In this document: positions 1 through 64,000 of the stretch, in pieces
Layout of the letters: every line of letters starts with the position of its first letter
Position numbering within the stretch: position 1 is the first letter of the stretch
Assembly: GCF_000482245.1 (NCBI RefSeq)
Contig: NZ_AWNH01000036.1
Span: 124,001 to 188,000 of the forward strand
Direction of reading: 5' to 3'
DNA: 64,000 nt
From: Leptolyngbya sp. Heron Island J
GTDB lineage: Bacteria; Cyanobacteriota; Cyanobacteriia; Phormidesmidales; Phormidesmidaceae
Notes under the pieces: model-generated
Told to the model about the DNA's origin: nothing
What the model saw: the letters and a program-made list of their open reading frames with translations, nothing else
Databases searched by the model: none
Translations under genes and position numbers: made by a program

Positions 1-1
1 G

Positions 2-1543
2 ATCAGTTTGGTAGATAAGCATCGGCAGTGGTTCAAATCTGTTTGTGGTCTCGATATTAGTGAAACCCCCAGACAGCAAGCGTTTTGTGGCTACACCATT
101 TTGGATAACGCTCCATTCGTTGTAGAAGATGCCAGCATCGATGCCCGTGTTAACGATAATCCTCTGGTGCTGAGCGACCCTAAGATTCGCTTTTACGCAG
201 GTATTCCCCTGGTGTCCCCTCGGGGGCATGCGCTGGGTTCGCTTTGTGTGATTGACTTTGTCCCTAAAAAGTTAAATCAAAGTCAGATCGACGGGCTGAA
301 AACATTGGCATCTCAGGTGATGCAGCTGTTGGAAGCGCGGCTATTTTCTGAAAAGATTACCCACTATACCAATGTTTTAGAAGATGCCCATTTTCAGGCC
401 CTAAAAGCCAATCAGGCCAAGTCTCAGTTTTTAGCCATGATTAGCCATGATATTCGGACACCGCTCCATGGCATCGTTACTGCATTGGATTTGCTATCGG
501 ATTCACAACTTTCGTCACAGCAGCAAAATTATGTAGCAACAGCTAACATATCTGCTCAAATACTGCAGGCGATTATTAGTGATGTGCTAGATTTTTCCAA
601 AATTGAGGCCAATAAGCTCACGCTCAACCCCACATCGACCTCGCTACTTGAGCTATGTGCAACAATTAAGCAGATTCTCCAAGAGGAGATTTCACAAAAG
701 CAATTAAAGTTTGCCATTGACTTTGACCCAGCCATTCCAGAGAGGCTATCCATTGACAAAAATAGACTTTCTCAGATTCTGCTAAATTTGTGTAGCAATG
801 CGGTCAAATTTACGCCGATTCAGGGCTCCATTAATCTGAGCTGTCATTTACAGCACATGGACGCTGACAGTGTCTCTGTCAAAGTTTGTGTTACCGATAC
901 CGGCATTGGCATTGCTCCCGATCAGCAACAAGATATTTTCTCTCCGTTTGTACAAGCCGACAATCATAACTATCAAGAGCATGACGGCACCGGACTGGGG
1001 TTAGCGATTTCGTCCCGGTTGCTGGAGTTAATGCATTCCAAGCTACACCTGAAAAGTACCCTAGGGGAGGGCTCCGCGTTTCACTTTGATTTGAGCTGTC
1101 CAATTGTTAATGAAGCTCCCGATCACGCCCCTGCTCAGAACCCCCTAGAGGCTATTCAACAGCATTTAAATCGTGCAATTCGAGTATTGGTGGCAGAAGA
1201 TAATCCGGTAAATCAGAAACTGTTGCACCATCTATTGCAAAAAAATGGCTGCATCGTTAGCCTGGCGAGGAATGGTAAAGAGGCCTGCCAGCGTTTTTTG
1301 GAGCATTCCTTTGATGTGGTACTGATGGATTTGGAAATGCCGGTGATGGCTGGCGAAGAGGCTGCCCAGGAGATTTTTGACTACTGTCAACAGCAACAAA
1401 GACAGGTGCCCATTATTATAATTACGGCCCATGCGATCGCAGAAACCCAGGAGCGGATCATGGCCAAGGGTATCAATGGGTATCTGACCAAACCGATTCG
1501 AGCCAAGGATTTGCTAGGTGCGATCGCGCAGGTGCTGACCTAA
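2..1543 (+). CDS. GAF-domain hybrid histidine kinase/response regulator (5' truncated by window)
   Basis: Two-component hybrid sensor kinase. The reading frame is open to the window edge and the first visible residues (ISLVD, then RQWFKS) are typical of the middle of a GAF domain, so the real start lies upstream. Numbering from the TTG at position 8: the rest of the GAF domain runs to about 110; HisKA has the H-box ISHDIRTPLHG with phospho-acceptor H147; the ATPase has the N-box (CSNAVKFTP), G1 (DTGIGIAP) and G2 (GTGLGLAI); a C-terminal receiver starts with VAEDNPVNQ, with phospho-acceptor D441 in LMDLEMP and the conserved Lys in YLTKPI. No DNA-binding or HPt domain follows, so an external phosphotransfer partner is likely. 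No membrane segment is seen in the visible part, so the protein is probably cytoplasmic. The signal sensed is unknown. Confidence 0.93.
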   Translation: MSLVDKHRQWFKSVCGLDISETPRQQAFCGYTILDNAPFVVEDASIDARVNDNPLVLSDPKIRFYAGIPLVSPRGHALGSLCVIDFVPKKLNQSQIDGLKTLASQVMQLLEARLFSEKITHYTNVLEDAHFQALKANQAKSQFLAMISHDIRTPLHGIVTALDLLSDSQLSSQQQNYVATANISAQILQAIISDVLDFSKIEANKLTLNPTSTSLLELCATIKQILQEEISQKQLKFAIDFDPAIPERLSIDKNRLSQILLNLCSNAVKFTPIQGSINLSCHLQHMDADSVSVKVCVTDTGIGIAPDQQQDIFSPFVQADNHNYQEHDGTGLGLAISSRLLELMHSKLHLKSTLGEGSAFHFDLSCPIVNEAPDHAPAQNPLEAIQQHLNRAIRVLVAEDNPVNQKLLHHLLQKNGCIVSLARNGKEACQRFLEHSFDVVLMDLEMPVMAGEEAAQEIFDYCQQQQRQVPIIIITAHAIAETQERIMAKGINGYLTKPIRAKDLLGAIAQVLT

Positions 1544-1652
1544 CAGCACTACAAGCGCTAGCTCAGCTAGGGGATGAACTGCTCTAGAGCCATTGCTATT
1601 TGACGATGTCTCGCAGCTAAAGTCATCCCGAGGATCAGCAGTGCCCAATACA

Positions 1653-1695
1653 AAAACAGCGGACAAAGCTACTCAAATGCTCTGTCCGCTGTTTT
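1653..1695. terminator. Bidirectional terminator between hybrid kinase and rpmF
   Basis: Perfect 13-bp inverted repeat (arms 1653-1665 and 1683-1695, core ACAGCGGACA) flanked by A and T runs, placed between two convergent genes. It can end rpmF transcription on the minus strand (T5 tract) and the kinase transcript on the plus strand. Confidence 0.7.
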
Positions 1696-1718
1696 GATCA
1701 AAAAAGACATTAACCAAC

Positions 1719-1898
1719 TTACTCGTCGTCGTCCTCGTCCTCATCATCCTGAGGATACTCAAAGCTGTTTGACCGATTAGTCAAAACCGACTTACCAAGA
1801 CTCAATGCACGCTGAGCCTGCAATTCTGCTTTCCGCTTCCAAACAGCGCGATGCATGTTGCGCTTAGATTTGGAGCGTTTCTTCTTAGGAACCGCCAT
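1719..1898 (-). CDS. rpmF: 50S ribosomal protein L32
   Basis: Short gene of 59 codons. The product begins [17 protein letters not shown] and continues [19 protein letters not shown], the signature of bacterial L32, a basic protein of the large ribosomal subunit near the peptidyl-transferase region. It ends with an acidic tail (DDEDEDDDE) as cyanobacterial L32 proteins do. The Cys pair found in zinc-binding L32 forms is absent. Length and start match the family exactly. The gene stands alone, with a strong hairpin just downstream and a hypothetical membrane-protein gene upstream on the same strand. Confidence 0.95.
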
Positions 1899-1965
1899 GG
1901 ACCTGCTGGGGTAAATTTAGACAACCTATTGATGATAAACCAAAGTTGCACTGATAGCACAACTT

Positions 1966-2433
1966 CTAAAACGAGGGCCCCGCCCCCGACCTGAGCAATG
2001 ACTCAGCGCCTCGAAAATACGTAGCCCAATACTCAGTGATGGGCTGCTGGCTCCATTCTTGACGGCTCACCCGCAGATTGAGTACCGGCACAGCAATACC
2101 ATCACTGTTTTCGCCCGTCACATTAATCACCACTTCTGTGATCAGCAAATCCTGGTCAAAACTACGCTGTGCCCCAGCCCGAGCCGCCATATTGGCTCGC
2201 CGGACCAGACTGCTATACGGTTCATCCCCCTCCAGGGTCAAAAATAGATTTAACCGAGATGTATAGGCATGGGCTGTCTTGGGCATAATCAGCGCTTCAG
2301 TTAACCACAAAGCACCGGAAGTCCCTAGCAGCAGTGCCAGCCCAGCAGGCGCAAACGAAGCGCTGAGACGTCGAATGGGGAGACGCTGACGTCGCCGTCT
2401 GGAATATGGACGGGAGAGAGATGTCGTAGACAT
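1966..2433 (-). CDS. Hypothetical membrane-anchored protein, 155 aa
   Basis: Not recognised as a named family. The N-terminus is strongly basic (SRRRRQRLPIRR) and is followed by a hydrophobic stretch at about residues 27-48 (Ala/Leu-rich, ending ALIMP), which suggests a signal anchor with the C-terminal 100 residues outside the cytoplasmic membrane. The soluble part contains LFLTLEGDEPYSSLVRRANMAARAG and a strand-rich segment (ITEVVINVTGENSDG). It lies 67 bp upstream of rpmF on the same strand. Codon use looks native and the ATG start has no better alternative. Probably a cyanobacteria-restricted conserved protein. Confidence 0.7.
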   Translation of the reverse strand: MSTTSLSRPYSRRRRQRLPIRRLSASFAPAGLALLLGTSGALWLTEALIMPKTAHAYTSRLNLFLTLEGDEPYSSLVRRANMAARAGAQRSFDQDLLITEVVINVTGENSDGIAVPVLNLRVSRQEWSQQPITEYWATYFRGAESLLRSGAGPSF

Positions 2434-2798
2434 GTAAGTTAACAGATACTAGGAGTAATGCCCTACGGATAGAACTGTAATATAAACCGTATCCAGAAGC
2501 TTGGTTTCAGGAAAAATCAAGCTTCTGGCTATCAAAATGCAATCAACCCAACCACTAAACAACTATTGTCAAACTTTCCCACTTTTGTACCTGGAATCAT
2601 CAGATATGAGCACGCCACTAAGGCCACAATTTTGATTGGATGGTGGATCTGGCCCCGAACACTAACCAACAACCGCCCGACTGATCAGAATCTATAAGTT
2701 GATACTGTATATCAACGCAAGCGGCTCAACTTGCAGTAATATATGGCGCTGAATGCATCTGTTCCCTTCAACGTCCAATCTGTATTTGGTGGTCTCTG
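2434..2798. other. Intergenic region between divergent genes
   Basis: Contains the divergent promoters of the hypothetical membrane protein and the caspase-fold protein. The only clear structure is the perfect inverted repeat at 2493-2528. No coding potential was recognised. Confidence 0.5.
2493..2528. repeat. Perfect 11-bp inverted repeat
   Basis: Arms CCAGAAGCTTG (2493-2503) and CAAGCTTCTGG (2518-2528) around a 14-nt spacer. It lies 60 bp upstream of the minus-strand hypothetical gene and 270 bp upstream of the caspase-like gene. No T tract follows, so an operator or RNA hairpin is as likely as a terminator. Confidence 0.5.
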
Positions 2799-4955
2799 AT
2801 GTCGAATAGCTGGGCAATTATTATTGGAATCAATCAGTATCAGGGGTTTCAGCCGCTGATGCAGGCTCAAAATGATGCGGTGGGTATTCGAAGATACCTG
2901 ATTGAAGAGGCTGGATTCCCACCAGAAAACTGCATCTTGCTGAGTGATTTGTCCAAATCGACGGACCAGGAAGCTGTTTTTCCTGACCGGGTTGCCATTT
3001 ATGATTGGATCGAAACGATCTGCCAGGGGCGAGTCCAGGAGGAGGATACGCTCTGGTTCTACTTCAGTGGCTATGGGGCGCAGGCTAACAATCAAGACTA
3101 TCTGATGCCCGTTGACGGTGATCCGGCTCAGGTTAAACAAACTGGCATTGCGTTGCAAGATGTCGTCAAACATATCAAACAAGCACCGACTAAGAACACG
3201 ATGATGGTGCTGGATATGAACCGCAGTCAGAGTGCCTTAGCGGGGCAGGCGATTGGAGAACAGGTGATCAAACTGGCCCGTAAAGCCCGGATTCCCCTGA
3301 TCTTGTCCTGTCAGCCCAATGAATTTTCCCATGAAACCCTGGCTGTGCGTCATGGGTTATTTACGGCAGCACTCCTAGAAGGGCTACGCTATGACGGCTG
3401 TGCTACTCTCAGTCACTTGGAGCGCTATCTGATTGAGCGGATTCCAGAGCTATGTGAACACCATTGGCGACCGATTCAAAATCCAGTGGTGATGCTTCCC
3501 GAAGAGCAAAAGTTTCAGCTGCTGTGGCATCAGCGAGATGCAGCCGCTGTGGCGACGGCTGAGGCAGGGGCAACGACGGCTATGGCTACCCCGGCGACCG
3601 ATATGGCCATAGGTGAGCAGGTGCCAGATACCGAGTTTCTCATCCCCGATAGCCCGGAGTCTGATTTGATTCTGGATAATCCCGACGCTGATTTGATTCC
3701 AGATAATCCGGATGCGGACCTGGGGGATGAAGCCAATCTGATTCCAGACCCTACCCCAGTTCTGAACCTGGAGGAGGAACTGCCAGAAGAGTCGCCACAG
3801 GAACCGTTTTTGGTGGAGACGGATACCCCTGTTGATGGGGATATCTATGGCACCGCTGAGGTGGATGAGCTGCCTGAGGAGAAACCCGTCAAGGGCAATT
3901 GGGGAGGCTGCATCGGTCTGCTAGTGGCGTTTGCGGCGTTGGGATTATTGCTGGCGGTACTGTTCCGCAATCAGGCCCTGGTGCAGAGTACGCTCCAGGA
4001 TCGGGTGCCCCCAGAGTGGTTGGCCCGGATTGGTCTCGGGGAGACAGATGGGGAGGGGGAACCAGATGGGGAACCAGAGGGCACCGACACGCCAGACACG
4101 GCAGCAGGGGAGGTGCCTGCTGAGCCAGGTGATGATACGGCGGCCCCGGCTCCAGATAACCCGGACGCTGAGACACCAGATAACCTAGATGCTGAAACGT
4201 CAGCCGAGACTGATACCCCCGTTGTCGTAGAACCAGATGGTGCAGAGGCCGAGACTGAGGCCGAGACCCCGGATGGGGAGGCTGAGGGGGCTGAGGATGC
4301 TGGGACACCAACCGAGCCGGTAGCTGCAGCGGGTAACACGGCGGCGTCACCGACTTCGACGGATGATGGGGCTGCCACAGCGGCGCTGCTAGAGGATGCC
4401 CGTCGGTCACTGCGGCCAAGTCAGGCCTCTCGATTTGCTAGCGCGATCGCAACCGCCCGTCAGATTCCCCCTGGCGATCCCAACTATGCCCAGGCCCAGG
4501 CAGATATCCAGCGTTGGAGTCAGGTAATTCTCGACCTGGCTGAAGGCCGAGCTGCTGACAACGAACTAGATGCCGCCATTAGTGCGGCCCAGCTAGTCCC
4601 CAGGGAACCCGCCAATCTCTACAGTCAGGCCCAGGACCGCATTGGTCTTTGGCAAGAGCGGGCCGGTGTGCGGGCGCTGATCCGTGAAGCCCAGGCCATA
4701 CCTCGGATGGGGCAGGCCAGCACCTATCAAAGGGGAATTTTGAAGCTGCAGGAAGTACCTGACAATCTGCCCACTGAGCATGCCGATGCCCAGCGACTGA
4801 TTACAGAATGGTCAGGGCGAATGCTCTCCATTGCTCAGGCTCGGGCCGCCCAAGGGCGATTCTTTAGCGCCATTGAAGCAGCTGAATTAATCCCTGAAGA
4901 TACCGCCAGCTACGACCAAGCCCAGGCCGAGATTCGCCGTTGGCGGGGGGAATAG
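2799..4955 (+). CDS. Pseudo-orthocaspase (caspase-fold protein with replaced catalytic dyad)
   Basis: Peptidase C14/metacaspase-type p20 domain at residues 1-240. It opens with WAIIIGINQYQ and AQNDAVGIRRYL, as in cyanobacterial orthocaspases. The two catalytic positions are altered: the usual FSGHG is FSGYG (Y92), and the usual D-x-C-H-S is DMNRS (N141 where the Cys belongs). This is a Tyr/Asn variant that should lack caspase-type proteolysis; non-proteolytic dyad variants are known in cyanobacteria. After it come an acidic linker with Asp/Pro repeats (DNPDADL), one transmembrane segment at about 369-391, a second Glu/Asp/Pro-rich linker, and from about 530 three to four alpha-helical repeats ending in QAQAEIRRWRG-like motifs. 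The C-terminal repeats are probably extracytoplasmic or luminal and bind a partner. Its stop lies 5 bp from that of the convergent neighbour. Confidence 0.88.
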   Translation: MSNSWAIIIGINQYQGFQPLMQAQNDAVGIRRYLIEEAGFPPENCILLSDLSKSTDQEAVFPDRVAIYDWIETICQGRVQEEDTLWFYFSGYGAQANNQDYLMPVDGDPAQVKQTGIALQDVVKHIKQAPTKNTMMVLDMNRSQSALAGQAIGEQVIKLARKARIPLILSCQPNEFSHETLAVRHGLFTAALLEGLRYDGCATLSHLERYLIERIPELCEHHWRPIQNPVVMLPEEQKFQLLWHQRDAAAVATAEAGATTAMATPATDMAIGEQVPDTEFLIPDSPESDLILDNPDADLIPDNPDADLGDEANLIPDPTPVLNLEEELPEESPQEPFLVETDTPVDGDIYGTAEVDELPEEKPVKGNWGGCIGLLVAFAALGLLLAVLFRNQALVQSTLQDRVPPEWLARIGLGETDGEGEPDGEPEGTDTPDTAAGEVPAEPGDDTAAPAPDNPDAETPDNLDAETSAETDTPVVVEPDGAEAETEAETPDGEAEGAEDAGTPTEPVAAAGNTAASPTSTDDGAATAALLEDARRSLRPSQASRFASAIATARQIPPGDPNYAQAQADIQRWSQVILDLAEGRAADNELDAAISAAQLVPREPANLYSQAQDRIGLWQERAGVRALIREAQAIPRMGQASTYQRGILKLQEVPDNLPTEHADAQRLITEWSGRMLSIAQARAAQGRFFSAIEAAELIPEDTASYDQAQAEIRRWRGE

Positions 4956-4960
4956 GCTTG

Positions 4961-5668
4961 CTAATCTGCTAGCACCGTTTGCACATCCCTCAGGATGTCA
5001 ACGATACTCTGTAGTTTGGTCTCAATTGCCTGCTTCTGTGTCATCAGCTGATTGAGCCGCCGATAGCGGGCAATGGCCATACTTAAGACCGGCACCTGAT
5101 CGGGAGGACACTGTTCTGCTTGGATGGTGCCACAGCTGGTCAGACGGCAGAGATAATACTGGCTAGGGTTGCTGCGAGTGTCGGCTGCAGCACTGGGGCA
5201 AGACTCCTGAGCCAGCACACTAGCCTGATTCCCAGAGGAAGAACTCGCCGCCGATGACGTGCTTTTGAGCGATCGGCCATTCTCCAGCACGGCGTTTTCG
5301 AGGGCCGATAAATAATTCATCAAATCATTGGCATCACCGTGGCGAAAGAGAGCCAAATCAGCATCGCCAAAACCACGGACCGGTTTAGCTTGGCCTGGGT
5401 GGTGTTGCTCGCCCTGGCGATTTGAGTATTTAACCGCTGCATTCAAGCTCGCCTCGGACGCTAGCCAGCCTGACACTACCGGCCCCTCTGCATAAATCTG
5501 ATGAATCTTTTGGGTAAGCTGCCGCAGCTGCACCTGGTATTGCTGAACTTTAGTGTAGATTTCAGTCAGCGTATTCAGGGCAATAGCGGGATTAACTTCA
5601 TGGCGGAGACTGTTGACTTCGCCATCGTCTGTGTGTGGAAGCTGGGGAATCTTAGAAGTAAAAGACAT
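4961..5668 (-). CDS. Hypothetical coiled-coil protein
   Basis: No known family recognised. I start at the ATG giving MSFTSKIPQLPH (235 aa); a TTG five codons upstream is possible but unnecessary. Residues about 25-60 (LTEIYTKVQQYQVQLRQLTQKIHQIY) and the last 40 (RLNQLMTQKQAIETKLQSI) look like coiled coil. The middle is Ser/Ala-rich, followed by a segment with four Cys (ESCPS, YLCRLTSCG, EQCPP). There is no signal peptide or membrane segment. It ends 5 bp from the caspase-fold gene on the opposite strand, so the two terminate against each other. Confidence 0.65.
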   Translation of the reverse strand: MSFTSKIPQLPHTDDGEVNSLRHEVNPAIALNTLTEIYTKVQQYQVQLRQLTQKIHQIYAEGPVVSGWLASEASLNAAVKYSNRQGEQHHPGQAKPVRGFGDADLALFRHGDANDLMNYLSALENAVLENGRSLKSTSSAASSSSGNQASVLAQESCPSAAADTRSNPSQYYLCRLTSCGTIQAEQCPPDQVPVLSMAIARYRRLNQLMTQKQAIETKLQSIVDILRDVQTVLAD

Positions 5669-6196
5669 TACATACGCTACCAAACCGCCAGTTTGATCAA
5701 GTGAGATGGATGCCAGCCCTGATAAGCTCTACACAGCCGTTGCCAATTCTAAAGCAACCCAGATAAATCCGTTTGAAACCGATAATAGTTAATAGAATCT
5801 TTGAGTAATTGGGGGGCAATACATCTTTAAATCTGGATTAAAGTCTGGCATTAATCCAGAGATAGATACAGAAATAACACCCACCAATTCCAGCCATAGT
5901 ATACTGTGGCCTTTTGGTAGCGCCACAGATGCCTGAGCAATCCGATGACGCGATAGAGACTTGGGCCATGGCCTATAATCTTCCACTAGGGTATAGTAGA
6001 ACGCTCGCTGGCTGTGCCACTGAAGTGATTGTTACGTTTCTATAGGCAATTTTTTTTGATACATGCCAGCATAGAGGTGCATCCTGATGGGTAGTTATCT
6101 GCTCTGAGGGCATGGTTTTATTGGGGACATGGTTTTTTCCATTTTGCTGTTTGACTGCCCATACGATTATTGATCGTTCATCTGGGTCATTAAATT
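5669..6196. other. Intergenic region with inverted repeat
   Basis: About 530 bp between divergent genes. It holds a perfect 10-bp inverted repeat (TCTGGATTAA at 5832-5841 and its complement at 5851-5860). Short open frames here have no protein-like composition. The promoter of the 6197 gene must lie in its right half, but no clear consensus was seen. Confidence 0.5.
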
Positions 6197-7219
6197 ATGC
6201 GTTTACCTCCATCTGTTCGATACTTTCCGTCTCGACTGCAGGGCCTTATGAATCCCTGGCTTTGGCTAGGTATCCTGGTGACAGGAATTGTGGGCGTATA
6301 TGCCTGGGAGTATCGTCAAAATCCGGGGCAGCTCCCTTGGCAAATTGGGACCACTGGCCGAGGGGTCACGGGCGATGCCACGTCTACCGATGTTCTGCTT
6401 GAGTCGCTCACGCCTGAAGAGCAGGCCGTAGCCGTTGAGCTAGACAATGTAGAGTTGTTGCTAGCCCAGCTCGATTCCGATGTGTCTGCCCTCACCTCTG
6501 GCGGTGAATCCAGTGCAGCAGCATCTCTAAATGCAGCCTTGGCTGATGCGGCTGGAGAAACCAGAGAATCTAGTGTCGAGCGCTTAACTCGCTACATTGA
6601 CGAATATAGTTTTCTAGGTGCTGGTGCCCGAGGCTCAAATATTGACCAGGCTGACGTACAGGTACAGCAGCCATCTGAATCAGTATTAACCTTCCAGCCA
6701 GATGCGGATACTCAACCAGAAGAAGCGCCGCCATCAAATGTTTTGGCTGAAGCCTTGGCACGGCAGCAAGCGGCAGCGGAGACAGCCACCTCTCCTGAGA
6801 TCAGCGTCGATTCTAGGGGGCTGCCCGTGACTGAGGAAACGGCAGATGACGCCGCTGATACCCCAACGTTCTCGTTTGATCAAACAGGGGTGGTGCCCGG
6901 TAGTTTGGATGGGTTGAATCAGACATTTATTCGCACTACTCCTAGTATGTCGCCGCCACCGGGAACCACTGGGTATGTACCGCCAGCCTCACTCCCCACT
7001 TTTAGCCAGCAAAATCGAGCGGCAGGCATTGCCCCAGTACCAGCGCAGTCATCCTTTGGTTCCTTTGATCAGTCATCACCGGCAGTACCCGATCGTTCTC
7101 AGGCATTGCCCCCTGGTGAGATATCGACTACGCCTCAATTAGAGACACCTGTATTGGGTGGCGCTTCACAAGCGGCACCTACTCAGCCAAGGAATGCTTG
7201 GGAGAGCTTTTGGGATTAG
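6197..7219 (+). CDS. Hypothetical single-pass membrane protein upstream of yciH
   Basis: 340 aa, not a recognised family. One hydrophobic segment (WLWLGILVTGIVGVYAW, about residues 21-38) near the N-terminus is followed by a long Ala/Ser/Pro/Gln-rich, low-complexity region that is probably extended. A motif-like part (LTPEEQAVAVELDNVELLL) at about 70-95 is the most ordered. Translation could instead start at Met18 (position 6248, preceded by AGGG), which would put the membrane segment right at the N-terminus. The stop codon is 3 nt before the yciH start, so the two are almost certainly co-transcribed. Function unknown. Confidence 0.75.
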   Translation: MRLPPSVRYFPSRLQGLMNPWLWLGILVTGIVGVYAWEYRQNPGQLPWQIGTTGRGVTGDATSTDVLLESLTPEEQAVAVELDNVELLLAQLDSDVSALTSGGESSAAASLNAALADAAGETRESSVERLTRYIDEYSFLGAGARGSNIDQADVQVQQPSESVLTFQPDADTQPEEAPPSNVLAEALARQQAAAETATSPEISVDSRGLPVTEETADDAADTPTFSFDQTGVVPGSLDGLNQTFIRTTPSMSPPPGTTGYVPPASLPTFSQQNRAAGIAPVPAQSSFGSFDQSSPAVPDRSQALPPGEISTTPQLETPVLGGASQAAPTQPRNAWESFWD

Positions 7220-7222
7220 GAT

Positions 7223-7573
7223 ATGGCAAAACAGAAGGGTAAAAAAACTGGCCAGGCAACTAATCGAGTGGTGTACTCTGAGTTTGGTCAGAACCCAGCG
7301 ATGGCTAGGGCGGTACCTGATCGCCCACCGGCCGAACAAGACCTGCGGGTAGAGGTGAGTGGCAAAGGTCGTAAAGGTAAAAAAGTCACGATTATTACTG
7401 GATTTCACCATGGGCCCGAGACATTAACAAAGCTAGCTAAAGCCTTAAAGGCTCAATGTGGCTCCGGTGGAACAGTCAAGGACAACACCATTGAGATTCA
7501 AGGGGAGCATGCCCCCAAGCTGGTGGCGCTACTGATTGAAAAGGGATATCGTGCTAAGCGCAGCGGAGGCTGA
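7223..7573 (+). CDS. yciH: Translation initiation factor SUI1/eIF1-like (YciH)
   Basis: 116 aa. The C-terminal 80 residues match the bacterial SUI1/YciH fold: RKGKKVTIITGFHHG, then LTKLAKALKAQCGSGGTVKD and EIQGEH, then a terminal basic KGYRAKRSGG. In the family this protein binds the small ribosomal subunit near the P site and influences start-codon fidelity. The N-terminal 40 residues (VVYSEFGQNP) are also usual for the family. It begins 3 nt after the upstream membrane-protein gene and is followed 2 nt later by the glycoside hydrolase gene, so it is the middle gene of a compact three-gene operon. Confidence 0.92.
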   Translation: MAKQKGKKTGQATNRVVYSEFGQNPAMARAVPDRPPAEQDLRVEVSGKGRKGKKVTIITGFHHGPETLTKLAKALKAQCGSGGTVKDNTIEIQGEHAPKLVALLIEKGYRAKRSGG

Positions 7574-7575
7574 GC

Positions 7576-9381
7576 TTGGCTATGGGTTTCTGGCGATTTC
7601 TGACCCGGTCAAAGCGACTGCGGTATATGCTTGTCAGTGTGTTTATCTGTAGCTGGCTTGTCAGTATTGACGTCGGCGCACGGGCGGCAAACAACTGGCA
7701 CCAGCAGCCTTGTGTTAAGGCTCTGAGCCAACGTCAAATCTTGCCGGTCGATAGGGTACGCTACGGGGCTCAACCCATATCACAACAGCAGTTTGCCGCA
7801 GCGGTTTTAAGAGCCTTTCCAGGTAAATTCGCAACGGCTAATCAGGCGTTGGGGTTGACCTTTGAAGGGGCAACTGAAGTGGAGCAGCTGTTGGTGGCTG
7901 CCTTGGGAGATGTCGCCCTGGGGCAGCAGGCGGTGTTGAGATCGCAAGCCCTAGCCATTTTGACCACTGGAGCCGCCCTACCCTACCAAGCAAATGCCAC
8001 CCGCCTGCTAGCCGCAACCTTTCGCGACAGCGCCTTGATTTCTCCCGAAAGCCGTGAAGGCGTGGCCGCCGCCCTGGCCCAGGAGGTGATTCCCAAGGAG
8101 GCGGATTCCCGCTTATTCGGCACCCAGCCCAGTTTGTATCCCAACCGTAGCGAATCCTATGGCATGGCCGCCAAGCTGCTATGTGCCGCCAGTGCTGACC
8201 CAGCCGTGGCGGCTCTGGTGAGCGATCGCATCCAACCGGCTACGGTGTCTCCTGGTCCCATTCCCCAAAACGAAATTCGTGGAGCCTGGCTCACCAATAT
8301 TGACAGCCAGGTCTTGTTTAGTCGAGACAATCTGGAACCAGGGCTACAGCGCCTGGCCGCCCTGAATTTTAATACTGTGTATCCCACGGTTTGGAACTGG
8401 GGGTATACCCTCTATCCCAGTGCCGTAGCCATACGCACCTTTGGCTACCAGCAAGGTCTGTACCCCGACGTAGAAAATACCGGAGAACGAAATGAATCCC
8501 TGGAAGCCGCCCAGGGCGATCGCGATATGCTCCTGGAGCTGATCGAACTGGCCCATCCCCTGGGACTGCGGGTAATCCCCTGGTTTGAGTTTGGGTTTAT
8601 GGCCCCAGCGGACTCAGCCCTGGTCCGGGCCCATCCAGAATGGCTGACCCAAAAGGCCGATGGTACCAAGGTTAAAGCCGAAGGCATTCACGATCGCGTG
8701 TGGCTGAATCCATTTCACCCTGAGGTACAGCAGTTTATCCTCGACCTGGTGAGTGAACTAGCGGCTAACTATCCCATCGACGGCTTTCAGGTGGACGACC
8801 ATTTTGGTTTGCCAGCTGCCTATGGCTACGATCCCTATACCATTAACCTCTATCGCCAGGAGCACAGTGGCCAGGCTCCTCCTAGGGATATCTATGACCC
8901 GGAATGGACTCGCTGGCGGGCCGATAAAATCACTGATGTCATGGGCCGTACCTTTGCCGTTGTTAAGGCGCGACAGTCAACAGCTATTGTGTCGGTCTCT
9001 CCCAATCCCCATGAGTTTGCCTATAAGCACTTTTTGCAAGATTGGCATACCTGGGTTAACCAGGGCTATGTTGAAGAGTTAATTATTCAGCTTTACCGTA
9101 GCGATCTGGGTCGATTTGTGTGGGAAATGAACCGTGAATCAGCCCAAAGCGCTCGTCACCATATTCCAACAGCAGTGGGTGTGCTCAGTGGTCTGCGGGG
9201 GCGACCTGTGGCCATGGATTGGATTCAAGAACAGGTGGCTGCTATTCGCGATCGCAGCTATGCAGGCGTCTCCTTTTTCTTTTACGAATCACTCTGGTGG
9301 TCAGATACCGAGACATTAGAGCAACGTCAGCAATCCCTGCTAGAGCTATTTCCCAACAAAGCAAGAGCTCCCCAGGTGTGA
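7576..9381 (+). CDS. Family-10-like glycosyl hydrolase (GHL10/DUF187) with N-terminal SLH-like region
   Basis: 601 aa secreted enzyme. The N-terminus is basic then hydrophobic (RYMLVSVFICSWLVSIDVGARA, residues about 16-38), a likely signal peptide. Residues about 40-215 resemble degenerate SLH-type modules that could hold it to the cell surface. The catalytic part starts at EIRGAWLTNIDSQVL (about 235) and includes FNTVYPTVWNWGYTLYPS, VIPWFEFGFM and DGFQVDDHFGLP, typical of the GHL10 (DUF187) family of putative glycoside hydrolases; the acidic residues of the last motif are catalytic candidates. Substrate unknown, perhaps envelope polysaccharide. A GGAGG sits 6 nt before the TTG start; the ATG at 7582 is the alternative. 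Last gene of the yciH operon. Confidence 0.88.
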   Translation: MAMGFWRFLTRSKRLRYMLVSVFICSWLVSIDVGARAANNWHQQPCVKALSQRQILPVDRVRYGAQPISQQQFAAAVLRAFPGKFATANQALGLTFEGATEVEQLLVAALGDVALGQQAVLRSQALAILTTGAALPYQANATRLLAATFRDSALISPESREGVAAALAQEVIPKEADSRLFGTQPSLYPNRSESYGMAAKLLCAASADPAVAALVSDRIQPATVSPGPIPQNEIRGAWLTNIDSQVLFSRDNLEPGLQRLAALNFNTVYPTVWNWGYTLYPSAVAIRTFGYQQGLYPDVENTGERNESLEAAQGDRDMLLELIELAHPLGLRVIPWFEFGFMAPADSALVRAHPEWLTQKADGTKVKAEGIHDRVWLNPFHPEVQQFILDLVSELAANYPIDGFQVDDHFGLPAAYGYDPYTINLYRQEHSGQAPPRDIYDPEWTRWRADKITDVMGRTFAVVKARQSTAIVSVSPNPHEFAYKHFLQDWHTWVNQGYVEELIIQLYRSDLGRFVWEMNRESAQSARHHIPTAVGVLSGLRGRPVAMDWIQEQVAAIRDRSYAGVSFFFYESLWWSDTETLEQRQQSLLELFPNKARAPQV

Positions 9382-9422
9382 TTCAACAGGTGTGATTGAA
9401 TCTATAGCCGAATAATGGTTGC

Positions 9423-10937
9423 TTATGGGGAAGGAGCCACCGGTTCTGCTGCTGGTGCGATTGGTGCGGCTGGATTGGCAGGGTCAGCTAATCGGTTTAC
9501 CTGCACCCCTGTTGCTGGTTCCGGCACCGTTTCAATCACATTGAGATCGTTGATAGTTTCATCGATTTGGATTACGTTCTCTGTCGGAATAGCCGTAGCT
9601 TCCACTGGTGGGGCAATGGCTTCCACAGGTGTAACCGGCTCGACCGGGGGGGCGGGAGCTGTTTCAGGGGGGGTAGGAGCAATCACGTTGGGCTCTGGTG
9701 CTGTGGGCACGTTGGCATCAGGAATAATAGGCGTCGGTGGTTTTTCAATCGGCTGATTCGGCCCCTCCCCAGGGGTAGGACCACCGGGAACCGGATTGGG
9801 TGCTGGGTTAGGAGCTGGATTGGGAGCCGGATTGGGAGCTGGATTGGGAGCCGGATTGGGAGCTGGGTTGGGAGCCGGATCGGGCGCTGGTGGTTTAGCG
9901 GGTGGCCCAGCAGTAGGCGGCGGTGGCTCGGCAGGGGGACGTGGTGGACGGGCATCTGGCTCCGCTGGTGGTACCGGCTGATTGCCCGGTTGATTACCTG
10001 GTTGATTACCCGGTTGATTACCTGGTTGATTACCTGGTTGATTGCCCGGCTGGTTAACGGTGGCACTAACCACACTTTCAAAGCCGTTTTGCTGCAAAAA
10101 AGCGGCGGCTGGAGAAGCAGCAAAATCAGGGATCGCTCTGTTGGCAGCAACCGATTCGTCCCTATTCGCTGAGAGAAATGCCGGATTCTCAATCACGGTA
10201 TCATCATTTTCAAAGCTCTGCTGCTGCTGGAGCGCATCCTGGATTTCTTGCCTGACCGCATCAATGGCTTCATCACCGGTCATAGCTTCACTATCATGCA
10301 GCTGCAGATCAGCGGCTAAATCACTGGTCTGGTAAAACAATTCCAGATCAAACGAAAATCTCTCTATGCTGCCATCCTCTCGCAGTACGGCCATTTCTCC
10401 AGCGTGCAGAGGTTGTTGCTGAGAGCCATCCTGGTTAAAGGCCATCATCGGACCTTCTGGATTATTAGTCAGAGCGCCAATGATAGTGACGTTTGTTTCA
10501 GGAATAAACCGCACAAACAATGCTGAGCCATGGATACCGGTCACCGCATTGGGGGTTTGGATCGTGGTGCCACCTTGTCCCGGAGGAATGAGCAATAGGA
10601 CTGTGCCGTTAGATAGACTGAAGTTGCGAGTGTTGGGGGTAAACTGAAAAACCGCACTTTCGCCAATCCGGGCCAATGACCCATCGTTAAAGCGCAGTTC
10701 GGCTCGTGCCCTGCGGGCGGTGCTGAGTGCATCCCCAATCCCTAAGACATCAGAAACTCTGGCCCTACGGGAGCGGCCATCGGTAAACAGCTCTACCCGA
10801 TTGCGTGTGAGTTCTACCCGAGCCCATGTCAGAATAGACTGGGCACTGGCAGACCTGGGCACTGACAACAACATCCCCACGGATGCGCATACCAGGGACA
10901 GCCAGCGACCAGTTGTCGCTACATTCAGTTTTTCCAT
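9423..10937 (-). CDS. Secreted FecR-domain protein with Pro/Asn/Gln repeats
   Basis: 504 aa. A signal peptide (LSLVCASVGMLLSVPRSASA, cut near residue 33) precedes a FecR domain at about 60-200: VLGIGDALSTARRARAELRF, DGSLARIGESAVFQF, then IQTPNAVTGIHGSALFVRF, the pattern of FecR proteins found as exported anchors in cyanobacteria rather than as iron-uptake anti-sigma regulators. The C-terminal half is low complexity: seven QPGN units, then eight PAPN units, then a Pro/Ala/Glu tail. This tail is probably an extended cell-wall spacer. The repeats are perfect or near-perfect 12-bp DNA units, so their number may vary. The gene is convergent with the glycoside hydrolase, 41 bp away. No sigma-factor partner is adjacent. 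Confidence 0.85.
   Translation of the reverse strand: MEKLNVATTGRWLSLVCASVGMLLSVPRSASAQSILTWARVELTRNRVELFTDGRSRRARVSDVLGIGDALSTARRARAELRFNDGSLARIGESAVFQFTPNTRNFSLSNGTVLLLIPPGQGGTTIQTPNAVTGIHGSALFVRFIPETNVTIIGALTNNPEGPMMAFNQDGSQQQPLHAGEMAVLREDGSIERFSFDLELFYQTSDLAADLQLHDSEAMTGDEAIDAVRQEIQDALQQQQSFENDDTVIENPAFLSANRDESVAANRAIPDFAASPAAAFLQQNGFESVVSATVNQPGNQPGNQPGNQPGNQPGNQPGNQPVPPAEPDARPPRPPAEPPPPTAGPPAKPPAPDPAPNPAPNPAPNPAPNPAPNPAPNPAPNPVPGGPTPGEGPNQPIEKPPTPIIPDANVPTAPEPNVIAPTPPETAPAPPVEPVTPVEAIAPPVEATAIPTENVIQIDETINDLNVIETVPEPATGVQVNRLADPANPAAPIAPAAEPVAPSP
9791..9886. repeat. 12-bp tandem repeat encoding PAPN units
   Basis: Eight consecutive 12-bp units of the type CTGGATTGGGAG, differing at a few wobble positions, in frame in the FecR-protein gene. 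They encode repeated Pro-Ala-Pro-Asn. Confidence 0.85.
9976..10059. repeat. 12-bp tandem repeat encoding QPGN units
   Basis: Seven 12-bp units of the type GGTTGATTACCC, in frame in the FecR-protein gene, encoding repeated Gln-Pro-Gly-Asn. Unit-to-unit variation is limited to wobble bases, mostly T/C and A/G. Confidence 0.85.
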
Positions 10938-11212
10938 TACAGTCGGTTAATGAACCAGCTTAAGCCTCAAGGACGACTATTCAATCACCTCAGTTCAACT
11001 AATCGCTGTGCGGCACTGGAGTAATTAGAGCCAGTGCTATGCCCACAGGAACAGTGAGATCATTGAACCCCCCGCATATGTAAAGTTCTGAATACACCCT
11101 TAAATTTATGCTACCGGTGTTATCCGCAAAGGTGGGCAAGATTTGATGAAGTGTCCGACGTTAGTTCACACTTTTTTTAAAGATTGTGTTGAATTTCTGA
11201 TCAACCTCCAGG

Positions 11213-11626
11213 TCAAAAATCATCCAACAACGGCCCTAAGCGAGTCAGTATGGGGTCATCCACGGGCTGGGGGGCGTCATTGGCCGTTGCCGCAGCTGGT
11301 TCAGAGGTGGTCATGGCTCCAGGGTCGGTCGGTGATATCTCGGATAAGGGACCATCGGCTTGATGAAATGCTGATGAAATGCTGGTGTTATCCTCAAGCG
11401 CGGCAATTCGCACTCCGAGCTGGGCAATCTGATGCTGCAATTCCATAAACAACATGACAGATGGGGTGGGCTCCCGACTCAGTAAGTACTGGTGTAGTGC
11501 TTGTTTGCATAGGTCGCTAAAGGACTGCTGATGGTTGGCCTGATGGGTTGCGATCGCATCCAATAAAACCCGATCCCCATCGCTATCATCGAAGGAGACA
11601 CTCTTACGGATGGATTTAGCAGCCAT
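11213..11626 (-). CDS. Small protein with ribbon-helix-helix-like N-terminus, partner of ParM-like gene
   Basis: 137 aa from the ATG that gives MAAKSIRKSVSFD (a TTG two codons upstream is also open). Residues 1-50 have the layout of a ribbon-helix-helix DNA-binding domain: a short strand (RKSVSFD), then a helix (RVLLDAIATHQANH), then a second helix (SFSDLCKQALHQYLLS). The middle is a short predicted coiled coil (MELQHQIAQLGVRIAALEDN) and the tail is acidic and Ala/Pro-rich, ending in LGPLLDDF. It lies 64 bp downstream of the ParM-like ATPase gene on the same strand. By analogy with ParMR systems it may be the DNA-binding adaptor, but no known ParR homology is claimed; the role is inferred from order and shape. 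Confidence 0.6.
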   Translation of the reverse strand: MAAKSIRKSVSFDDSDGDRVLLDAIATHQANHQQSFSDLCKQALHQYLLSREPTPSVMLFMELQHQIAQLGVRIAALEDNTSISSAFHQADGPLSEISPTDPGAMTTSEPAAATANDAPQPVDDPILTRLGPLLDDF

Positions 11627-11690
11627 GATCAACCAGGGGCAAGAAGTAACACTGCCCCTAATAACTCATAGCCTGGGGTAACCCGTCAAT

Positions 11691-12734
11691 CTAGCCAGCT
11701 GCTGCCGCCGTCAGGTTAGCCAGCTGCGCTTCACCATAAATATATTGCCCCAGCGCATTCGCCTGCCGTGATGGCTTCGCCAAATGCCCCTTGAGCTTTG
11801 CTTCCTTTAATAAAGGACGTAATTCATTCCAGAAAAATTCGCCCCCACCCCCGGTCACAATCACATCCGTAGACCGCTCCGGCAACCAGTTTAAAAACCG
11901 TTGCGACAGCTCACGGGCAAAACTCTTCCGCAGCGTCGGCAAAATCTCATCTAGATCCGTCGGTCTAGACGCCCCCTTCGGTCGATAAAACCGTTCCCCT
12001 TCTGCCTTATGAACCGCCTCAATTAGCGAAAGCGATTGACTATCCGCCCCATCAATCTGAGCTGCCACTCGTTCATAAAACTGAGCCATACCAAAGGATT
12101 CACTTTGAGACGCCCCACGAGCAAACCGAAAGCGATCAATGGCCAAAAAGTCGGTCGTTTGATGACCAATATCAACGATCGCCACAGACAAATTAGGAAA
12201 ATCAGGACTTGACGTGCGTTTATTCTGAGCCTCACTCCAAATCAGACTGCCATACCCCTCAGGCATGACCCAAACCTTGTCAACACTGATCTCCATAGAC
12301 TGCCCCCGATACACCATCACATGGGGAGAACTCAGCAAACTAACAATTTCCGACTTTTCGCTATCAAACTGCTCTTGGGAGTGATATGGCAAGCCTAAAA
12401 CAATGCCAATACTGCCCTTCAGGCCAAAATAGCCCACACAGGCCAAGGTTTTCACCAAAGCATCATCCACCTTAGATTGCCCAACCCCCAAGTCAGCCCC
12501 AAAATCCGCCGCCAGCTGGCCTACCGCGTAGCCCTTCCCCTGGTATTCCAACCACATATCCAGCAGTGGATCACTCGGTTGGGACTCAAAACCCCCACGT
12601 CGCACCTGTTCCACCGTCAGATGGGCGACATTAGCAGGAATTAACACTACATCGTTCTGATGACGTTTAATACAGGTTTTAGTGGCTGTACGACCCAGGT
12701 CAATACTCAGGAGCTTCATCTTAGGAGTAGGCAT
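11691..12734 (-). CDS. ParM/StbA-family actin-like ATPase
   Basis: 347 aa. It has the three actin-fold nucleotide motifs: phosphate-1 LLSIDLGRTATKTCIK near the N-terminus, phosphate-2 VAIVDIGHQTTDFLAI in the middle, and the adenosine motif VIVTGGGGEFFW near the C-terminus. Length and layout fit plasmid segregation actins (ParM/Alp type), which polymerise with ATP to push DNA apart. A second Met at codon 6 is an alternative start. The next gene on the strand is a small possible DNA-binding protein, giving a ParMR-like order. The 467 bp before the gene could hold a centromere-like site, although no iterons were obvious. Other roles for bacterial actin homologues are possible. Confidence 0.8.
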   Translation of the reverse strand: MPTPKMKLLSIDLGRTATKTCIKRHQNDVVLIPANVAHLTVEQVRRGGFESQPSDPLLDMWLEYQGKGYAVGQLAADFGADLGVGQSKVDDALVKTLACVGYFGLKGSIGIVLGLPYHSQEQFDSEKSEIVSLLSSPHVMVYRGQSMEISVDKVWVMPEGYGSLIWSEAQNKRTSSPDFPNLSVAIVDIGHQTTDFLAIDRFRFARGASQSESFGMAQFYERVAAQIDGADSQSLSLIEAVHKAEGERFYRPKGASRPTDLDEILPTLRKSFARELSQRFLNWLPERSTDVIVTGGGGEFFWNELRPLLKEAKLKGHLAKPSRQANALGQYIYGEAQLANLTAAAAG

Positions 12735-12872
12735 AACGCAAGTTGGTAGCTAAAAAACCTTTAACAACGAAGTAAATAACCAAAACCGATACTAACTGCG
12801 AAGGAGCACCAGGTAAAAGCCTTACAGAAAAGCGACAGCTTAAGTTCTGGTACATCATGCCGCAAGCTTGGC

Positions 12873-12909
12873 CAACGGTGAGTCGTCTCTATGACAAAAG
12901 TCACCGTTG
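12873..12909. repeat. Perfect 9-bp inverted repeat upstream of ParM-like gene
   Basis: CAACGGTGA at 12873-12881 and TCACCGTTG at 12901-12909, spacer 19 nt. It lies 140 bp upstream of the ParM-like start and just before a TATAAT sequence. Possible operator. Confidence 0.45.
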
Positions 12910-13133
12910 AAAATTTAAGTTATATAATACTTAACCCTAAGCCTGGTTCAAGTGTACTATATATCACAAAGCTTATTGAACCACCCATACACAGGCTGGG
13001 TTACCAACAAAACTCCGAATACCGCTTTCAGTAGTTGGAGTTTGAAGAAAACCTATGAGTCCGTCCACCTTTTAGAAAATTGTGTCTAGGCTGGTACCCA
13101 AGACAGCGCCAAAGTCACATCTAAAGTTAAACA

Positions 13134-13160
13134 TTGAATTTTCCTCCGCGCAAAATTCAA
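13134..13160. promoter_or_regulatory. Perfect 9-bp inverted repeat in the gnd leader
   Basis: TTGAATTTT at 13134-13142 and AAAATTCAA at 13152-13160 with a 9-nt spacer, 42 bp before the gnd start. It could be an operator or a leader hairpin controlling gnd. Confidence 0.45.
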
Positions 13161-13201
13161 GTTCTAGATGCGGGCATTAAGTAGACACTAGGAAACAGGT
13201 T

Positions 13202-14620
13202 ATGGCACAAAGTTTTGGAGTAATTGGACTGGCAGTGATGGGGGAAAACATTGCCCTCAACGTTGAACGCAATGGCTTTCCAATTGCCGTTTACAATCGA
13301 TCGCCTGAAAAAACCCAGGCATTTATGACCAATCGAGCCGTGGGCAAAAATGTCGTAGCCGCCTATTCCCTAGAGGATTTTGTGGCTGCCCTGGAGCGCC
13401 CCCGACGGATTTTGGTGATGGTCAAAGCAGGTAAGCCCGTCGATGCCGTCATCGATCAGCTAATGCCGCTGCTTGATCCCGACGATATGATCATTGACGG
13501 TGGTAACTCCCTATATGAAGACACCGAGCGCCGAGTAAAAACTCTGGAGTCCGCTGGCTTCCGCTTTATTGGTATGGGTGTGAGCGGCGGCGAAGAAGGA
13601 GCCCTCAACGGTCCTAGTCTAATGCCCGGTGGAACTCAGGCTGCCTATGAGTCTATTGAACCCATCGTGCAAAAGATTGCCGCCCAAGTTGAAGATGGTC
13701 CCTGCGTCACCTATATTGGCCCTGGTGGTGCCGGACACTACGTCAAGATGGTCCACAACGGCATTGAATATGGCGATATGCAGCTAATTGCCGAAGCCTA
13801 CGACCTGATGAAAAATGTCTTGGGTTTGAGCCATGAGCAGCTCCACGAGGTTTTTGCTCAGTGGAATACCACCGAGGAGCTGGATTCATTCTTAATTGAA
13901 ATTACGGCTGACATTTTCACCAAAACCGAAGGAGATGTCGCCCTGGTGGAAAAAATCTTAGACGCAGCCGGTCAAAAAGGCACCGGACGCTGGACAGTCA
14001 TGACTGCGTTGGAAATGGGGGTCAGTATTCCTACCATCACAGCGGCGGTCAATGCCCGCATCATGTCTTCGATCAAAGAAGAGCGTGTGGCAGCATCCCA
14101 AGAGATTAATGGACCCAGCGGTCAGATTACTGAAAACACGACTCTCTGGATCAACAAGATTCGCGACGCCCTATATTGCTCCAAGATCTGTTCCTATGCC
14201 CAGGGTATGGCCCTGTTGCGTACAGCCTCAGACAACTTTGGCTATGACCTCAAACTCGATGAATGTGCTCGCATCTGGAAAGGCGGCTGCATCATTCGTG
14301 CCCGCTTCCTAAACAAAATCCAGCACGCATTTATCGAGAATCCTGCCTTGCCTAACCTGTTATTGGCTCCTGAATTTAAACAAACAATTCTGGACCGTCA
14401 GGCCGCTTGGCGTGATGTCATTGCCATGGCGGCTCAGTATGGCATCCCCGTACCGGCCTTTAGTGCATCCTTAGATTACTTTGACAGCTATCGTCGGGCT
14501 CAGCTACCGCAGAACCTGACCCAGGCCCAACGCGACTACTTTGGCGCTCACACCTACAAGCGTGTGGACAAAGAAGGCGTCTTCCATACTGAGTGGACCA
14601 AAGAAACAGCTGCGGTGTAG
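13202..14620 (+). CDS. gnd: 6-phosphogluconate dehydrogenase (decarboxylating)
   Basis: 472 aa, the usual length of the long NADP-dependent form. The N-terminal Rossmann motif is GVIGLAVMGENIALNVERNGF. The substrate site shows MGVSGGEEGALNGPSLMPGG, and the catalytic region GGAGHYVKMVHNGIEYGDMQLIAEAY carries the conserved Lys and HNGIEY. The end (FGAHTYKRVDKEGVFHTEW) matches the family. It converts 6-phosphogluconate to ribulose 5-phosphate with CO2 and NADPH release, the third step of the oxidative pentose phosphate pathway that supports cyanobacteria in the dark. AGGAAACAGG precedes the ATG. A strong terminator follows. The other genes of the pathway lie 3-9 kb downstream on the other strand. 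Confidence 0.97.
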   Translation: MAQSFGVIGLAVMGENIALNVERNGFPIAVYNRSPEKTQAFMTNRAVGKNVVAAYSLEDFVAALERPRRILVMVKAGKPVDAVIDQLMPLLDPDDMIIDGGNSLYEDTERRVKTLESAGFRFIGMGVSGGEEGALNGPSLMPGGTQAAYESIEPIVQKIAAQVEDGPCVTYIGPGGAGHYVKMVHNGIEYGDMQLIAEAYDLMKNVLGLSHEQLHEVFAQWNTTEELDSFLIEITADIFTKTEGDVALVEKILDAAGQKGTGRWTVMTALEMGVSIPTITAAVNARIMSSIKEERVAASQEINGPSGQITENTTLWINKIRDALYCSKICSYAQGMALLRTASDNFGYDLKLDECARIWKGGCIIRARFLNKIQHAFIENPALPNLLLAPEFKQTILDRQAAWRDVIAMAAQYGIPVPAFSASLDYFDSYRRAQLPQNLTQAQRDYFGAHTYKRVDKEGVFHTEWTKETAAV

Positions 14621-14650
14621 CACATTAGAAGCTACAACTATTCTGTTCGG

Positions 14651-14697
14651 TCTATGGGGCTCATGTATTTAATATACATGAGCCCCATAGATATTTT
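14651..14697 (+). terminator. Rho-independent terminator of gnd
   Basis: Perfect 18-bp inverted repeat (14651-14668 and 14674-14691) with a 5-nt loop, followed by TATTTTT. It begins 31 bp after the gnd stop. Confidence 0.92.
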
Positions 14698-14707
14698 TCA
14701 ATCTAAA

Positions 14708-14863
14708 TTAATCGTCTTTTATTTTCACCTTCACACCATCTGTAAGGTAGTCAGCAAGGGCATTACCTAACTTTTTCTCCTTTGAGTCCGGCTTGGGTTT
14801 GTGAAAGACGCTACGTGTAAAAAAGTACAAAACGATTGTGGCCATAATGATTGGTTCAATCAT
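14708..14863 (-). CDS. Small single-pass membrane protein, 51 aa
   Basis: Starts at the ATG preceded by AGGAG with 5 nt spacing, a near-ideal ribosome-binding site that overrules the longer 61-aa frame. The product has one hydrophobic helix (IIMATIVLYFFTR, about residues 4-17), then a Lys/Asp-rich tail (HKPKPDSKEKK) ending in DGVKVKIKDD. No family recognised. It is convergent with gnd and shares its terminator region. Good translation signal and protein-like composition support it as real. Confidence 0.65.
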   Translation of the reverse strand: MIEPIIMATIVLYFFTRSVFHKPKPDSKEKKLGNALADYLTDGVKVKIKDD

Positions 14864-15088
14864 GTTATCTCCTAATTCAATGCGAAAAGACAATTTTTAA
14901 TCAGCCAAATCAGTGCCAACCTGATGGCTGGCAACAACAAGAGAATCCGAGTAGCATGACCAGTAGCACCTTTTCTGTGGCGATGAAACGTCTGTTCCCA
15001 AGAGAAATATGCAGGCTTCAGCCATCACCTCCAACAAAACTGAAGGCTTGAAAGAAGTTGCTCAAAGCAATGCAGAAATGAGACCCTA

Positions 15089-15116
15089 GCATTTTGACTG
15101 AGATAAATCAAAATGC
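15089..15116. repeat. Perfect 9-bp inverted repeat
   Basis: GCATTTTGA (15089-15097) and TCAAAATGC (15108-15116) with a 10-nt spacer in the gene-free region. No T tract follows. Confidence 0.45.
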
Positions 15117-15125
15117 CTCTATCCC

Positions 15126-15146
15126 GCAAACCCACAAAGGGTTTGC
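15126..15146. repeat. Perfect 8-bp inverted repeat
   Basis: GCAAACCC (15126-15133) and GGGTTTGC (15139-15146) with a 5-nt loop, 9 bp after the previous hairpin. The two together look like a structured RNA or operator pair. Confidence 0.45.
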
Positions 15147-15689
15147 AATTCCACAGCTTGTCAAATTGTCAAATTGTCAAACCTGACGAGTCTCTTAGAG
15201 AGACTGAGAGACTTACAGTGAATGAATTGCTTTTATTAATCTTGAAAGGTATTGTTGCTGCTTAGCGTAGTAAAACGGTTCCTTAAACATCTAAGCAGCC
15301 ATTACACCAATAGCCATCAAAGCCAACAGAAGCTACGTGAATACTCTCAGAATTTTCGTTTTTTAATGTTCGCTTTTATACATATTCGCTGATTGGAGTA
15401 TAACGCAATTTATTTTCTATGTAGTATTAAAGTTAAATGAGCGTAGAATCTTTCGTGTCAAGATAATGTGAGCTTTTTTTGTTTTAGTTGATCACTGTAG
15501 TTCTGCTGTGCTTAGAAAGCAGTTCAAATATCCTGAGCGAAAAGCTTGTATACTTTGATGCCTAATCAAAGAAAAGAATTCTTACGTGTTAGAAGTAGCA
15601 TGTCTTTGATATCTTCTGTCGAGTTACATGCAGGTTATCAAAGATTAGACTCCACACCTGATGCAACTATGCCTTAGAGTCTCTCAAGA

Positions 15690-15729
15690 CAACTGCTGTG
15701 CGATAGACTAAGCGATCGCACAGCAGTTG
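15690..15729. terminator. Perfect 15-bp hairpin containing a HIP1 octamer
   Basis: Arms at 15690-15704 and 15715-15729 are exactly complementary with a 10-nt loop; GCGATCGC lies in the loop/right arm. It sits about 100 bp beyond the stop of the minus-strand lipoprotein-like gene, so it could terminate it, though there is no T tract. Confidence 0.5.
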
Positions 15730-15833
15730 AAGCCTTGATCAGGGCAAATTGGAATGCCAAAATGCTTGTACTTCAGGCATCTTCTTTGATTTTTACTCTG
15801 TTGTCTTTTTCTGTAACCTGCTCTGACACCTTA

Positions 15834-16790
15834 TTAAGAACAAAGTTCATTATGCCAGGCCTGGCGGCCTCGGCCAGAAACACAAGAAAATTGTTGCCCA
15901 ATCCAATCAATCCGCCACTGTTGCCCATCAGCAACAAACTCTAAGCGATAACGCTGGGCAGAGACCGAATCATCCCCCAATCGCTTTTGAGTAACTGCAA
16001 TGACCATCCGCCGCTCACTTCTCGCCAACACTTCAATCATGTGGTCATGGCGTGTTTCCTCATGTGGCTCTGATGTATGACCCAAAATTCTCTGCGTCAA
16101 TACCAGCGGCTCATCCACAGCACCTGCCTTCAAAAAGCGAGAATTCTGCAAATTATAGTCGAAATATTGCTCCCTCTCATCAGGAAACGGAATCTCATCA
16201 AGATTCAACGAAATACGATTTATTTCTTCTAGACCTGCAGCCGTCCAGCGATAGGTAAACGTTTCCTCATTGCCCCATTGTTCTGCAGAGCCTTGAACCA
16301 CAATCTGATTATTGATATGCTTTATTTCATAAATCATGTCAAAGAATACGGTATCGCTATGAACTGGTTGTCCTTGCTGGTTTAATACCGTAGCCAGCGC
16401 CAGGTAGCCGCCGTCGCTAGCGGCATCTTGTTCATCCTGAGGCAGCACCATCAGAGGCACTAAAACATCTTCAAAGCCATCTCCATTCAAGTCATGGTGA
16501 ATCAGTTCAAATTGATTATCCGCCTCATGACTCGGCAGGTAAACCACTGCACCATAGTCAAATCCCTCAGAGTCCATAAATTCCGTAAACGTGATGGTTG
16601 AAGTGACTATCTGATCACGCCCCGGCACATCCAGGTGATATTCTAGCGATCTCAAATTTGATACCGACAATTTCTGGAGACCTACATAGGTCGAATTATC
16701 GTTAGCACCACTACTAGCAACACAGCTCGTCCAGTTAACTAATCCTAATAAAAGGGTGAGTTGAAGTGCATATTTCGAAAAAGCTGCCAT
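15834..16790 (-). CDS. Hypothetical exported protein with FG-GAP-like segment
   Basis: 318 aa. The N-terminus (LQLTLLLGLVNWTSCVAS) is a signal peptide, possibly of lipoprotein type with Cys23, although WTSC is a weak lipobox. The middle has HHDLNGDGFEDVLVPL, a calcium-binding-type DxNxDGxxD motif seen in FG-GAP and related surface proteins. Two Cys near the end (FSCVSG and the terminal Cys) may form a disulfide. No catalytic motif seen. Monocistronic, with 340 bp of repeat-bearing DNA upstream. Confidence 0.65.
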   Translation of the reverse strand: MAAFSKYALQLTLLLGLVNWTSCVASSGANDNSTYVGLQKLSVSNLRSLEYHLDVPGRDQIVTSTITFTEFMDSEGFDYGAVVYLPSHEADNQFELIHHDLNGDGFEDVLVPLMVLPQDEQDAASDGGYLALATVLNQQGQPVHSDTVFFDMIYEIKHINNQIVVQGSAEQWGNEETFTYRWTAAGLEEINRISLNLDEIPFPDEREQYFDYNLQNSRFLKAGAVDEPLVLTQRILGHTSEPHEETRHDHMIEVLARSERRMVIAVTQKRLGDDSVSAQRYRLEFVADGQQWRIDWIGQQFSCVSGRGRQAWHNELCS

Positions 16791-17127
16791 AAATGCGAAA
16801 ATATTTTTGATTCAGAAGCCTACAAAGACAACCGCATCAATTTCAGAATTCATCAAAACTAACGACTAAAGCTTTAAACAAAATCAAGGATAATGTTTGT
16901 CATCACTTTGTTCAGCTAAGTGAATAGACAAAACTATCAATCAATCCGGGCTTCGACTCCGCGGTTCGGCTGAGCGTTCGACTGAGCTCACGCCGAAGTC
17001 TCACCGTCGAAGCCTCAGCCCTCGTTCCTCTAAATTAGCTGGTTGAGCGGAGTCGAAACCAGCGGTGTTAAGGACGTTTGCTTTCGGCTATCTACCTTAC
17101 AGACGTTCCATGAAACGTCTCTCAACG
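16791..17127. other. Intergenic region with interspersed inverted repeat
   Basis: Contains the repeat-like element at 16952-17057. No coding signal was seen. Confidence 0.45.
16952..17057. repeat. Interspersed-repeat-like element bounded by 11-bp inverted repeats
   Basis: TTCGACTCCGC at 16952-16962 and GCGGAGTCGAA at 17047-17057 enclose about 85 bp full of related TTCGAC/GTCGAA and GCTGAG/CTCAGC pieces, so the whole can fold on itself. It resembles the short interspersed repeats common in cyanobacterial intergenic DNA. Confidence 0.55.
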
Positions 17128-17544
17128 CTACTGCTTTGTTTTAGGCAATTGCCCCTGGGGTTTCAGCCTACGTTCACCCTGCGCCAGTGCTTTTTGCACT
17201 TCAAACAGTTGTTCTTTATCCACAGCCTCAACAAAAATCCTCAGCAAAAACAAACTAGCCCCATCCGATAGCGTCTCAAGACCATTGGGATAAATCGCTA
17301 AAAACTTTTCTTTTTCACTCTCACTCATCCCCAGAGCAATACTTTTACCATCCACATAGATCTCCTTACGTCGTCCAACAACCCTGGATCTAATTTCAAA
17401 TTTTTTCTCCCATATCTGCCAATTAATCCACACCTCCTCCTGTTCCTGAAGTGCTAGATCAAACCCATAACGTCCAACAATATAATAGGTCGGCTCTTGA
17501 GCGACAGGATCAAGGGCTTGCATTTCAATTTGGCATAGCAACAT
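17128..17544 (-). CDS. Hypothetical protein, 138 aa
   Basis: Unrecognised. The sequence is protein-like and hydrophilic: a strand-rich N-terminal half (YYIVGRYGFDLALQEQEEVWINWQ, KKFEIRSRVVGRRKEIYVDGK) and a helical C-terminal half ending in a basic, Gln-rich tail. No signal peptide or membrane segment is present. It lies upstream of the opcA terminator, is transcribed in the same direction as the opcA cluster and is separated from it by about 300 bp, so it is probably an independent unit. Confidence 0.6.
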   Translation of the reverse strand: MLLCQIEMQALDPVAQEPTYYIVGRYGFDLALQEQEEVWINWQIWEKKFEIRSRVVGRRKEIYVDGKSIALGMSESEKEKFLAIYPNGLETLSDGASLFLLRIFVEAVDKEQLFEVQKALAQGERRLKPQGQLPKTKQ

Positions 17545-17773
17545 AGTTTGCTGTGACTACTCCTCAAAATAAACGGCTTATATCTGCACAGAAAAAATCG
17601 TTTGCCTCGCTTTGTTCCATAGTCTCTGGGAGCTCCAAGAATTGAAAAGTCAGGATAACCCTACAAAACAATGGGGGCTGTCTGCTTGGATGCAATCACA
17701 ACCCATTGTTTCTAGCTACTATGTAGACGCATCTCATGTTGAACCTCAATATTCTGGTGAACCAAAACTCACT

Positions 17774-17814
17774 AAAAAGCCGGGGTCAGACAGTCTGTCT
17801 GGCTCCGGCTTTTT
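17774..17814 (-). terminator. Terminator of the fbp-tal-zwf-opcA series
   Basis: A 19-bp stem with two G-U pairs (17774-17792 and 17796-17814) flanked by A5 and T5 tracts, 36 bp after the opcA stop on the minus strand. It can work in both directions. Confidence 0.85.
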
Positions 17815-17850
17815 CATTTATGTGACAGTTAATCTGCGGTCTCCTCTAGG

Positions 17851-19191
17851 CTAGTTGTTGACAAGATCTAATAGCTTTAAAATCTGAGCCGTCACTGCCA
17901 GGCTTTCTTCAAACAGCACATCTTCACCCCATCGCTGTAGCTGCTGTTCGAGTAACAGGTCAGACCGCTGGTCAGAGATGGCTGTAACTTCTTGAATGTA
18001 ACAAGATTGGGCTCCACCACCCGATTCCATCCGCATACAGCCTGCGGTTTCAGAACACAGAATAGTGCAGCAGTTGGCATCCAGGTTCGTCGACGACATT
18101 CGCAGCCCGGTTAAATCACCCAGGACTTCTCCCACGTCGGCGACTGGGATAGCGGCTAGCTCCACATCAATGGAACGTCCATGTTTGTCTTTGAGGGTGA
18201 TGCGCCGTAGATCGTAGTCGCCACCTTCCAACTGATAGTCTTCAGGTTGCCACTGGAGACGACTGGCGAGCCAACCCAGATAAAGTAGGGCCTGGGCCGC
18301 GTTGCCCTTTTCGTAATCAACACCGACCTGGTCCATTTCCAGCAGTGCCAGGCGTCGCTCAGGCGGATCAAAGGAGGCGGCAGACAGTTCCTGCCATGGT
18401 GCGAGGCGATACCAGTTTAGATCGGCTACATTGGTGCCGCTATCCACCAGCTGATGAATTTTTAGCAGTTCTGATTCAGGATTGCCGTAGTAGCTGGAAT
18501 CTAAAATAATGCAGCTACTCAGCTTGGCCATGGATTGGAACAGCAGTTGTTCAGGGTTTGGTGTTGCTTTCCACCAGACAAACTTGGGCAGATCATCAAT
18601 TACCAATGATTTAACCAGGTTATCGACTCGGTCTAGTGCTTGTTTTGTCCCTCGTAGCGTAATGTACTCGCAGCACACCAACCGGCTACCACTGCTTTTC
18701 TGGATCGGGCAGTAAGCGGATACCTGGGCCGTGACACCGGTATCTTCATCGTCAAAGGTGGGGCAAAGGGTAATGACCCGACAGGGGTTCTGGGCAGCTA
18801 AGGCTTCGTTGAGGCTGAAGCCGCGCAGGTCAGCATTGCTGTAGTGTCGCTGTTCAGGTAGCAAAGCCCGAAATTCTTGGCGCAGACGATTTAGGGTTGC
18901 TTGATCAACCCGATTAGTAATCGGTAGGTCATAGGTTTGTTGAGCTTTTGCGATCGCATTCCTGGTCTCTGGCCCATGCTGCCCATCGATGGGTTTACTG
19001 TAAAAGCCTAGAGCGGCCAGCAGCTGCTGAATCTCTTCAGGCTCATAAATAATCACATTGAACGTGGTTGCCCGCGTCGCTACACCGGAGCCATCACTGG
19101 CATAGTTATGCCATATATCCCGTAGTTCAGCTTCAATGTCATCAACTGAAATATCTTTAGGCTTTTGTAGCGTAAGTAGAGAGGTCACCAT
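17851..19191 (-). CDS. opcA: Glucose-6-phosphate dehydrogenase assembly protein OpcA
   Basis: 446 aa, the size of cyanobacterial OpcA, the allosteric partner that helps activate and oligomerise glucose-6-phosphate dehydrogenase and links it to thioredoxin. Recognisable parts: the N-terminal DIEAELRDIWHNY; a peptidoglycan-binding-like helical module at about 50-110 (IQQLLAALGFYSKPIDGQHGPETRNAI), typical of cyanobacterial forms; then PCRVITLCPTFDDEDTG, DLPKFVWWKATP and ILDSSYYGNPESELL. Several Cys (YCPI, LVCCEY, ANCCTILCSE) could provide redox sensitivity. It is the last gene after zwf, 125 bp downstream across a repeat, and is followed by a strong terminator. Confidence 0.95.
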   Translation of the reverse strand: MVTSLLTLQKPKDISVDDIEAELRDIWHNYASDGSGVATRATTFNVIIYEPEEIQQLLAALGFYSKPIDGQHGPETRNAIAKAQQTYDLPITNRVDQATLNRLRQEFRALLPEQRHYSNADLRGFSLNEALAAQNPCRVITLCPTFDDEDTGVTAQVSAYCPIQKSSGSRLVCCEYITLRGTKQALDRVDNLVKSLVIDDLPKFVWWKATPNPEQLLFQSMAKLSSCIILDSSYYGNPESELLKIHQLVDSGTNVADLNWYRLAPWQELSAASFDPPERRLALLEMDQVGVDYEKGNAAQALLYLGWLASRLQWQPEDYQLEGGDYDLRRITLKDKHGRSIDVELAAIPVADVGEVLGDLTGLRMSSTNLDANCCTILCSETAGCMRMESGGGAQSCYIQEVTAISDQRSDLLLEQQLQRWGEDVLFEESLAVTAQILKLLDLVNN

Positions 19192-19233
19192 AGCTTTACC
19201 GCGCGATTGGATAGTAAGGTCAGGGGGATTGAA

Positions 19234-19318
19234 AGTTATTGGTTATTCGTTCTTAGTGACTAGTTATTGGTTATTCGTTCTTAGTGACTAGTCGTTTCAA
19301 CACGCAGAACCAATAACT
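19234..19318. repeat. 28-bp direct repeat plus inverted copy between zwf and opcA
   Basis: A 28-bp unit starting AGTTATTGGTTATTCG is present twice in perfect tandem (19234-19261 and 19262-19289). An inverted 11-bp part of it (AACCAATAACT, 19308-19318) overlaps the zwf stop codon. The RNA between zwf and opcA can therefore fold into alternative hairpins. Confidence 0.8.
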
Positions 19319-20846
19319 AAAGTCTGCGCCAGCGACGACCGACTTTGTTTAGCAAGAACTCAGCCTCGACCGGTTCCCACGTACCTGCTTCATATAAAGG
19401 AATCTGGGCCGGATCTGCCGGACTATCCCAGGCTTCTAGTACCGGCGTTAATACCCGCCAGGACTCTTCTACCTCATCGCCTCGGGTAAACAGGGTTTGA
19501 TCCCCAAGCATAGCGTCTACCAACAAACGGGCATAGGCATCAGTACTGGGTTTGCCAAAGGCCGCATCATAGCGGAAGTCCATGTCCACAGAGCGTGTCC
19601 GCAAAGAACTACCCGGCGTTTTCACTTCAAACCGCATCGAGATCCCTTCATCAGGCTGAATTCGCAGGGCCAGAATATTATCATTCATCTGCTTTGCTGC
19701 CGACTGAAACATCAGGTGGGGCACCTGCTTGAAGTGTACTGAGATTTCCGATACTTTTTTGGGCATCCGTTTACCCGTACGTAAATAGAAGGGCACCCCT
19801 TGCCAACGCCAGTTATCTACCCGCATTTCAATGGCAGCAAACGTATGGATGGTGGACTTTTCCAGTCCTTCTTCTTCTTCACGATAGCCAGGTACCGCCT
19901 TACCCTTCATCCAACCGTTGGTATATTGCCCTCTTACAACACATTGGTCCAAATTCAGGGGGTCTGCCAGCCGTGTCGCCTGCAGTACCTTAACTTTTTC
20001 ATCTCGTACGCTAGAGGCCTCTAGAGAATTGGGTGGCTCCATGGCCGTTAGACAAAATAGCTGCATCAGATGGTTTTGCACCATGTCCCGCAGGGCTCCA
20101 GCGGTTTCATAGTAACCAGCTCGACCTTCTAAACCGACCGTCTCTGCCACCGTGATCTGGACGTGGTCTACAAACTGACGATTCCACAACGGCTCAAAAA
20201 TGGCATTAGCAAATCGAAATACCAGCAGGTTCTGAACGGTTTCTTTACCCAGATAGTGATCAATGCGATAAACCTGCTGTTCCGGAACAGCAGCGCGCAC
20301 CTTTTGGTTCAAAGCCTGGGCTGAGGCTAAGTCACGGCCAAAGGGCTTTTCAATAATTAAGCGCTGTTTGGTTGGATCGGCCAGCATACCCGCCGCTCCC
20401 AGCTGCTGGGTGGCCTCAGCAAAAAAGCGCGGTGCCACCGATAGATAAAACAGCCGATTTCCTCGCGTATAGCGTTTCTCGTCTAACTCGGATAAAAAGG
20501 CTTTGAGCTTCTGGTAGCTTTCCGGTTGATCAATATTGCCCGGACAGTAAAACAACCCAGACGAAAAGTTCTCCCACAGCATCTGGTTATTGATACCGCC
20601 GCCGTAGTCTTCAATTCCTTGCTTCAGATGCTCCCGAAAGAATTCATGACTCCACTCCCGGCGAGACACCCCCACAATGGTTAGCTCCGGAGGCAGTCGC
20701 CGCTCCTGACGCATTTTATACAGGGAGGGCACCAGCTTACGCTGGGTTAGATCCCCGGATGCGCCAAAGATCACTAAGATCTGGGGCTCAGGAATACGAT
20801 CTTGTTGGAGACCAACGCGTAGGGGATTTTCGAGGAGAGAAACCAT
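19317..20846 (-). CDS. zwf: Glucose-6-phosphate 1-dehydrogenase
   Basis: First enzyme of the oxidative pentose phosphate pathway (glucose 6-phosphate to 6-phosphogluconolactone, NADP-dependent). The nucleotide-binding motif is [12 protein letters not shown]. The active site is [21 protein letters not shown], with the catalytic His in DHYLGKE, and FIRTGKRM-like [12 protein letters not shown] follows. I chose the ATG giving [12 protein letters not shown] (509 aa) because AGGAG precedes it by 8 nt; the longer frame to 20921 runs through an interspersed repeat. In cyanobacteria the enzyme is redox-controlled by thioredoxin through OpcA. It follows tal with 99 bp between and precedes opcA. Confidence 0.97.
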
Positions 20847-20873
20847 GTGGGGGAATAGGGAGAATGAAAAACG

Positions 20874-20937
20874 GTAGGGGCACCCACAAAGGGTGCCTGA
20901 GATAGAGAACTGGGCACCCACAAGGGGATGCCCCTAC
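20874..20937. repeat. Interspersed GTAGGGGCACCC-type inverted repeat between tal and zwf
   Basis: GTAGGGGCA at 20874-20882 pairs with TGCCCCTAC at 20929-20937. Inside are two copies of GGGCACCCACAA-like sequence in direct and inverted orientation. It resembles a short repeat scattered in many cyanobacterial genomes. Confidence 0.7.
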
Positions 20938-20945
20938 GTTTGTTG

Positions 20946-22085
20946 TTACGCGGGTGACAGTTGTTTAACCTTCATCACTAGCGAATCCATCAGCTGGTCA
21001 AAAGGCTTGATAAATTTGTCGATGCCCTCGGCTAGTAGCTCGTCCATCACCTGGTCAAGGTCAATGCCAACGGTAGGCAGGGTCTCAAGCACAGCATAGG
21101 CTTGATCTACATCGGTTTCAATACGGCTGGTGACGCTGCAGTGGTCGGCACAGGCTTCAATGGTCTGGGGTGGCAGTGTATTGACGGTATCAGGGCCAAT
21201 CAGCTCATCGACGTACATAACGTCGCTGTAGGCTGGATTTTTGGTGCTAGTGCTGGCCCACAATAGACGCTGCACCTTGGCTCCGTTGGCAACCAGGGTC
21301 TGCCAGCGATCGCTTTGGATGATCTTTTTGTATTCTTGGTAGGCGAGTTTGGCATTGGCGATCGCAACCTTACCTTTTAACCCAGCAATCTGATCCCGCT
21401 TATTCTGGTCAGACTCAGCCAGCTGATCCAGGGTGTCATCCACCTTGCTGTCAATCCGGCTCAAAAAGAAACTGGCCACCGATGCGAGCGAGCTGATATC
21501 GTTACCATCAGCCAAACGGCCTTCCAAACCGCGAATGTAGGCCCAGGCGGTATCAATATAGCTCTGAACTGAGAACAGCAGTGTTACATTGACGTTGATC
21601 CCATCGCGGATAGTCTGTTCAACGGCCTTTAGTCCCTCGGGTGTACCGGGGATCTTAATCATCAGATTGGGCCGACCGATAGCAGCGGCATAGCGGCGGG
21701 CTTCCTTCAGCGTACCCTCTGCATCGTGAGCCAGGTTGGGGGGCACTTCCAGGCTGACATAGCCATCCAACCCATTGGTGGATTCATAGATGGGCTTAAG
21801 TACATCACAGGCGCGACGAATATCGTCAAAAACCAGTGACTCATAGATTTGATCAACGGACTGACCCGCCCGGACACCGGCTTCAATCTCCTGGTCGTAA
21901 ATCTGATTACCTGCGATCGCTTTTTCAAAAATGGCTGGGTTAGACGTGATCCCATGCACATCCCGACTATCAATCAGCTGAACCAGCTCGCCTGAAACCA
22001 GCAAATCTCGGCTCAGATTGTCCATCCAAACACTCTGACCATAGTCCTTCAAATGTAAAATTGGGCTGTCATTTACCGTAGTCAT
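20946..22085 (-). CDS. tal: Transaldolase
   Basis: 379 aa, fits the longer class of bacterial transaldolase. Motifs: GITSNPAIFEKAIAG (substrate loop), the Schiff-base lysine K144 in LMIKIPGTPEGLKA, and GINVNVTLLFSVQSYI. It transfers dihydroxyacetone units between sedoheptulose 7-phosphate and glyceraldehyde 3-phosphate, linking the pentose phosphate pathway to glycolysis. It lies between fbp (96 bp upstream) and zwf on the same strand, as expected for the cyanobacterial sugar-phosphate catabolic cluster. Confidence 0.96.
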   Translation of the reverse strand: MTTVNDSPILHLKDYGQSVWMDNLSRDLLVSGELVQLIDSRDVHGITSNPAIFEKAIAGNQIYDQEIEAGVRAGQSVDQIYESLVFDDIRRACDVLKPIYESTNGLDGYVSLEVPPNLAHDAEGTLKEARRYAAAIGRPNLMIKIPGTPEGLKAVEQTIRDGINVNVTLLFSVQSYIDTAWAYIRGLEGRLADGNDISSLASVASFFLSRIDSKVDDTLDQLAESDQNKRDQIAGLKGKVAIANAKLAYQEYKKIIQSDRWQTLVANGAKVQRLLWASTSTKNPAYSDVMYVDELIGPDTVNTLPPQTIEACADHCSVTSRIETDVDQAYAVLETLPTVGIDLDQVMDELLAEGIDKFIKPFDQLMDSLVMKVKQLSPA

Positions 22086-22181
22086 GGGTGAGTTAATCCT
22101 ATGTAATTTATCCGTTTAATCTGTCTCAGATCGCTTTAACCAATGCGACCAGCACCGTCGGAAATACGTTTTCCACCGGTC

Positions 22182-23243
22182 CTAACCAACAACGGCGATC
22201 TCAGCTTCACGCTCGCGAAACCGATCTTGAATAAACGATTCCACTAAGGCCACATCTTCTGTACTGCCCAGTACCAAAGGTGTACGCATGTGTAGCCGAT
22301 CAGGAGACACATCTAAAACTTCCTGAGTACCGGTCGAAGCGCGTCCCCCGGCCTGCTCTGCCAAAAAGGCTAAAGGTGATGACTCATACAGCAAGCGCAG
22401 TTTACCCTCAGGGTTTTTAACGGTGCCTGGATATAAAAACACACCGCCCTGGGTCAAAATACGGTGAAAATCTCCTACTAAAGCGCCACTATAGCGAGCT
22501 GAGTAGCCTTCATGACGATGCACGTACCGAATATAGTCTCGAATAGAGTCATCCCACTGCCAAAAGTTACCTTCATTTACACTGTAAACAGGGCCATGGG
22601 CTGGGATTTTAATGTTCTCTTCCGAAAGGATAAATTCTCCCAGGCTGGGATCAAGGGTAAATGCATGAACGCCGTTACCAATGGTATACACCAGAACAGT
22701 ACTGGGACCATAGAGAATATAGCCTGCTGCTAACTGCTCTCGACCCGGTTGCAGCAAGTCTTGCCCAGTTTGTCCTTCATCATTTCCCCGTTGTTGGCGG
22801 ATAGCAAAAATTGAACCAACATTGAGATTAATATCTACATTTGAAGAACCATCAATGGGATCATAGAGCAACGTGTACCGACCAATTGGACAATTTTCTG
22901 GGATATAAAACGGGGCTTCCATCTCTTCAGACGCTAAGCGACAGACCAAACCGCTTTGCTTAAAGACAGAAATAAAAACGTCGTTGGCATAGACGTCCAT
23001 TTTCTTGACCGATTCCCCCTGCACATTTTCGCGTCCGGTAAACCCGAGGGCATCTTCTACCAAACCGGCCCGTGATAAATGTCTAGAAATTAGCTTGCCA
23101 GCTAAGGCAATACGATTCATTAAAGCGCTTAGATCTTGAGCATCTGGCCCAAAACTTTGCAGCTGCTGTAATATATGGCGCGACAGCGTCATTGAGTCAC
23201 GATCTAACGTGGCCTCGTGGGATGGTTGATAAGTTTCAACCAT
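22182..23243 (-). CDS. fbp: Fructose-1,6-bisphosphatase class I
   Basis: 353 aa from the ATG preceded by GGAGG at 5 nt; a further in-frame Met 16 codons upstream is less likely. The metal-binding site [20 protein letters not shown] is diagnostic, together with EEMEAPF and the C-terminal [13 protein letters not shown] and LVLGSTEDV. It hydrolyses fructose 1,6-bisphosphate to fructose 6-phosphate for gluconeogenesis and the Calvin cycle; cyanobacteria usually also have a bifunctional F/SBPase elsewhere. First gene of the fbp-tal-zwf-opcA series. Confidence 0.97.
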
Positions 23244-23737
23244 AAAACCTCCATTACCTCTATCAACAAACTGAGGCGAGCGAGGAAGCATCTAGACAGA
23301 TACTCCTACTGCCATGTTAGGAACCCGATCTGAGAAATGAAAAAAATTTTTAGATCAGTTACAGAAACATCCCTAAATCCATAATCTGAATCAATTAGTG
23401 AAGTTTAAACCAGATTAATAAGAACAGATGAGTTTAGGCTGAGCCATATTTTATCTGTCTTAAGCATTTATCCTACAGGCCGATGTTTCTATGACCAAAA
23501 ATAAGTGAATTTACCTAGAAACCATGAGGCTCACCTAAAAACACCTATCTCCACCTAACCCCTATTATAAATCTTGTTACTGCCGTCAGTATTTGCACAG
23601 CTTCAGCTATCAGGGAGTTGTCCAACAAAAACCCGTGTCATTAGGGTTACATTTCAATCATAAGTTAGCTGTGATTAAAAAGGGAAAGTTGTGACTATTG
23701 CAACTTGACTGCGTTCGGCATTAGCATTTTCAACATT
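23244..23737. other. Divergent promoter region between fbp and the haemagglutinin/CHAT gene
   Basis: About 490 bp of A+T-rich DNA without a gene. It must hold both promoters; no operator with clear symmetry was recognised. Confidence 0.45.
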
Positions 23738-26700
23738 ATGGGCCACTCAGGATGGCAACGGCTAAATACTCTGCAGCTAGCAGGTTGCTTAGGTATTTTT
23801 GCTCTGGGGATTGCACCTGCCTGGGGACAAATAACACCGACAGGAGCGACATCAACGACTACAAAAGGTTTTCAGATTCAGGTCACCGATGGTATTCAGT
23901 CAACAGATGAAATCAATCTCTTTCATCAGTTTGAAAACTTTAATGTGCAGCCTGACCAAACAGTCATATTTATGGCTTCAGACCCAGTTCAAAATATTTT
24001 GGGTCAAGTTACAGGTGGGCAAGCATCGATCATTGATGGTGGATTAGCTGTATCCAACAATGCTAACTTGTGGTTACTAAACTCCGCTGGCATCCTGTTT
24101 GGACCCGATGCCCATCTTAATTTGCAGGGAGATTTTACGGCGGCCACGGCTGACGCCATCGGATTTGAGCAAGGCTGGCTAGCAGATGGAGCAAACTATC
24201 AAGCGTTGGTCGGTGCGCCCCAAAGTCTCGCATTTATCTCTAGCCCCGCCCATCTGGTTAATCTGGGAGACTTACAGGTAGACCCTGGCCAGCGTTTAAG
24301 TTTACTAGGCGGCAGCGTCATTAATGCGGGCACCTTAGTGGCTCCTGCCGGCACAATTACTGTTGCTGCGGTGGCAGACAACAGTCGGGTACAGCTAAGT
24401 TTAACCAACCAGATACTAACCTTAGATCTTGAGCCCTGGACCACAAGCGGTTGGGAGACTGACATAACACCCGTGAGCTTGCCTGCTCTGCTCACAGGTA
24501 GCCGCTTTGCAGATGCCAACACGCTTATCCTTGAAACAGACGGTACAGTACGGCTCACCCAAACCGAGACGATTACCCCTGCCGCAGGTCATGTGGCCAT
24601 TACTGGCACTATCAACAGTGCTGGAGATCAGGGTGGACAGATCGCGATTTTAGGAGACCAAACCTCACTTGTTAATGCAGACATCAGGGCTGACGGCATT
24701 AATCAAGGGGGGCAAATTTATGTTGGGGGCAACTACCAGGGCAGAGGTCCACTGCCCAACGCCAGCCAGACGAGGGTGAACTCAGGCTCTGAACTCAGCG
24801 CTAATGCCCTACAGCAAGGTAACGGTGGCCAGATTATTGTTTGGGCCGATGATGTGACTCATTTTAGCGGCAGTGCCTACGCCGAAGGGGGGAGCCTCAA
24901 TGGTAACGGCGGCTTGATCGAGATTTCTGGTAAATCCCACCTGGGGTTTGATGGTCAGTTCTCCCTGAGTGCCCCTCAAGGAGAGTCAGGCTCCATCTTA
25001 TTTGACCCTGATAATATTCGCATTGTCAGTGATGGTACCCCGGCAGAAGTTGCAACAGAATCGCTTTTACTCCCTGATATTAGCGCTATTGATAACGATT
25101 TCGGCACGCTCACCCTCCATGCCAATACCTTAGAAAGCTGGGACGGTGATGACAACATCATCTTCCAGGCTAATACCAATATTGAGATTGATTTGGGTGG
25201 TAATAACGAACTGACATTTCAACCGGGCACGGGCTCCATCACCTTTATCGCCGATGCCAATAACAACTTTATTGGTAGCTTTTTTATGAGCGGTGCTGAT
25301 GATTTGCTGAAAACATCAGGACGAGATATCAATATATCTGGAACAACCATTACCCTCCAGTCCATTGACGCTGATTCGGCAACGGGAGCAGGTGATGTCA
25401 ATCTTACAGCTCCGCTGCTAACCTCCATCGCAGGTAGTTTGAATGCTGAAAATATCACAGTCAGAAGCAATGAACTCAATCTTAATGGAGGTAATAATTC
25501 GATTATTGGCACAACGCTATCCATTGAACCGGATAACCCAGCAACAGCAATTAACCTAGGACCGGGTACCAACACGCTATTTGACTTAGACCTATTAGAA
25601 ACAGATATCTCGGCCCTCAAAGATGGATTTACCCATATTGCCATTGGGCGTTCTGATGGTACGGGGACCATTACCCTCCACGATTCTGTTACCGATAGAG
25701 GGGCAACACCGTTTCAAGATCCCGTGAATATTCTGGGTGCAAACAGTCTGAGGGGACCTGAGCAGGTCACTGACTGGACCGTAACAGCAAATAATCAGGG
25801 CAATCTAGATCGTCTTTTTAGTAACGGTCTGAGTTTTGAAAATGTTGACTCAATTGTTGTCAGCAATGGCACTAACGATACCCTCCAGGGTGCTGATGGG
25901 GATGATATAGCCACGTTCTCAGGGGTTGATGCGGGCACGTTTAACGGCATTAATTTTGCGGGTATTCAAACAATTAATGGGGCAGGAGGTAATGACCAGT
26001 TTATTTTTGGTAATGGCGCGGTTATTAACGGTAGCCTGGATGGTGGCACTGGCAACAATACCCTAGACTACAGTGCCTACATCACCGATATTACTATCGA
26101 CTTAGCCACAGGCAGCGCGCCAGGAACTGGAGGCATTAGCAATATTCACCATGTGATTGCCGGTAGTGGTGCCAACACGCTGCAAGGAACCGCTGCTAAC
26201 GATGTGGTCACTCTAACTGATGTGGGTGCTGGCATCCTGAATGGCACGGCATTTGAAGGGTTTGAAACAATTTTACCGGGAGATGGGGACGATCGTTTTA
26301 TTGTTAATGGTGGCACATGGACTAATTTGGATGGCGGTGCTGGGACTGATACGCTGGACTATAGTGCTAGTGCCGTAGGAGTGACTATTGATGTTGAAAA
26401 TCAGACGGCCAACAATGTTGCTGGTTTTGTTAGTATAGAAGACTTCTGGGGTGGCAATGGGGCTGATATACTACTGGGGACTAGTGGAAATGATGCGATC
26501 GCAATTACTGGAAATAACACCGGCACCTTAAGCAACAAGACATTTGCCAACATTGAAACGGTAGACGCCAGAGCTGGCAACGACACATTTAGCTTAAATA
26601 ATGGCGCATCAGTCACTGGCACCCTGATCGGTGGTGATGGTTTTGATACTGTTGACTACAGTACCTATACCAGTGATATTACTGTTGATCTACAAACTAA

Positions 26701-29353
26701 CAGTACTACCAATATCACCAGTTTTAATACCCTCGAATCCTTTATAGGCGGTAGCGGCAATGATAACTTTAAGCTGGATGGCACCGCCTCTATTGCATCT
26801 ATCGATGGCGGTGCCGGTAATAACACTTTAATTGGCGACAATATTGCCAGTATTTGGCACTTAACAGCTAGCAATACAGGCCATGGTCCAGGCATCGACA
26901 ATTTTATAAATATTCAAAGCCTCGTAGCAGGCAATCAAGCAGATCAAATCAACAGTCTTGCCAACGACGCCGGTTTTACCGGTACTGTAGATGGAGGAAT
27001 GGGTCCACTGACATTTAGAGGCGATCGTATCAATCTGGGTACAGCCATTACAGGCAGCGGCGAACTTATCATTGCACCCAGCTCTACCTCCAGAGATATA
27101 CAACTAGGTGGGGCTGATGTGTCAGCTGCTCTTACCCTCTCCACAACGGAATTGGCCAGCATCTCGGCAGGATTTACAAGCATCACCATTGGCCACGCTG
27201 AGAGCAGCGGTACGATCACCCTGGAAGCCGATGTTACCCTGCCCTCCCCTACTACCCTCTCTTCTCCCCAGGCGGAGGGAAGTATTGACACTCAAGGCTT
27301 TAACCTGAGCGCCCCTGAACTCATACTGTCAGCAGCCCAAGATATCACAACGGCCAGGCTGACGGCTCCAGCTGGCATTAAAATCAACAGCGGTGGTGCC
27401 GTCAGCACTCAAGATATTTTGACCAATACCGCCCTGGATGGGGGTGATCTGGTGATTAATGCGGCGACAACAATTACTACGCAACAGATTGATACAACTG
27501 GTATAACCGGTGTTGGGGGAGATGTTACCCTCCAGTCTGCAGACACGATTCAGGTTCACACCGTTCGCGCTGAGGGTGGGCCTGCAGGCGGTAATGTCGA
27601 TATTACCACTGATCAATTTTTCCGAGCTCTCCATAGTTTTACTAATTTAGACGGTTACAACGCTAGCATTTCTACTGCTGCCACCAACGGTACAGGAGCG
27701 ATTACTATTCGCCACGGCGGCAACAGCACTGTTCCCTTTCAAGTTGTTGATAGTAGTGTCCTGGGCAGTACTGCTGGCCTTGCCAGCGGAGACTTTTACA
27801 TCCCGGCAGAAAATTTTTTTCTAAATAGCTACACGCTAGGTAACATTGCGCTGCTGACCCAGGATATCATTGCTCCGCCAAGCGTTACTCCACCACCGAC
27901 CGCTACCTCGCCTATAATTTCTAACCCACCAACTGCTGCCCTCCCAGCTGTGGTTATTAATCCGTCTGTAGGGACAGACGTGCCAGCAGTTGGGCATATC
28001 CGGTTACCGCTGCTTGGCAGTCATAGCCATTCCCTGGATGAATCAGGCGCTTTAGCCGGTACTAATCATGACAATAGCACTCTATTTGAGCAGTTAGAAA
28101 ACTCTTTTTCAGACCAGTTTAAGTCTCATTTAAATTTATACGAACGGGTGAGTATCTCATCCGTTAGTTTAGCCTCAGCGACAAAAATTCTGGAGGATGT
28201 CGAAGACGTTATGGGGATAAAGCCGGGTGTCTTATATGTATACTTTTTAGTGCCAGATCAAGCAGAAACCGCCCTGCCAGAAGCTAATGAACTCAATCCT
28301 GAGGATGAGCTAGGACTACTGTTGCTAACCCCTACAGGTGAAACTATCCGACGTAAAGTTGAGGGGGTTACCCGTAGTGAGGTCATGGCAGTAGCTGAGG
28401 CTTTTTACACCCAGGTGACCAATTCCATATCTGCTCCCTCCCAATATCTCCCGCTTGCCCAACAGCTTTACACCTGGTTAATCACTCCCGTCGAAGCTGA
28501 ATTACAGCAATACGGCATCAATAGCTTAGCCTTAGCCATGGACACCGGCTTACGTACACTTCCGGTTGCTGCTCTCCACAATGGCACCGAGTATTTAGTT
28601 GAACGGTATAGTTTAGGAGTCATTCCTAGCCTTAGTTTGACCGATTTTGCACCAGATAAGTTTCTCTACAGCCAGCTAGAAAGTACACAGCTACTGGCCA
28701 TGGGAGCTTCTCAGTTTCCATCACAGCGGATTCTACCAGCTGTGCCTGAAGAACTCAAAGTTGTCACCCAAGCATTTGATGATAGTAAGGTTTTTCTCAA
28801 TGAGAGATTTACTCTGGGTAATTTGCGATCGCAAATTACCCAGAGTAACTATGGAATTATCCACTTAGCCAGCCATGGAGTATTTGAGCCCGGCGAACCC
28901 GACAATTCATACATTCAACTTTGGGACCAGCCGCTCCAGCTTGATCAGGTGCATCGGTTAGGCCTACAAGACGCCAATATTGCCCTGATGGTATTAAGCG
29001 CTTGCAATACCGCCCTGGGCGATCGTGAGGCCGAGTACGGCTTTGCTGGGCTAGCGGTTAATGCTGGGGTTCAAACATCCGTTGCTAGCCTTTGGCCCAT
29101 TAGCGATGAAGGTACCCTGGGGTTAATGACCTACTTTTATCAACACTTACAGCAACAGTCGGTACGCGCAACAGCTCTGCGTCAGGCTCAGCTAGCCATG
29201 CTACAAGGCGATCTCCAGTTTGCAAACGGCACTCTCTATGGGACTGATGGGCAAGTTCTAGCCCATTTTCCAGAGCTGGAAAACCACGGACGTTGGAACT
29301 TTACACATCCCTTTTACTGGTCTACTTATACTTTGGTCGGCAGTCCTTGGTAA
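23738..29353 (+). CDS. TPS/filamentous-haemagglutinin exoprotein with C-terminal CHAT protease domain
   Basis: 1871 aa from the ATG at 23738 (a TTG at 23705 is in frame). A signal peptide ending GIAPAWGQ is followed by the two-partner-secretion domain (about 30-150: FNVQPDQTVIFMASDP, ANLWLLNSAGILFGPDA). A long beta-helical region comes next, with calcium-type Gly/Asp/Asn repeats (GADGDDIATF, GAGGNDQFIFGNG, LDGGTGNNTLDYS) at about 700-1080. A Pro/Thr linker leads to a CHAT domain in the last 400 residues. The CHAT dyad is intact: His1713 in HLASHG and Cys1756 in LSACNTA. The protein should be exported through an outer-membrane TpsB pore, but no such gene is in the window. Joining an adhesin-like stalk to a caspase-like peptidase suggests a surface protein that cleaves itself or a target. 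Confidence 0.9.
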   Translation: MGHSGWQRLNTLQLAGCLGIFALGIAPAWGQITPTGATSTTTKGFQIQVTDGIQSTDEINLFHQFENFNVQPDQTVIFMASDPVQNILGQVTGGQASIIDGGLAVSNNANLWLLNSAGILFGPDAHLNLQGDFTAATADAIGFEQGWLADGANYQALVGAPQSLAFISSPAHLVNLGDLQVDPGQRLSLLGGSVINAGTLVAPAGTITVAAVADNSRVQLSLTNQILTLDLEPWTTSGWETDITPVSLPALLTGSRFADANTLILETDGTVRLTQTETITPAAGHVAITGTINSAGDQGGQIAILGDQTSLVNADIRADGINQGGQIYVGGNYQGRGPLPNASQTRVNSGSELSANALQQGNGGQIIVWADDVTHFSGSAYAEGGSLNGNGGLIEISGKSHLGFDGQFSLSAPQGESGSILFDPDNIRIVSDGTPAEVATESLLLPDISAIDNDFGTLTLHANTLESWDGDDNIIFQANTNIEIDLGGNNELTFQPGTGSITFIADANNNFIGSFFMSGADDLLKTSGRDINISGTTITLQSIDADSATGAGDVNLTAPLLTSIAGSLNAENITVRSNELNLNGGNNSIIGTTLSIEPDNPATAINLGPGTNTLFDLDLLETDISALKDGFTHIAIGRSDGTGTITLHDSVTDRGATPFQDPVNILGANSLRGPEQVTDWTVTANNQGNLDRLFSNGLSFENVDSIVVSNGTNDTLQGADGDDIATFSGVDAGTFNGINFAGIQTINGAGGNDQFIFGNGAVINGSLDGGTGNNTLDYSAYITDITIDLATGSAPGTGGISNIHHVIAGSGANTLQGTAANDVVTLTDVGAGILNGTAFEGFETILPGDGDDRFIVNGGTWTNLDGGAGTDTLDYSASAVGVTIDVENQTANNVAGFVSIEDFWGGNGADILLGTSGNDAIAITGNNTGTLSNKTFANIETVDARAGNDTFSLNNGASVTGTLIGGDGFDTVDYSTYTSDITVDLQTNSTTNITSFNTLESFIGGSGNDNFKLDGTASIASIDGGAGNNTLIGDNIASIWHLTASNTGHGPGIDNFINIQSLVAGNQADQINSLANDAGFTGTVDGGMGPLTFRGDRINLGTAITGSGELIIAPSSTSRDIQLGGADVSAALTLSTTELASISAGFTSITIGHAESSGTITLEADVTLPSPTTLSSPQAEGSIDTQGFNLSAPELILSAAQDITTARLTAPAGIKINSGGAVSTQDILTNTALDGGDLVINAATTITTQQIDTTGITGVGGDVTLQSADTIQVHTVRAEGGPAGGNVDITTDQFFRALHSFTNLDGYNASISTAATNGTGAITIRHGGNSTVPFQVVDSSVLGSTAGLASGDFYIPAENFFLNSYTLGNIALLTQDIIAPPSVTPPPTATSPIISNPPTAALPAVVINPSVGTDVPAVGHIRLPLLGSHSHSLDESGALAGTNHDNSTLFEQLENSFSDQFKSHLNLYERVSISSVSLASATKILEDVEDVMGIKPGVLYVYFLVPDQAETALPEANELNPEDELGLLLLTPTGETIRRKVEGVTRSEVMAVAEAFYTQVTNSISAPSQYLPLAQQLYTWLITPVEAELQQYGINSLALAMDTGLRTLPVAALHNGTEYLVERYSLGVIPSLSLTDFAPDKFLYSQLESTQLLAMGASQFPSQRILPAVPEELKVVTQAFDDSKVFLNERFTLGNLRSQITQSNYGIIHLASHGVFEPGEPDNSYIQLWDQPLQLDQVHRLGLQDANIALMVLSACNTALGDREAEYGFAGLAVNAGVQTSVASLWPISDEGTLGLMTYFYQHLQQQSVRATALRQAQLAMLQGDLQFANGTLYGTDGQVLAHFPELENHGRWNFTHPFYWSTYTLVGSPW
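28809..28848. repeat. Perfect 40-bp palindrome within the CHAT coding region
   Basis: The two 20-nt halves (28809-28828 and 28829-28848) are exactly complementary with no spacer; the centre is the HIP1 octamer GCGATCGC. It encodes TLGNLRSQITQS in frame. Confidence 0.95.
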
Positions 29354-29449
29354 ACCAAGGAATTCTCTTTAACCTTACGCAAAACAAACAACGTACTTAC
29401 AATACTAATAATGATGGTGCGTTTCCGTGAAAGTTGAGTAGAAACAGTT

Positions 29450-30163
29450 CTAGGCCGGTTCATCCCCTAGATCAGCAATCGCACTTTCTCCAGCTTTTTT
29501 ATCATCAGATACCACGCGATAGGCACAGCGTCTGGCTCCCGCCAGCAGATGTTCTGTACGCTCCACTTCAACTCCCAGCACAGTCTGAAACACTTCGAGT
29601 TCTCGATCACACAACCCAGTACAGGTTGCGGCGGCGGCACAGATAGGGCAGTGATTTTCAACCAGCAGCATCGAGCCATCCTCCTGGGGTAAAACATTGG
29701 CCATATAGCCCTCACTGGTGCGGATATCTGCCAGCGTTTCCAGGCGTTCCTGCCAGGAGTCTTGTGCCTTCATTTGGGCACAATACGCCTCAAGTTGTTG
29801 CTTGGTGCGGATATCAAGCAAACGATCTAATCCTTCTGCTCCAAATGCTTCTGTAACTGAGTGAATCAGACTCAGGGTTAACTCGGCATAGCCTTCTGGA
29901 AAAAAGCGATCAGCCGCCGCTGTCAAATGCCAGAGTTTTGCCGGACGTCCCATGGGACGAGCTTCCTCTTCGTAGGCGATTAGCTGTTCATCTTGAAGTG
30001 CATAGAGATGCTGTCTGACCGCCATGGCTGAGATCCCTAGCTGTGCAGCAATGGTATGGGCATCTGCCGCTCCCGCTTGCTTAAGTAGGTGAATAATAGC
30101 CCGCCGTGTGCGCCGGGGCTCATTCTTTTTACTACGAGTTTTTTTCGGTGGCTTTGTGGTCAT
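29450..30163 (-). CDS. SufR-like iron-sulfur winged-helix repressor
   Basis: 237 aa. A basic N-terminal arm (KKTRSKKNEPRRTRR) and a winged helix at about 20-80 (AADAHTIAAQLGISAMAVRQHLYAL, then MGRPAKLWHLT) match the SufR/DeoR-like regulators that bind DNA and a 4Fe-4S cluster. The C-terminal part has C172, C175, C181, C185 and C213; C172-x12-C185 plus C213 are placed as in SufR, where Cys residues hold the cluster. True sufR is normally divergent from sufBCDS; here the divergent neighbour is an MFS transporter, so this may be a paralogue with another target. The 112-bp gap holds operator-like repeats. I do not assign the symbol sufR because the suf operon is absent. Confidence 0.82.
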   Translation of the reverse strand: MTTKPPKKTRSKKNEPRRTRRAIIHLLKQAGAADAHTIAAQLGISAMAVRQHLYALQDEQLIAYEEEARPMGRPAKLWHLTAAADRFFPEGYAELTLSLIHSVTEAFGAEGLDRLLDIRTKQQLEAYCAQMKAQDSWQERLETLADIRTSEGYMANVLPQEDGSMLLVENHCPICAAAATCTGLCDRELEVFQTVLGVEVERTEHLLAGARRCAYRVVSDDKKAGESAIADLGDEPA

Positions 30164-30184
30164 GATTACATTCTAAAGAATTTT

Positions 30185-30242
30185 CTTTACAAAGTCGAGT
30201 TCAATCGCTAGAGTAGTTTGTAAAGGAAAAACTTTATAAAGT
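30185..30242. promoter_or_regulatory. Operator-like repeats between SufR-like gene and MFS transporter
   Basis: Three related sites in 58 bp: CTTTACAAA (30185-30193), its inverted copy TTTGTAAAG (30217-30225), and the 12-bp palindrome ACTTTATAAAGT (30231-30242). Two are followed by the same AAAGTCG. The arrangement fits binding by the divergent winged-helix regulator to control both genes. Confidence 0.6.
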
Positions 30243-30275
30243 CGGTCGCGTCTGTAGACTGACAACGGAGGCTTT

Positions 30276-31526
30276 ATGGCGACGTTAGTGACCTCCTGGT
30301 TTCCCAAACTAAACCCACAGGTTTGGATACTGGTTATCGGTCGATTTCTCTCGCAGATTGGGTCGGGAGTTGTCCTGTTTTATGTGCCGATTTATTTTGT
30401 CAATCAGGTCGGGCTATCGCCGACAAAGGTTGGTATCGGCTTGAGTAGTGCTGCCATGGCCAGTGCCGGTGGCTATTTTCTGGCAGGCTCTATGACAGAT
30501 TCTCAATTTTGGGGACGTCGCCGTACGCTGCTGCTTTCCTGCTGTATTTCTATTCTGGCTGATGGCGTATTTTGGTTCGCTCGCGGTTTCTCTCTGCTGG
30601 TTTTGGCCAATGTTTTAATGGGGCTAGGAGATAGTCTCTACTGGCCGGCCTCAGGAGCGGCGATTACCGATAATTCTAGCGATCATCAGCGTGAAGAAGC
30701 TTTTGCTGTTTCTGGATTAGCGGATTCCCTGGGATCAGGGTTAGGAATTGTTCTTGGTGGCTTACTGTTGACTACTGGCAATGCTTATCAACAGTTGTTC
30801 GTCGTGGATGGTATCACTTTTTTGATCTTTCTCGGTGTGTTGGCATTTGTATTTAAGGACGGTAGTGATAGACAGTGCTCTGCTGAATCAGCTCAAGGGA
30901 TGACAGCCTGGAGGAAAGCGCTATTCAATCCTATTTTCTTAGTGTTTGCAGCGGTCAACATTTTGTTTACCACCTACATTAATCTGATGGAAAGCACGAT
31001 GCCGCTATACTTTACGAACTTTGTTCACAACGCTACAACACCCAGGATGACGCCTGAAAATGTAGGGATTTTGTTTTCTGGCTATGTACTGATAGCCGCT
31101 CTATTCCAGTTGCCCATAGTTCGCGCCATGCAAACCTATCGGCGTGTCCATGTCTTAATGATATCCATACTGTTATGGGGTATGGGCTTTATTTTGGTTT
31201 GGTTTGTGGGTATGTCGGTTGGAGCCCAGGGCGTGTTAATGGTAATGGCGGTGGTTGTGTTAGCGATCGCAAATGTTACCTACAATCCCTTTTCAGTGGC
31301 ATTAGTCACAGAATTAGCTCCAAAATCGTCTCTGGGAGTTTACCTATCCTTAAACGCCCAGTGTTGGACTGTTGGCTATTTGTTGGGACCGCTGATCGGC
31401 GGTTGGGCCTTGGATCAAAACGCAGACACGGCTCGGGGACTATGGATGACGGCGGCCTTCAGTGCATTGGTTGGGGTACTCATTCTCAAGCAGCTGGACA
31501 AGTTTCAATCAACCTGCGATCGCTGA
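30276..31526 (+). CDS. MFS transporter
   Basis: 416 aa with about 12 hydrophobic segments in two halves of six. The loop after helix 2 has the MFS motif-A-like GSMTDSQFWGRRRTLLLS, and the amphipathic stretch GDSLYWPASGAAITDNSSDHQREEAFAVSGLADSLGSG fits helices 4-5 of drug/multidrug or sugar efflux carriers. Substrate unknown. GGAGG lies 5 nt before the ATG. It is divergent from the SufR-like regulator and probably under its control, suggesting a link to iron, oxidative stress or a redox-active compound (inference). Confidence 0.88.
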   Translation: MATLVTSWFPKLNPQVWILVIGRFLSQIGSGVVLFYVPIYFVNQVGLSPTKVGIGLSSAAMASAGGYFLAGSMTDSQFWGRRRTLLLSCCISILADGVFWFARGFSLLVLANVLMGLGDSLYWPASGAAITDNSSDHQREEAFAVSGLADSLGSGLGIVLGGLLLTTGNAYQQLFVVDGITFLIFLGVLAFVFKDGSDRQCSAESAQGMTAWRKALFNPIFLVFAAVNILFTTYINLMESTMPLYFTNFVHNATTPRMTPENVGILFSGYVLIAALFQLPIVRAMQTYRRVHVLMISILLWGMGFILVWFVGMSVGAQGVLMVMAVVVLAIANVTYNPFSVALVTELAPKSSLGVYLSLNAQCWTVGYLLGPLIGGWALDQNADTARGLWMTAAFSALVGVLILKQLDKFQSTCDR

Positions 31527-31694
31527 GCAAAAAATCTAAGGATCGCAATTCCTATCAAGCGTGCCTTGGTCAGCATCACTAGGATAAGAAAAGATGTCAA
31601 TCATCTACCCATCTATAGCCTCAACCTGGGACTTTATTTTTGTGCAATCTTCTTAGCGGTCTTTCTCCGGACCCTTTGATTTGACAGATCTGTC

Positions 31695-31743
31695 CACTCT
31701 ACGTTCTCAGCCGCTGATTTCCTGCTGTTGAGAACGTAGAGTG
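31695..31743. terminator. Hairpin between convergent MFS and MocR genes
   Basis: Perfect 15-bp arms (31695-31709 and 31729-31743; core CTCTACGTTCTCA) with a 19-nt loop, between converging genes. T tracts are weak, so termination strength is uncertain. Confidence 0.6.
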
Positions 31744-31753
31744 TTATGTTTCT

Positions 31754-33253
31754 CTAAATGGCTAAAATTTGGCGAGCCAGTTGCTTTTTGGTTAAATTCC
31801 CTAAGGTTTTCATTGCCTGGTCGATCTCATCGGACCAGGGTAACCCAGTGTTTAGGCGAAAACAATTTTGATATTGATTGGATGCCGAAAACATGGGGCC
31901 AGGAGCAATGCTAATGTGATGTTGAATCGCTTCTTCAAATAGCTCTAGTGCATCGAAACCACCCGGAATCTCAACCCAGAGCACATGCCCCCCGCTAGGA
32001 CAAGTGACTCGCGTTTCAGCAGGGAAATAATCCAGAATTGCCTGGAGCATGCGGTTCATTTGTTGTTGATAGGCACGACGTAAGTTGCGCAGGTGACGAT
32101 CGTAACCGCCGTTGGCAAAGAAAGCAGCTACGGCCAACTGTGGTGCGGTGGCGGTCATGTGACTGACAACAACTTTCAGATGTTCCACCTGTTGCTGATA
32201 TCGACCTGGAATACACCAGCCTACCCGGAGCCCAGGGGAGAGGGTTTTGCTGACCGATGAACAGTAAATCACTCGTCCTTCTGTGTCAAAAGCCTTGATA
32301 GCTTTGGGGCGATTGCCCTCAAAGTTGAGGTCTCCATAGACATCATCTTCAATTAGGGGAATATCATATTGGTTGAGTAAATCGACCAGAGCCTTTTTTT
32401 TGCGATCGCTCATACAGCTGCCGATGGGGTTACTAAAATTTGACACCAGCATACAAGCCGACACCGATTGTTTTTTTAGAGCTGATTCTAAGGCGCTTAA
32501 GGAAATTCCATCCTGTGGATGTGTTGGCAGTTCCAGGGCATTTAACCCCAGAGAATTCATTGCCTCCAGCACCGCATAGTAGGCGGGGGACTCAATCACA
32601 ACAGTATCCCCAGGCTGAGTAACCGTACGTAGAGCCAGATAACAGGCTTCTGTAGTTCCCGCCGTGGCGATGATCTGATCCGGTGTAATAGAACAGCCTG
32701 CATTGAGCATGCGTTTGGCCACTTCTCGGCGTAGAGGCTCACAGCCTGGCACTGTATTATAGCTATGAACCACCATGGGATTGTTCCGCATCACCTGTCC
32801 CATTAACCGATTCAGGGTATTAAGCGGAAAGTGCTGTACACCAGGGACTGCAGCCCCAAGATGAATAGTTTCAGGGGAGAGGTCTATGCGCAGGAGTCGC
32901 AGCATCAGAGAAATATCAACCGGGCGGATCTGCGACGGTGGTGTGGATTGGGACGGCTCCTCTGGTAATGCCAGTGCTGTGGTTTTAACGTAATATCCCG
33001 ACTGGGGACGAGCCACAATGAAACCGCGATCTTCTAACAGACGATAGGCTTCAAGCACCGTAGACGTGCTAACCGATAGCTGCTGCTTAAGTTTGCGCAC
33101 AGACGGCAGGCGCTCCCCTGGCTTCAGGGTGCCCTCTCGGATCAGGGCTTGGATGCGCTCGGCCACTTGTTCATAGAGGGTTTGGTCAGTGGCTGCTTGT
33201 AGCGGGGTGAGCTGCGAGGAAAGTGAACGCGCGGTCATCGGTATAGACTCCAT
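31754..33253 (-). CDS. MocR-family GntR regulator with aminotransferase-like domain
   Basis: 499 aa. The N-terminal GntR winged helix is at about 25-95 (YEQVAERIQALIREGTL, GERLPSVRKLKQQLSVSTSTV, EDRGFIVARPQSGYYV). The rest is a fold-type I PLP aminotransferase: TAGTTEACYLAL, VSNFSNPIGS, DDVYGDL, and the PLP lysine K336 in SSVSKTLSPGLRVGW. MocR regulators use PLP or an amino compound as effector and often control a neighbouring metabolic or transport gene; no target is evident here besides the gene itself and the small divergent gene at 33439. A second in-frame Met (codon 6) is an alternative start. GTACAGTT-type repeats just upstream are the likely binding site. Confidence 0.92.
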   Translation of the reverse strand: MESIPMTARSLSSQLTPLQAATDQTLYEQVAERIQALIREGTLKPGERLPSVRKLKQQLSVSTSTVLEAYRLLEDRGFIVARPQSGYYVKTTALALPEEPSQSTPPSQIRPVDISLMLRLLRIDLSPETIHLGAAVPGVQHFPLNTLNRLMGQVMRNNPMVVHSYNTVPGCEPLRREVAKRMLNAGCSITPDQIIATAGTTEACYLALRTVTQPGDTVVIESPAYYAVLEAMNSLGLNALELPTHPQDGISLSALESALKKQSVSACMLVSNFSNPIGSCMSDRKKKALVDLLNQYDIPLIEDDVYGDLNFEGNRPKAIKAFDTEGRVIYCSSVSKTLSPGLRVGWCIPGRYQQQVEHLKVVVSHMTATAPQLAVAAFFANGGYDRHLRNLRRAYQQQMNRMLQAILDYFPAETRVTCPSGGHVLWVEIPGGFDALELFEEAIQHHISIAPGPMFSASNQYQNCFRLNTGLPWSDEIDQAMKTLGNLTKKQLARQILAI

Positions 33254-33266
33254 CCTGAGCGAACGG

Positions 33267-33322
33267 GGGTACAGTTAAGCCTCAAAAAAACCAGTACAGT
33301 TTATTTTTATGAAACTGTACCC
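33267..33322. promoter_or_regulatory. GTACAGTT repeats in the MocR promoter
   Basis: GGGTACAGTT (33267-33276), GTACAGTTT (33294-33302) and the inverted AAACTGTACCC (33312-33322). The last two form a 9-bp inverted repeat with 9-nt spacer; the first is a direct copy 27 bp away. Two direct plus one inverted copy directly before the regulator gene fit MocR-type DNA binding and autoregulation. Confidence 0.65.
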
Positions 33323-33438
33323 ATAACAATTTAACCTAATTGCCTCTGTTCTGGTCATGTTTTTTTCGCAAAAATAGGACCTATATCTGGCACAGGCGAT
33401 CGCAGCCAGAAGTGATCTAACAAACGGAGATATCACTA

Positions 33439-33741
33439 ATGAAATTTCAGCGTCGGTTATCTGAGCCCCATATCGTTAGGCTGGAGAGGCAACTATCCGA
33501 GTCCCGCTGGCTTTTTTCAAAAGCCTGGTGGCAGCATCTGAGCTCTCCGGTATTTCGAGAGAAATTCTGGGCGTACCTTTTGAAGCTGGCAACGGGATCG
33601 TCTGAGCCAATTATTGAAAAGCGGTGCGATCGCCAAGGGCAAACCTACTACACCATCTATGATCCGGTCACTGAGCAACAATCGGCTCGGTTATCTGAAG
33701 CTGAGGTCCGAACCTGGCTTGAGCAGCGATATTACCAATAG
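33439..33741 (+). CDS. Hypothetical protein, 100 aa
   Basis: Not recognised beyond being protein-like. GGAG precedes the ATG by about 10 nt. The sequence is basic and Trp-rich in its first half (SRWLFSKAWWQHLSSPVFREKFWAYLL) and has a strand-rich second half (GQTYYTIYDPVTEQQSARLSEAEVRTWLEQRYY) resembling small cyanobacterial proteins of unknown role. No membrane segment. It is divergent from the MocR gene and may share its operator. Confidence 0.65.
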   Translation: MKFQRRLSEPHIVRLERQLSESRWLFSKAWWQHLSSPVFREKFWAYLLKLATGSSEPIIEKRCDRQGQTYYTIYDPVTEQQSARLSEAEVRTWLEQRYYQ

Positions 33742-33824
33742 TGTCGATGGGGAACAGATGATTATCCCGCCCAACCGATAGACGACCTGGGGATTGCGAT
33801 TAAATAATCATGCCAGTAGCATCG

Positions 33825-34562
33825 TCAACAGAAAGCAGGATCATACACGTTAGCTTTTCCACTAACCGTATCTACCATCAAAATCCCCTCTGAATTACTA
33901 TCCATTTGCATAAGCAACTCACCCTGATTGTTCCAGACAGCCGACTGGCCAACACTGGTGAAGTTATCGCACGGGCCAATGGCGTCAGACATGATTACAT
34001 GCATATTGTGCTGACGTGCAATGGCAGGGTAGTGCAGTATGGCTTTAGCCATGCCGGTTGCAGGTTTGGCAACGCTGGCAAGATACACATCTACCCCCAA
34101 ACTTGCAGCATGATCAGCGTGATTTGGCTGTAGCGATTCGTAGCAGATTGCTGGCACAAGTTTATGGGCGGATGTTGTCAACACCAGTTGTCTATCACCA
34201 GCCACAAAAAAAGGCAGCTCATCACTGTGCAGCTGCTGTTTAGCATAGCTGTGACGGGGTGTTTTGGGTTCAAACCAAATCATGCCAATTTGCACTTTTG
34301 ATGCTGCGGGGATTGGCAAACCGACCCCGATAACAATGTTGTGCGTGTCGCTGTATTGCTGAAAAATATCAAGTCGGGGATCTGTTATGTCGGTGGCAAG
34401 GGCCTGCACAAGCCCCGGTTCATAACCCGTGAGTGACAACTCTGGGAAGAAAACGAGGTCAGCACCTTGGGCGGCAGCAACCTTGATGAAGTCTAAATGT
34501 TTAGCGATGTTTGACGCGATATCGCCTGTAAAAGATTGAAGTTGGACGGCACTTATTTTCAT
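33825..34562 (-). CDS. Carbon-nitrogen hydrolase (nitrilase superfamily)
   Basis: 245 aa from the ATG giving MKISAVQLQSFTGD; an upstream in-frame ATG would add eight residues that do not look conserved. The catalytic triad of the superfamily is present: E41 in FFPELSLTGY, K108 in YAKQQLH and C140 in PAICYESLQ. The family hydrolyses amides or nitriles; this short form resembles omega-amidase or N-carbamoyl-type amidases, but the substrate cannot be read from sequence. No signal peptide, so cytoplasmic. Monocistronic. Confidence 0.9.
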   Translation of the reverse strand: MKISAVQLQSFTGDIASNIAKHLDFIKVAAAQGADLVFFPELSLTGYEPGLVQALATDITDPRLDIFQQYSDTHNIVIGVGLPIPAASKVQIGMIWFEPKTPRHSYAKQQLHSDELPFFVAGDRQLVLTTSAHKLVPAICYESLQPNHADHAASLGVDVYLASVAKPATGMAKAILHYPAIARQHNMHVIMSDAIGPCDNFTSVGQSAVWNNQGELLMQMDSNSEGILMVDTVSGKANVYDPAFC

Positions 34563-34706
34563 ACTGAGTTTCTTGTCCCCATGCATAGAACCCTTTTTAG
34601 CAAAGCCTTAAAGAGTTTCTTCAAAAAAGTGACTGCAGTGGCTTTAGAATAGCATTGTTGACCAGTGCGATCGCATCACTGCACAGACTCGATCAACGCA
34701 ACGAAT

Positions 34707-35456
34707 TCAGTTGGGCCAGCTATCTCGTGACTGATACAATGCCAGCGCAAAACCCGCATGTTCGCTTAAACCCTGGGGTGGATAGCCTAAGGCATGGGCC
34801 GCGCGATCGCCATATAAACAAGCCATAATCGTCGGATAATCCAGGGTAGACAGATGCGGTACGATCACCTCCTGCATATAGGCCATATCATCCTTCGCAA
34901 GAGTGGGCTGCTGACAGCCAGCCATTGCCATGGCATAGCCTTCCTGATGTAGCATCTCTTGCAAGGTATGGGCAATACCATGATGCCGAATGTATGCAGT
35001 CCGATACAAAGTTATCAAAGTCTCTTCCCGCACTGTTTGCACAGATGGCGTTTCGCTGGTCCACAGCATCACAGTTAGCCACTTTCGCTTAAGACTTGGT
35101 TCTATCTGGAAGCGATAACTAAATTCGGCTGTGTAGCGGTTGGTCCATCCTCCCATCAGATCATCGGCAACCACCAGCCCCAGCTTAAACGTGGCTGAAT
35201 CTTCCTGAAGCTGATCTGACACATCTGCAATTGCTTGAGCTGCTACTGCTTCTGCATTTATTGCCAATAAATTATCAAGCATTGCCGGTATATGCTCTTT
35301 ACCCATTGGATTCATCGTCGCCATCGGCAACAGTTCTGCATCAGAAGCGTCAGCGTTAAGCATCGTTTTGAGATAAGTACGAAATCTCTCTTGTCCATCT
35401 GAGATATCGTAGAGATCTCGCTGAAGTTGTAATAATGGAACAAGTTCAAGCTGCAT
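34707..35456 (-). CDS. Hypothetical protein, 249 aa
   Basis: Start chosen at the ATG giving MQLELVPLLQLQRDLYD; 12 more codons are open upstream without a better signal. No family recognised. The product is soluble, with GKEHIPAMLDNLLAINAEAVAAQA and a Leu-rich C-terminal segment. LGLVVADDLMGGWTNRYTAEFSYRF and PTIMACLYGDRAAHALGYPPQG are distinctive and may mark conserved regions. No cofactor motif is visible. It runs in the same direction as the nitrilase-family gene, 144 bp upstream of it. Confidence 0.7.
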   Translation of the reverse strand: MQLELVPLLQLQRDLYDISDGQERFRTYLKTMLNADASDAELLPMATMNPMGKEHIPAMLDNLLAINAEAVAAQAIADVSDQLQEDSATFKLGLVVADDLMGGWTNRYTAEFSYRFQIEPSLKRKWLTVMLWTSETPSVQTVREETLITLYRTAYIRHHGIAHTLQEMLHQEGYAMAMAGCQQPTLAKDDMAYMQEVIVPHLSTLDYPTIMACLYGDRAAHALGYPPQGLSEHAGFALALYQSRDSWPN

Positions 35457-35634
35457 GATGGACCTGTTAATAATGCTTTGTCTTACTGCCAATATTACTC
35501 ATACACTTTCAAAATGACATCAGTTATTGACTTCTGAGGGTTACCACCAGAAAAACTATCACTTGCCATAGTTGATTTTTGGGTTAAATCAGAGGTTAAA
35601 ATAAGATATGCACTTAACGTCTCAACCCTGACCA

Positions 35635-36015
35635 TTGGCAGCCGTGACTCTATTCAAAAATCTACGTGGTGGCGCACTGCTTAGCTTGGGCTACATGTTA
35701 TCCCCACTCTCATGGTGGAACGATCTGTTTTTTAACTTGCCCATCGCCCTGGTCTTTGGCTATGGGGTAAGTTGGTTCAATTCCCATTGGTTCATCCCTG
35801 GCACAGTCATGGGCTACTGGCTTTCTAATGTTCTAGGTATGGTGATGATTCAGTTTGGGGCGGTTGATATTTTTCTAACCGATGAGAAGCGCAACGTCAC
35901 GCGGGATACAGTGATTGGGTTTGGTGGTGCAACTCTGTATACAGTCATTGTGGCGGCGTTAGTTTATTTCCATATACTGGACATTCCTGACTTCTTAACA
36001 GATTTACATCCCTGA
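35635..36015 (+). CDS. Hypothetical multi-pass membrane protein, 126 aa
   Basis: Three to four hydrophobic segments: GGALLSLGYMLSPLSWW (about 12-28), FFNLPIALVFGYGVSWF (32-48), the VMGYWLSNVLGMVMIQFG region (58-76) and a last helix TLYTVIVAALVYFHIL (100-116). A short charged loop (TDEKRNVTRD) separates the last two. Start uncertain: TTG at 35635 or GTG at 35644, neither with a clear ribosome-binding site. No family named. Transcribed alone, divergent from the 35456 gene. Confidence 0.65.
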   Translation: MAAVTLFKNLRGGALLSLGYMLSPLSWWNDLFFNLPIALVFGYGVSWFNSHWFIPGTVMGYWLSNVLGMVMIQFGAVDIFLTDEKRNVTRDTVIGFGGATLYTVIVAALVYFHILDIPDFLTDLHP

Positions 36016-36070
36016 GTTATCTTTCTGTTTGCATAGGGTTGGATAACTCTCAGTTTGTTAAAAGTAGAGG

Positions 36071-36817
36071 TTATCTCATTGCTGGCTGGCTAGATTTAAA
36101 AACTTTATTGATGTCTTGTTGGGTCATGCCTGGTCTTACTTGCTCACTGTACAAAACTTCGATTAGATGTTTATCCATCTCTGAATATTCTGTAGTTTGC
36201 GTCCAGTCTTGGTAGAAAATACTCTCTGGATATTGATAAGAATCATTTAACAATCCTAATGACTGGGTGAGTTCTTCCCTTAATAAATGCTTTTGGGCAG
36301 CCTGATCGCTAGTTCTGACAATATCAACGTACATTGAACCTTTATAGATCTCATTGTCGCCATTCCAATAAATCCAGAGGAGACCAAAATTATCATCTAC
36401 ATAGGCCCTGGCATTGGGTTCTATTTGTGAATACTCCTCTCCGGTACCAAAGTGTATGAGATAATTGGCTTCTTGTTTTGAGGGGGTTCGTGATAGCTGG
36501 ATGGAATCACTTAACGTGTTGATCTCATTGATGATTTTGGTTAACTCCGTATCTAAATAGTCAGGATACTGTCCAGATACAAATATTCTAATGTCCGTCA
36601 CCCATTTATTTATTCTTTGGGTTGAAGCACCAAACTCTGCTCCAAAAGCCACTTGATCAAAGTAGTCAAGAATTTTGTTCGCTTGCTGAGCCGACAGGTC
36701 AGTACCCTCAGCTGGAGAGGGATCCGTCGTAATAGTTGAGGGCAGCTCATGGTTAGACTGCCAGCAACTACTCAGGCTAACTATTAGAAAAACAGTGCCA
36801 ACTAAAAAACGGAGCAT
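36071..36817 (-). CDS. DUF2927-like lipoprotein
   Basis: 248 aa with a typical lipoprotein signal (FLVGTVFLIVSLSSC; lipidated Cys18), so membrane-anchored outside the cytoplasm. The body contains INKWVTDIRIFVSGQYPDYL, and HLLREELTQSLGLLNDSYQ near residue 180, which resembles the REELTQ-LGL-ND signature of DUF2927 proteins; these are suspected metal-dependent peptidase relatives lacking a defined role. The family assignment is by motif memory only. It is convergent with the membrane-protein gene at 35635. Confidence 0.7.
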   Translation of the reverse strand: MLRFLVGTVFLIVSLSSCWQSNHELPSTITTDPSPAEGTDLSAQQANKILDYFDQVAFGAEFGASTQRINKWVTDIRIFVSGQYPDYLDTELTKIINEINTLSDSIQLSRTPSKQEANYLIHFGTGEEYSQIEPNARAYVDDNFGLLWIYWNGDNEIYKGSMYVDIVRTSDQAAQKHLLREELTQSLGLLNDSYQYPESIFYQDWTQTTEYSEMDKHLIEVLYSEQVRPGMTQQDINKVFKSSQPAMR

Positions 36818-36906
36818 CAGTGGTCATGTCGCAGGACGATTGGGCAACCATATCTTAGCCTAATCATTCTCAGCGTCTAATAATTAGTGCATAGCCTGTG
36901 GCGATC

Positions 36907-37032
36907 GCTCATTTTAAGGTGGGGTAGTCGATGTATCGACGTTCTCCAATCGAAAATGAGCACAATTTTCAATGGAACCGTCATAGTGGAATATTCACTA
37001 ACGGGGTTGGAAGCAGGGGTATACCCCTGCTT
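36907..37032. promoter_or_regulatory. Structured leader upstream of hisC: nested hairpin and 22-bp palindrome
   Basis: Outer arms GCTCATTTT (36907-36915) and AAAATGAGC (36953-36961) enclose an inner hairpin GTCGAT/ATCGAC (36927-36932 and 36935-36940). Then comes a perfect 22-bp palindrome at 37011-37032 (core GGGGTATACCCC). No His-codon-rich leader peptide is obvious, so this looks like an operator or RNA element, not classical his attenuation. Confidence 0.6.
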
Positions 37033-37145
37033 GCGATCGCAAACTGGTCCAGACAATATTTCCCAAGTATTGTTGAATCTCGTAATTAATCCGATCAGCA
37101 ACAGCTATCCTAAAATAGGCTCACGCTGCACGTTCTAAATTTTCC

Positions 37146-38201
37146 ATGGGTTACTTTCGTTCTGCCATTGATGCCATGACTGGCTATGTTCCGGGTGAAC
37201 AACCTGCTCCAGGAACCAAAATCATCAAGCTCAATACCAATGAAAACCCCTATCCGCCGTCGCCACAGGTGGCCAACGCTCTACAGACCCTCAATATTGA
37301 TGAACTCAGACGCTATCCTGATCCATCGGCCACAATGTTTCGTCAGGCTGTTAGCGATGCCCTGCAGGTGCCTGCGGACTGGGTGATTGTCGGTAATGGC
37401 AGCGACGATATTTTAAATCTGTTGGTGCGAGCCTGTGCGGAAAGTCGCGATCGCCAGGTGGTGTATCCAACCCCCACCTATGTGCTGTACAAAACGTTGT
37501 CGGCAATGCAAACAGCCGATGTGGTTGAGATTCCCTATGCTCAAAATTTTCAGCTACCTCTCGATGCACTGATTGCAGCCAATGGTGCAATTACGTTTGT
37601 GGCCTCGCCCAACAGTCCATCGGGTCATATAGTACCGCTAGACGATTTGCGGACCTTAGCAAAAAATGTGTCAGGCATTGTTGTCATTGATGAAGCCTAT
37701 GTGGATTTTGCAGAGTTCTCCGCTCTGCCTTTGGTGCATGAGTTTGAGAATGTTGTTGTTTTGCGTACGTTGTCAAAAGGATATGCCTTAGCGGGGTTAC
37801 GCATGGGTTTTGGGATTGCCAACCCCAAGCTATTGGCAGGATTGTTTAAGGTGAAGGATAGTTATAATGTGGATGCGATCGCAATTGCCCTGGGCACAGC
37901 CGCTATGCGCGACCAGACCTACAAAAACGCCCGTGCCGAGCAGGTTAAAGCCTCCCGTGAAAAGCTGTCCAGCGACTTAAAACACCTGGGGTTTTCCGTA
38001 CTTAAGTCCCAGGGCAACTTCGTCTTAGCCACCCCCGGCAGCAAGCCTGCAGAGTTCCTTTATCTCGCATTAAAAGAGCGAGGCATTCTGGTACGCTACT
38101 TTAATCAACCCGGACTAGCCGATAAGCTACGCATCTCTATTGGTACAGAAGCAGAAAACAGCATACTCATAGAGGTATTAGCAAGTTTGCTCAATGGATA
38201 A
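37146..38201 (+). CDS. hisC: Histidinol-phosphate aminotransferase
   Basis: 351 aa class II PLP aminotransferase. Motifs: IKLNTNENPYPPSPQV near the N-terminus, VGNGSDDILNLLVRA, SPNSPSGHIVP, VVIDEAYVDFA, and the PLP lysine K211 in LRTLSKGYALAGLRMGFG. It makes histidinol phosphate from imidazole-acetol phosphate with glutamate, the seventh step of histidine synthesis. No other his gene is nearby, which is usual for cyanobacteria. The ATG has no strong ribosome-binding site. Transcription may be set by the structured region upstream. Confidence 0.94.
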   Translation: MGYFRSAIDAMTGYVPGEQPAPGTKIIKLNTNENPYPPSPQVANALQTLNIDELRRYPDPSATMFRQAVSDALQVPADWVIVGNGSDDILNLLVRACAESRDRQVVYPTPTYVLYKTLSAMQTADVVEIPYAQNFQLPLDALIAANGAITFVASPNSPSGHIVPLDDLRTLAKNVSGIVVIDEAYVDFAEFSALPLVHEFENVVVLRTLSKGYALAGLRMGFGIANPKLLAGLFKVKDSYNVDAIAIALGTAAMRDQTYKNARAEQVKASREKLSSDLKHLGFSVLKSQGNFVLATPGSKPAEFLYLALKERGILVRYFNQPGLADKLRISIGTEAENSILIEVLASLLNG

Positions 38202-38285
38202 TCAATCTCATTTGTGTAGGAAATCTTACATCGTATGTCCCAGCTCGGTAGATCTGACGTTACAGACGCATCTGAAGTCAACACT

Positions 38286-38672
38286 CTAAAACTGTAACTT
38301 TTGTTTTCCAATTCTCCAAGACTGAAAATAGAGGAAACTCACAACAGCTTCAATTAATACGGCAGCCAAGATACCTGGACCTGCATTTCCTCTCAAAAAT
38401 TCAAAAGTACCTAATAATGACAAGGCACCCATAGAGATAAACACACCAGCAGATATTGCTTGACGAGCTGGGCAATGTTCAACGTCTCGTGACAGAAAAG
38501 TTGTAATAGAAAAACCTAAGAACAGCAAAGCAGCTCTCTTCATAATCAAAATTGCTGCATTATTTCCTTGGATATGAAATAGCCAAAACACAAGCTCAGG
38601 AAAGAATAGCAGCATGACAGACAAACTAAGAAATAGAGCTGCCGTAAGGGAACTAAGGGTGTAAAAGTTCAT
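38286..38672 (-). CDS. Small four-helix membrane protein
   Basis: 128 aa with four predicted membrane helices: ALFLSLSVMLLFFPELVFWLF, ILIMKRAALLFLGFSITTFL, AISAGVFISMGALSLLGTF and GILAAVLIEAVVSFLYF. No family named. Its start directly abuts the stop of the monooxygenase-like gene (38673), so the two are co-translated from one operon and probably work together. Confidence 0.78.
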   Translation of the reverse strand: MNFYTLSSLTAALFLSLSVMLLFFPELVFWLFHIQGNNAAILIMKRAALLFLGFSITTFLSRDVEHCPARQAISAGVFISMGALSLLGTFEFLRGNAGPGILAAVLIEAVVSFLYFQSWRIGKQKLQF

Positions 38673-38963
38673 CTATAATTCCACCTGATCAAAGTATTTT
38701 ATCTCTGGTGGTGCTTCTAGAAAAGTGGCAAGTTCTTTCAATACACCATTTTCTGAGATAGCGTTGATATATTTCCGATGATGTTCAATGCTAAGCCATT
38801 CTTCATCAAAAATCATCGTCCTATTTTCCGGATCGAGATAGACTATGACCTGCTGGCAGCCTGAAAAACCGCGAACATTAGGCAAATTTTCTGCGAGAAA
38901 TGACATTAAAGTGTCTATACTGTCTGATTTTACTTTTGATTCGATAATTACTTTTTTACTCAT
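38673..38963 (-). CDS. Antibiotic-biosynthesis-monooxygenase-like (ABM) protein
   Basis: 96 aa, the size of a single ABM/dimeric alpha-beta barrel domain. It opens VIIESKVKSDSIDTLMSFLAENLPNVRGFSGCQQV, the strand-helix-strand pattern with the GFSGCQ turn, then FDEEWLSIEHHRKYI, the usual second half. Such proteins act as small cofactor-free oxygenases or quinone-handling enzymes. Immediately followed by a membrane-protein gene with no gap. An AraC-type regulator gene lies 94 bp upstream on the same strand and could control the pair. Confidence 0.82.
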   Translation of the reverse strand: MSKKVIIESKVKSDSIDTLMSFLAENLPNVRGFSGCQQVIVYLDPENRTMIFDEEWLSIEHHRKYINAISENGVLKELATFLEAPPEIKYFDQVEL

Positions 38964-39057
38964 ATTGCTTCCTACTGGATAAAGACCAATAAAAACAACA
39001 ATAAATGCATAGGCTGACCGTTACTACCCAAAAACAGACAAAAATACTGTTTTCTGG

Positions 39058-39975
39058 TCAACTCTCCGTTTTTATTTGATGCGGTGTTTGGTTATACATT
39101 TTTTTGAATGCTGTAATGAAATGAGAGACGTTCTCATACCCCACTTCATTAGCGGTTTCTGTCACCGACAATCGTTTGTCTACCAACAACATACGAGCAT
39201 GGGTTAGACGTTTTTGTACTATCCATTGTTTGGCTGTTGTCCCATAAAGCTGCTTAAATTCTCGATTGAAGGAGGAAACACTGCGACCGGATAATGCAGC
39301 AAAGTCTTTTACATTTAGGTTGGAAATGATATATTTTTTCATCAATCGTTTGATATTTCGCTTTGGGTTTTCCTGCTGTTTTGAAGCCTGTTGTTGCAAA
39401 GATAAGCGCGATCGCAATTGCTTTTCATGATCGTTGATATCAATCAGGTGCAATATTTCTAGCAGTTTGAGCTTGAGGAGATGTGGAGAGTTATGCAAAG
39501 ACAAGTAAGTCGCCTGCAGTGATTGAAAGAATAAAGTTATTAATGGGTGCTGATTGATTTTGAAGATTGTTGCTTCTTCGGTGGATGATGGGGAAATGTT
39601 AGCGCCTGTTGCCAGAAAATCAGTGACGATATCATCGCTAAAAAAAAGTAGGTACGCATTCAATGGATCGCCTGAATTGATGTAGTCGGAATGCAGATTG
39701 AGGCCTTTGGGCAAAAAGATAGCCTCATTCAACCCCAGAGTAAATGTCTTGTTGTCACAGGTTGTAATGACTTCCTGACCAGTCTTGATGTAGACGAGGC
39801 AGACCTCACTTGTATAGAATTCTATATCTACTAGATCCTGCTCAAGTTCTTTATAGAAAATAGCTGCATGGGGGCTGTGTAATAAGGGTTTTACATCTCT
39901 CATGCAATACAGTGCTGCAGGAATATAGAGAATATTATTTTCACAATGTTGAGCAACTGATTTCTTTGTAGCCAT
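39058..39975 (-). CDS. AraC-family transcriptional regulator
   Basis: 305 aa. The C-terminal 100 residues carry the double HTH: LNVKDFAALSGRSVSSFNREFKQLYG, then LTHARMLLVDKRLSVTETANEVGYENVSHFITAFKKMYNQTPHQ, matching the AraC/XylS signature. The N-terminal part (about 15-130) is a cupin-like sensing domain (ITTCDNKTFTLGLNEAIFLPKGLN). It lies 21 bp downstream of the hybrid sensor kinase gene and upstream of the ABM/membrane-protein pair, so all four may form one regulatory unit. No receiver domain is present, so direct phosphorylation by the kinase is not expected. Confidence 0.9.
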   Translation of the reverse strand: MATKKSVAQHCENNILYIPAALYCMRDVKPLLHSPHAAIFYKELEQDLVDIEFYTSEVCLVYIKTGQEVITTCDNKTFTLGLNEAIFLPKGLNLHSDYINSGDPLNAYLLFFSDDIVTDFLATGANISPSSTEEATIFKINQHPLITLFFQSLQATYLSLHNSPHLLKLKLLEILHLIDINDHEKQLRSRLSLQQQASKQQENPKRNIKRLMKKYIISNLNVKDFAALSGRSVSSFNREFKQLYGTTAKQWIVQKRLTHARMLLVDKRLSVTETANEVGYENVSHFITAFKKMYNQTPHQIKTES

Positions 39976-39996
39976 AGTCTTTTCAGCGAACCCTTT

Positions 39997-42900
39997 TCAC
40001 GAAATTATTGTCTCATCGGCTAATAGTTCTTTGATTGATAAGACTAACTGTTTGAGCTTAACTGGTTTACTGAGATACAGGTTAGCCCCAGCCGCTAGAC
40101 ATTGTTCTCGATCTCCTTTCATGGCCAGCGCTGTCAGCGCAATGATGGGGGTTTGAGCCAAATCAGGAAGTTGGCGGATGTGTCGGATGGCCGTCAACCC
40201 ATCCATCTCAGGCATCTGAATGTCCATAAGAATGACATTTGGCGGTTCAGCCTGCGCTAGTTCAATGGCCTCTTGACCATTATTGGCTACTTGAATGCGA
40301 TAGCCTTTGGCACGTAGATAACTGGATAGGGTGATGAGATTGGCCTCGTTGTCTTCTGCCAGAAGAATGAGGGGGGCAACGATGGATTGTTCGATATTAG
40401 GGGTTGCTAGACTAGACTCTGGCTCAGCTTTAGAGATGGGATCACTACGCTCTGAGAGAGTTGTATAGGGCAGCTCAATGATAAAACTACTGCCCACACC
40501 GACCTCGCTGATAACGGTCACCTGCCCCCCATGGAGTTCAATAATCTGTTTTACCAGAACTAAGCCAAGCCCGGTGCCCTCGAATTGTCGATTGAGATCA
40601 TTGCCAATCTGGACAAAGGGCTGAAACAGTTTTTTCAGATTTTCTGGGGCAATGCCAATGCCGGTATCAGTCACGGTAAATCGCAGCTGTTTTTGGCTGT
40701 GAGTTCCGTTTGGCGATAACGGCATGACTTCAAGGGTAATGTGTCCCCCTGTGGGCGTAAATTTTACGGCATTGGTCAGTAGGTTAATCAAAACCTGCCG
40801 CATCCTCCGTTCATCGACCGTAACATCCGGTAAGCTGGTAGGCAGTTTCAAATTAAACTGAATTTGTTTTTTAAGAGACTGTTCTTTGACAAAGGCCAAA
40901 CTAGAGTTGCAGAGATGCGTCACTGCAACTGGAGAATATTCTAACTCGACAAGTCCTGATTCAACCTTGGCCAGGTCTAGAATATCGTTGATCAGTGCTA
41001 GCAAATGCGTTCCACCCCGTTCAATAGTCTGTAGCGCTTTTAGTTGTTTCTCATTAATCTGACCGATAATCTTTTCTTGGAGTACTTCGGTCATCCCGAG
41101 AATCGCATTCAAAGGAGTGCGCAGTTCGTGGCTCATATTGGACAAAAAAGTACTCTTGGCTAAGTTGGCTTTCTCTGCTCTGATCCGGGCAGCTTCTGCA
41201 TCGTCACGGGCGACCTGTAAATCTTGCGTTCGTTCTTCGACCAGTGCTGCCAAAGCACTCCGTTGCTGCCTAAGACGGGCTGTCCGACTTTGTAGGATAC
41301 CCCAGAAGATGAGAATTACGGCCAATCCATATAGTAGATAGGCCAAGGGCCGCTGATACCAGGGCAGTTCGATGGCGAACGCAAACGCCTCGCTGTCACT
41401 TTGTACGCCATAAACATTACGGGCTCTGATTTGGAAACGATAGTTGCCCGGAGGGAGGTTGGTGTATTCTCGACTCGCCTGTTTTTGCCATGGAGACCAG
41501 TCCGCATCAAAGCCTTCCAAACGGGTCTGATAGCGGGTGTATTTCTCGTAGCCTGGAAAGGGGGCGGCGTAGGCGAACTGGAAGTTGTTCTCTGTATGTA
41601 AAAACGATTGGTTGTTGTTTAATAAAGGACCATCTCCCCCATATACTAAGGTGTCACCTTGACTCACCTCTCTGATCAATGTCTTAAAGTCAACAGAGGG
41701 TAACGAGTTGACCCGACGGTCATATTGAATTAGCCCTGAATAGGTAGTAAACCAAACAACATTGCCATTCGTACTGGGGTGGATATGATGTATCTTCTTG
41801 TCTGCCAGTGGCTGAAATAGGGTCTTCTCTATCTGGTAGGTGCCATCCGGTTGTGGTGTCGCCAGACGTAAATTTTTTCTCCCCTTTGACATGATCCAAA
41901 CCCGTCCATCTAGGTCTGGAACTACATAGGCAGCGTCCTCTCCAAATCGCTGATCGCGTTGAAATCGTTGCTCAGCTTCATCCCACACGAAAATACCATG
42001 ATCAGAGGTAGACACTAGTTGACCGTCAATCCAGCTCACCCAGAAAAAGTTTTTGTTATTGCTTGGCAACCCAGACGCAATTTCAATTGTTTCGACCAGC
42101 GGTGAATCAAGGTTAGGCCATTGAGGAAAGCTGAGTCGATAAACTACGGGTTTATTCGTACTGATCCATAGCCGATGTTGATCATCTTCGGCCATACTGT
42201 GAACAAATCCATCAAACCCTGACAGCTTACCTGCCTCCTGCCAAAGGCCATCATTGTCTCGCCGCAGTAATTCGATTCCTTTTTGGGTGCTCCAATAGGA
42301 AGCGCCAGCAAATAACAGGTTTTTATCGCGGGCAGCCGGGTGTAGAAATGCGATCGCAGAACTCCCTGTGGCTCTTTTCAACACAGGCACGACCTGTCCG
42401 TCCTGCAGCTGGTAAACCCCAAAATAGCTAGCCAACAAAAGCTGTCCGTCTACTTCGCGCACATGTTCAACACCCTCAATACCCTGGCTACCCGGCACTG
42501 ACTGGAAACTACGTTGGGTCTCATCCCAATAAGAAAAACCAAGCCCCCTGCCAACATACAAGCTACCCTGATGTTCAATCGAGGTGTGGGGATATTCCCC
42601 CAGTCCCAATCGGCTATCGTACCAGGTAAAAGGAGAGACGGTTTCTATGCGATCAATTTTGTTGCCCAGGAGTCCAAACAATGACCACAAAGTCCCCTGG
42701 GGATCCAGGTAAAGTGTCTCGATGTCGTCACCAGCTAGTCCTTTGCGGTGGTTAAGCTGTTGTATTAATTTACCCTGGCGGTCGATCACAAAAAGGCCCT
42801 GCCCCAGAGTATTCAGTGCAAAATTGCCATTGGGTAGAACCGCTCCTGGCCAGGAGAGGCTGGTTAAAATGCCGTCTAATTCTGTTTTGAAGGGCTGAAA

Positions 42901-43656
42901 ACGACTGCCATCATATAAAAAGAATTTTTGCGAAGCATCACCCACTAAAAGACGCTGCTCATCATAGGGTAACAGGGTATAGATAATGTCATCAGCGAAC
43001 CGGGCACCATCAGGTACCAGCACCAACTCTTCATCCTCCATCTTTAGTAGACCCTGCCCACCTTGCCATACATATAGTTGATCTTGGACCAAAAAGGAAC
43101 TTCGGAATCCCTCCCCCTCGGCCTCCCATATTTTCATCGCACCGTCCCTTGGAGACCAACGGACTAAGATCGAAACGAGATTAAAATAAATATCCTGTCC
43201 AATGGTGTGAACCCGCCATGCGCCGCCGTTCTCCTTCTGGTATTCAGGGGGCAAGCGCTCATGCAGTGAGACATACTGCATCTGTCCCTGGGCATTCGGT
43301 TCCAGGTAGCCAAAATCATCGACAGCGGCGACATAGATCTGGCCATCTGGATGTTTGCTAAACATCCAGGGTTGCATCTTGGCTTGTAGTGTTTTGGGAA
43401 TATCGACTTGACGCCAACGCACACCGTCATAGGCGGCGATACCGTTGTTTGTCAGTGAGATATAAAGGATACCATTGTCATCCTGTATGACACCCTTGAC
43501 AAAATTATCGACGGGGATTTCATCCATCTGGTACCCAGTAATGGGTGGCAGACCAGGCGATATGGCGGCGGAGAGCCTCTGAGCCGATAGTAAATAAGAC
43601 GCAAGAAACAATAGGGACAGGAGAGATTTGTGCCAGGGCGTTTTAGAGAGACACAT
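39997..43656 (-). CDS. Two-component propeller hybrid histidine kinase/response regulator
   Basis: 1219 aa membrane sensor. A signal sequence (SLLSLLFLASYLLSAQRLSA) leads to a periplasmic sensor of beta-propeller repeats (about 40-690; e.g. VKGVIQDDNGILYISLTNNGIAAYDG, DIETLYLDPQGTLWSLF) and a Y_Y_Y domain (about 690-765, ASREYTNLPPGNYRFQIRARN). One membrane helix at about 770-790 is followed by a coiled coil, HisKA with H843 in NMSHELRTPLN, an ATPase (NLLTNAVKFTP, DTGIGIAPE, GTGLGLVLV) and a receiver with D1145 in LMDIQMPEMDG. This is the layout of hybrid two-component systems that sense glycans in Bacteroidetes, but without their fused AraC domain; a separate AraC gene follows 21 bp later. 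Confidence 0.93.
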   Translation of the reverse strand: MCLSKTPWHKSLLSLLFLASYLLSAQRLSAAISPGLPPITGYQMDEIPVDNFVKGVIQDDNGILYISLTNNGIAAYDGVRWRQVDIPKTLQAKMQPWMFSKHPDGQIYVAAVDDFGYLEPNAQGQMQYVSLHERLPPEYQKENGGAWRVHTIGQDIYFNLVSILVRWSPRDGAMKIWEAEGEGFRSSFLVQDQLYVWQGGQGLLKMEDEELVLVPDGARFADDIIYTLLPYDEQRLLVGDASQKFFLYDGSRFQPFKTELDGILTSLSWPGAVLPNGNFALNTLGQGLFVIDRQGKLIQQLNHRKGLAGDDIETLYLDPQGTLWSLFGLLGNKIDRIETVSPFTWYDSRLGLGEYPHTSIEHQGSLYVGRGLGFSYWDETQRSFQSVPGSQGIEGVEHVREVDGQLLLASYFGVYQLQDGQVVPVLKRATGSSAIAFLHPAARDKNLLFAGASYWSTQKGIELLRRDNDGLWQEAGKLSGFDGFVHSMAEDDQHRLWISTNKPVVYRLSFPQWPNLDSPLVETIEIASGLPSNNKNFFWVSWIDGQLVSTSDHGIFVWDEAEQRFQRDQRFGEDAAYVVPDLDGRVWIMSKGRKNLRLATPQPDGTYQIEKTLFQPLADKKIHHIHPSTNGNVVWFTTYSGLIQYDRRVNSLPSVDFKTLIREVSQGDTLVYGGDGPLLNNNQSFLHTENNFQFAYAAPFPGYEKYTRYQTRLEGFDADWSPWQKQASREYTNLPPGNYRFQIRARNVYGVQSDSEAFAFAIELPWYQRPLAYLLYGLAVILIFWGILQSRTARLRQQRSALAALVEERTQDLQVARDDAEAARIRAEKANLAKSTFLSNMSHELRTPLNAILGMTEVLQEKIIGQINEKQLKALQTIERGGTHLLALINDILDLAKVESGLVELEYSPVAVTHLCNSSLAFVKEQSLKKQIQFNLKLPTSLPDVTVDERRMRQVLINLLTNAVKFTPTGGHITLEVMPLSPNGTHSQKQLRFTVTDTGIGIAPENLKKLFQPFVQIGNDLNRQFEGTGLGLVLVKQIIELHGGQVTVISEVGVGSSFIIELPYTTLSERSDPISKAEPESSLATPNIEQSIVAPLILLAEDNEANLITLSSYLRAKGYRIQVANNGQEAIELAQAEPPNVILMDIQMPEMDGLTAIRHIRQLPDLAQTPIIALTALAMKGDREQCLAAGANLYLSKPVKLKQLVLSIKELLADETIIS

Positions 43657-44365
43657 AGAATGTTGGAGCTGTCAATGATTCAAGCTATGAATTTTCAATG
43701 ATGACTAGTGGTAGATTTACAATTAATAATAAGTAGTCTCTTAAGAATTACACCCTGAGTAAGCTTTTATTTATAAAGTTATGATTTTTATCGCTCATCC
43801 TAAGAAAAATCGAAGTTCTCACACATTCATTGCCTTAATTGGATTATATTTTTTTCATATTTCTCCCCAAAAGGTATTACTCATAGCGAGATAGATGAGT
43901 CTCGTTATGAGTAGTAGGTTTACCAACTGTTGAAGAATTGCTTTGATATCAATGATTTCAGGCTGCCGATTGAACTCACAGCGGCCATAGAAATTGATAT
44001 GTTGCCAGGCAACTGGCGATATCTGGCTGATCAGGACAATCCTGGCCGCATTCCCTCTGCTACCACTGTGGGGTAAGGAATCAGACAAGCTGTGTCGCAG
44101 CCTGGGTCAACCAGCGAGCACACTTGCGTCATACCTGTTGTTTATATTCTGCTTATATTCAGTTTTGAAGCGAAGCTTGCCGAAATTGTTATGGGAAAAG
44201 GCTCTGCGTAGCGGGTGATAGCTTTCAGCTCGATTCAAAGGTGCTGGACATTTTGATGCAGGAGCACAAAATCAACGCAATCTAGCCAGTAGGGACTGTT
44301 GCTCATGGGATCGTACTCTGACAACGCCTGTCGATTCTTATGCTTGCGGGCAGCTATCTTCTGCC
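43657..44365. other. Unassigned intergenic region, possible decayed gene
   Basis: About 700 bp between two minus-strand genes. Several short open frames in both strands have semi-protein-like stretches (for example IEIDMLPGNWRYLA on the plus strand near 43980) but each is broken by stops and none was recognised. Either ordinary spacer or remains of a decayed gene. Confidence 0.35.
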
Positions 44366-45289
44366 TTATCCTGTCTTACGCTGCATTAACGGCGTTAAGC
44401 TTGCTGGTTTGTCCGATGCTGGTTGATAACTCAGCAGTTTGTTGTTTTCAAACTCAGCGGTATATCGCTGTGGACCGTGTTTTGGTAATTGAAACCGAAG
44501 TTCAGCCCATAGATGGCCTTGATTTTGGTTAAGAATATGGCCCGCTACTTGTGCCTGCAGCCATTCCCACTGATAGTGTTTGAATAGCTCGGCTTCTAAA
44601 ATCTGGAGCGGCTTAGGTAACAGACTCCACCCTCGATAGGTGGAGAGTAACGGTTCGATGTCTCCTTGCTGGGTCAATAAGCGGTGTAAAGCATCCTGGT
44701 TGAGGTTGCCGTAGTAGCGCCCCTGGGGAAAGTCAATCAAGGTGGGGGCAAATCGATGGCCGCCAATGTGGCTGATTTGCCAGGGATGAACCTGCTGGGT
44801 AAGCCCTAGCTGTTGGATGGTTGCGATCGCATCCTGGTAAAACGGATAGCCATATAGACCGCAGCACTCATTGTGGCTGGCATGGGTACAAATCATCAGG
44901 TGACGTTGACCAGCCTGGGTGAGACGCTGACCCACGCGCCTATTATTCTGCCAAAACTCCGCTAACGCCGGAGCCATCTCCGCTGCGCTATCGACCTGAA
45001 TCTCCCAGGTTTTATAGGTGCCCTCCAGCTGCTTGCCTGCATCACTCGATCGCTGAAAAATCAACATGCGCCGCTGGGTTTGAGCCGGTGTCTCCTGATT
45101 GGCAATCAGATGCACTCGCACACCCAAGCCCAACAGCGGTTTCAGCAGCTGCCTTAAGGTCTCGGGTACACCAGGCGATAGCAGGGCTGGCTTCTCCCAA
45201 GGCTGAGGCGTTTCCAGCAGAATAAATGTATCGGCAGGGACCGCCGTACCAATTAGAGATTCAGATAAAGCAAATGACGCCGCAGACAT
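44366..45289 (-). CDS. Sucrase/ferredoxin-like (Suc_Fer) thioredoxin-fold protein
   Basis: 307 aa. Conserved features of the Suc_Fer family: FILLETPQPWEKPAL near the N-terminus, LMICTHASHNECCGLYGYPFY in the middle (Cys ligands) and ISHIGGHRFAPTLIDFPQGRYYG, whose His residues complete a 2Fe-2S site in related Apd1-type proteins. The fold is thioredoxin-like ferredoxin. The role is probably redox. Its neighbours include a GCS2-family ligase read divergently, 296 bp away, which hints at thiol metabolism but proves nothing. Confidence 0.85.
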   Translation of the reverse strand: MSAASFALSESLIGTAVPADTFILLETPQPWEKPALLSPGVPETLRQLLKPLLGLGVRVHLIANQETPAQTQRRMLIFQRSSDAGKQLEGTYKTWEIQVDSAAEMAPALAEFWQNNRRVGQRLTQAGQRHLMICTHASHNECCGLYGYPFYQDAIATIQQLGLTQQVHPWQISHIGGHRFAPTLIDFPQGRYYGNLNQDALHRLLTQQGDIEPLLSTYRGWSLLPKPLQILEAELFKHYQWEWLQAQVAGHILNQNQGHLWAELRFQLPKHGPQRYTAEFENNKLLSYQPASDKPASLTPLMQRKTG

Positions 45290-45585
45290 GGTTGATTGTG
45301 AAAACGTTCTGTCGCGCCGACATCTATCGATGCAGACGCTAACTTAATGATATCTATTTTCATTAAAATCGTGATATTTAAAAGGTAAGTTTTTGGTTGG
45401 AATACCTTCTATGGGCAAAGTCTATAGGGCTAAATGCCTTTAAAAAGTACTTGTAAGCCCTTACTTTCGTTCAAGTAGCCACACCTCAACACTTAGCTAT
45501 TGACAATAAATTTTGTTTTTGAGGTAACCTGATGCAGCTTCTGCTGTTGATTATTAGAAGCAATTACACATCAAGGTGCATCACT

Positions 45586-46767
45586 ATGAGTTATCTATCC
45601 ACTGAGCAACCAGCGAGTCGCTACCGATTTGGTTTAGAGCATGAAGTTGCCTTTTGGGAGCAAGCCACGGATCAATTTGCCGATTTTTCCAATACGTCTT
45701 TCGAACGGCTAGCTGATTTGATTGCGCAGCTGCCTGAATATGACTCTGATTATCCGCAACTGCGGATTGGGGATGCGGGCATAAAACGCAAGCGTTGGTA
45801 TATCGAGGGCTATGAGCGATTTTCTGAAAGCGGGGAGCTGACGGGCTGTATGCCGAAGGGGATTGAAATTCGGACCACTCTCCAGCCCACCATTGCTGGC
45901 GTTGTCCAGGAACTCCGTGAGAGTTTTGCACAGCTTTGGGAGGTAGCACTACCAGCGGGGTTATTGCCGGTATTGACCAGTTTTAACCCAGTGCAGACAG
46001 AGTTTGTGCCCAAGCCTCCTCTTAATTGCTATGAAACCGAACGACGGCAGGCCTCCCCAGAAAAACAAACGGCGCATATTCCGATGATGACCTACGGACC
46101 GGATCTAAATTTTTCGATTCGGGGGATGTCCACTGAGGCATTGATTCAGGCTGGTCAAAAATTAACGTACTACAGTCCGGCTATTGTTCCCTTTAGTTTT
46201 AGCTCGCCGTTTTATGGACAACAACGCTGGTCAGGGTTATCAAAACGGACCCATGTGCGTACAGGTCAGCGGCCAGCCGCCATGGTATTTGTTGAGCATA
46301 CTGACGAACTGATTGCCAGTTCCCCCTCACTGACTAAAATTGCCCGACTGCCGGCTGAAGTGGGACGGATTGAATTTAAAGCCTGTGACAGCTGCGGTGA
46401 CTTTGCCCTCTATGGTAGTCTGCTGGCTTTGCTCAAAGGGATTGTGCTCGATCAAAACTTGCCAGGAGTGGCCCTGGTGCCAGATGCGGCCAGACATCAG
46501 CATGCAGCCCTCTACGGTTTTCGAGATCCCGAGTTACGCAATCAAGCCTTGACGCTTTTGGCAGCGGCAGATCGGGCTTTACCCCAGGACCATGAGCGTG
46601 ATCTGTTGCAACCCTTGTGGCAGCTGGTTGAGCAACAGATCACCCCGGCCCAGGTCATGTGCGATCGCTGGCAGGCTGGCGAGAGTTTAGGCCATATTCT
46701 CAGCCAGGGCTATAGCCAGGAATTAGCCACACTCCAGCAGACTAAACTGCTCTCATACCCCCGTTAA
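45586..46767 (+). CDS. GCS2-family glutamate-cysteine ligase-like protein
   Basis: 393 aa from the ATG giving MSYLSTEQPASRYRFGLEHEVAFW, with AAGGTG about 8 nt upstream; 18 more codons are open before it. The FGLEHEVAF motif, GIEIRTTLQPT and the late ARLPAEVGRIEFKACDSCGDF fit the ATP-grasp-like carboxylate-amine ligases of the GCS2 family (YbdK/EgtA relatives). These couple glutamate or a similar acid to an amine using ATP. Whether this one makes gamma-glutamylcysteine is not shown by sequence. Its stop overlaps the convergent DUF3598 stop. Confidence 0.8.
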   Translation: MSYLSTEQPASRYRFGLEHEVAFWEQATDQFADFSNTSFERLADLIAQLPEYDSDYPQLRIGDAGIKRKRWYIEGYERFSESGELTGCMPKGIEIRTTLQPTIAGVVQELRESFAQLWEVALPAGLLPVLTSFNPVQTEFVPKPPLNCYETERRQASPEKQTAHIPMMTYGPDLNFSIRGMSTEALIQAGQKLTYYSPAIVPFSFSSPFYGQQRWSGLSKRTHVRTGQRPAAMVFVEHTDELIASSPSLTKIARLPAEVGRIEFKACDSCGDFALYGSLLALLKGIVLDQNLPGVALVPDAARHQHAALYGFRDPELRNQALTLLAAADRALPQDHERDLLQPLWQLVEQQITPAQVMCDRWQAGESLGHILSQGYSQELATLQQTKLLSYPR

Positions 46768-47600
46768 GCGACTTTTTCTTCTTTGATCCAGGTTTGCTGG
46801 GCCCAGCTACCATCGGCTGCATACTCGCGGGTTAGCCGCAGTCGCACCGTTGGCTCAATTAACCAACCCACTTCACATCGGAAGGCTGTCTGCCGCTGGA
46901 TATGCTGTGGACAAAGGGATGAGCCACCGTTAGGCAAAAACAGCAGTTGATACCCGGTTTCAAATAATAGACGGGAGCCCTGTAGTTGGGCCTGGGATTG
47001 ACCTGTGGCCGGGCCAGCTCGCCAGGTTTGGGTAATTGTATGAGGCGATGTTTGTGAGACCGTTAGCTCTGTTGCCAAAGGCTGTGAAACTGACCAATCC
47101 GTGCGGTAGGTAATCGCCTCACCCCGCCAGGTACCTAGCAGCTGATCTAGGGAGAGTTTGGATCGCACGACATCGGATGTTCCTTCGCGCGTTTCTCGAA
47201 TCAGCACCAGGTCAGACAGCTGACCACCGGGTGCAAACAGCTGTACCAACCTAAAACGCGCATTGGATAAGGTTAAGCCAAATTCCGTTCCAAACTTGGA
47301 AAAGGGACTCCACTGAGTTGATCCTTTGGTAAACGAACCATCCTCACAAAACAGACTACTCTGGTTGATGCTGACAAATTCTGACTGTGTTTGCTGGAGA
47401 GGTTGTCCGGCGGGGTAGCGGTTAAGTTGAAAGCGTGCGCTTGATTTGCTGGTGCGCTCCAGGGTCAAACACGAGGGCACGTCGCTCATTTCGGTACCGT
47501 CCGCTGTCAGCTTGGTAAAGCTACCTTTCCAGATTCCTTCGTTTTTAAACAGGTTGTCCCACTGGTTTGGCATATTGAATCCCACGTGCAACCCTTCCAT
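46764..47600 (-). CDS. DUF3598 family protein
   Basis: 278 aa. The start WDNLFKNEGIWKGSFTKLTADG is the hallmark of cyanobacterial DUF3598 proteins, lipocalin-like beta-barrel folds of unknown role; a second half repeats the pattern (LDQLLGTWRGEAITYRTDW), giving two related domains. The last part includes LCPQHIQRQTAFRCEVGWL. Family members usually begin close to the WDN motif, so Met10 (position 47573) is a plausible alternative start. The stop codon overlaps by two bases that of the convergent GCS2-family gene. Confidence 0.88.
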   Translation of the reverse strand: MEGLHVGFNMPNQWDNLFKNEGIWKGSFTKLTADGTEMSDVPSCLTLERTSKSSARFQLNRYPAGQPLQQTQSEFVSINQSSLFCEDGSFTKGSTQWSPFSKFGTEFGLTLSNARFRLVQLFAPGGQLSDLVLIRETREGTSDVVRSKLSLDQLLGTWRGEAITYRTDWSVSQPLATELTVSQTSPHTITQTWRAGPATGQSQAQLQGSRLLFETGYQLLFLPNGGSSLCPQHIQRQTAFRCEVGWLIEPTVRLRLTREYAADGSWAQQTWIKEEKVA

Positions 47601-47665
47601 TTTTACCCAGGTATGGAAAGAGACGCTAAAAAAGTAGCCGTAGTTGATGTCTGAGAGGTGAACTA

Positions 47666-48160
47666 ATGATGATCTTGCGTGCGGCTACACCGGATGATTT
47701 GGCGCTGCTACTGCACTGGGATGAGCAGCCCCACGTGGTGGCCTCTGATCCAACGGATGATTGGCACTGGGAGCTGGAGCTGAGCCGCTCACCGGATTGG
47801 CGTGAGCAATTGATTGCTGAACTCGACGGGCGACCGATTGGAGTGATTCAAATTATTGATCCGGCCCGTGAGGAGAGCCACTACTGGGGGGATATCGCAA
47901 CAAATTTACGCGCCATTGATATTTGGATTGGTGAGGCTTCTGACCTGGGCAAGGGCTATGGGACTCAGATGATGCAGCTGGCGCTGACCCGGTGTTTTGC
48001 GGACCCGGCTGTGACGGCTGTATTGCTTGATCCGTTAGTTAGTAATATCCGAGCACATCGATTTTATGAACGGTTAGGCTTTGAGCGCATTGAGCAGCGT
48101 CGGTTTGGTGAGGATGATTGTTTTGTTTATCGTCTGAGCCGTAATGACTGGCATGATTAA
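47666..48160 (+). CDS. GNAT acetyltransferase, AAC(6')-like
   Basis: 164 aa. N-terminal LRAATPDDLALLLHWDEQPHV, a central IDIWIGEASDLGKGYGTQMM (acetyl-CoA pyrophosphate loop, Q/R-x-x-G-x-G type with KGYGT) and the C-terminal RAHRFYERLGFERIEQRRFGEDDC match aminoglycoside 6'-N-acetyltransferase-like GNATs. It may acetylate an amino compound; an antibiotic role cannot be assumed. Start ATG at 47666 (M2 at 47669 is equally possible). Divergent from DUF3598. Confidence 0.88.
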   Translation: MMILRAATPDDLALLLHWDEQPHVVASDPTDDWHWELELSRSPDWREQLIAELDGRPIGVIQIIDPAREESHYWGDIATNLRAIDIWIGEASDLGKGYGTQMMQLALTRCFADPAVTAVLLDPLVSNIRAHRFYERLGFERIEQRRFGEDDCFVYRLSRNDWHD

Positions 48161-48210
48161 TAGGATAAAAGACTGATAGTAATTACAGAATTCACTCACC
48201 GTTGCGGATT

Positions 48211-48957
48211 ATGGAAAATGTTATTGTCATCACCGGGGGTAGCCGTGGCATTGGAGCTGCAACGGCTTATTTGGCTGCAGACCGTGGCTATCGTGTGTGT
48301 GTGAACTATCGCAACAATCATGAAGCGGCAAGTGCTGTGGTTGACAAGATTAACCAACAGGGCGGGCAAGCAATTGCGATCGCCGCGGATATTGCCATTG
48401 AAGCCGATGTTGTCACTCTCTTTAACACAGTAGATAGTCGGCTGGGCAACGTTACTGCCCTAGTCAACAATGCCGGTATTTTAGAACAGCAAACACGGCT
48501 AGAAAACCTGGATGCCGACCGTCTGAACCGCGTCTTTGCAACCAATATTACCGGAGCATTTCTATGTGCCCGAGAAGCGATTAAACGCATGTCCACCCGC
48601 CATGGTGGCCCAGGGGGAGCGATTGTCAATGTCTCGTCAGTGGCGGCTCGTCTAGGTGCACCAGGAGAATATGTTGACTACGCAGCATCTAAAGGAGCGA
48701 TGGACACCATGACCCTAGGATTAGCCAAAGAGGTTGCTACAGAGGGAATTCGGGTAAACGCAGTGCGTCCAGGCTTCATTTATACAGACATCCATGCCGA
48801 TGGGGGTGACCCCAACCGGGTTGACCGGATTAAAGAATCTCTGCCCATGAAGCGAGGTGGACAGGCAATGGAAGTTGCCCAGGCCATCCTCTGGCTATTG
48901 TCAAACGAAGCGTCCTACACAACCGGCACCTTTATTGAAGTCGCTGGCGGCAGGTGA
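48211..48957 (+). CDS. Short-chain dehydrogenase/reductase
   Basis: 248 aa from the ATG giving MENVIVITGGSRGIGAATA; a TTG three codons earlier is open. The NADP-binding motif GGSRGIGAA, NNAG at LVNNAGI, the active-site Ser region (IVNVSSVAARLGAPGEYVDYAASKGAMD with the YxxxK pair) and IRVNAVRPGFIYT define a classical SDR. It resembles glucose-1-dehydrogenase/3-oxoacyl-reductase-type members; substrate unknown. It follows the AAC(6')-like gene by 50 bp on the same strand. Confidence 0.93.
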   Translation: MENVIVITGGSRGIGAATAYLAADRGYRVCVNYRNNHEAASAVVDKINQQGGQAIAIAADIAIEADVVTLFNTVDSRLGNVTALVNNAGILEQQTRLENLDADRLNRVFATNITGAFLCAREAIKRMSTRHGGPGGAIVNVSSVAARLGAPGEYVDYAASKGAMDTMTLGLAKEVATEGIRVNAVRPGFIYTDIHADGGDPNRVDRIKESLPMKRGGQAMEVAQAILWLLSNEASYTTGTFIEVAGGR

Positions 48958-48972
48958 CCAGAACCTACTTCC

Positions 48973-49647
48973 TCAGGACACTAGCTGTGCCACCATTTCA
49001 GCTCGTGATGAGACCTTGAGTTTCCGAAACATCCGTTTCAAAGCTTGTTTGACTGAGTTCTCTGTAATCCACAGCTCTGCCCCGATCTCCTTGTTGGTCA
49101 TGCCTTGAGCAACTAGTTTGGCAATTTGAGCCTCCCGAGGAGTCAGACAATCATCTTTGAACTGAATAGGAGCTGGCTGGGTCTGTAGTACAGCTAACCG
49201 TGTTGACACATGCAAACACAGGGCGTTTAAATCCGCTAGATTTTCAGCGGTAAATTTAGGGTCCTGACGGTGTCGCGTCACAGCGATGCCGCCTACCAGC
49301 TGTCCCTGACTAATAATCGGCCCCACCATCACATGACCATGGTCAGCGCGGGGACAAATTGTTTGCCAGACCCCTGGAGGCAAAATCACCTCATCGTGAA
49401 CCGCCGCATGTTTCTGAACCAGATACCGTAGAACAGGATTATGGTCCAAAGATAACGCTTTTTTAAGCATTAATGGCGAGCTATCATTAATACTGGGCAA
49501 CTGGTCTAAAAAATATAGACTTCGACGCTTAGCCGCAAAATATTGACCCACCTCCATCATAAAAGCCTGGTGCAGCTCTGCTTTAGTCTGTGTCTGGGCA
49601 ATAGTTTGAAATAAGCTCTGTAGGGAGGCTTTGATGAAGGTTTCCAT
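48973..49647 (-). CDS. LuxR-family regulator with GAF-like sensor domain
   Basis: 224 aa. The C-terminal LuxR helix-turn-helix is LTPREAQIAKLVAQGMTNKEIGAELWITENSVKQALKRMFRKLKV. The N-terminal 145 residues look like a GAF domain (ELHQAFMMEVGQYFAAKRRSLYFLD, VMVGPIISQGQLVGGIAVTRH). A signal-dependent regulator without receiver. It converges with the SDR gene (15 bp apart) and diverges from the membrane/sulfurtransferase pair 100 bp away, so it may control that pair. Confidence 0.9.
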   Translation of the reverse strand: METFIKASLQSLFQTIAQTQTKAELHQAFMMEVGQYFAAKRRSLYFLDQLPSINDSSPLMLKKALSLDHNPVLRYLVQKHAAVHDEVILPPGVWQTICPRADHGHVMVGPIISQGQLVGGIAVTRHRQDPKFTAENLADLNALCLHVSTRLAVLQTQPAPIQFKDDCLTPREAQIAKLVAQGMTNKEIGAELWITENSVKQALKRMFRKLKVSSRAEMVAQLVS

Positions 49648-49747
49648 ATAATTTATCTCTTGCCGCTAGACAAAAGTGTACCCGATCGAGGTCTAGTCGA
49701 CAGGGCAAGGGGACGCTTAGGGTGGAGGTGTTGTGCACTAAACATGT

Positions 49748-50224
49748 ATGAGCTCTTCATCCTCATCTGAAGCGATAGATATTGCACCGATGATCGCTGA
49801 AACAACTCGTCAACCTCGATTCGGCATTGTTGGTTTTTATGTTGTGACCGTTCTGTTTAATATTTGCCTGAGTGCGCAACTGTTGACAGTTGGTGTGGCT
49901 TATTTTGAAAACCCTAGCTGGTGGCAAGCGCATGTATGGTTGGTCAGGGGATACAGCGGGTTATCCCTGATTTTGTTGGTATGGGTCTACAGAATGACCT
50001 GGCCTCGACGAATTCGCATACTGACAGTAAGTATGTCTGTTTTGTTAGGGCTACAGTTTTTGACAATTCATTGGCACCCACCGTTTCTACCAGTGCCCTT
50101 AGCCATTGTTCATCCCTTGCTGGGTTTCTCTGTATTTTTGGTATCTTCCACTTTGGTTCATCGGGTCTGGCGAATTGTGTCACCGAGGCCAACTGCTGAT
50201 TTCTTAGGAGAAAATGATGACTGA
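49748..50224 (+). CDS. Four-helix membrane protein (DUF6220-like)
   Basis: 158 aa. Four hydrophobic segments: IVGFYVVTVLFNICLSAQLLTVGVAYF, GYSGLSLILLVWVYRM, RILTVSMSVLLGLQFLTIHW and AIVHPLLGFSVFLVSSTLV. An N-terminal Ser-rich tail precedes them. It resembles DUF6220-type proteins by helix count and the HPLLGF segment, but this is tentative. The stop codon overlaps the next gene's start by 11 nt, and the ribosome-binding site AGGAG of the sulfurtransferase lies inside this gene, so the two are translationally coupled. Confidence 0.78.
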   Translation: MSSSSSSEAIDIAPMIAETTRQPRFGIVGFYVVTVLFNICLSAQLLTVGVAYFENPSWWQAHVWLVRGYSGLSLILLVWVYRMTWPRRIRILTVSMSVLLGLQFLTIHWHPPFLPVPLAIVHPLLGFSVFLVSSTLVHRVWRIVSPRPTADFLGENDD

Positions 50225-51044
50225 CTATGCTTATCCCAATGTTCTCGTCGATACTCAATGGCTGGCCGATCATCTGGATGATCCCAATGTGCGGGTTGTA
50301 GAACTGGCGATGAGCCCAGATCTGCTCACCCATATTCCAGGAGCTATATTTTGGAGTATCTTTCCTGACTTGAGTCAGTCAGATATGAGCATCAAGCTGG
50401 ATCAAACGGCGATCGAAAACATACTCTCTCGATCTGGTATTACCCCTGAGACAACAGTAGTCGCCTATGGTAGTGACATAGCGATCGGCGGTGTTGTTTT
50501 CTGGTTACTGACCCTATTTGGCCATCAACATGTGAAGGTTTTAAATGGCGGACATCAGAAATGGATAGCGGAATCTCGCCCGGTTACGGCTGAGTTCTCA
50601 ACGTTTGCACCCACTCAGTACCAGGCTAAGCCCCTGGATTCTAACTTACGGGTCTTGCAACCTGAAGTAGAGGCATCTTTAAAGCATCCTGATCAAGTCT
50701 TGTTGGATGTGCGCACGCCTGAAGAGTATCGTGGTGAGGTCTTCATGATCAAGCCTCCGGAAGGTCAGGAGCGGGCGGGGCATATTCCTGGAGCTGTGCA
50801 TGTAGAGCATAGCGATACAGTTAATGATGACGGCACATTTAAATCATTTGATGACCTTAAGACTCTCTATAGCCAACAGGGAATTACGCCGAATAAAGAG
50901 GTGTTCCCCTACTGTGCCATTGGCGGACGTTCGGCGTTTATCTGGTTTGTTTTGAAATACTTGTTGGGTTATCCAAACGTGCGCAATTACGATGGCTCAT
51001 GGAATGAGTGGAGTCGTTTATCTAATGGACTGCTAGAGCCATAA
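50214..51044 (+). CDS. Tandem-rhodanese sulfurtransferase
   Basis: 276 aa, two rhodanese domains (about 8-130 and 145-275). The C-terminal domain is catalytic: C234 in PYCAIGGRSAFIWFVLKYLLGYPNVRNYDGSW is the sulfur-carrying loop of thiosulfate/3-mercaptopyruvate sulfurtransferases. The N-terminal domain lacks the Cys (VVAYGSDIAIGG), as is normal. The signature LDVRTPEEYRGE is present. The start ATG at 50214 or the next at 50217, the second better spaced from AGGAG. It moves sulfur from thiosulfate to cyanide or thiols. Confidence 0.93.
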   Translation: MMTDYAYPNVLVDTQWLADHLDDPNVRVVELAMSPDLLTHIPGAIFWSIFPDLSQSDMSIKLDQTAIENILSRSGITPETTVVAYGSDIAIGGVVFWLLTLFGHQHVKVLNGGHQKWIAESRPVTAEFSTFAPTQYQAKPLDSNLRVLQPEVEASLKHPDQVLLDVRTPEEYRGEVFMIKPPEGQERAGHIPGAVHVEHSDTVNDDGTFKSFDDLKTLYSQQGITPNKEVFPYCAIGGRSAFIWFVLKYLLGYPNVRNYDGSWNEWSRLSNGLLEP

Positions 51045-51082
51045 AGAGATAGTAATTATTTTGCATACGTAAAGTGAATTAT

Positions 51083-51111
51083 AGAGGTCCAGGCAGTGTG
51101 CTTGGACCTCT
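51083..51111 (+). terminator. Hairpin after the sulfurtransferase gene
   Basis: 9-bp perfect arms (AGAGGTCCA at 51083-51091 and its complement at 51103-51111), 38 bp after the stop. Little T tract, but in the right place. Confidence 0.6.
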
Positions 51112-51165
51112 CATCATGCTTACGGCACGTATCCTACCTCCATAGCCAGACCCACTTTTTTGCTC

Positions 51166-51333
51166 TTAATCATTTTTGAGCAAATGTTTGACCAAGTTAT
51201 CTTTTACCATCATTTGTTGCATGACCTTAAGTACATAATTCTGGGCATCTTCGCGCGAAAGATGGCGTACTTGCTCTTTCAACACCTGTAACTGAAACTT
51301 CTGTTCTAACGTTAATTCACCTGGCATATCCAT
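51166..51333 (-). CDS. nblA: Phycobilisome degradation protein NblA
   Basis: 55 aa. Matches the small NblA/Ycf18 family: ELTLEQKFQLQVLKEQVRHLS, then EDAQNYVLKVMQQMMVKDNL, two helices that dock on phycobiliproteins and hand them to Clp protease during nutrient starvation. I start at the ATG giving MDMPGELTLE because GAGG lies 9 nt upstream; ten more codons are open. A 7-bp inverted repeat GATCGTT/AACGATC sits at 51397-51420, just above; an NtcA box (GTA-N8-TAC) was not found. Confidence 0.92.
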   Translation of the reverse strand: MDMPGELTLEQKFQLQVLKEQVRHLSREDAQNYVLKVMQQMMVKDNLVKHLLKND

Positions 51334-51706
51334 ACCGTATACCTCATCTGTAAAGCACAACAAACAAAATAATAAAAATCGTTTTCCACAAGAATTGATC
51401 GTTTGCTGAACTCAACGATCGATTTCATTTAACTGAGATTTTGTAAATAAGAGAAAACAAGCCATGGAGTATGGCTCCTCCAACTATTTGAGTAATTGTA
51501 CTATGTAAATTATTTTCAAGTTGATTTGACATCCCCACTAACTGGCTGACTAAATTTCTTAGCTGTCAATGTGCATTGTCTAAAGATAAATTTCCTAAGT
51601 ATTCGAGAATATTTTGTAAATTCGAGAGATATAGGGATTTTTTTTAGGATTTTAGTTAGAGGAAATTGGTAGTTAGGGGGCAAACATTTACCAATAACCG
51701 TTGGCA
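51334..51706. other. nblA upstream region
   Basis: A+T-rich spacer between divergent nblA and the truncated pirin. Contains the inverted repeat GATCGTT (51397-51403)/AACGATC (51414-51420). I found no trace of the missing pirin N-terminal domain here. Confidence 0.5.
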
Positions 51707-52006
51707 ATGAATGATATTACAAATATGCCTGTTATTCAAGGATCCATATCGGTGGGTAGGCTTGTCACCAGTGTAACGCTTGTAGGGCTAGTGTTTACAG
51801 GTGTCAGAATTACACTAGGGGCCGGAGATTCCATCAGCTATGATATTGCCACTGGTCGTTACAGCTGGGTACAGGTGGCCCGAGGGATTATTATGCTCAA
51901 TGGCAATGAACTGCGTGAGGGTGATGGCATCCAACTTGTAGGAGCTAAGGCTTTAACCATTGAGGCGCAAACTGGAGCTGAGCTATTGTTGTTTGATCTG
52001 GCCTGA
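51707..52006 (+). pseudogene. Truncated pirin-like protein (C-terminal cupin only)
   Basis: 99 codons whose last 60 residues (ITLGAGDSISYDIATGRYSWVQVARGIIMLNG, ending TGAELLLFDLA) match the C-terminal cupin of YhhW-type pirins/quercetinase. The N-terminal cupin with metal ligands, normally about 130 residues, is missing; the first 30 residues do not resemble pirin. With no metal site the product would be inactive, though the frame is open and could be expressed from the ATG at 51707. Likely remnant of a deletion. Confidence 0.65.
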
Positions 52007-52056
52007 CGGTCATTGACCTACTAATATCTGACAACACCTACTAACGCCTGATAACA

Positions 52057-52593
52057 ATGGCTAACTACGTTTATATTGCTACCAGCCTCGACGGTTTTAT
52101 TGCCACCCCTGACGGTGGGGTCGACTGGCTCGACGAAATCCCCAATCCTGAGCAGAGTGACTTTGGCTATGGTGAGTTTATCAGCCATATCGATGCTATT
52201 GTCATGGGCCGCAACAGCTTTGAAAAAGTCCTTACGTTTGGTGACTGGCCCTACAGCAAACCTGTTTTTGTTTTGAGCAATGCTTTAAAGACTGTTCCTG
52301 AAAATTTAGTGGACACTGTCGAAATTGTCAGTAGCACGGATATCAAAACCCTTGTTCATCAGTTGAATAAACAAGGATACCAAAATCTATATATTGATGG
52401 CGGTCGTACAATCCAAAGTTTTTTAGCGGAGGATATGATTGATGAGCTGATTATTACCAGGGTACCAATCCTGCTGGGCCAGGGTATTCCACTGTTTGGT
52501 ACGCTGAGTAATTCACTTCAGTTTCAGCACGAAAAAACTGAACTGTTTAATAATCTGTTGGTAAAAAGTGCCTACCGCCGACTCAGAGAATAG
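52057..52593 (+). CDS. Dihydrofolate-reductase-fold protein (RibD C-terminal family)
   Basis: 178 aa. MANYVYIATSLDGFIATPDGGVDWL opens the family; IVMGRNSFEKVLTFGDWPYSKPVFVLS and LYIDGGRTIQSFLAEDMIDELIITRVPILLGQGIPLF complete it. These stand-alone DHFR/RibD-like reductases bind NADPH; their substrates are mostly unknown. It follows the truncated pirin by 50 bp on the same strand. Confidence 0.9.
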   Translation: MANYVYIATSLDGFIATPDGGVDWLDEIPNPEQSDFGYGEFISHIDAIVMGRNSFEKVLTFGDWPYSKPVFVLSNALKTVPENLVDTVEIVSSTDIKTLVHQLNKQGYQNLYIDGGRTIQSFLAEDMIDELIITRVPILLGQGIPLFGTLSNSLQFQHEKTELFNNLLVKSAYRRLRE

Positions 52594-53311
52594 TGGCTAC
52601 TGTGGACACACAAGCGATCGCAAATAGCATTTATGGTTGCCTAATCCCCTCTAACTCTCCTTGGGTAAGTGGTAGGGCTGGAGCTGCCACCCTCATCTGA
52701 TGCTTTAGCGCCTGGCCAAAGGGGTTGGAAGTAGGATTGACAGGAGTTAATGCAGAATATTGAGATTCAACATGGGATGTATATACACGGTAGGAAAATA
52801 GCGGACATTCTACTTTTTCTCCGTTGGATATATATCTATTTTGTAAACTTGTCGTATTCAGACATGAGAACCCAGATTAGGGAGCATTTCAAATAATATC
52901 TCTGTTTTTCCTGAGACCGACAGTTTGCCACTGTTAAATTTAGCCAAAGATCTGACTTACCAAAACTCACACGAATTGTAGATTGTTAGCGTTAGTTAAA
53001 AACTGGTGATTTAGGTTTTTGATCGTAAGTAGGAAATCCCAGTTAGGAATCAGGATTTTATCAGATCCAAAAATGTTTCTGCAGAAGCATTCCATGGAAC
53101 GCCTGTAGGGCAAAAGATAGGACCTAATTGAATCCTCATTTTTTAGTTATTAGATAGATATCGTTAGATACCACGACTTCTTTAAATGTATTCATCCGAT
53201 AAAGGGTAGGGCTAAGGCTAAGGCATTCAACAGCTTGTTTGTATCTTATAAAAATTAAGTTCGCTTACTTAAACGCTTGTTAATAGACAGTTTCTAAATT
53301 AAATCTTTGTT
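52594..53311. other. Intergenic region before the duplicated repeat-protein genes
   Basis: About 720 bp. From 52888 it matches the leader of the second copy (from about 54947), except for a block of roughly 240 bp (near 53025-53265) that is absent there. No gene found. Confidence 0.55.
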
Positions 53312-54889
53312 ATGCTAACTCTCTTTTTGAAGTCCATCTTTGGCGGTAGTGTTGTTTCAATTTCGTTGCTTTGTCTAGGAAGTGCTGCTTTAGCACAGCC
53401 TGTTGAATTTAGTCGGGCTAGTCAGCTAGCAGATATTGCCTTTGGCTATGGGCTTGCCAATCGGGCGGATAAAGCGATGCCGCTGTTGGAACAGGCCGCC
53501 ACCTATGAGGGTGGAGACTGCTCTGAAGCCAATGTCTGGTTAAGGATTGGGGTGGGTTACCAGGCCGTGAATCAGCCGAACAAAGCAGAAGAGTTTTTCA
53601 CTCAGGCCGTAGAGATCGCCCGAGATCGCACCCTCGAAAACTGTGCATCTAGCGGCACCTCACCGAATGAATCCTTGCTCAACCGAGCCGAAAATTATGC
53701 AGAGGCCGGTCACCTGGACCTGGCTTTAAACATTGCCAACCGGGTCGATTACCTTTTTCAGCCAATCACAATGGCGGAGATTGCTGGAGAATTTTACGAT
53801 GCTGGCCAGCAGGCCGAGGCCGAGCAGCTCGTCATGCAAGCTGTTGAAATAGCCCAACAGAGCCCAACAGAGCCCATAGTTTATCAGATGATTACCCTGA
53901 TAACTATGGCAGAACAGCTCACAGAATTAGGGCAGACAGAACTGGCTCAGCTGGTTGTAGAGACCAGTAAACTCAAACAGCCTGAGGCATTTGAAGTCCC
54001 CGATTCCTTTGCAGCGACTTTGTATAACTTTCATATGCTGCGTTTAGCCAGACTGTTGGTAGACCTCGACCAGCCGCAGCTGGCCCTCAGTATTGTGGAT
54101 GATGTGGTCCCCAATATTCAGCCCTTGCCAGAATTTCCCTTGGATGCGGTGAACAACTGGATAGACGCTGCTGTACTGTACAACACATTGGACAGCGACC
54201 AGGCCGAGACGCTCTGGGCAACCATTAATAACCACATACAGCAAATAACCAATCCACAGGAACTGGCTTCTGCACAACGTTCTTTAGTGCAAGGGTATAC
54301 GGAAATGGGTGACTTTGAGCAGGCCAAGACCCAAGCCCAGGCGATTGAGAATACCCGTGAACGTCAGGTGGCCCATGAGACCATTGCTAGCGCCTATGCC
54401 AGGGCAGGGCAAGTTGAGGCCGCAAATAGTTTAGTGCAATCAATGGGCAATCCCCAATCTGTGCGACGCTCTCTGGTGCGTGTCTACCTGGATACCGAGC
54501 AGTATGACCAAGCCGAGCAGCTGGCGCAGCAGCCTGACATGTTAGAGGCACTACCTGAGATTGGCTCTAGGTATTGTAAGCTGGGTCTGTTTGAGCGTGT
54601 GGTTCCCCTCATTGACCTGAGTCCGTCGGCAGATGGGTTGCGAAGCTGTGCAGCGATCGCATTTGCAAAACAGGGAGAGATTGAGCGAGCATTAGAACTC
54701 ACTGAAACCATTGCAGATCCAGGAAATAGGTCTAACACACTAGTGGCGATCTCAGCTCAATACACAACCGAGCCGGTGTCCTGGCAACGGCTCATCGGCT
54801 GGTTACCAAAGTCAGTCAAAACCTGGCTGGGTGTCCATGACTCCGCCAAAGCTGTTGAACTGCTCGATCAGGCCCTCGAACTGATCTAA
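53312..54889 (+). CDS. Secreted TPR-like repeat protein, copy 1
   Basis: 525 aa. Signal peptide (LSGSAALAQ-type end: LLCLGSAALAQP, cut near residue 28) followed by about a dozen helical-pair repeats of TPR type, e.g. ASQLADIAFGYGLANRADKAMPLLEQAATYEG, AENYAEAGHLDLALNIANRVDYL and AHETIASAYARAGQVEAANSLVQ. No enzymatic motif; likely a protein-binding scaffold in the periplasm or on the surface. It is paired with a near-identical downstream copy. Alternative families with similar repeats (Sel1, HEAT) fit less well. Confidence 0.85.
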   Translation: MLTLFLKSIFGGSVVSISLLCLGSAALAQPVEFSRASQLADIAFGYGLANRADKAMPLLEQAATYEGGDCSEANVWLRIGVGYQAVNQPNKAEEFFTQAVEIARDRTLENCASSGTSPNESLLNRAENYAEAGHLDLALNIANRVDYLFQPITMAEIAGEFYDAGQQAEAEQLVMQAVEIAQQSPTEPIVYQMITLITMAEQLTELGQTELAQLVVETSKLKQPEAFEVPDSFAATLYNFHMLRLARLLVDLDQPQLALSIVDDVVPNIQPLPEFPLDAVNNWIDAAVLYNTLDSDQAETLWATINNHIQQITNPQELASAQRSLVQGYTEMGDFEQAKTQAQAIENTRERQVAHETIASAYARAGQVEAANSLVQSMGNPQSVRRSLVRVYLDTEQYDQAEQLAQQPDMLEALPEIGSRYCKLGLFERVVPLIDLSPSADGLRSCAAIAFAKQGEIERALELTETIADPGNRSNTLVAISAQYTTEPVSWQRLIGWLPKSVKTWLGVHDSAKAVELLDQALELI

Positions 54890-55126
54890 GAAATGGGGAT
54901 CAAATCCTAAACAAGTTTAGACAGGGCAACGCTCCCTCATTCTGTTTCAAACAATATTTCTGTTTTTGCTGAAATCGGTAATCTGTAGCTGTTAAATTTA
55001 GCAAAAGATCTGACTCAACAGAACACACACTGATGGGGTGTTGTTAGCGTTAGATTGAACGCTAGCGACCTAGTTTTTTGATCATAGACACTTGCCAATA
55101 GACAGTTTATAAATTAAATCTTTGTT

Positions 55127-56716
55127 ATGTTACCTCTCTTTTGGAAATCTATCTTTAGCAGTAGTGTTGTTTCAGCCACTTTGTTCTGTTTAGGGAGCGC
55201 TGCTTTAGCACAGCCTGTTGAATTGAATCGAGCTAGGCAGCTAGCGGATATTGCCTTTGGCTATGGGCTTGCCAATCGGGCGGATAAAGCGATGCCGCTG
55301 TTGGAACAGGCCGCCACCTATGAGGGGGGAGATTGCTTTGAAGCCACTGCCTGGTTAAAGATTGGGGTGGGTTACCAGGCCGTGAATCAGCCCGATAAAG
55401 CAGAAGAGTTTTTCACTCGGGCCGTAGAGATCGCCCGCGAACGCACCCTCGAAAACTGTGCATCTAGCGCTACCTCACCGGAAGAATCCTTACTCAACCG
55501 AGCCAACAATTACGCAGAGGCTGGCCATTTAGACCTGGCTTTAACCATCGCCAACCGGGTCGAGCACCTTTTTCAGCCAATCACAATGGTTAAGATTGCT
55601 GGAGAATTTTACGATGCTGGCCAGCAGGCCGAGGCCGAGCAACTGGTCACACAAGCTATTGAAACGGCACAACAGAGTCCAACCGAACCCATGGTCAATC
55701 GGATGATACTCCTGATCGCCATGGTAGATCAGCTGATACAGTTAGAACAGCCAGAACTGGCTCAGCTTGTGGTGGAAACCAGTCAACTTCAGCAGCCCGA
55801 GACATTCGAAGTGACGAATTCCTTTGAATCGGCTTTATATCACTTCCAGGTGCTGCGTTTAGCCAGACTGTTGGTAGACCTCGACCAGCCGCCGCTGGCG
55901 CTCAGCCTTTTGGATGGGGTGGTCCCCAATATTCAGCCTTTGGCAGAATTTCCATCAGATGTAGTGAACAACTGGATAGACGCTGCTGTTCTATACAACA
56001 CATTGGGCAGCGACCAGGCCGAGATGCTCTGGGCAACCGTTAATAACCACGTACAACAAATAACCGATCCGCAGGAATTGGCTTCTGCACAACATTCTTT
56101 GGTGCGAGGGTATACGGAAATGGGTGACTTTGAGCAGGCCAAGACCCAAGCCCAGGCGATTGAGAAAACCAGTACACGCCAGGCGGCCCATGAGACCATT
56201 GCTAGCGCCTATGCCAGGGCAGGGCAAGTTGAGGCCGCGAATAGTTTAGTGCAATCAATGGGCAATCCCCAATCTGTGTGGATCTCTCTGGTGCGTGCCT
56301 ACCTGGAGACCGAGAAATATGATCAGGCCGAAGAACTTGCCCGGCAGCTAGTCCCACAGCCCGATATGTCAAATGCCATATCAACAGTTGGTCGAACCTA
56401 CTGCAATGATGGGTTGCCGGAGCGTGTGGTACCTCTAATTGACCTGAGTCCGTCAGCAGATGGGCTGCGGAGCTGTGCTGCGATCGCATTTGCAGAACAA
56501 GGCGAGATTGATAAAGCACTCCAGTTGACCCAGGCGATCACAGCCCCAGAGTCTCAGGCATCAACGCTAGTGGCGATCGCAGCTCAATGCACAACCGATC
56601 AGGTGGCCTGGCAACGGCTCATCGGCTGGCTACCAAAGTCAGTCAAAACCTGGCTGGGTGTCTGTGACTCTGCCAAAGCTGTTGAACTACTCGATCAGGC
56701 CCTTGAACTGATCTAA
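55127..56716 (+). CDS. Secreted TPR-like repeat protein, copy 2
   Basis: 529 aa. Same build as the upstream copy: signal peptide FCLGSAALAQP and the same repeat series, ending KSVKTWLGVCDSAKAVELLDQALELI. Compared with copy 1 it has a four-residue insertion near residue 412 (ARQLVPQPDMSN) and scattered substitutions. Some stretches, such as the GDFEQAKTQAQAIE repeat, are unchanged even at silent sites, which suggests recent duplication or gene conversion. Its leader keeps the inverted repeat TAGCGTT/AACGCTA near 55044-55064, lost in copy 1. Confidence 0.85.
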   Translation: MLPLFWKSIFSSSVVSATLFCLGSAALAQPVELNRARQLADIAFGYGLANRADKAMPLLEQAATYEGGDCFEATAWLKIGVGYQAVNQPDKAEEFFTRAVEIARERTLENCASSATSPEESLLNRANNYAEAGHLDLALTIANRVEHLFQPITMVKIAGEFYDAGQQAEAEQLVTQAIETAQQSPTEPMVNRMILLIAMVDQLIQLEQPELAQLVVETSQLQQPETFEVTNSFESALYHFQVLRLARLLVDLDQPPLALSLLDGVVPNIQPLAEFPSDVVNNWIDAAVLYNTLGSDQAEMLWATVNNHVQQITDPQELASAQHSLVRGYTEMGDFEQAKTQAQAIEKTSTRQAAHETIASAYARAGQVEAANSLVQSMGNPQSVWISLVRAYLETEKYDQAEELARQLVPQPDMSNAISTVGRTYCNDGLPERVVPLIDLSPSADGLRSCAAIAFAEQGEIDKALQLTQAITAPESQASTLVAIAAQCTTDQVAWQRLIGWLPKSVKTWLGVCDSAKAVELLDQALELI

Positions 56717-56747
56717 AGTATTTAGGCAGTACTTACTCGATCTGTTT

Positions 56748-56767
56748 TTGTAGTATGTATACTACAA
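56748..56767. promoter_or_regulatory. Near-perfect palindrome before the tandem-GNAT gene
   Basis: TTGTAGTAT (56748-56756) and ATACTACAA (56759-56767) separated by 2 nt. It may terminate the TPR gene or act as an operator for the acetyltransferase. Confidence 0.5.
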
Positions 56768-56833
56768 TTTTCAGTAATGCGTTTGTGCGATGTTGTATCT
56801 GCCCTTGAAAAGAACTGAATGCTAAGAGGCTTT

Positions 56834-57817
56834 ATGGCCACTGTATCTACCTTTCGTCCTTGTCAATACTCTAGTGAGGCCGATTTAGCAGCTATTGCTA
56901 GTTTGATAAATGCCTGTCGCATTGCTGATGATTTAGATATCAGAACTTCTGTTAAAGAGCTGCGGGAAGAGTTTGCCAACCCTCAGTTTGATATTAATCG
57001 TAATCTACAGCTGTGGAGAGATGGAACAGGGAATGTGGTTGTGATCGCAAAAATCTGGCACCATCCCCCAGAACCCAACGAAACCCAGGTACGCGGTTCC
57101 CTATACTTTGATATCCATCCCCAGGTGCGAGGAGGAGGGTTAGAAGGGACAATTATGGACTGGGCCAAACAGCGCCTACGCGCTATTGGTCAGGATTTTG
57201 CCTTACCCCTGGTTTTGCAAACAGGCTGTCGCGACCAGCTGACAGAGCGCCGAGAACTGCTAGCCCAAGTTGGCTTTATCCCAGAACGCTATTTCTTTCA
57301 GCTGAAGCGATCGCTTCAGGCACCGTTGCCAGAACAGCCCATTCCAGCTGGTTGGCAAATTCGCTGTGTCCGTGGCAAAAGCGAGACTGAAGCCTGGGTT
57401 GAAATGTTCAACCAGTCCTTTGTGGACCATTGGAACTACATCCCAATGACGATAGCAGAGTACTGTTACTACATCAGTCTCTCAGACTATGATCCAGCAT
57501 TGGACTTGGTGATTGAGACCTCCACAGGCAAGCTGGTTACCTTCTGCTACAGCTATATTGACACTGAACGTAACCAACGACTGGGTCACCAGGAAGGTCA
57601 CGTCTGTTTTCTGGGGACCCGACGCGGCTATCGTCGCCAGGGATTAGCACGAGCGCTATTAATTGAAGGGTTAAAACGTCTGCGGTCTCAGGGTATGGAG
57701 ACTGCCACCATCGGTGTGGATAGTCAAAATCCTAACGGTGCCGTTGCTTTGTATGAATCAGTTGGGTTTGTAGAGGATTTTCGATCAACCGTTTATCAAC
57801 AAGAGGTGACTCCATAA
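56834..57817 (+). CDS. Tandem GNAT acetyltransferase
   Basis: 327 aa, start at the second ATG (56834), which AGAGG precedes by 4-5 nt; the first ATG is 15 nt upstream. Two GNAT domains: a degenerate first (about 5-150, SLYFDIHPQVRGGGLEGTIMDWAK) and a better second (about 165-320) with FLGTRRGYRRQGLARALLIEGLKRLRSQGM and SQNPNGAVALYESVGFVEDF. The RRGYRRQGLA loop binds acetyl-CoA. The layout resembles mycothiol-synthase-like tandem GNATs, but the substrate is unknown. Confidence 0.88.
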   Translation: MATVSTFRPCQYSSEADLAAIASLINACRIADDLDIRTSVKELREEFANPQFDINRNLQLWRDGTGNVVVIAKIWHHPPEPNETQVRGSLYFDIHPQVRGGGLEGTIMDWAKQRLRAIGQDFALPLVLQTGCRDQLTERRELLAQVGFIPERYFFQLKRSLQAPLPEQPIPAGWQIRCVRGKSETEAWVEMFNQSFVDHWNYIPMTIAEYCYYISLSDYDPALDLVIETSTGKLVTFCYSYIDTERNQRLGHQEGHVCFLGTRRGYRRQGLARALLIEGLKRLRSQGMETATIGVDSQNPNGAVALYESVGFVEDFRSTVYQQEVTP

Positions 57818-57856
57818 TTCTGGAGTGATGGTGTTGTGCCACCGCACAAGAGATGC

Positions 57857-57900
57857 ATACAAGAGATAGAACACTCTGAGGAGTAGTCTATCTCTTGTAT
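57857..57900. terminator. Bidirectional terminator between two GNAT genes
   Basis: Perfect 14-bp inverted repeat (57857-57870 and 57887-57900; core AAGAGATAGA), 16-nt loop, between converging genes. Confidence 0.75.
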
Positions 57901-57907
57901 CCGCCAT

Positions 57908-58375
57908 TTAATCGAGATTTAAGACCATTTCATTACTGTCTACATAGCCCAAGCGGGTATACAGCATCCTACCCTGATCAGACGCATGTAGTACTGCTTT
58001 TGTGCAGCCAATTCCCTTTAGATAAAGCATGGCTTGTTTCATTAACGTTGTTGCAATTCCTTGTCTGCGGTAAGCCGGCTTCACATAAACACCCCAGATG
58101 TACCCTTTTTGGTATGCTTCACTGACCATTGGATACAGCTCTAATAGTTGGCAGCTGGCTGAGCCCACAGTTTCACCCATAACTTCCGCAATAAAGCTTT
58201 TGTAGCGCAGCTCTTTACAAGCGTAATCAATAAATTTAGTTGTTTTTTCTAGCCAATCCTGTCGAATGGAGTCAGAAGGTAACCCTAATCCAAGGGCAAT
58301 ATGACACAGATGCTCAGCAATTATATTGGTATCACTCTTAATAGCTGAACGAATAATCAAAGATTTCTCTGACAT
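57908..58375 (-). CDS. GNAT acetyltransferase
   Basis: 155 aa. Starts LIIRSAIKSDTNIIAEHL; the central GYIWGVYVKPAYRRQGIATTLMKQAMLYL is the acetyl-CoA site (RRQGIA) and VLHASDQGRMLYTRLGYVDSNEMVL the family end. Target unknown. Followed downstream by a strong shared terminator. The TPR gene lies 31 bp upstream on the same strand, so they may form one transcript. Confidence 0.9.
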   Translation of the reverse strand: MSEKSLIIRSAIKSDTNIIAEHLCHIALGLGLPSDSIRQDWLEKTTKFIDYACKELRYKSFIAEVMGETVGSASCQLLELYPMVSEAYQKGYIWGVYVKPAYRRQGIATTLMKQAMLYLKGIGCTKAVLHASDQGRMLYTRLGYVDSNEMVLNLD

Positions 58376-58406
58376 AACAATCTAATGCATTTTACCTGAC
58401 TGTATT

Positions 58407-58733
58407 TTATACATAGCGTTTTCCGTCTTTATTCCGCATCTCAACAGCTCGATTATGCATTTCTATAACACTTAGAGGACCTGACACTTTTTCTGGCTCT
58501 CCATTCCTTTCATAAACACTTGCAGCCAAACGATAGTCGTCGAATGCTTTTTCTTGATCACCATTCAAATACTTCGCATGCCCCCTTAAAATATAGGCTT
58601 CAGCATAACTAGGCTCAAACTTTATCAGCTCATTTAATATCGCAATAGCTTTGTCATAGTCACCTGCCGCACCTTTGAGACGGGCTTGTTCATATAGCTC
58701 CTTTGCTCTTGCGGTGCTCTCGTTAGCAACCAT
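58407..58733 (-). CDS. Small TPR protein
   Basis: 108 aa with two TPR units: AKELYEQARLKGAAGDYDKAIAILNELIKFEP and AEAYILRGHAKYLNGDQEKAFDDYRLAASVYERNG, plus a helical tail. Cytoplasmic scaffold; GAGGCAAG precedes the ATG. First gene of a probable pair with the GNAT gene. Confidence 0.83.
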   Translation of the reverse strand: MVANESTARAKELYEQARLKGAAGDYDKAIAILNELIKFEPSYAEAYILRGHAKYLNGDQEKAFDDYRLAASVYERNGEPEKVSGPLSVIEMHNRAVEMRNKDGKRYV

Positions 58734-59335
58734 TTTCTTGCCTCAGTTATAGACCTAGTACTCTGTGGCGTAAGTTTGCCCACTAGCAAATGTGGATGAG
58801 TCGATGGGTGGATGGGTGGATGAAATAGCTGCTAAATTTCTGCCATTGGTAGTTCTAGCTTGAGCATAAAACATTGAATATAAGCTAAACAAAATTTGTA
58901 TAGTCGGTTAAGGGATGTGAGTTGAGGCCGTTTAGAGTTCCATATTTTTTCTACTACGAGCATTTTGCTTATTTCTCCGTCCTTAGGGGTTACTGTCCTT
59001 CGCTAGAACGTTACCCATAGTTTTTTCTCAAAACCATGCCAATCAGAATTTAAAGATTCCTTAACGTCCTTAAAAAGGATACAGCCATTTTTGCCATTGT
59101 TAATTTAGAGGAGCAGCTGGTCTGAAAGGCTCAATTAGCTCAGCTTTGCGGATGAAATCATAGTTTGGAGTAGCAATGCTCGATTTTTTGTAGAAGACTT
59201 TCGAGCCAACATAGGCATGCTGTAGGCAGTCACGACATCAGCCAAAGGTTAAATACTTATAAAGCTGTACTGATCGCTACCATTTTTCTGTGAATAGTGC
59301 TAATGCTGTTTTTGGTTTACATGGAGCGGTAATTC
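58734..59335. other. Gene-free spacer
   Basis: About 600 bp. Contains a GATGGGTG-type tandem pattern at 58803-58820, also seen near 60498. No coding sequence, RNA gene or strong hairpin was recognised. Confidence 0.5.
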
Positions 59336-59770
59336 ATGAAAGGTGCGTTGAAGTCAATCCCAATGTGGCTATGGGTCAGCACCGTCTTTTTGATCTTGGG
59401 TGTAATTGGTTTGATACTTCCACAAGAGTCTAAACAAACCCAAGCATCTGAGCCCGATACTATCCCAACCCAACCAAGGTTTATGTTGACCCAGTCGGAG
59501 CTTGCCAAGTTTGACAATAAGCTCGTTGAGATCGACCCTGATCAACGTTTAATTAATAGCGTAACTCAGTGGAAAGATTCCGTGTTAGTCAATGTATCTG
59601 TGACACAGGAGTTTATGGAGTTGCCCAGAGCAGAAAGAGGGGAGATGGCGATTACCCTGCGAGATGAATTAGCGACCGTATGTGAGTGCGCACCTTACCT
59701 ATACCTCAACAACGAAAGTGGGGAGCATGTTGTTGAGATTGGCGTTGGACTACCGAAGTATAGGTTATAA
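59336..59770 (+). CDS. Hypothetical membrane-anchored protein, 144 aa
   Basis: N-terminal membrane helix (MWLWVSTVFLILGVIGLILP, about residues 10-29), then a Gln/Thr-rich linker and a folded region from about 50 to 144: LTQSELAKFDNKLVEIDPDQRLINSVTQWKDSVLVNVSV and ATVCECAPYLYLNNESGEHVVEIGV. It contains one Cys-x-Cys. No family recognised. Single gene, convergent with DUF2267. Confidence 0.7.
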   Translation: MKGALKSIPMWLWVSTVFLILGVIGLILPQESKQTQASEPDTIPTQPRFMLTQSELAKFDNKLVEIDPDQRLINSVTQWKDSVLVNVSVTQEFMELPRAERGEMAITLRDELATVCECAPYLYLNNESGEHVVEIGVGLPKYRL

Positions 59771-59834
59771 CTTGATGAGTGCACCTCTTCTTGAAATGCT
59801 CTTGAAACCAGAACGTAGCCTTTATAGAAATCAT

Positions 59835-59864
59835 AGCAAGGTGGGCAGTTTTGCCCACCTTGCT
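59835..59864. terminator. Terminator between convergent genes
   Basis: Perfect 13-bp stem (59835-59847 and 59852-59864, core GGTGGGCA) with 4-nt loop, ending 5 bp before the DUF2267 stop. Confidence 0.75.
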
Positions 59865-59868
59865 TGGC

Positions 59869-60300
59869 TTAGAGCTGTTCCCACAGAATCTTGATGCCCT
59901 CTGGGAGATACCCCGAAATCTCTTTTACGATGTCTGAGGGCAGCTCGTCTCTTACGGTTGAAAAGACAGCAATGACGACACCCTGAGGCGTGACATCCTT
60001 GGGAACACTGGCCTCCTGTGCGATACGGCGCATAAATACTTCTGACTCAATTTTAAGGGGAGGACGTAACCGGCTGAGCAATCGAACAATAACATTGTCG
60101 TCCCTCCAGAGCTTAGCAATCCCATCATTACTAAAAGCGGCTTCAATTCGATCAGAGGCTTCAGTGGTCATCATGTCGCGCATGGTACGAAACACCACTA
60201 CTGTCGTGTCGCGAGCATCGTAAATATCAGGAAAATTGGCCTTTTGCATGATCTGCTCTAAAAAGTCTTTTTGAGAGTCATTAATCGTTACTCCCGCCAT
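59869..60300 (-). CDS. DUF2267 family protein
   Basis: 143 aa. Two halves of about 65 residues share the DUF2267 pattern; the second (VFMRRIAQEASVPKDV, DELPSDIVKEISGYLPEGIKILWEQL) is diagnostic, with DELPSDIVKEI-like ends typical of the family. Members are small cytoplasmic proteins often induced by stress; function unknown. AGGAG lies 8 nt before the ATG. The first half (FRTMRDMMTTEASDRIEAAF) is more divergent. Confidence 0.88.
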   Translation of the reverse strand: MAGVTINDSQKDFLEQIMQKANFPDIYDARDTTVVVFRTMRDMMTTEASDRIEAAFSNDGIAKLWRDDNVIVRLLSRLRPPLKIESEVFMRRIAQEASVPKDVTPQGVVIAVFSTVRDELPSDIVKEISGYLPEGIKILWEQL

Positions 60301-60609
60301 AATATTCTCCTAATTTTATCAATTTTGATTAAACTGGTTTGAAAATTTTCAGTACTCTATTTTTGGATGGTAGCAAACTCTTTGTTAGGGGATCCTAACG
60401 TTATGTTGCATTGTAGTTTGCATGACTCTCCCGCTATGGAATACAGAGAAACAGTTTAGGGGATTGCACAAAAATACAGTCCCAGGTTGAGGCTGTAGAT
60501 GGGTGGATGAGTGATGGGGTAACAGGGGAATTATTTAAGCGCGGAAGCCTTAGTATTACTCATATGCGCAGCGAAGTTGTTTTATATTCACGATTGTGGT
60601 GGTCAGGAC
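60301..60609. other. Spacer between DUF2267 and DUF1295 genes
   Basis: About 310 bp between two minus-strand genes. A GATGGGTGGATGAG sequence lies near 60498. No gene seen. Confidence 0.45.
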
Positions 60610-61263
60610 TTAAGCTTTTGCTGATGGCTTAGAAGTCGCAGATGAGTCTATAAACAATTTAGGGATTAACAATCCAGACGTTGTTTTGTAGGCTGCAAAT
60701 TCTGGATAACGGGAGAGAGATTTGTCTTTTTTGAGAATATTGGGGACAAAGAGCCCGGCGACAAAGCCTCCTAAGATAACAAATGGGAGCCAGTGCATAG
60801 CCAACATGGCAAAAGCCAGGTAAATGAGAATTTCACCCAAATAGTTGGTATTGCGACAGCGGGCAAAGAAACCTTCTGTAATCAGACCCGATTTATATTT
60901 TAGGGTGTAATATTTCTGGGCATCGCTCACATAGTGAAAGAAAACACCGAAGATGTTAAGGGCGATAGCGGCCGCCACCAGTGGCAGGGGTGGTTCAGCA
61001 TAGCTGCTGATTAAAAGAAAAGGAGCTATCCAATACAGGCTGACAATGCCAAACCCCATCAGCCCCAGCGGCAGCGGCACTTCTTGCTCCCACTGTTTGT
61101 CAGGGTAGAGCTTATCTTTAAGCAGCCATAAAAGGCCATAGGTGCCATGTAGTGCTAGATATACCCAGGGACCCAGGGTAAAGTTCTGATACACCAGCAT
61201 CAACCCCAGGACAAAAAAGCAGGTGGCTCCCTTGTGCAGATTGATAAAGTACTTGACTTTCAT
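60610..61263 (-). CDS. DUF1295/isoprenylcysteine-methyltransferase-like membrane protein
   Basis: 217 aa with about five hydrophobic segments. The stretch LKYKSGLITEGFFARCRNTNYLGEILIYLAFAML is the characteristic active-site-like region of DUF1295 (steroid 5-alpha-reductase/ICMT) proteins, with RCRNTNYLGE binding a nucleotide or SAM. KYYTLKYKSG precedes it. Substrate unknown; a lipid or quinone is likely. Confidence 0.85.
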   Translation of the reverse strand: MKVKYFINLHKGATCFFVLGLMLVYQNFTLGPWVYLALHGTYGLLWLLKDKLYPDKQWEQEVPLPLGLMGFGIVSLYWIAPFLLISSYAEPPLPLVAAAIALNIFGVFFHYVSDAQKYYTLKYKSGLITEGFFARCRNTNYLGEILIYLAFAMLAMHWLPFVILGGFVAGLFVPNILKKDKSLSRYPEFAAYKTTSGLLIPKLFIDSSATSKPSAKA

Positions 61264-61433
61264 GGTGCTTTCCCTGGGTATCGATGCATCAACGATAGCG
61301 TAGGAACCATCAGTTGCGATCGCACCAGCGCCAGCGCAGGAAAAACATTGGTTACGACCAGCTAGACGCCTAAATCATCGCTACTTCAAGTATTTTCCCC
61401 TTCCTCTATCCTCATGCTTCCGCCCTCATGCCT

Positions 61434-62843
61434 TCATAGAGTCCCTGATCGTGTTGCCAAGGTTTCTTTCACAAACGCCTTAACCACCGCCTGATCATTT
61501 TCCAGCACCGTAAACTGCTCTTCCCGCTCAAATAGATCACCGAGAAAGGAGGGTAGTTTGGGAAAAACGTCGACCGCCGCCTGGATGGCAGCCGGAAACT
61601 TAGCCGGGTGAGCACAGGCCAGGGAAATGCGCGCAGACTCCTCCGGGAGAGCCTGCACCAGATGGGGAGCACAGGCAATGGCCGTATGGGGATCAATTAA
61701 GGTACCGCTACGTTGATAGGTTTCCTGAATCACCTGAGCAATGCTGTCATCGTCTAGTCGAGCGCTGACAAAGGTTTCACGTAATTTTGCCAAAACATCA
61801 GGGGACACGCTGAATACCCCCGTCTGATCAAAGGTTGCCATCGTCTTAGTCACGTGTTCAGCATTACAGCCATAAGCTTCAAACAGCAACCGCTCAAAAT
61901 TGCTAGAAATCTGGATATCCATGCTAGGCGCGATGGACGGAGAGACCACATCGGTACTCATCTCGCCAGAGTTAAAAAAGCGAGTCAGGATATCGTTTTT
62001 ATTCGTCCCCACCGCTAGCTTACTAATCGGTAAGCCCATACGCTTTGCTACATAGGCCGCAAATACATTGCCAAAGTTACCTGTGGGTACAGAGAACGAC
62101 ATCGAGCGGTCTGGAGCACCCAGATTTAGCGCCGTATAGACGTAGTAAACCACCTGGGCCAGAATCCTGGCCCAGTTGATCGAATTCACCGCTGACAGGT
62201 TGTACTGGTCGCGAAACTCTAAATCGCCAAACAACCGTTTGACAATGGTCTGGCAATCATCGAACGGAGCGTTTAAGGCAATATTATGGACATTGGCCGA
62301 AAGCACCGTCGTCATTTGCTTACGCTGAATCTCTGAGGTGCGATTGTGGGGATGAAGAATAAAAATATCAATAGTATCCTTGTCACGGCAGGCCTCAATG
62401 GCAGCAGAGCCGGTATCACCCGAGGTGGCCCCAATAATAGTGAGCCGCTCCCCCCGTTCCTGCAACAGATGATCAAAGAGCTTACCGAGGAACTGTAGCG
62501 CATAATCCTTAAAGGCTAAGGTTGGCCCGTGGAACAACTCCAGCAAAAAGTGATTGGTATCCAGCTGGATGATGGGGGCAATGGCCCGGTGATGGAAACC
62601 GGCATAGGCCTCATCAATCAGCGTTTTGAGGGTGTCGGGTTTAATGGCACTGCCAATAAACGGTGTCATCACCGCATATGCCACCTCCTGGTAGGATTTG
62701 CCACGCAGTTTTCGCCATTGTTCGGATGAGAATTGTGGATAGCTTTCCGGCACATACAGACCGCCATCTCTGGCCAAGCCAGTGAGGACGACATCGGCGA
62801 AATCAAGAACGGGAGCCTGACCACGGGTGGAGTGGTATTTCAT
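61434..62843 (-). CDS. thrC: Threonine synthase
   Basis: 469 aa, the longer fold-type II form. N-terminal MKYHSTRGQ and LARDGGLYVPESYP. The PLP lysine is K112 in GPTLAFKDYALQFLG; the phosphate loop is ATSGDTGSAAIEACRDKDTID; SFSVPTGNFGNVFAAYVAKRMGLP is typical. It makes threonine from O-phosphohomoserine. AGGAG 6 nt before the ATG. Single gene, about 170 bp from DUF1295 downstream. Confidence 0.96.
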   Translation of the reverse strand: MKYHSTRGQAPVLDFADVVLTGLARDGGLYVPESYPQFSSEQWRKLRGKSYQEVAYAVMTPFIGSAIKPDTLKTLIDEAYAGFHHRAIAPIIQLDTNHFLLELFHGPTLAFKDYALQFLGKLFDHLLQERGERLTIIGATSGDTGSAAIEACRDKDTIDIFILHPHNRTSEIQRKQMTTVLSANVHNIALNAPFDDCQTIVKRLFGDLEFRDQYNLSAVNSINWARILAQVVYYVYTALNLGAPDRSMSFSVPTGNFGNVFAAYVAKRMGLPISKLAVGTNKNDILTRFFNSGEMSTDVVSPSIAPSMDIQISSNFERLLFEAYGCNAEHVTKTMATFDQTGVFSVSPDVLAKLRETFVSARLDDDSIAQVIQETYQRSGTLIDPHTAIACAPHLVQALPEESARISLACAHPAKFPAAIQAAVDVFPKLPSFLGDLFEREEQFTVLENDQAVVKAFVKETLATRSGTL

Positions 62844-63335
62844 TTATTCTCCTGAAGAACGATAGGTTGTATGCCTCGCATATTTTATCTGGTTGCAGTT
62901 AGGATTAAAGGCTGGATTAAAAATAGGCCGCTGCTTTGTGAAAGGTAGGGCTATTGATTTTGTATTTGATGGCGGTGGTGACGCGGGGAAGGGCAAATGC
63001 TGAACGTGTTCGTCATCTTGAACCTGGTACGTGCAAACTGATAGGTTTGGTGCGATCGCACACGCGTCAGGTTTGTCAAATTCCACTGAGCTGTTACTGC
63101 AATTATCCACACTGTTGAGGCATTTGTTAATGGGTTGTTGTTGCCAAAGTGTTCTTCGCTTGAAAAAACAACCGACAAACCAGTTGAAGTACTACGTAGC
63201 TTTGGGCATAGCCTGGTCAGTCATCGATATCTTTTGCTCACAGCACAATTGTAGCCATGGACGATGTTTGGCAAATAGATACTATCTGGTTGTATCCTCC
63301 ACTAATATCGGGGTATTCCAGATGTAATGCCCTGT
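62844..63335. other. Intergenic region upstream of thrC and the channel gene
   Basis: About 490 bp of divergent promoter space. Includes the 12-bp palindrome GTGCGATCGCAC (63050-63061, HIP1 core). Open frames here are broken and lack protein character. Confidence 0.45.
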
Positions 63336-64000
63336 ATGAAATCTTCTCAAGAAAATAAGAAAAAATATCGACAACTGCTGATTGTTCTGGCTACAACCTT
63401 TGTAGTTTCTCCCTTTTTACAAGCTGGAGTTGGCAATATTTTCCTGATCTCGCTACTGTTGTATACGATTCTGCTGATTATCAACAGCTTTCCATTGCCT
63501 CAAAAGTTGTTGACTATATATGGCGCGATCGCAATTATCGCCTTTAGTCTAGAAGCCATTGCCAGTCTAAACGGAGGCTTTTATCTAAATCAAACATTTA
63601 GTCTCATATCTCAAATCGTCTTTGCTATTTACCTGGCAGGAGCTGCCTACTGGATTGGACGAGATATCTTTACTACACCCGAAGTTACCGTAGATATAGT
63701 ACGAGGTGGCATTAGTGTTTATTTACTAATCGGGTTTGTCTGGGCGTTGTTATACGGCATTGTGAATACCCTGGATGCCAATGCCTTCTCGCAACCGCTT
63801 GTACGCATGGGTTCTTATCTCAGAACGATTCATTTTAGTTTCACCACCCTCACCACCCTGGGATATGGCGATATTGTTCCCTTAAGTGAAGTTGCTCAAG
63901 TATTAACAAATTTAGAAGCTATCGTAGGCCAGATGTACTCTTCTATTTTCATTGCTATTCTGATCGGTAGCTATCTCAGTCAGCGTTCCAATCAACATAG
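63336..64000 (+). CDS. Potassium-channel-like membrane protein (3' end beyond window)
   Basis: 221 codons visible. N-terminal hydrophobic helices (LLIVLATTFVVSPFLQ, IFLISLLLYTILLIINSF, LLTIYGAIAIIAFSLEAIA, ISQIVFAIYLAGAAYWIG) precede a pore domain: a membrane helix (GGISVYLLIGFVWALLYGI), the pore loop FSFTTLTTLGYGDIVP with filter residues T174 L175 G176 Y177 G178 D179, and a last helix (MYSSIFIAILIGSYL). TLGYGD is the potassium selectivity filter of ion-channel-2-type proteins. About six transmembrane helices in all but no voltage-sensor Arg pattern is seen. Start at the ATG at 63336 or three codons earlier at 63327. Confidence 0.85.
   Translation, partial: MKSSQENKKKYRQLLIVLATTFVVSPFLQAGVGNIFLISLLLYTILLIINSFPLPQKLLTIYGAIAIIAFSLEAIASLNGGFYLNQTFSLISQIVFAIYLAGAAYWIGRDIFTTPEVTVDIVRGGISVYLLIGFVWALLYGIVNTLDANAFSQPLVRMGSYLRTIHFSFTTLTTLGYGDIVPLSEVAQVLTNLEAIVGQMYSSIFIAILIGSYLSQRSNQH

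What the first reader, a model, noticed from the sequence alone, without database searches (positions are those of the whole stretch)
11213..12734. ParM-like actin with a downstream RHH-like small protein: possible chromosomal segregation cassette
An actin-fold ATPase with all three nucleotide motifs is followed 64 bp later by a 137-aa protein whose first 50 residues look like ribbon-helix-helix and whose middle is a coiled coil. This is the order of ParM-ParR plasmid partition operons, yet it sits beside core carbon-metabolism genes. It may be an integrated plasmid remnant or a re-used filament system. The small protein is not a recognised ParR, so the pair may be a new adaptor type.
Basis: partly seen in the sequence, partly recalled or inferred. 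Interest (0 to 1): 0.62.

Follow-up and report, generated by a model that had tools for sequence, protein, structure and literature searches.

The report
Known cyanobacterial cell-shape actin FcmBC
The two genes are a copy of the recently described FcmBC (CorMR) pair, an old plasmid-partition actin and its adaptor that filamentous cyanobacteria now use to hold their cells in a rod shape, so the finding is real but already explained.

Summary
In detail: a 347-aa ParM-type actin (11691-12734, -) is followed after 64 nt by a 137-aa protein (ATG at 11626, stop at 11213) with a strand-helix-helix start and a coiled-coil middle. Both are recognised by curated NCBIfam equivalogs: FcmB (625 bits, cut-off 300) and FcmC (118 bits, cut-off 90). 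The actin also matches the solved CorM protein (9rmi, E 1e-154). FcmBC was published in 2025 as a partition system turned membrane-bound cell-shape cytoskeleton (PMC12645912). So it is neither a segregation cassette nor a new adaptor type. The pair is adjacent in all 46 FcmB-bearing genomes of 292 sampled. The phased repeats seen at 4 of 4 plasmid parMR controls are missing here. Three things go beyond the paper. FcmC carries an aromatic-basic N-terminal cap in one derived clade (Nostocales, Microcoleus and others), and the window's genus lacks it. FcmB of the window's genus and of other members of its GTDB family are separate lineages. In Nostocales, FcmB copies with changed active sites are fused to a membrane-anchored coiled coil, on plasmids and chromosomes (noticed in passing).

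The parts
11691..12734 (-). fcmB (corM): ParM-type actin-like ATPase, 347 aa
   Evidence: NCBIfam NF052678 625 bits vs cut-off 300; PDB 9rmi CorM E 1.4e-154; Pfam ALP_N and MreB-like_C
12678..12707 (-). FcmB residues 10-19, phosphate-1 loop (SIDLGRTATK)
   Evidence: mostly invariant in the 10-row alignment; motif name from general knowledge of the actin fold
12258..12260 (-). FcmB E159 in MPEGYGS, presumed catalytic glutamate
   Evidence: invariant in 44 of 44 non-fused rows; catalytic role by recalled analogy to ParM
12147..12185 (-). FcmB residues 184-196, phosphate-2 loop (VAIVDIGHQTTDF)
11829..11864 (-). FcmB residues 291-302, adenosine motif (VIVTGGGGEFFW)
11213..11626 (-). fcmC (corR): adaptor, 137 aa, ATG start
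   Evidence: NCBIfam NF052682 118 bits vs cut-off 90; no transmembrane segment, best 19-residue hydropathy 0.89
11474..11626 (-). FcmC residues 1-51: RHH-like strand-helix-helix; N-terminus MAAKSIRKS without the aromatic cap
11369..11464 (-). FcmC residues 55-86: long helix, probable coiled coil
   Evidence: the A2 profile's matches in the PDB are mostly coiled coils over this part
11216..11257 (-). FcmC residues 124-137: conserved C-terminal peptide DPILTRLGPLLDDF, presumed FcmB-binding tail
   Evidence: nearly invariant D124, P125, R129, L130, L134 and invariant F137 in 28 rows; 79 of 79 named FcmC end in DF or EF; binding role inferred
12735..13201 (.). Intergenic stretch to gnd where a parC-like centromere would be expected; no repeat array
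   Evidence: p 0.20

Best explanation
The pair is FcmBC (also called CorMR), a membrane-linked cytoskeleton descended from a ParMR plasmid-partition system. FcmB polymerises with ATP into filaments. FcmC is a dimer, through its RHH-like head and coiled coil, that grips FcmB by its conserved C-terminal peptide and holds the filament at the inner membrane. The membrane-bound filaments run round the cell and keep it rod-shaped. Shown elsewhere, in Nostoc punctiforme: the FcmB-FcmC interaction, FcmC-dependent membrane placement of FcmB, and loss of rod shape in either deletion. Shown here: orthology, linkage, conserved motifs, purifying selection, and absence of a parC-like array. Inferred: that this strain uses the pair in the same way, that FcmC dimerises through those parts, that the C-terminal peptide is the FcmB contact, and how this FcmC meets the membrane.
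For: Equivalog hits above curated cut-offs for both proteins; PDB 9rmi CorM E 1.4e-154 over residues 7-345. Functional data in PMC12645912 (abstract, Results and Discussion read). In the phylum sample FcmB passes its cut-off in 46 of 292 genomes and in all 46 an FcmC match lies just downstream, 43 of them over FcmC's cut-off. The order holds in 142 of 149 loci with an FcmB of E 1e-20 or better, rows partly overlapping between sources. No iterons upstream here or in three congeners, against 4 of 4 plasmid parMR controls with significant 9-12-nt periodicity. A separate MreB is present. FcmC's C-terminal DF/EF end is kept in 79 of 79. The pair lies between the same neighbours (gnd, FecR-like gene) at every congener locus found.
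Against: No experiment in this genus. The window's FcmC is the weaker match (118 bits) and lacks the aromatic-basic N-terminal cap of the clade in which membrane placement was shown, so its membrane contact may differ. The RHH fold was not confirmed. FcmB passes its cut-off in only 5 of 8 genomes of the genus and 17 of 63 of the family (some of these genomes are incomplete), so it may not be indispensable there. The periodicity statistic is also positive at 8 of 80 other FcmB loci; seven of those eight were inspected (L124 was not) and none showed an array like the best controls, though L093 has heptamer-type repeats.
Confidence: 0.9

Rival explanations
1. A working chromosomal ParMRC segregation cassette: FcmC binds a centromere and FcmB filaments push DNA apart.
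For: Gene order and ancestry as in ParMR; RHH-like N-terminus that keeps R/S/S on one face of the strand (my reading); chromosomal ParMs that polymerise are reported (PMC12270681, passages).
Against: No phased repeats in the 467 nt upstream or in three congeners, whereas 4 of 4 plasmid controls show them; no obvious nucleoid change in N. punctiforme deletions; family models describe a morphology role.
Confidence: 0.05
2. A recently integrated plasmid remnant on its way to decay.
For: Patchy presence: 17 of 63 genomes of the family over the cut-off. FcmB of the window genus and of the other f1 genera do not form one clade (AU p 1.5e-7), which suggests transfer between lineages.
Against: Low dN with saturated dS against three congeners, and the same neighbours (gnd, FecR-like gene) in them; both genes intact; the FcmB-level plasmid matches that were fetched (three of four) are fused, derived copies.
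Confidence: 0.03
3. FcmBC in this genus is a membrane-linked cytoskeleton whose adaptor meets the membrane by another route than the aromatic N-terminal cap, or acts through a further partner (a refinement of the best explanation, not exclusive of it).
For: The cap is absent in the window genus and in all other early branches sampled, with one change on the FcmB tree once L077 is recoded, two as scored.
Against: That the cap is a membrane anchor at all is inferred from its make-up; the basic MAAKSIRK end might serve.
Confidence: 0.35

Closest known systems
FcmB/FcmC of Nostoc punctiforme (Npun_R4472/R4471; NCBIfam NF052678/NF052682; PMC12645912)
   Same: Both proteins match the equivalog models above cut-off; same order, same strand, chromosomal
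   Different: This FcmB starts about 35 profile positions later (no N-terminal extension); FcmC is shorter than the 159-position model and lacks the aromatic-basic N-terminal cap of Nostocales FcmC; gap of 64 nt where most Nostocales have about 5
CorM (PDB 9rmi) and CorMR (Springstein et al. 2025 preprint, title seen in a reference list only)
   Same: The actin aligns over residues 7-345, E 1.4e-154
   Different: No solved adaptor chain matched this FcmC; the paper itself was not held
Plasmid ParMRC of cyanobacteria (e.g. Nostoc sp. UHCC 0926 pn2, Leptolyngbya boryana pLBX)
   Same: ParM-type actin followed closely by a 144-161 aa protein
   Different: About 23-27% identity; phased repeats upstream in the controls, none here
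Chromosomal cParMs of Desulfitobacterium and C. botulinum (PMC12270681, passages)
   Same: ParM-type actin with adaptor on a chromosome
   Different: Only marginal similarity (Dh-cParM1 chain E 0.13)

Membership tests
FcmBC / CorMR | Actin passes the FcmB equivalog cut-off | tested here: met
   625.2 bits vs 300
FcmBC / CorMR | Adaptor passes the FcmC equivalog cut-off | tested here: met
   118 bits vs 90
FcmBC / CorMR | fcmC directly downstream of fcmB, same strand, chromosomal | tested here: met
   64-nt gap; beside gnd; the congener PCC 7375 copy lies on an 8.16-Mb contig
FcmBC / CorMR | FcmB groups with the FcmB family and apart from other ParM-like proteins of the same genome and family | tested here: met
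   100/99 support against L002, L051, L052, on long branches
FcmBC / CorMR | Membrane-bound filaments, loss of rod shape on deletion | not testable with these tools
   shown for N. punctiforme only
ParMRC plasmid partition | ParM-type actin fold with nucleotide motifs | tested here: met
ParMRC plasmid partition | Centromere of phased direct repeats next to parM | tested here: not met
   none in 12735-13201, periodicity p 0.20; controls 4 of 4 at p 0.01 or below
ParMRC plasmid partition | Adaptor with a DNA-binding RHH fold | tested here: inconclusive
   helix-helix layout after a strand-like start but no fold match; head charge -1 against -1 to +2 in four controls
MreB | Match to MreB_Mbl in a whole-genome search | tested here: not met
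   this genome's MreB is at G000:C45 (480 bits); the window gene is not among the MreB_Mbl matches

The most novel reading that the evidence does not exclude
The window's genus keeps an early, cap-less form of the system. FcmC gained an aromatic-basic N-terminal cap (MFQWSKK, MALWAKN, MVLKWLRQ) once, at the base of the clade with Nostocales, Microcoleus and the Nodosilinea-type genera. The adaptors before that step, the window's among them, would tie the filament to the membrane in another way, or still to DNA, and so mark an intermediate stage between DNA segregation and a membrane cytoskeleton.
Probability: 0.3. Interest if true: 0.6.

Novelty: already known. Interest (0 to 1): 0.3.

Why it matters
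A raw-sequence reader picked out a real re-used partition actin, although the system had just been published. The comparison adds a candidate step, placed on a tree, by which the adaptor may have changed its cargo from DNA to membrane (the N-terminal cap), with a living group, the window's, that lacks it. It also turns up derelict copies of the same actin wired to a membrane-anchored module.

Tried and rejected
Iterons: none upstream of the window gene. A periodicity test gave 8 of 80 other FcmB loci at p 0.02 or below. Ten loci were then inspected, seven of them from these eight (L124 was not inspected): at most two-copy repeats, except heptamer-type repeats in L093. Plasmid copies as ancestors: rejected, since of 63 plasmid records with a match only four reach 54-58% identity, and the three fetched are fused and fall inside Nostocaceae FcmB in the tree. 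RHH fold by structure search: Foldseek gave one match of E 3.8 for the whole FcmC (an absent family is not excluded) and none for the first 54 residues; Pfam over 28 and 34 members gave no convincing RHH family. Charge of the FcmC head: -1 for the window, median -2 over 65 of 79 named rows (14 lacked the anchor pattern); plasmid controls +1, +2, +2, -1: too weak to use. Identity of the 3.0-Mb genome G085, which has a divergent FcmB and a weak FcmC: two megablast searches of its small contigs against plasmids found nothing. Promoter and terminator scan: no more than shuffles. Papers on CorM/CorR: searches found no full text of the Springstein work; it was not held by DOI or PubMed id. In the cap test L077 was scored 'yes' by rule but its W adjoins the strand; the change count is 2 as scored and 1 when recoded.

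Full report
What is there. On the minus strand, 11691-12734 encodes a 347-aa ParM-type actin and 11213-11626 a 137-aa protein, 64 nt apart. The genome is 8.06 Mb in 119 contigs. The nearest named FcmB genes are those of Leptolyngbya sp. PCC 7375, L. cf. ectocarpi LEGE 11479 and a Leptolyngbyaceae MAG (91-93% identity), so the window comes from that genus or one very near it.

What it is. NCBIfam names the actin FcmB (E 3e-188, 625 bits, cut-off 300) and the small protein FcmC (E 5e-34, 118 bits, cut-off 90). The actin matches PDB 9rmi, named CorM, with E 1.4e-154 over residues 7-345. Pfam sees ALP_N and MreB-like_C. FcmB and FcmC were described in mSphere 2025 (PMC12645912; abstract, Results, Discussion and found passages read). 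There, deletion of either gene in Nostoc punctiforme gives wide, round cells; FcmB forms membrane-bound filaments round the cell; FcmC is needed for that placement; the two proteins interact; and nucleoids show no obvious change. The authors derive the pair from a plasmid-partition system. [quoted passage not shown] That CorM/CorR are the names used there is recalled; it fits the PDB entry.

Distribution and linkage. In an even draw of 292 genomes of the phylum, FcmB passes its cut-off in 46. FcmC matches at E 0.001 or better in 51 and over its cut-off in 43. All 46 FcmB genomes have an FcmC match just downstream of an FcmB copy; three of these (G027, G085, G241) are below FcmC's cut-off. The five genomes with an FcmC match but no FcmB have weak matches only (E 1e-4 to 4e-4). 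Over all fetched loci with an FcmB of E 1e-20 or better, 142 of 149 have an FcmC-like gene within 400 nt downstream. The exceptions are L083 (about 0.9 kb away), L084 (none) and five fused copies (unnamed-genome and named loci may overlap). In the window's GTDB family FcmB passes the cut-off in 17 of 63 genomes, and in its genus in 5 of 8.

Not a segregation cassette. Four plasmid parMR loci from cyanobacteria, fetched as controls, all carry significant 9-12-nt periodicity in the 500 nt upstream of parM (p 0.01 or below), for example six copies at 10-nt steps in L162. The window's upstream 467 nt do not (p 0.20), and the window and three congeners show no direct-repeat family there. Eight of 80 other FcmB loci scored p 0.02 or below, more than the one or two expected. 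Six of them are from the window-like early branches, and the seven of the eight inspected showed nothing like the best control arrays; L093 has heptamer-type repeats. This argues against parC but does not exclude a degenerate centromere in that early group.

Anatomy of the adaptor. In 28 FcmC sequences the head has V10, F12, L21, F36, S37, K41 and L44 invariant, and the tail has D124, P125, R129, L130, L134 and F137 kept. All 79 named FcmC end in DF or EF, and none has a transmembrane segment by hydropathy. The AlphaFold model (pLDDT 68) gives helices 16-31, 36-51 and 55-86 and a short C-terminal helix. A monomer model cannot show the intertwined strand of an RHH dimer, and structure searches found no relative. 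So the RHH assignment rests on the pattern and on the ParR ancestry.

A difference from the studied proteins. In the FcmB tree (52 rows) one clade of 29 rows (support 96/90) holds Nostocales, Microcoleus-type, Symploca, Kastovskya and the Nodosilinea-type genera. All 24 of its rows that have an FcmC begin with a short aromatic-basic cap such as MFQWSKK, MALWAKN or MVLKWLRQ. None of the other 19 rows with FcmC does, the window (MAAKSIRKS) included, if L077, whose tryptophan adjoins the strand, is scored as lacking it. The state then changes once on the tree. That the cap helps membrane binding is inference. The direction (gain, not loss) depends on a root set by very long outgroup branches.

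Two lineages in one family. The window's genus and the other f1 genera in the tree do not form one clade (AU p 1.5e-7), so the pair has probably moved between cyanobacteria, or one copy was lost and another regained. That the other f1 rows are Nodosilinea-type is inferred from the likeness of their FcmC N-termini to those of named Nodosilinea loci. The neighbours gnd and the FecR-like gene were found only at loci of the window's genus; many genome-search loci hold only about 1.5 kb of flank, so more distant copies of these neighbours would be missed there.

Verdict. Ordinary and explained: a further copy of a published system. Interest lies in the cap and in the fused copies noticed in passing.

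Noticed in passing
L061 (G030:C2), L067/L171 (G245:C1), L150 (NZ_CP026684.1), L151 (NC_007410.1), L152 (NZ_CP043059.1): FcmB copies fused in frame behind a hydrophobic segment (19-residue hydropathy 2.2-2.5) and coiled coil, with no FcmC, on three plasmids and two apparently chromosomal contigs of Nostocales-type genomes. They fall inside Nostocaceae FcmB. All 5 have changed E159 or T193/D195, which are invariant in 44 of 44 other rows: probably dead actins, perhaps decoys or dominant blockers. The pNPM2 annotation starts after the fused N-terminus.
   Followed up: partly
L150:4467-5480, L171:9579-10592, L173:1986-5775, L154-L161: The hydrophobic-plus-coiled-coil module was found in 9 of 388 genomes of the class, with other C-terminal parts: dynamin-like GTPase on a Calothrix plasmid (Dynamin_N E 9e-17), leucine-rich-variant repeats, a weak fascin-like part. 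A 338-aa protein with an HNH-like motif (weak Pfam, E 0.07) lies upstream at four of the five fused-actin loci and at the Calothrix locus. It looks like a modular cassette, possibly a defence system.
   Followed up: partly
L093, L086, L095: FcmB with FcmC in MAGs labelled Xenococcaceae (a family of unicellular forms, recalled), Gloeomargaritaceae and Thiomargarita, against the published absence from unicellular strains; mis-binning is not excluded.
   Followed up: no
L068, L069 (G241, G085): Two 3.0-Mb genomes with a divergent FcmB (about 58% identity) and an FcmC below cut-off that has a second FSDWVKQRL stretch; the organism could not be named.
   Followed up: partly
L050 (G316:C108:63450-64057): FcmB matched in three neighbouring fragments: probably a decayed copy.
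   Followed up: no
L011 (G068:C1:5664618-5665083): FcmC split over two overlapping frames, a possible frameshift beside an intact FcmB.
   Followed up: no
G000:C108:19767-20576 (L002), G000:C49:50098-50529: Two further ParM-like genes in the window's genome, about 25% identical or weaker, probably plasmid-type.
   Followed up: no
window 9423-10937 (-): 504-aa protein with long NQPG and NPAP tandem repeats; its first 200 residues are kept at 83-90% beside fcmC at the congener loci. The name FecR-like is a reading of the sequence, not from a search.
   Followed up: no

Follow-up and report, generated by a model that had tools for sequence, protein, structure and literature searches.

A perfect 40-bp palindrome in a cyanobacterial CHAT-domain gene, probably a scar of template switching

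Most work on template switching treats it as a rare mutation in reporters, and Rickettsia palindromic elements and REP elements are repeated insertions, some of them located inside open reading frames. In E. coli, template switching makes quasipalindromes perfect, as in lacZ, thyA and rpsL (PMC7202029), and in coding genes of yeast it alters up to five neighbouring residues (PMC8604942). The mitochondrial coding sequences of Nematomorpha carry palindromes of up to 284 bp without known function, for which template switching has been proposed (PMC6649704). Cyanobacteria have HIP1 (GCGATCGC), an overrepresented word of 8 bp that is sometimes slightly extended (PMC4390886).

The locus described here lies in Leptolyngbya sp. 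Heron Island J, in a stretch of 64,000 nucleotides that was analysed as a whole (the window), within a gene encoding a TPS-CHAT protein. Its features are as follows.

23705..29353, + strand: host gene, encoding the TPS-CHAT protein of 1882 aa
23828..24412, + strand: TPS secretion domain (PF05860)
28451..29344, + strand: CHAT domain (PF12770) at the C-terminus, Pfam E 2.5e-67
28809..28848, no strand: perfect spacerless 40-bp palindrome
28809..28828, + strand: left arm, FTLGNLR, coding the FTLxNL motif common to orthologues
28825..28832, no strand: HIP1 octamer at the axis, the likely seed, absent in 6/6 orthologues
28829..28848, + strand: right arm, SQITQSN, standing where four orthologues have a conserved A-[RH]-N
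28874..28876, + strand: presumed catalytic His codon, motif HLASHG
29003..29005, + strand: presumed catalytic Cys codon, motif SACNT, invariant in 14 relatives

The catalytic roles of the HLASHG His and the SACNT Cys are presumed from family knowledge, and both motifs are intact in the host protein. Window positions 28809-28848 (TTACTCTGGGTAATTTGCGATCGCAAATTACCCAGAGTAA) match their own reverse complement exactly over 40 bp, with no mismatch, no spacer and HIP1 at the centre, as the preliminary description had stated. This is the longest palindrome of the window (the runners-up have 22, 20 and 18 bp), and its occurrence by chance is, again as proposed, not expected: for an arm of 20 the expectation (64000 x 4^-20) is about 6e-8 per window and about 7e-6 per 8.06-Mb genome, and no equal arose in 20 replicates of a synonymous codon shuffle over 0.94 Mb of coding DNA. 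The axis falls between the codons CGA and TCG, in frame with the ORF at 23705-29353, and the codons of one arm are thus the reverse complements of those of the other. A pattern search of the 8.06-Mb genome allowing up to 3 mismatches returned this single locus. The instability in bacteria that the preliminary description attached to such a palindrome applies mainly to much longer ones, E. coli work having used 460 bp (PMC4245961).

Comparison was made with six orthologues of the same genus (60-75% amino acid identity, including those of Adonisia turfae CCMR0081 and Leptolyngbya sp. PCC 7375). All six have neither the palindrome nor the HIP1 octamer, and all have identical length at the site in an ungapped alignment; the sequence is FTLGNLRSQITQSN here and FTLNNLQTQVARNQ in both CCMR0081 and PCC 7375. 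Arm pairing is 20/20 here versus 6-9/20 in the five distinct orthologous sequences counted, which are weak quasi-palindromes (for example a core AATTTG-N6-CAAGTT in L052, without HIP1). At sites invariant in four orthologues, lineage-specific changes number 6 of 24 in the palindrome versus 59 of 755 over a 484-aa stretch. All six serve arm pairing, as they necessarily do when a palindrome is perfect, and the 20-nt windows richest in such changes between 28000 and 29350 start at 28826-28827, that is, in the right arm. The DNA alignment suggested in the preliminary description has therefore found symmetry that is not conserved and no codon constraint; absence from orthologues of the same length, together with the single genomic locus, argues against a mobile repeat and a conserved binding site as well. 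From these alignments, the palindrome is firmly read as derived and made in place, without insertion. Because both arms have changed (5-8 mismatches to the orthologues in the left, 7-11 in the right) and the orthologues are about 25% diverged, neither the copying direction nor a single event is proven at this site, and since the right arm is not unusually rich in mismatches to the nearest orthologue (20% of windows have as many), the site alone does not tell which arm was copied.

The palindrome was also described as lying in frame, 26 bp before the catalytic His codon, in a conserved part of the CHAT domain; frame and distance are correct, but the stretch coded by the right arm is variable among relatives (FTLxNLxxQxxxx). 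In a predicted structure (pLDDT 86-91 across the relevant blocks), the recoded residues fall in helix 142-151 of the modelled segment, just ahead of the strand running to the catalytic His. The variability of this helix among relatives would explain why the residue changes in the rewritten arm are tolerated.

Similar palindromes are found elsewhere in the genome. A scan of 1.23 Mb (about 15% of the genome, with genes called by ORF heuristics) revealed 17 perfect palindromes of at least 24 bp, most of them outside long ORFs. In 807 non-overlapping ORFs (0.94 Mb), with the synonymous codon shuffle as null, palindromes with arms of at least 10 (20 bp or more) numbered 10 versus 0.85 expected, and with arms of at least 12, 5 versus 0.05. 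Among the ten, those of L132 and L106 share one sequence near the ORF start and may be repeats lying ahead of the true start, and the L071 palindrome falls at the extreme end of its ORF; the safe intragenic count is therefore somewhat below 10. The excess is nearly all-or-none: 5 observed versus 0.0 under the null for 12 of 12 pairs, 5 versus 2.6 for 11 of 12, and 43 versus 38 for 10 of 12, which fits copying as expected and not gradual selection. With arms of 20, a handful of sites having 16-17 of 20 pairs exceed the null (5 versus 0.8). The comparators were 50 kb of E. coli and two HIP1-rich cyanobacterial genomes of the same class (G056 and G058, 400 kb each, at 2-3x the HIP1 density); in the latter two, no excess of coding palindromes was found. 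PCC 7375 has a similar overall abundance of palindromes, with a weaker coding signal (5 versus 1.0 at arms of at least 9).

Both this genome and PCC 7375 have a dispersed, mostly intergenic family of palindromes of up to 54 bp, with the core TAGGGGCGTTSCATGSAACGCCCCTA or ACGTTGCATGCAACGT, to which several of the 17 found here belong. The outer arms of the TAGGGGCGTTSCATGSAACGCCCCTA family vary from copy to copy yet remain perfectly paired.

L107:17677-17730, L068:14963-15006, L112:18129-18166, L132:12221-12260: palindromes with the TAGGGGCGTTSCATGSAACGCCCCTA or ACGTTGCATGCAACGT core
L092:3191-3236, 7670-7709 and 16463-16502: further copies

Several of the coding palindromes could be compared with orthologues. 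The clearest sister case, judged from the alignments, is L076:3450-3473, in a gene that reads as coxB-like. The orthologues have ACGCTGCTGCTC-AAATCTGAAGAT and this genome has GTCTTCAGACTT-AAGTCTGAAGAC, with no indel. Relative to the two closest orthologues, 2 of 12 positions of the right arm have changed and 9 of 12 of the left, which is now the reverse complement of the right; one arm is thus conserved and the other overwritten. Overwriting is clear at this locus and apparently partial at two others. L071:7421-7460 is perfect here and a quasi-palindrome (14/20 and 16/20 pairs) in two relatives of 94-95% identity, and in the 20-bp palindrome L115:13984-14003 the left arm is more conserved (4-6/10 mismatches) and the right mostly replaced (8/10). 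At L124 the outer left arm CCCCTGGC is kept, as judged against one orthologue only, with similar mismatches in the two arms (2 versus 3). The HIP1-centred palindrome of L104 has been extended from a core of some 10-14 bp that the orthologues share, the arm comparison for the palindrome at window positions 20274-20293 is ambiguous, and for L126 (28 bp) no orthologue in the genus was found at the DNA level.

The CHAT palindrome is thus probably best explained as the mutational scar of template switching, in a lineage where such events arise or persist with unusual frequency, and not as a functional element. Of the origins offered in the preliminary description, a trace of sequence conversion is supported by relatives without the symmetry, the lack of an indel, and sister palindromes in which one arm has been replaced by the inverse of its partner. 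In replication or repair, a nascent strand whose 3' end lies in a short self-complementary stretch (the HIP1 octamer within TTGCGATCGCAA in this case) would anneal to itself or to the opposite strand and copy the arm already made. On return to the correct template, one arm would be the exact reverse complement of the other, at unchanged length. Various small spacerless palindromes, HIP1 included, seem to serve as seeds. For the CHAT site we infer how the polymerase proceeded, which strand and seed it used, and how many events took place; the orthologous sites being weak quasi-palindromes, a copied tract of 20 nt would require more than the mending of a few mismatches.

The spacing of inverted repeats in the coding sample bears on the route taken. 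Where a small palindrome prompts a switch to the opposite strand, no spacer should result, and spacerless repeats number 10 versus 0.6 expected; with arms of at least 10, spacers of 8-15 are about four-fold in excess (23 versus 5.6). For spacers of 3-7, which make the best hairpin loops, no excess was found at arms of at least 9 and little at arms of at least 10, as opposed to the excess predicted by a simple intramolecular hairpin slip. On these small counts, the profile leans toward the opposite strand. Loss of SbcCD as the cause was rejected, an SbcC-like gene being present (476.3 bits, just under the curated cut-off of 478.5). In E. coli, the product of the SbcC-like gene acts on palindromes; the L115 palindrome sits in the SbcC-like gene itself. 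The C-terminal domain of exonuclease I was not found in the genome, which is uninformative since E. coli alone has it among 14 control genomes.

It was also suggested that the palindrome is HIP1-directed, that is, that the process that makes HIP1 also turns the flanking DNA into a palindrome. Against a null of re-paired flanks, HIP1-centred palindromes with at least 6 extra pairs were in excess (5 versus 0.65), but the excess is equally strong at other centres (24 versus 1.8 at arms of at least 10, intergenic repeats included). Most of the excess palindromes are centred on CCTAGG, CTTAAG, GCTAGC or CAGCTG, and the HIP1-rich G056 and G058 show none, making a process directed by HIP1 unlikely. 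Other observations were made on HIP1. The 16-bp core of the CHAT palindrome (ATTTGCGATCGCAAAT) recurs at L110:1848-1861 and L114:8129-8142, in unrelated genes that read as response-regulator-like and glycosyltransferase-like, respectively. Extension of HIP1 to TTTGCGATCGCAAA occurs at only 4 of 618 HIP1 sites, and at window positions 37011-37042 a 22-bp perfect palindrome, AAGCAGGGGTATACCCCTGCTT, abuts a 12-bp HIP1 palindrome, TTGCGATCGCAA.

Selection for the palindrome itself, as a site bound by a dimeric protein or as a regulatory mRNA hairpin in the CHAT gene, seems a shade less credible still. The predicted hairpin is very stable (MFE -38.3 kcal/mol and z -6.6 as RNA, z -8.6 as single-stranded DNA), which speaks for such an element and agrees with the strong mRNA hairpin that had been foreseen. 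Against it, no orthologue has the symmetry, the genome holds no second copy within 3 mismatches, palindromes of like size in unrelated genes differ in sequence, and near-perfect forms show little excess. A recurrent protein-binding site is accordingly improbable, and because the palindrome is not conserved there appears to be no case for a function of the hairpin, on which no sign of selection is seen.

An artefact, in which a chimeric inverted read or a hairpin in the assembly or library wrote one arm over the other, is of similarly low or slightly lower probability. The assembly does consist of 119 contigs, but the site is on one of 197 kb, and its frame, length and two flanks match the orthologues exactly. 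The independent assembly of the genus-mate PCC 7375 (G004) has similar palindromes, and two independent assemblies show a near-palindrome at L071. That a small mobile palindromic element (of the Rickettsia RPE type, a REP/MITE, or a cyanobacterial small dispersed repeat, SDR, entering HIP1) was inserted can practically be set aside, for although the genus has the TAGGGGCGTTSCATGSAACGCCCCTA family and SDR5 elements insert into HIP1 according to a citation in PMC4390886, the orthologues are equal in length with a homologous left arm, their ungapped alignment refutes an insertion, and the 3-mismatch search, returning the CHAT site only, refutes a dispersed repeat.

The mechanism proposed for the CHAT scar is already known, and what is new is its apparent frequency in the genus; in the open-licence literature, no report of such coding palindromes in cyanobacteria was found. 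Frequent template switching at the level of the genus is put forward as a lead. Conceivably, though this is tentative, the genus of Adonisia turfae and Leptolyngbya PCC 7375 has an unusually active inverse copying by which genes acquire perfect spacerless palindromes of 20-40 bp and proteins are remodelled several residues at once, a bacterial counterpart of the nematomorph palindromes and possibly a lineage-specific trait of replication or repair. The roughly ten-fold excess of perfect genic palindromes missing from orthologues would then be a natural record of template switching, one that may reveal the seeds, the length of the copied tract, the tolerance of proteins to simultaneous changes and the repair function that sets the rate. 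Caution is also warranted where several residues differ in such genes, for the changes may have arisen in a single mutation and need not reflect selection.

In comparison with the described systems, the CHAT palindrome shares with HIP1 (PMC4390886) its axis, which is a HIP1 site, but the octamer leaves the outer 16 pairs, and the palindromes that lack HIP1, unexplained. Like Rickettsia palindromic and REP elements it is palindromic and within an ORF; unlike them it is unique and adds no bases. It resembles quasipalindrome template-switch mutation (PMC7202029, PMC8604942) in that one arm would template the other with length kept, and in its perfect symmetry and clustered multinucleotide changes in coding DNA. 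Described template switches mostly mend few mismatches, whereas the CHAT orthologues pair at only 6-9 of 20 positions, pointing to a longer tract or several events. As in the mitochondria of Nematomorpha (PMC6649704), perfect inverted repeats lie within genes and are either perfect or absent, and the nematomorph palindromes are likewise gained and lost between species. Those reach 284 bp, whereas here they are 18-40 bp and in a bacterial chromosome; the phenomenon most resembles the nematomorph mitochondrial coding palindromes, on a smaller scale.
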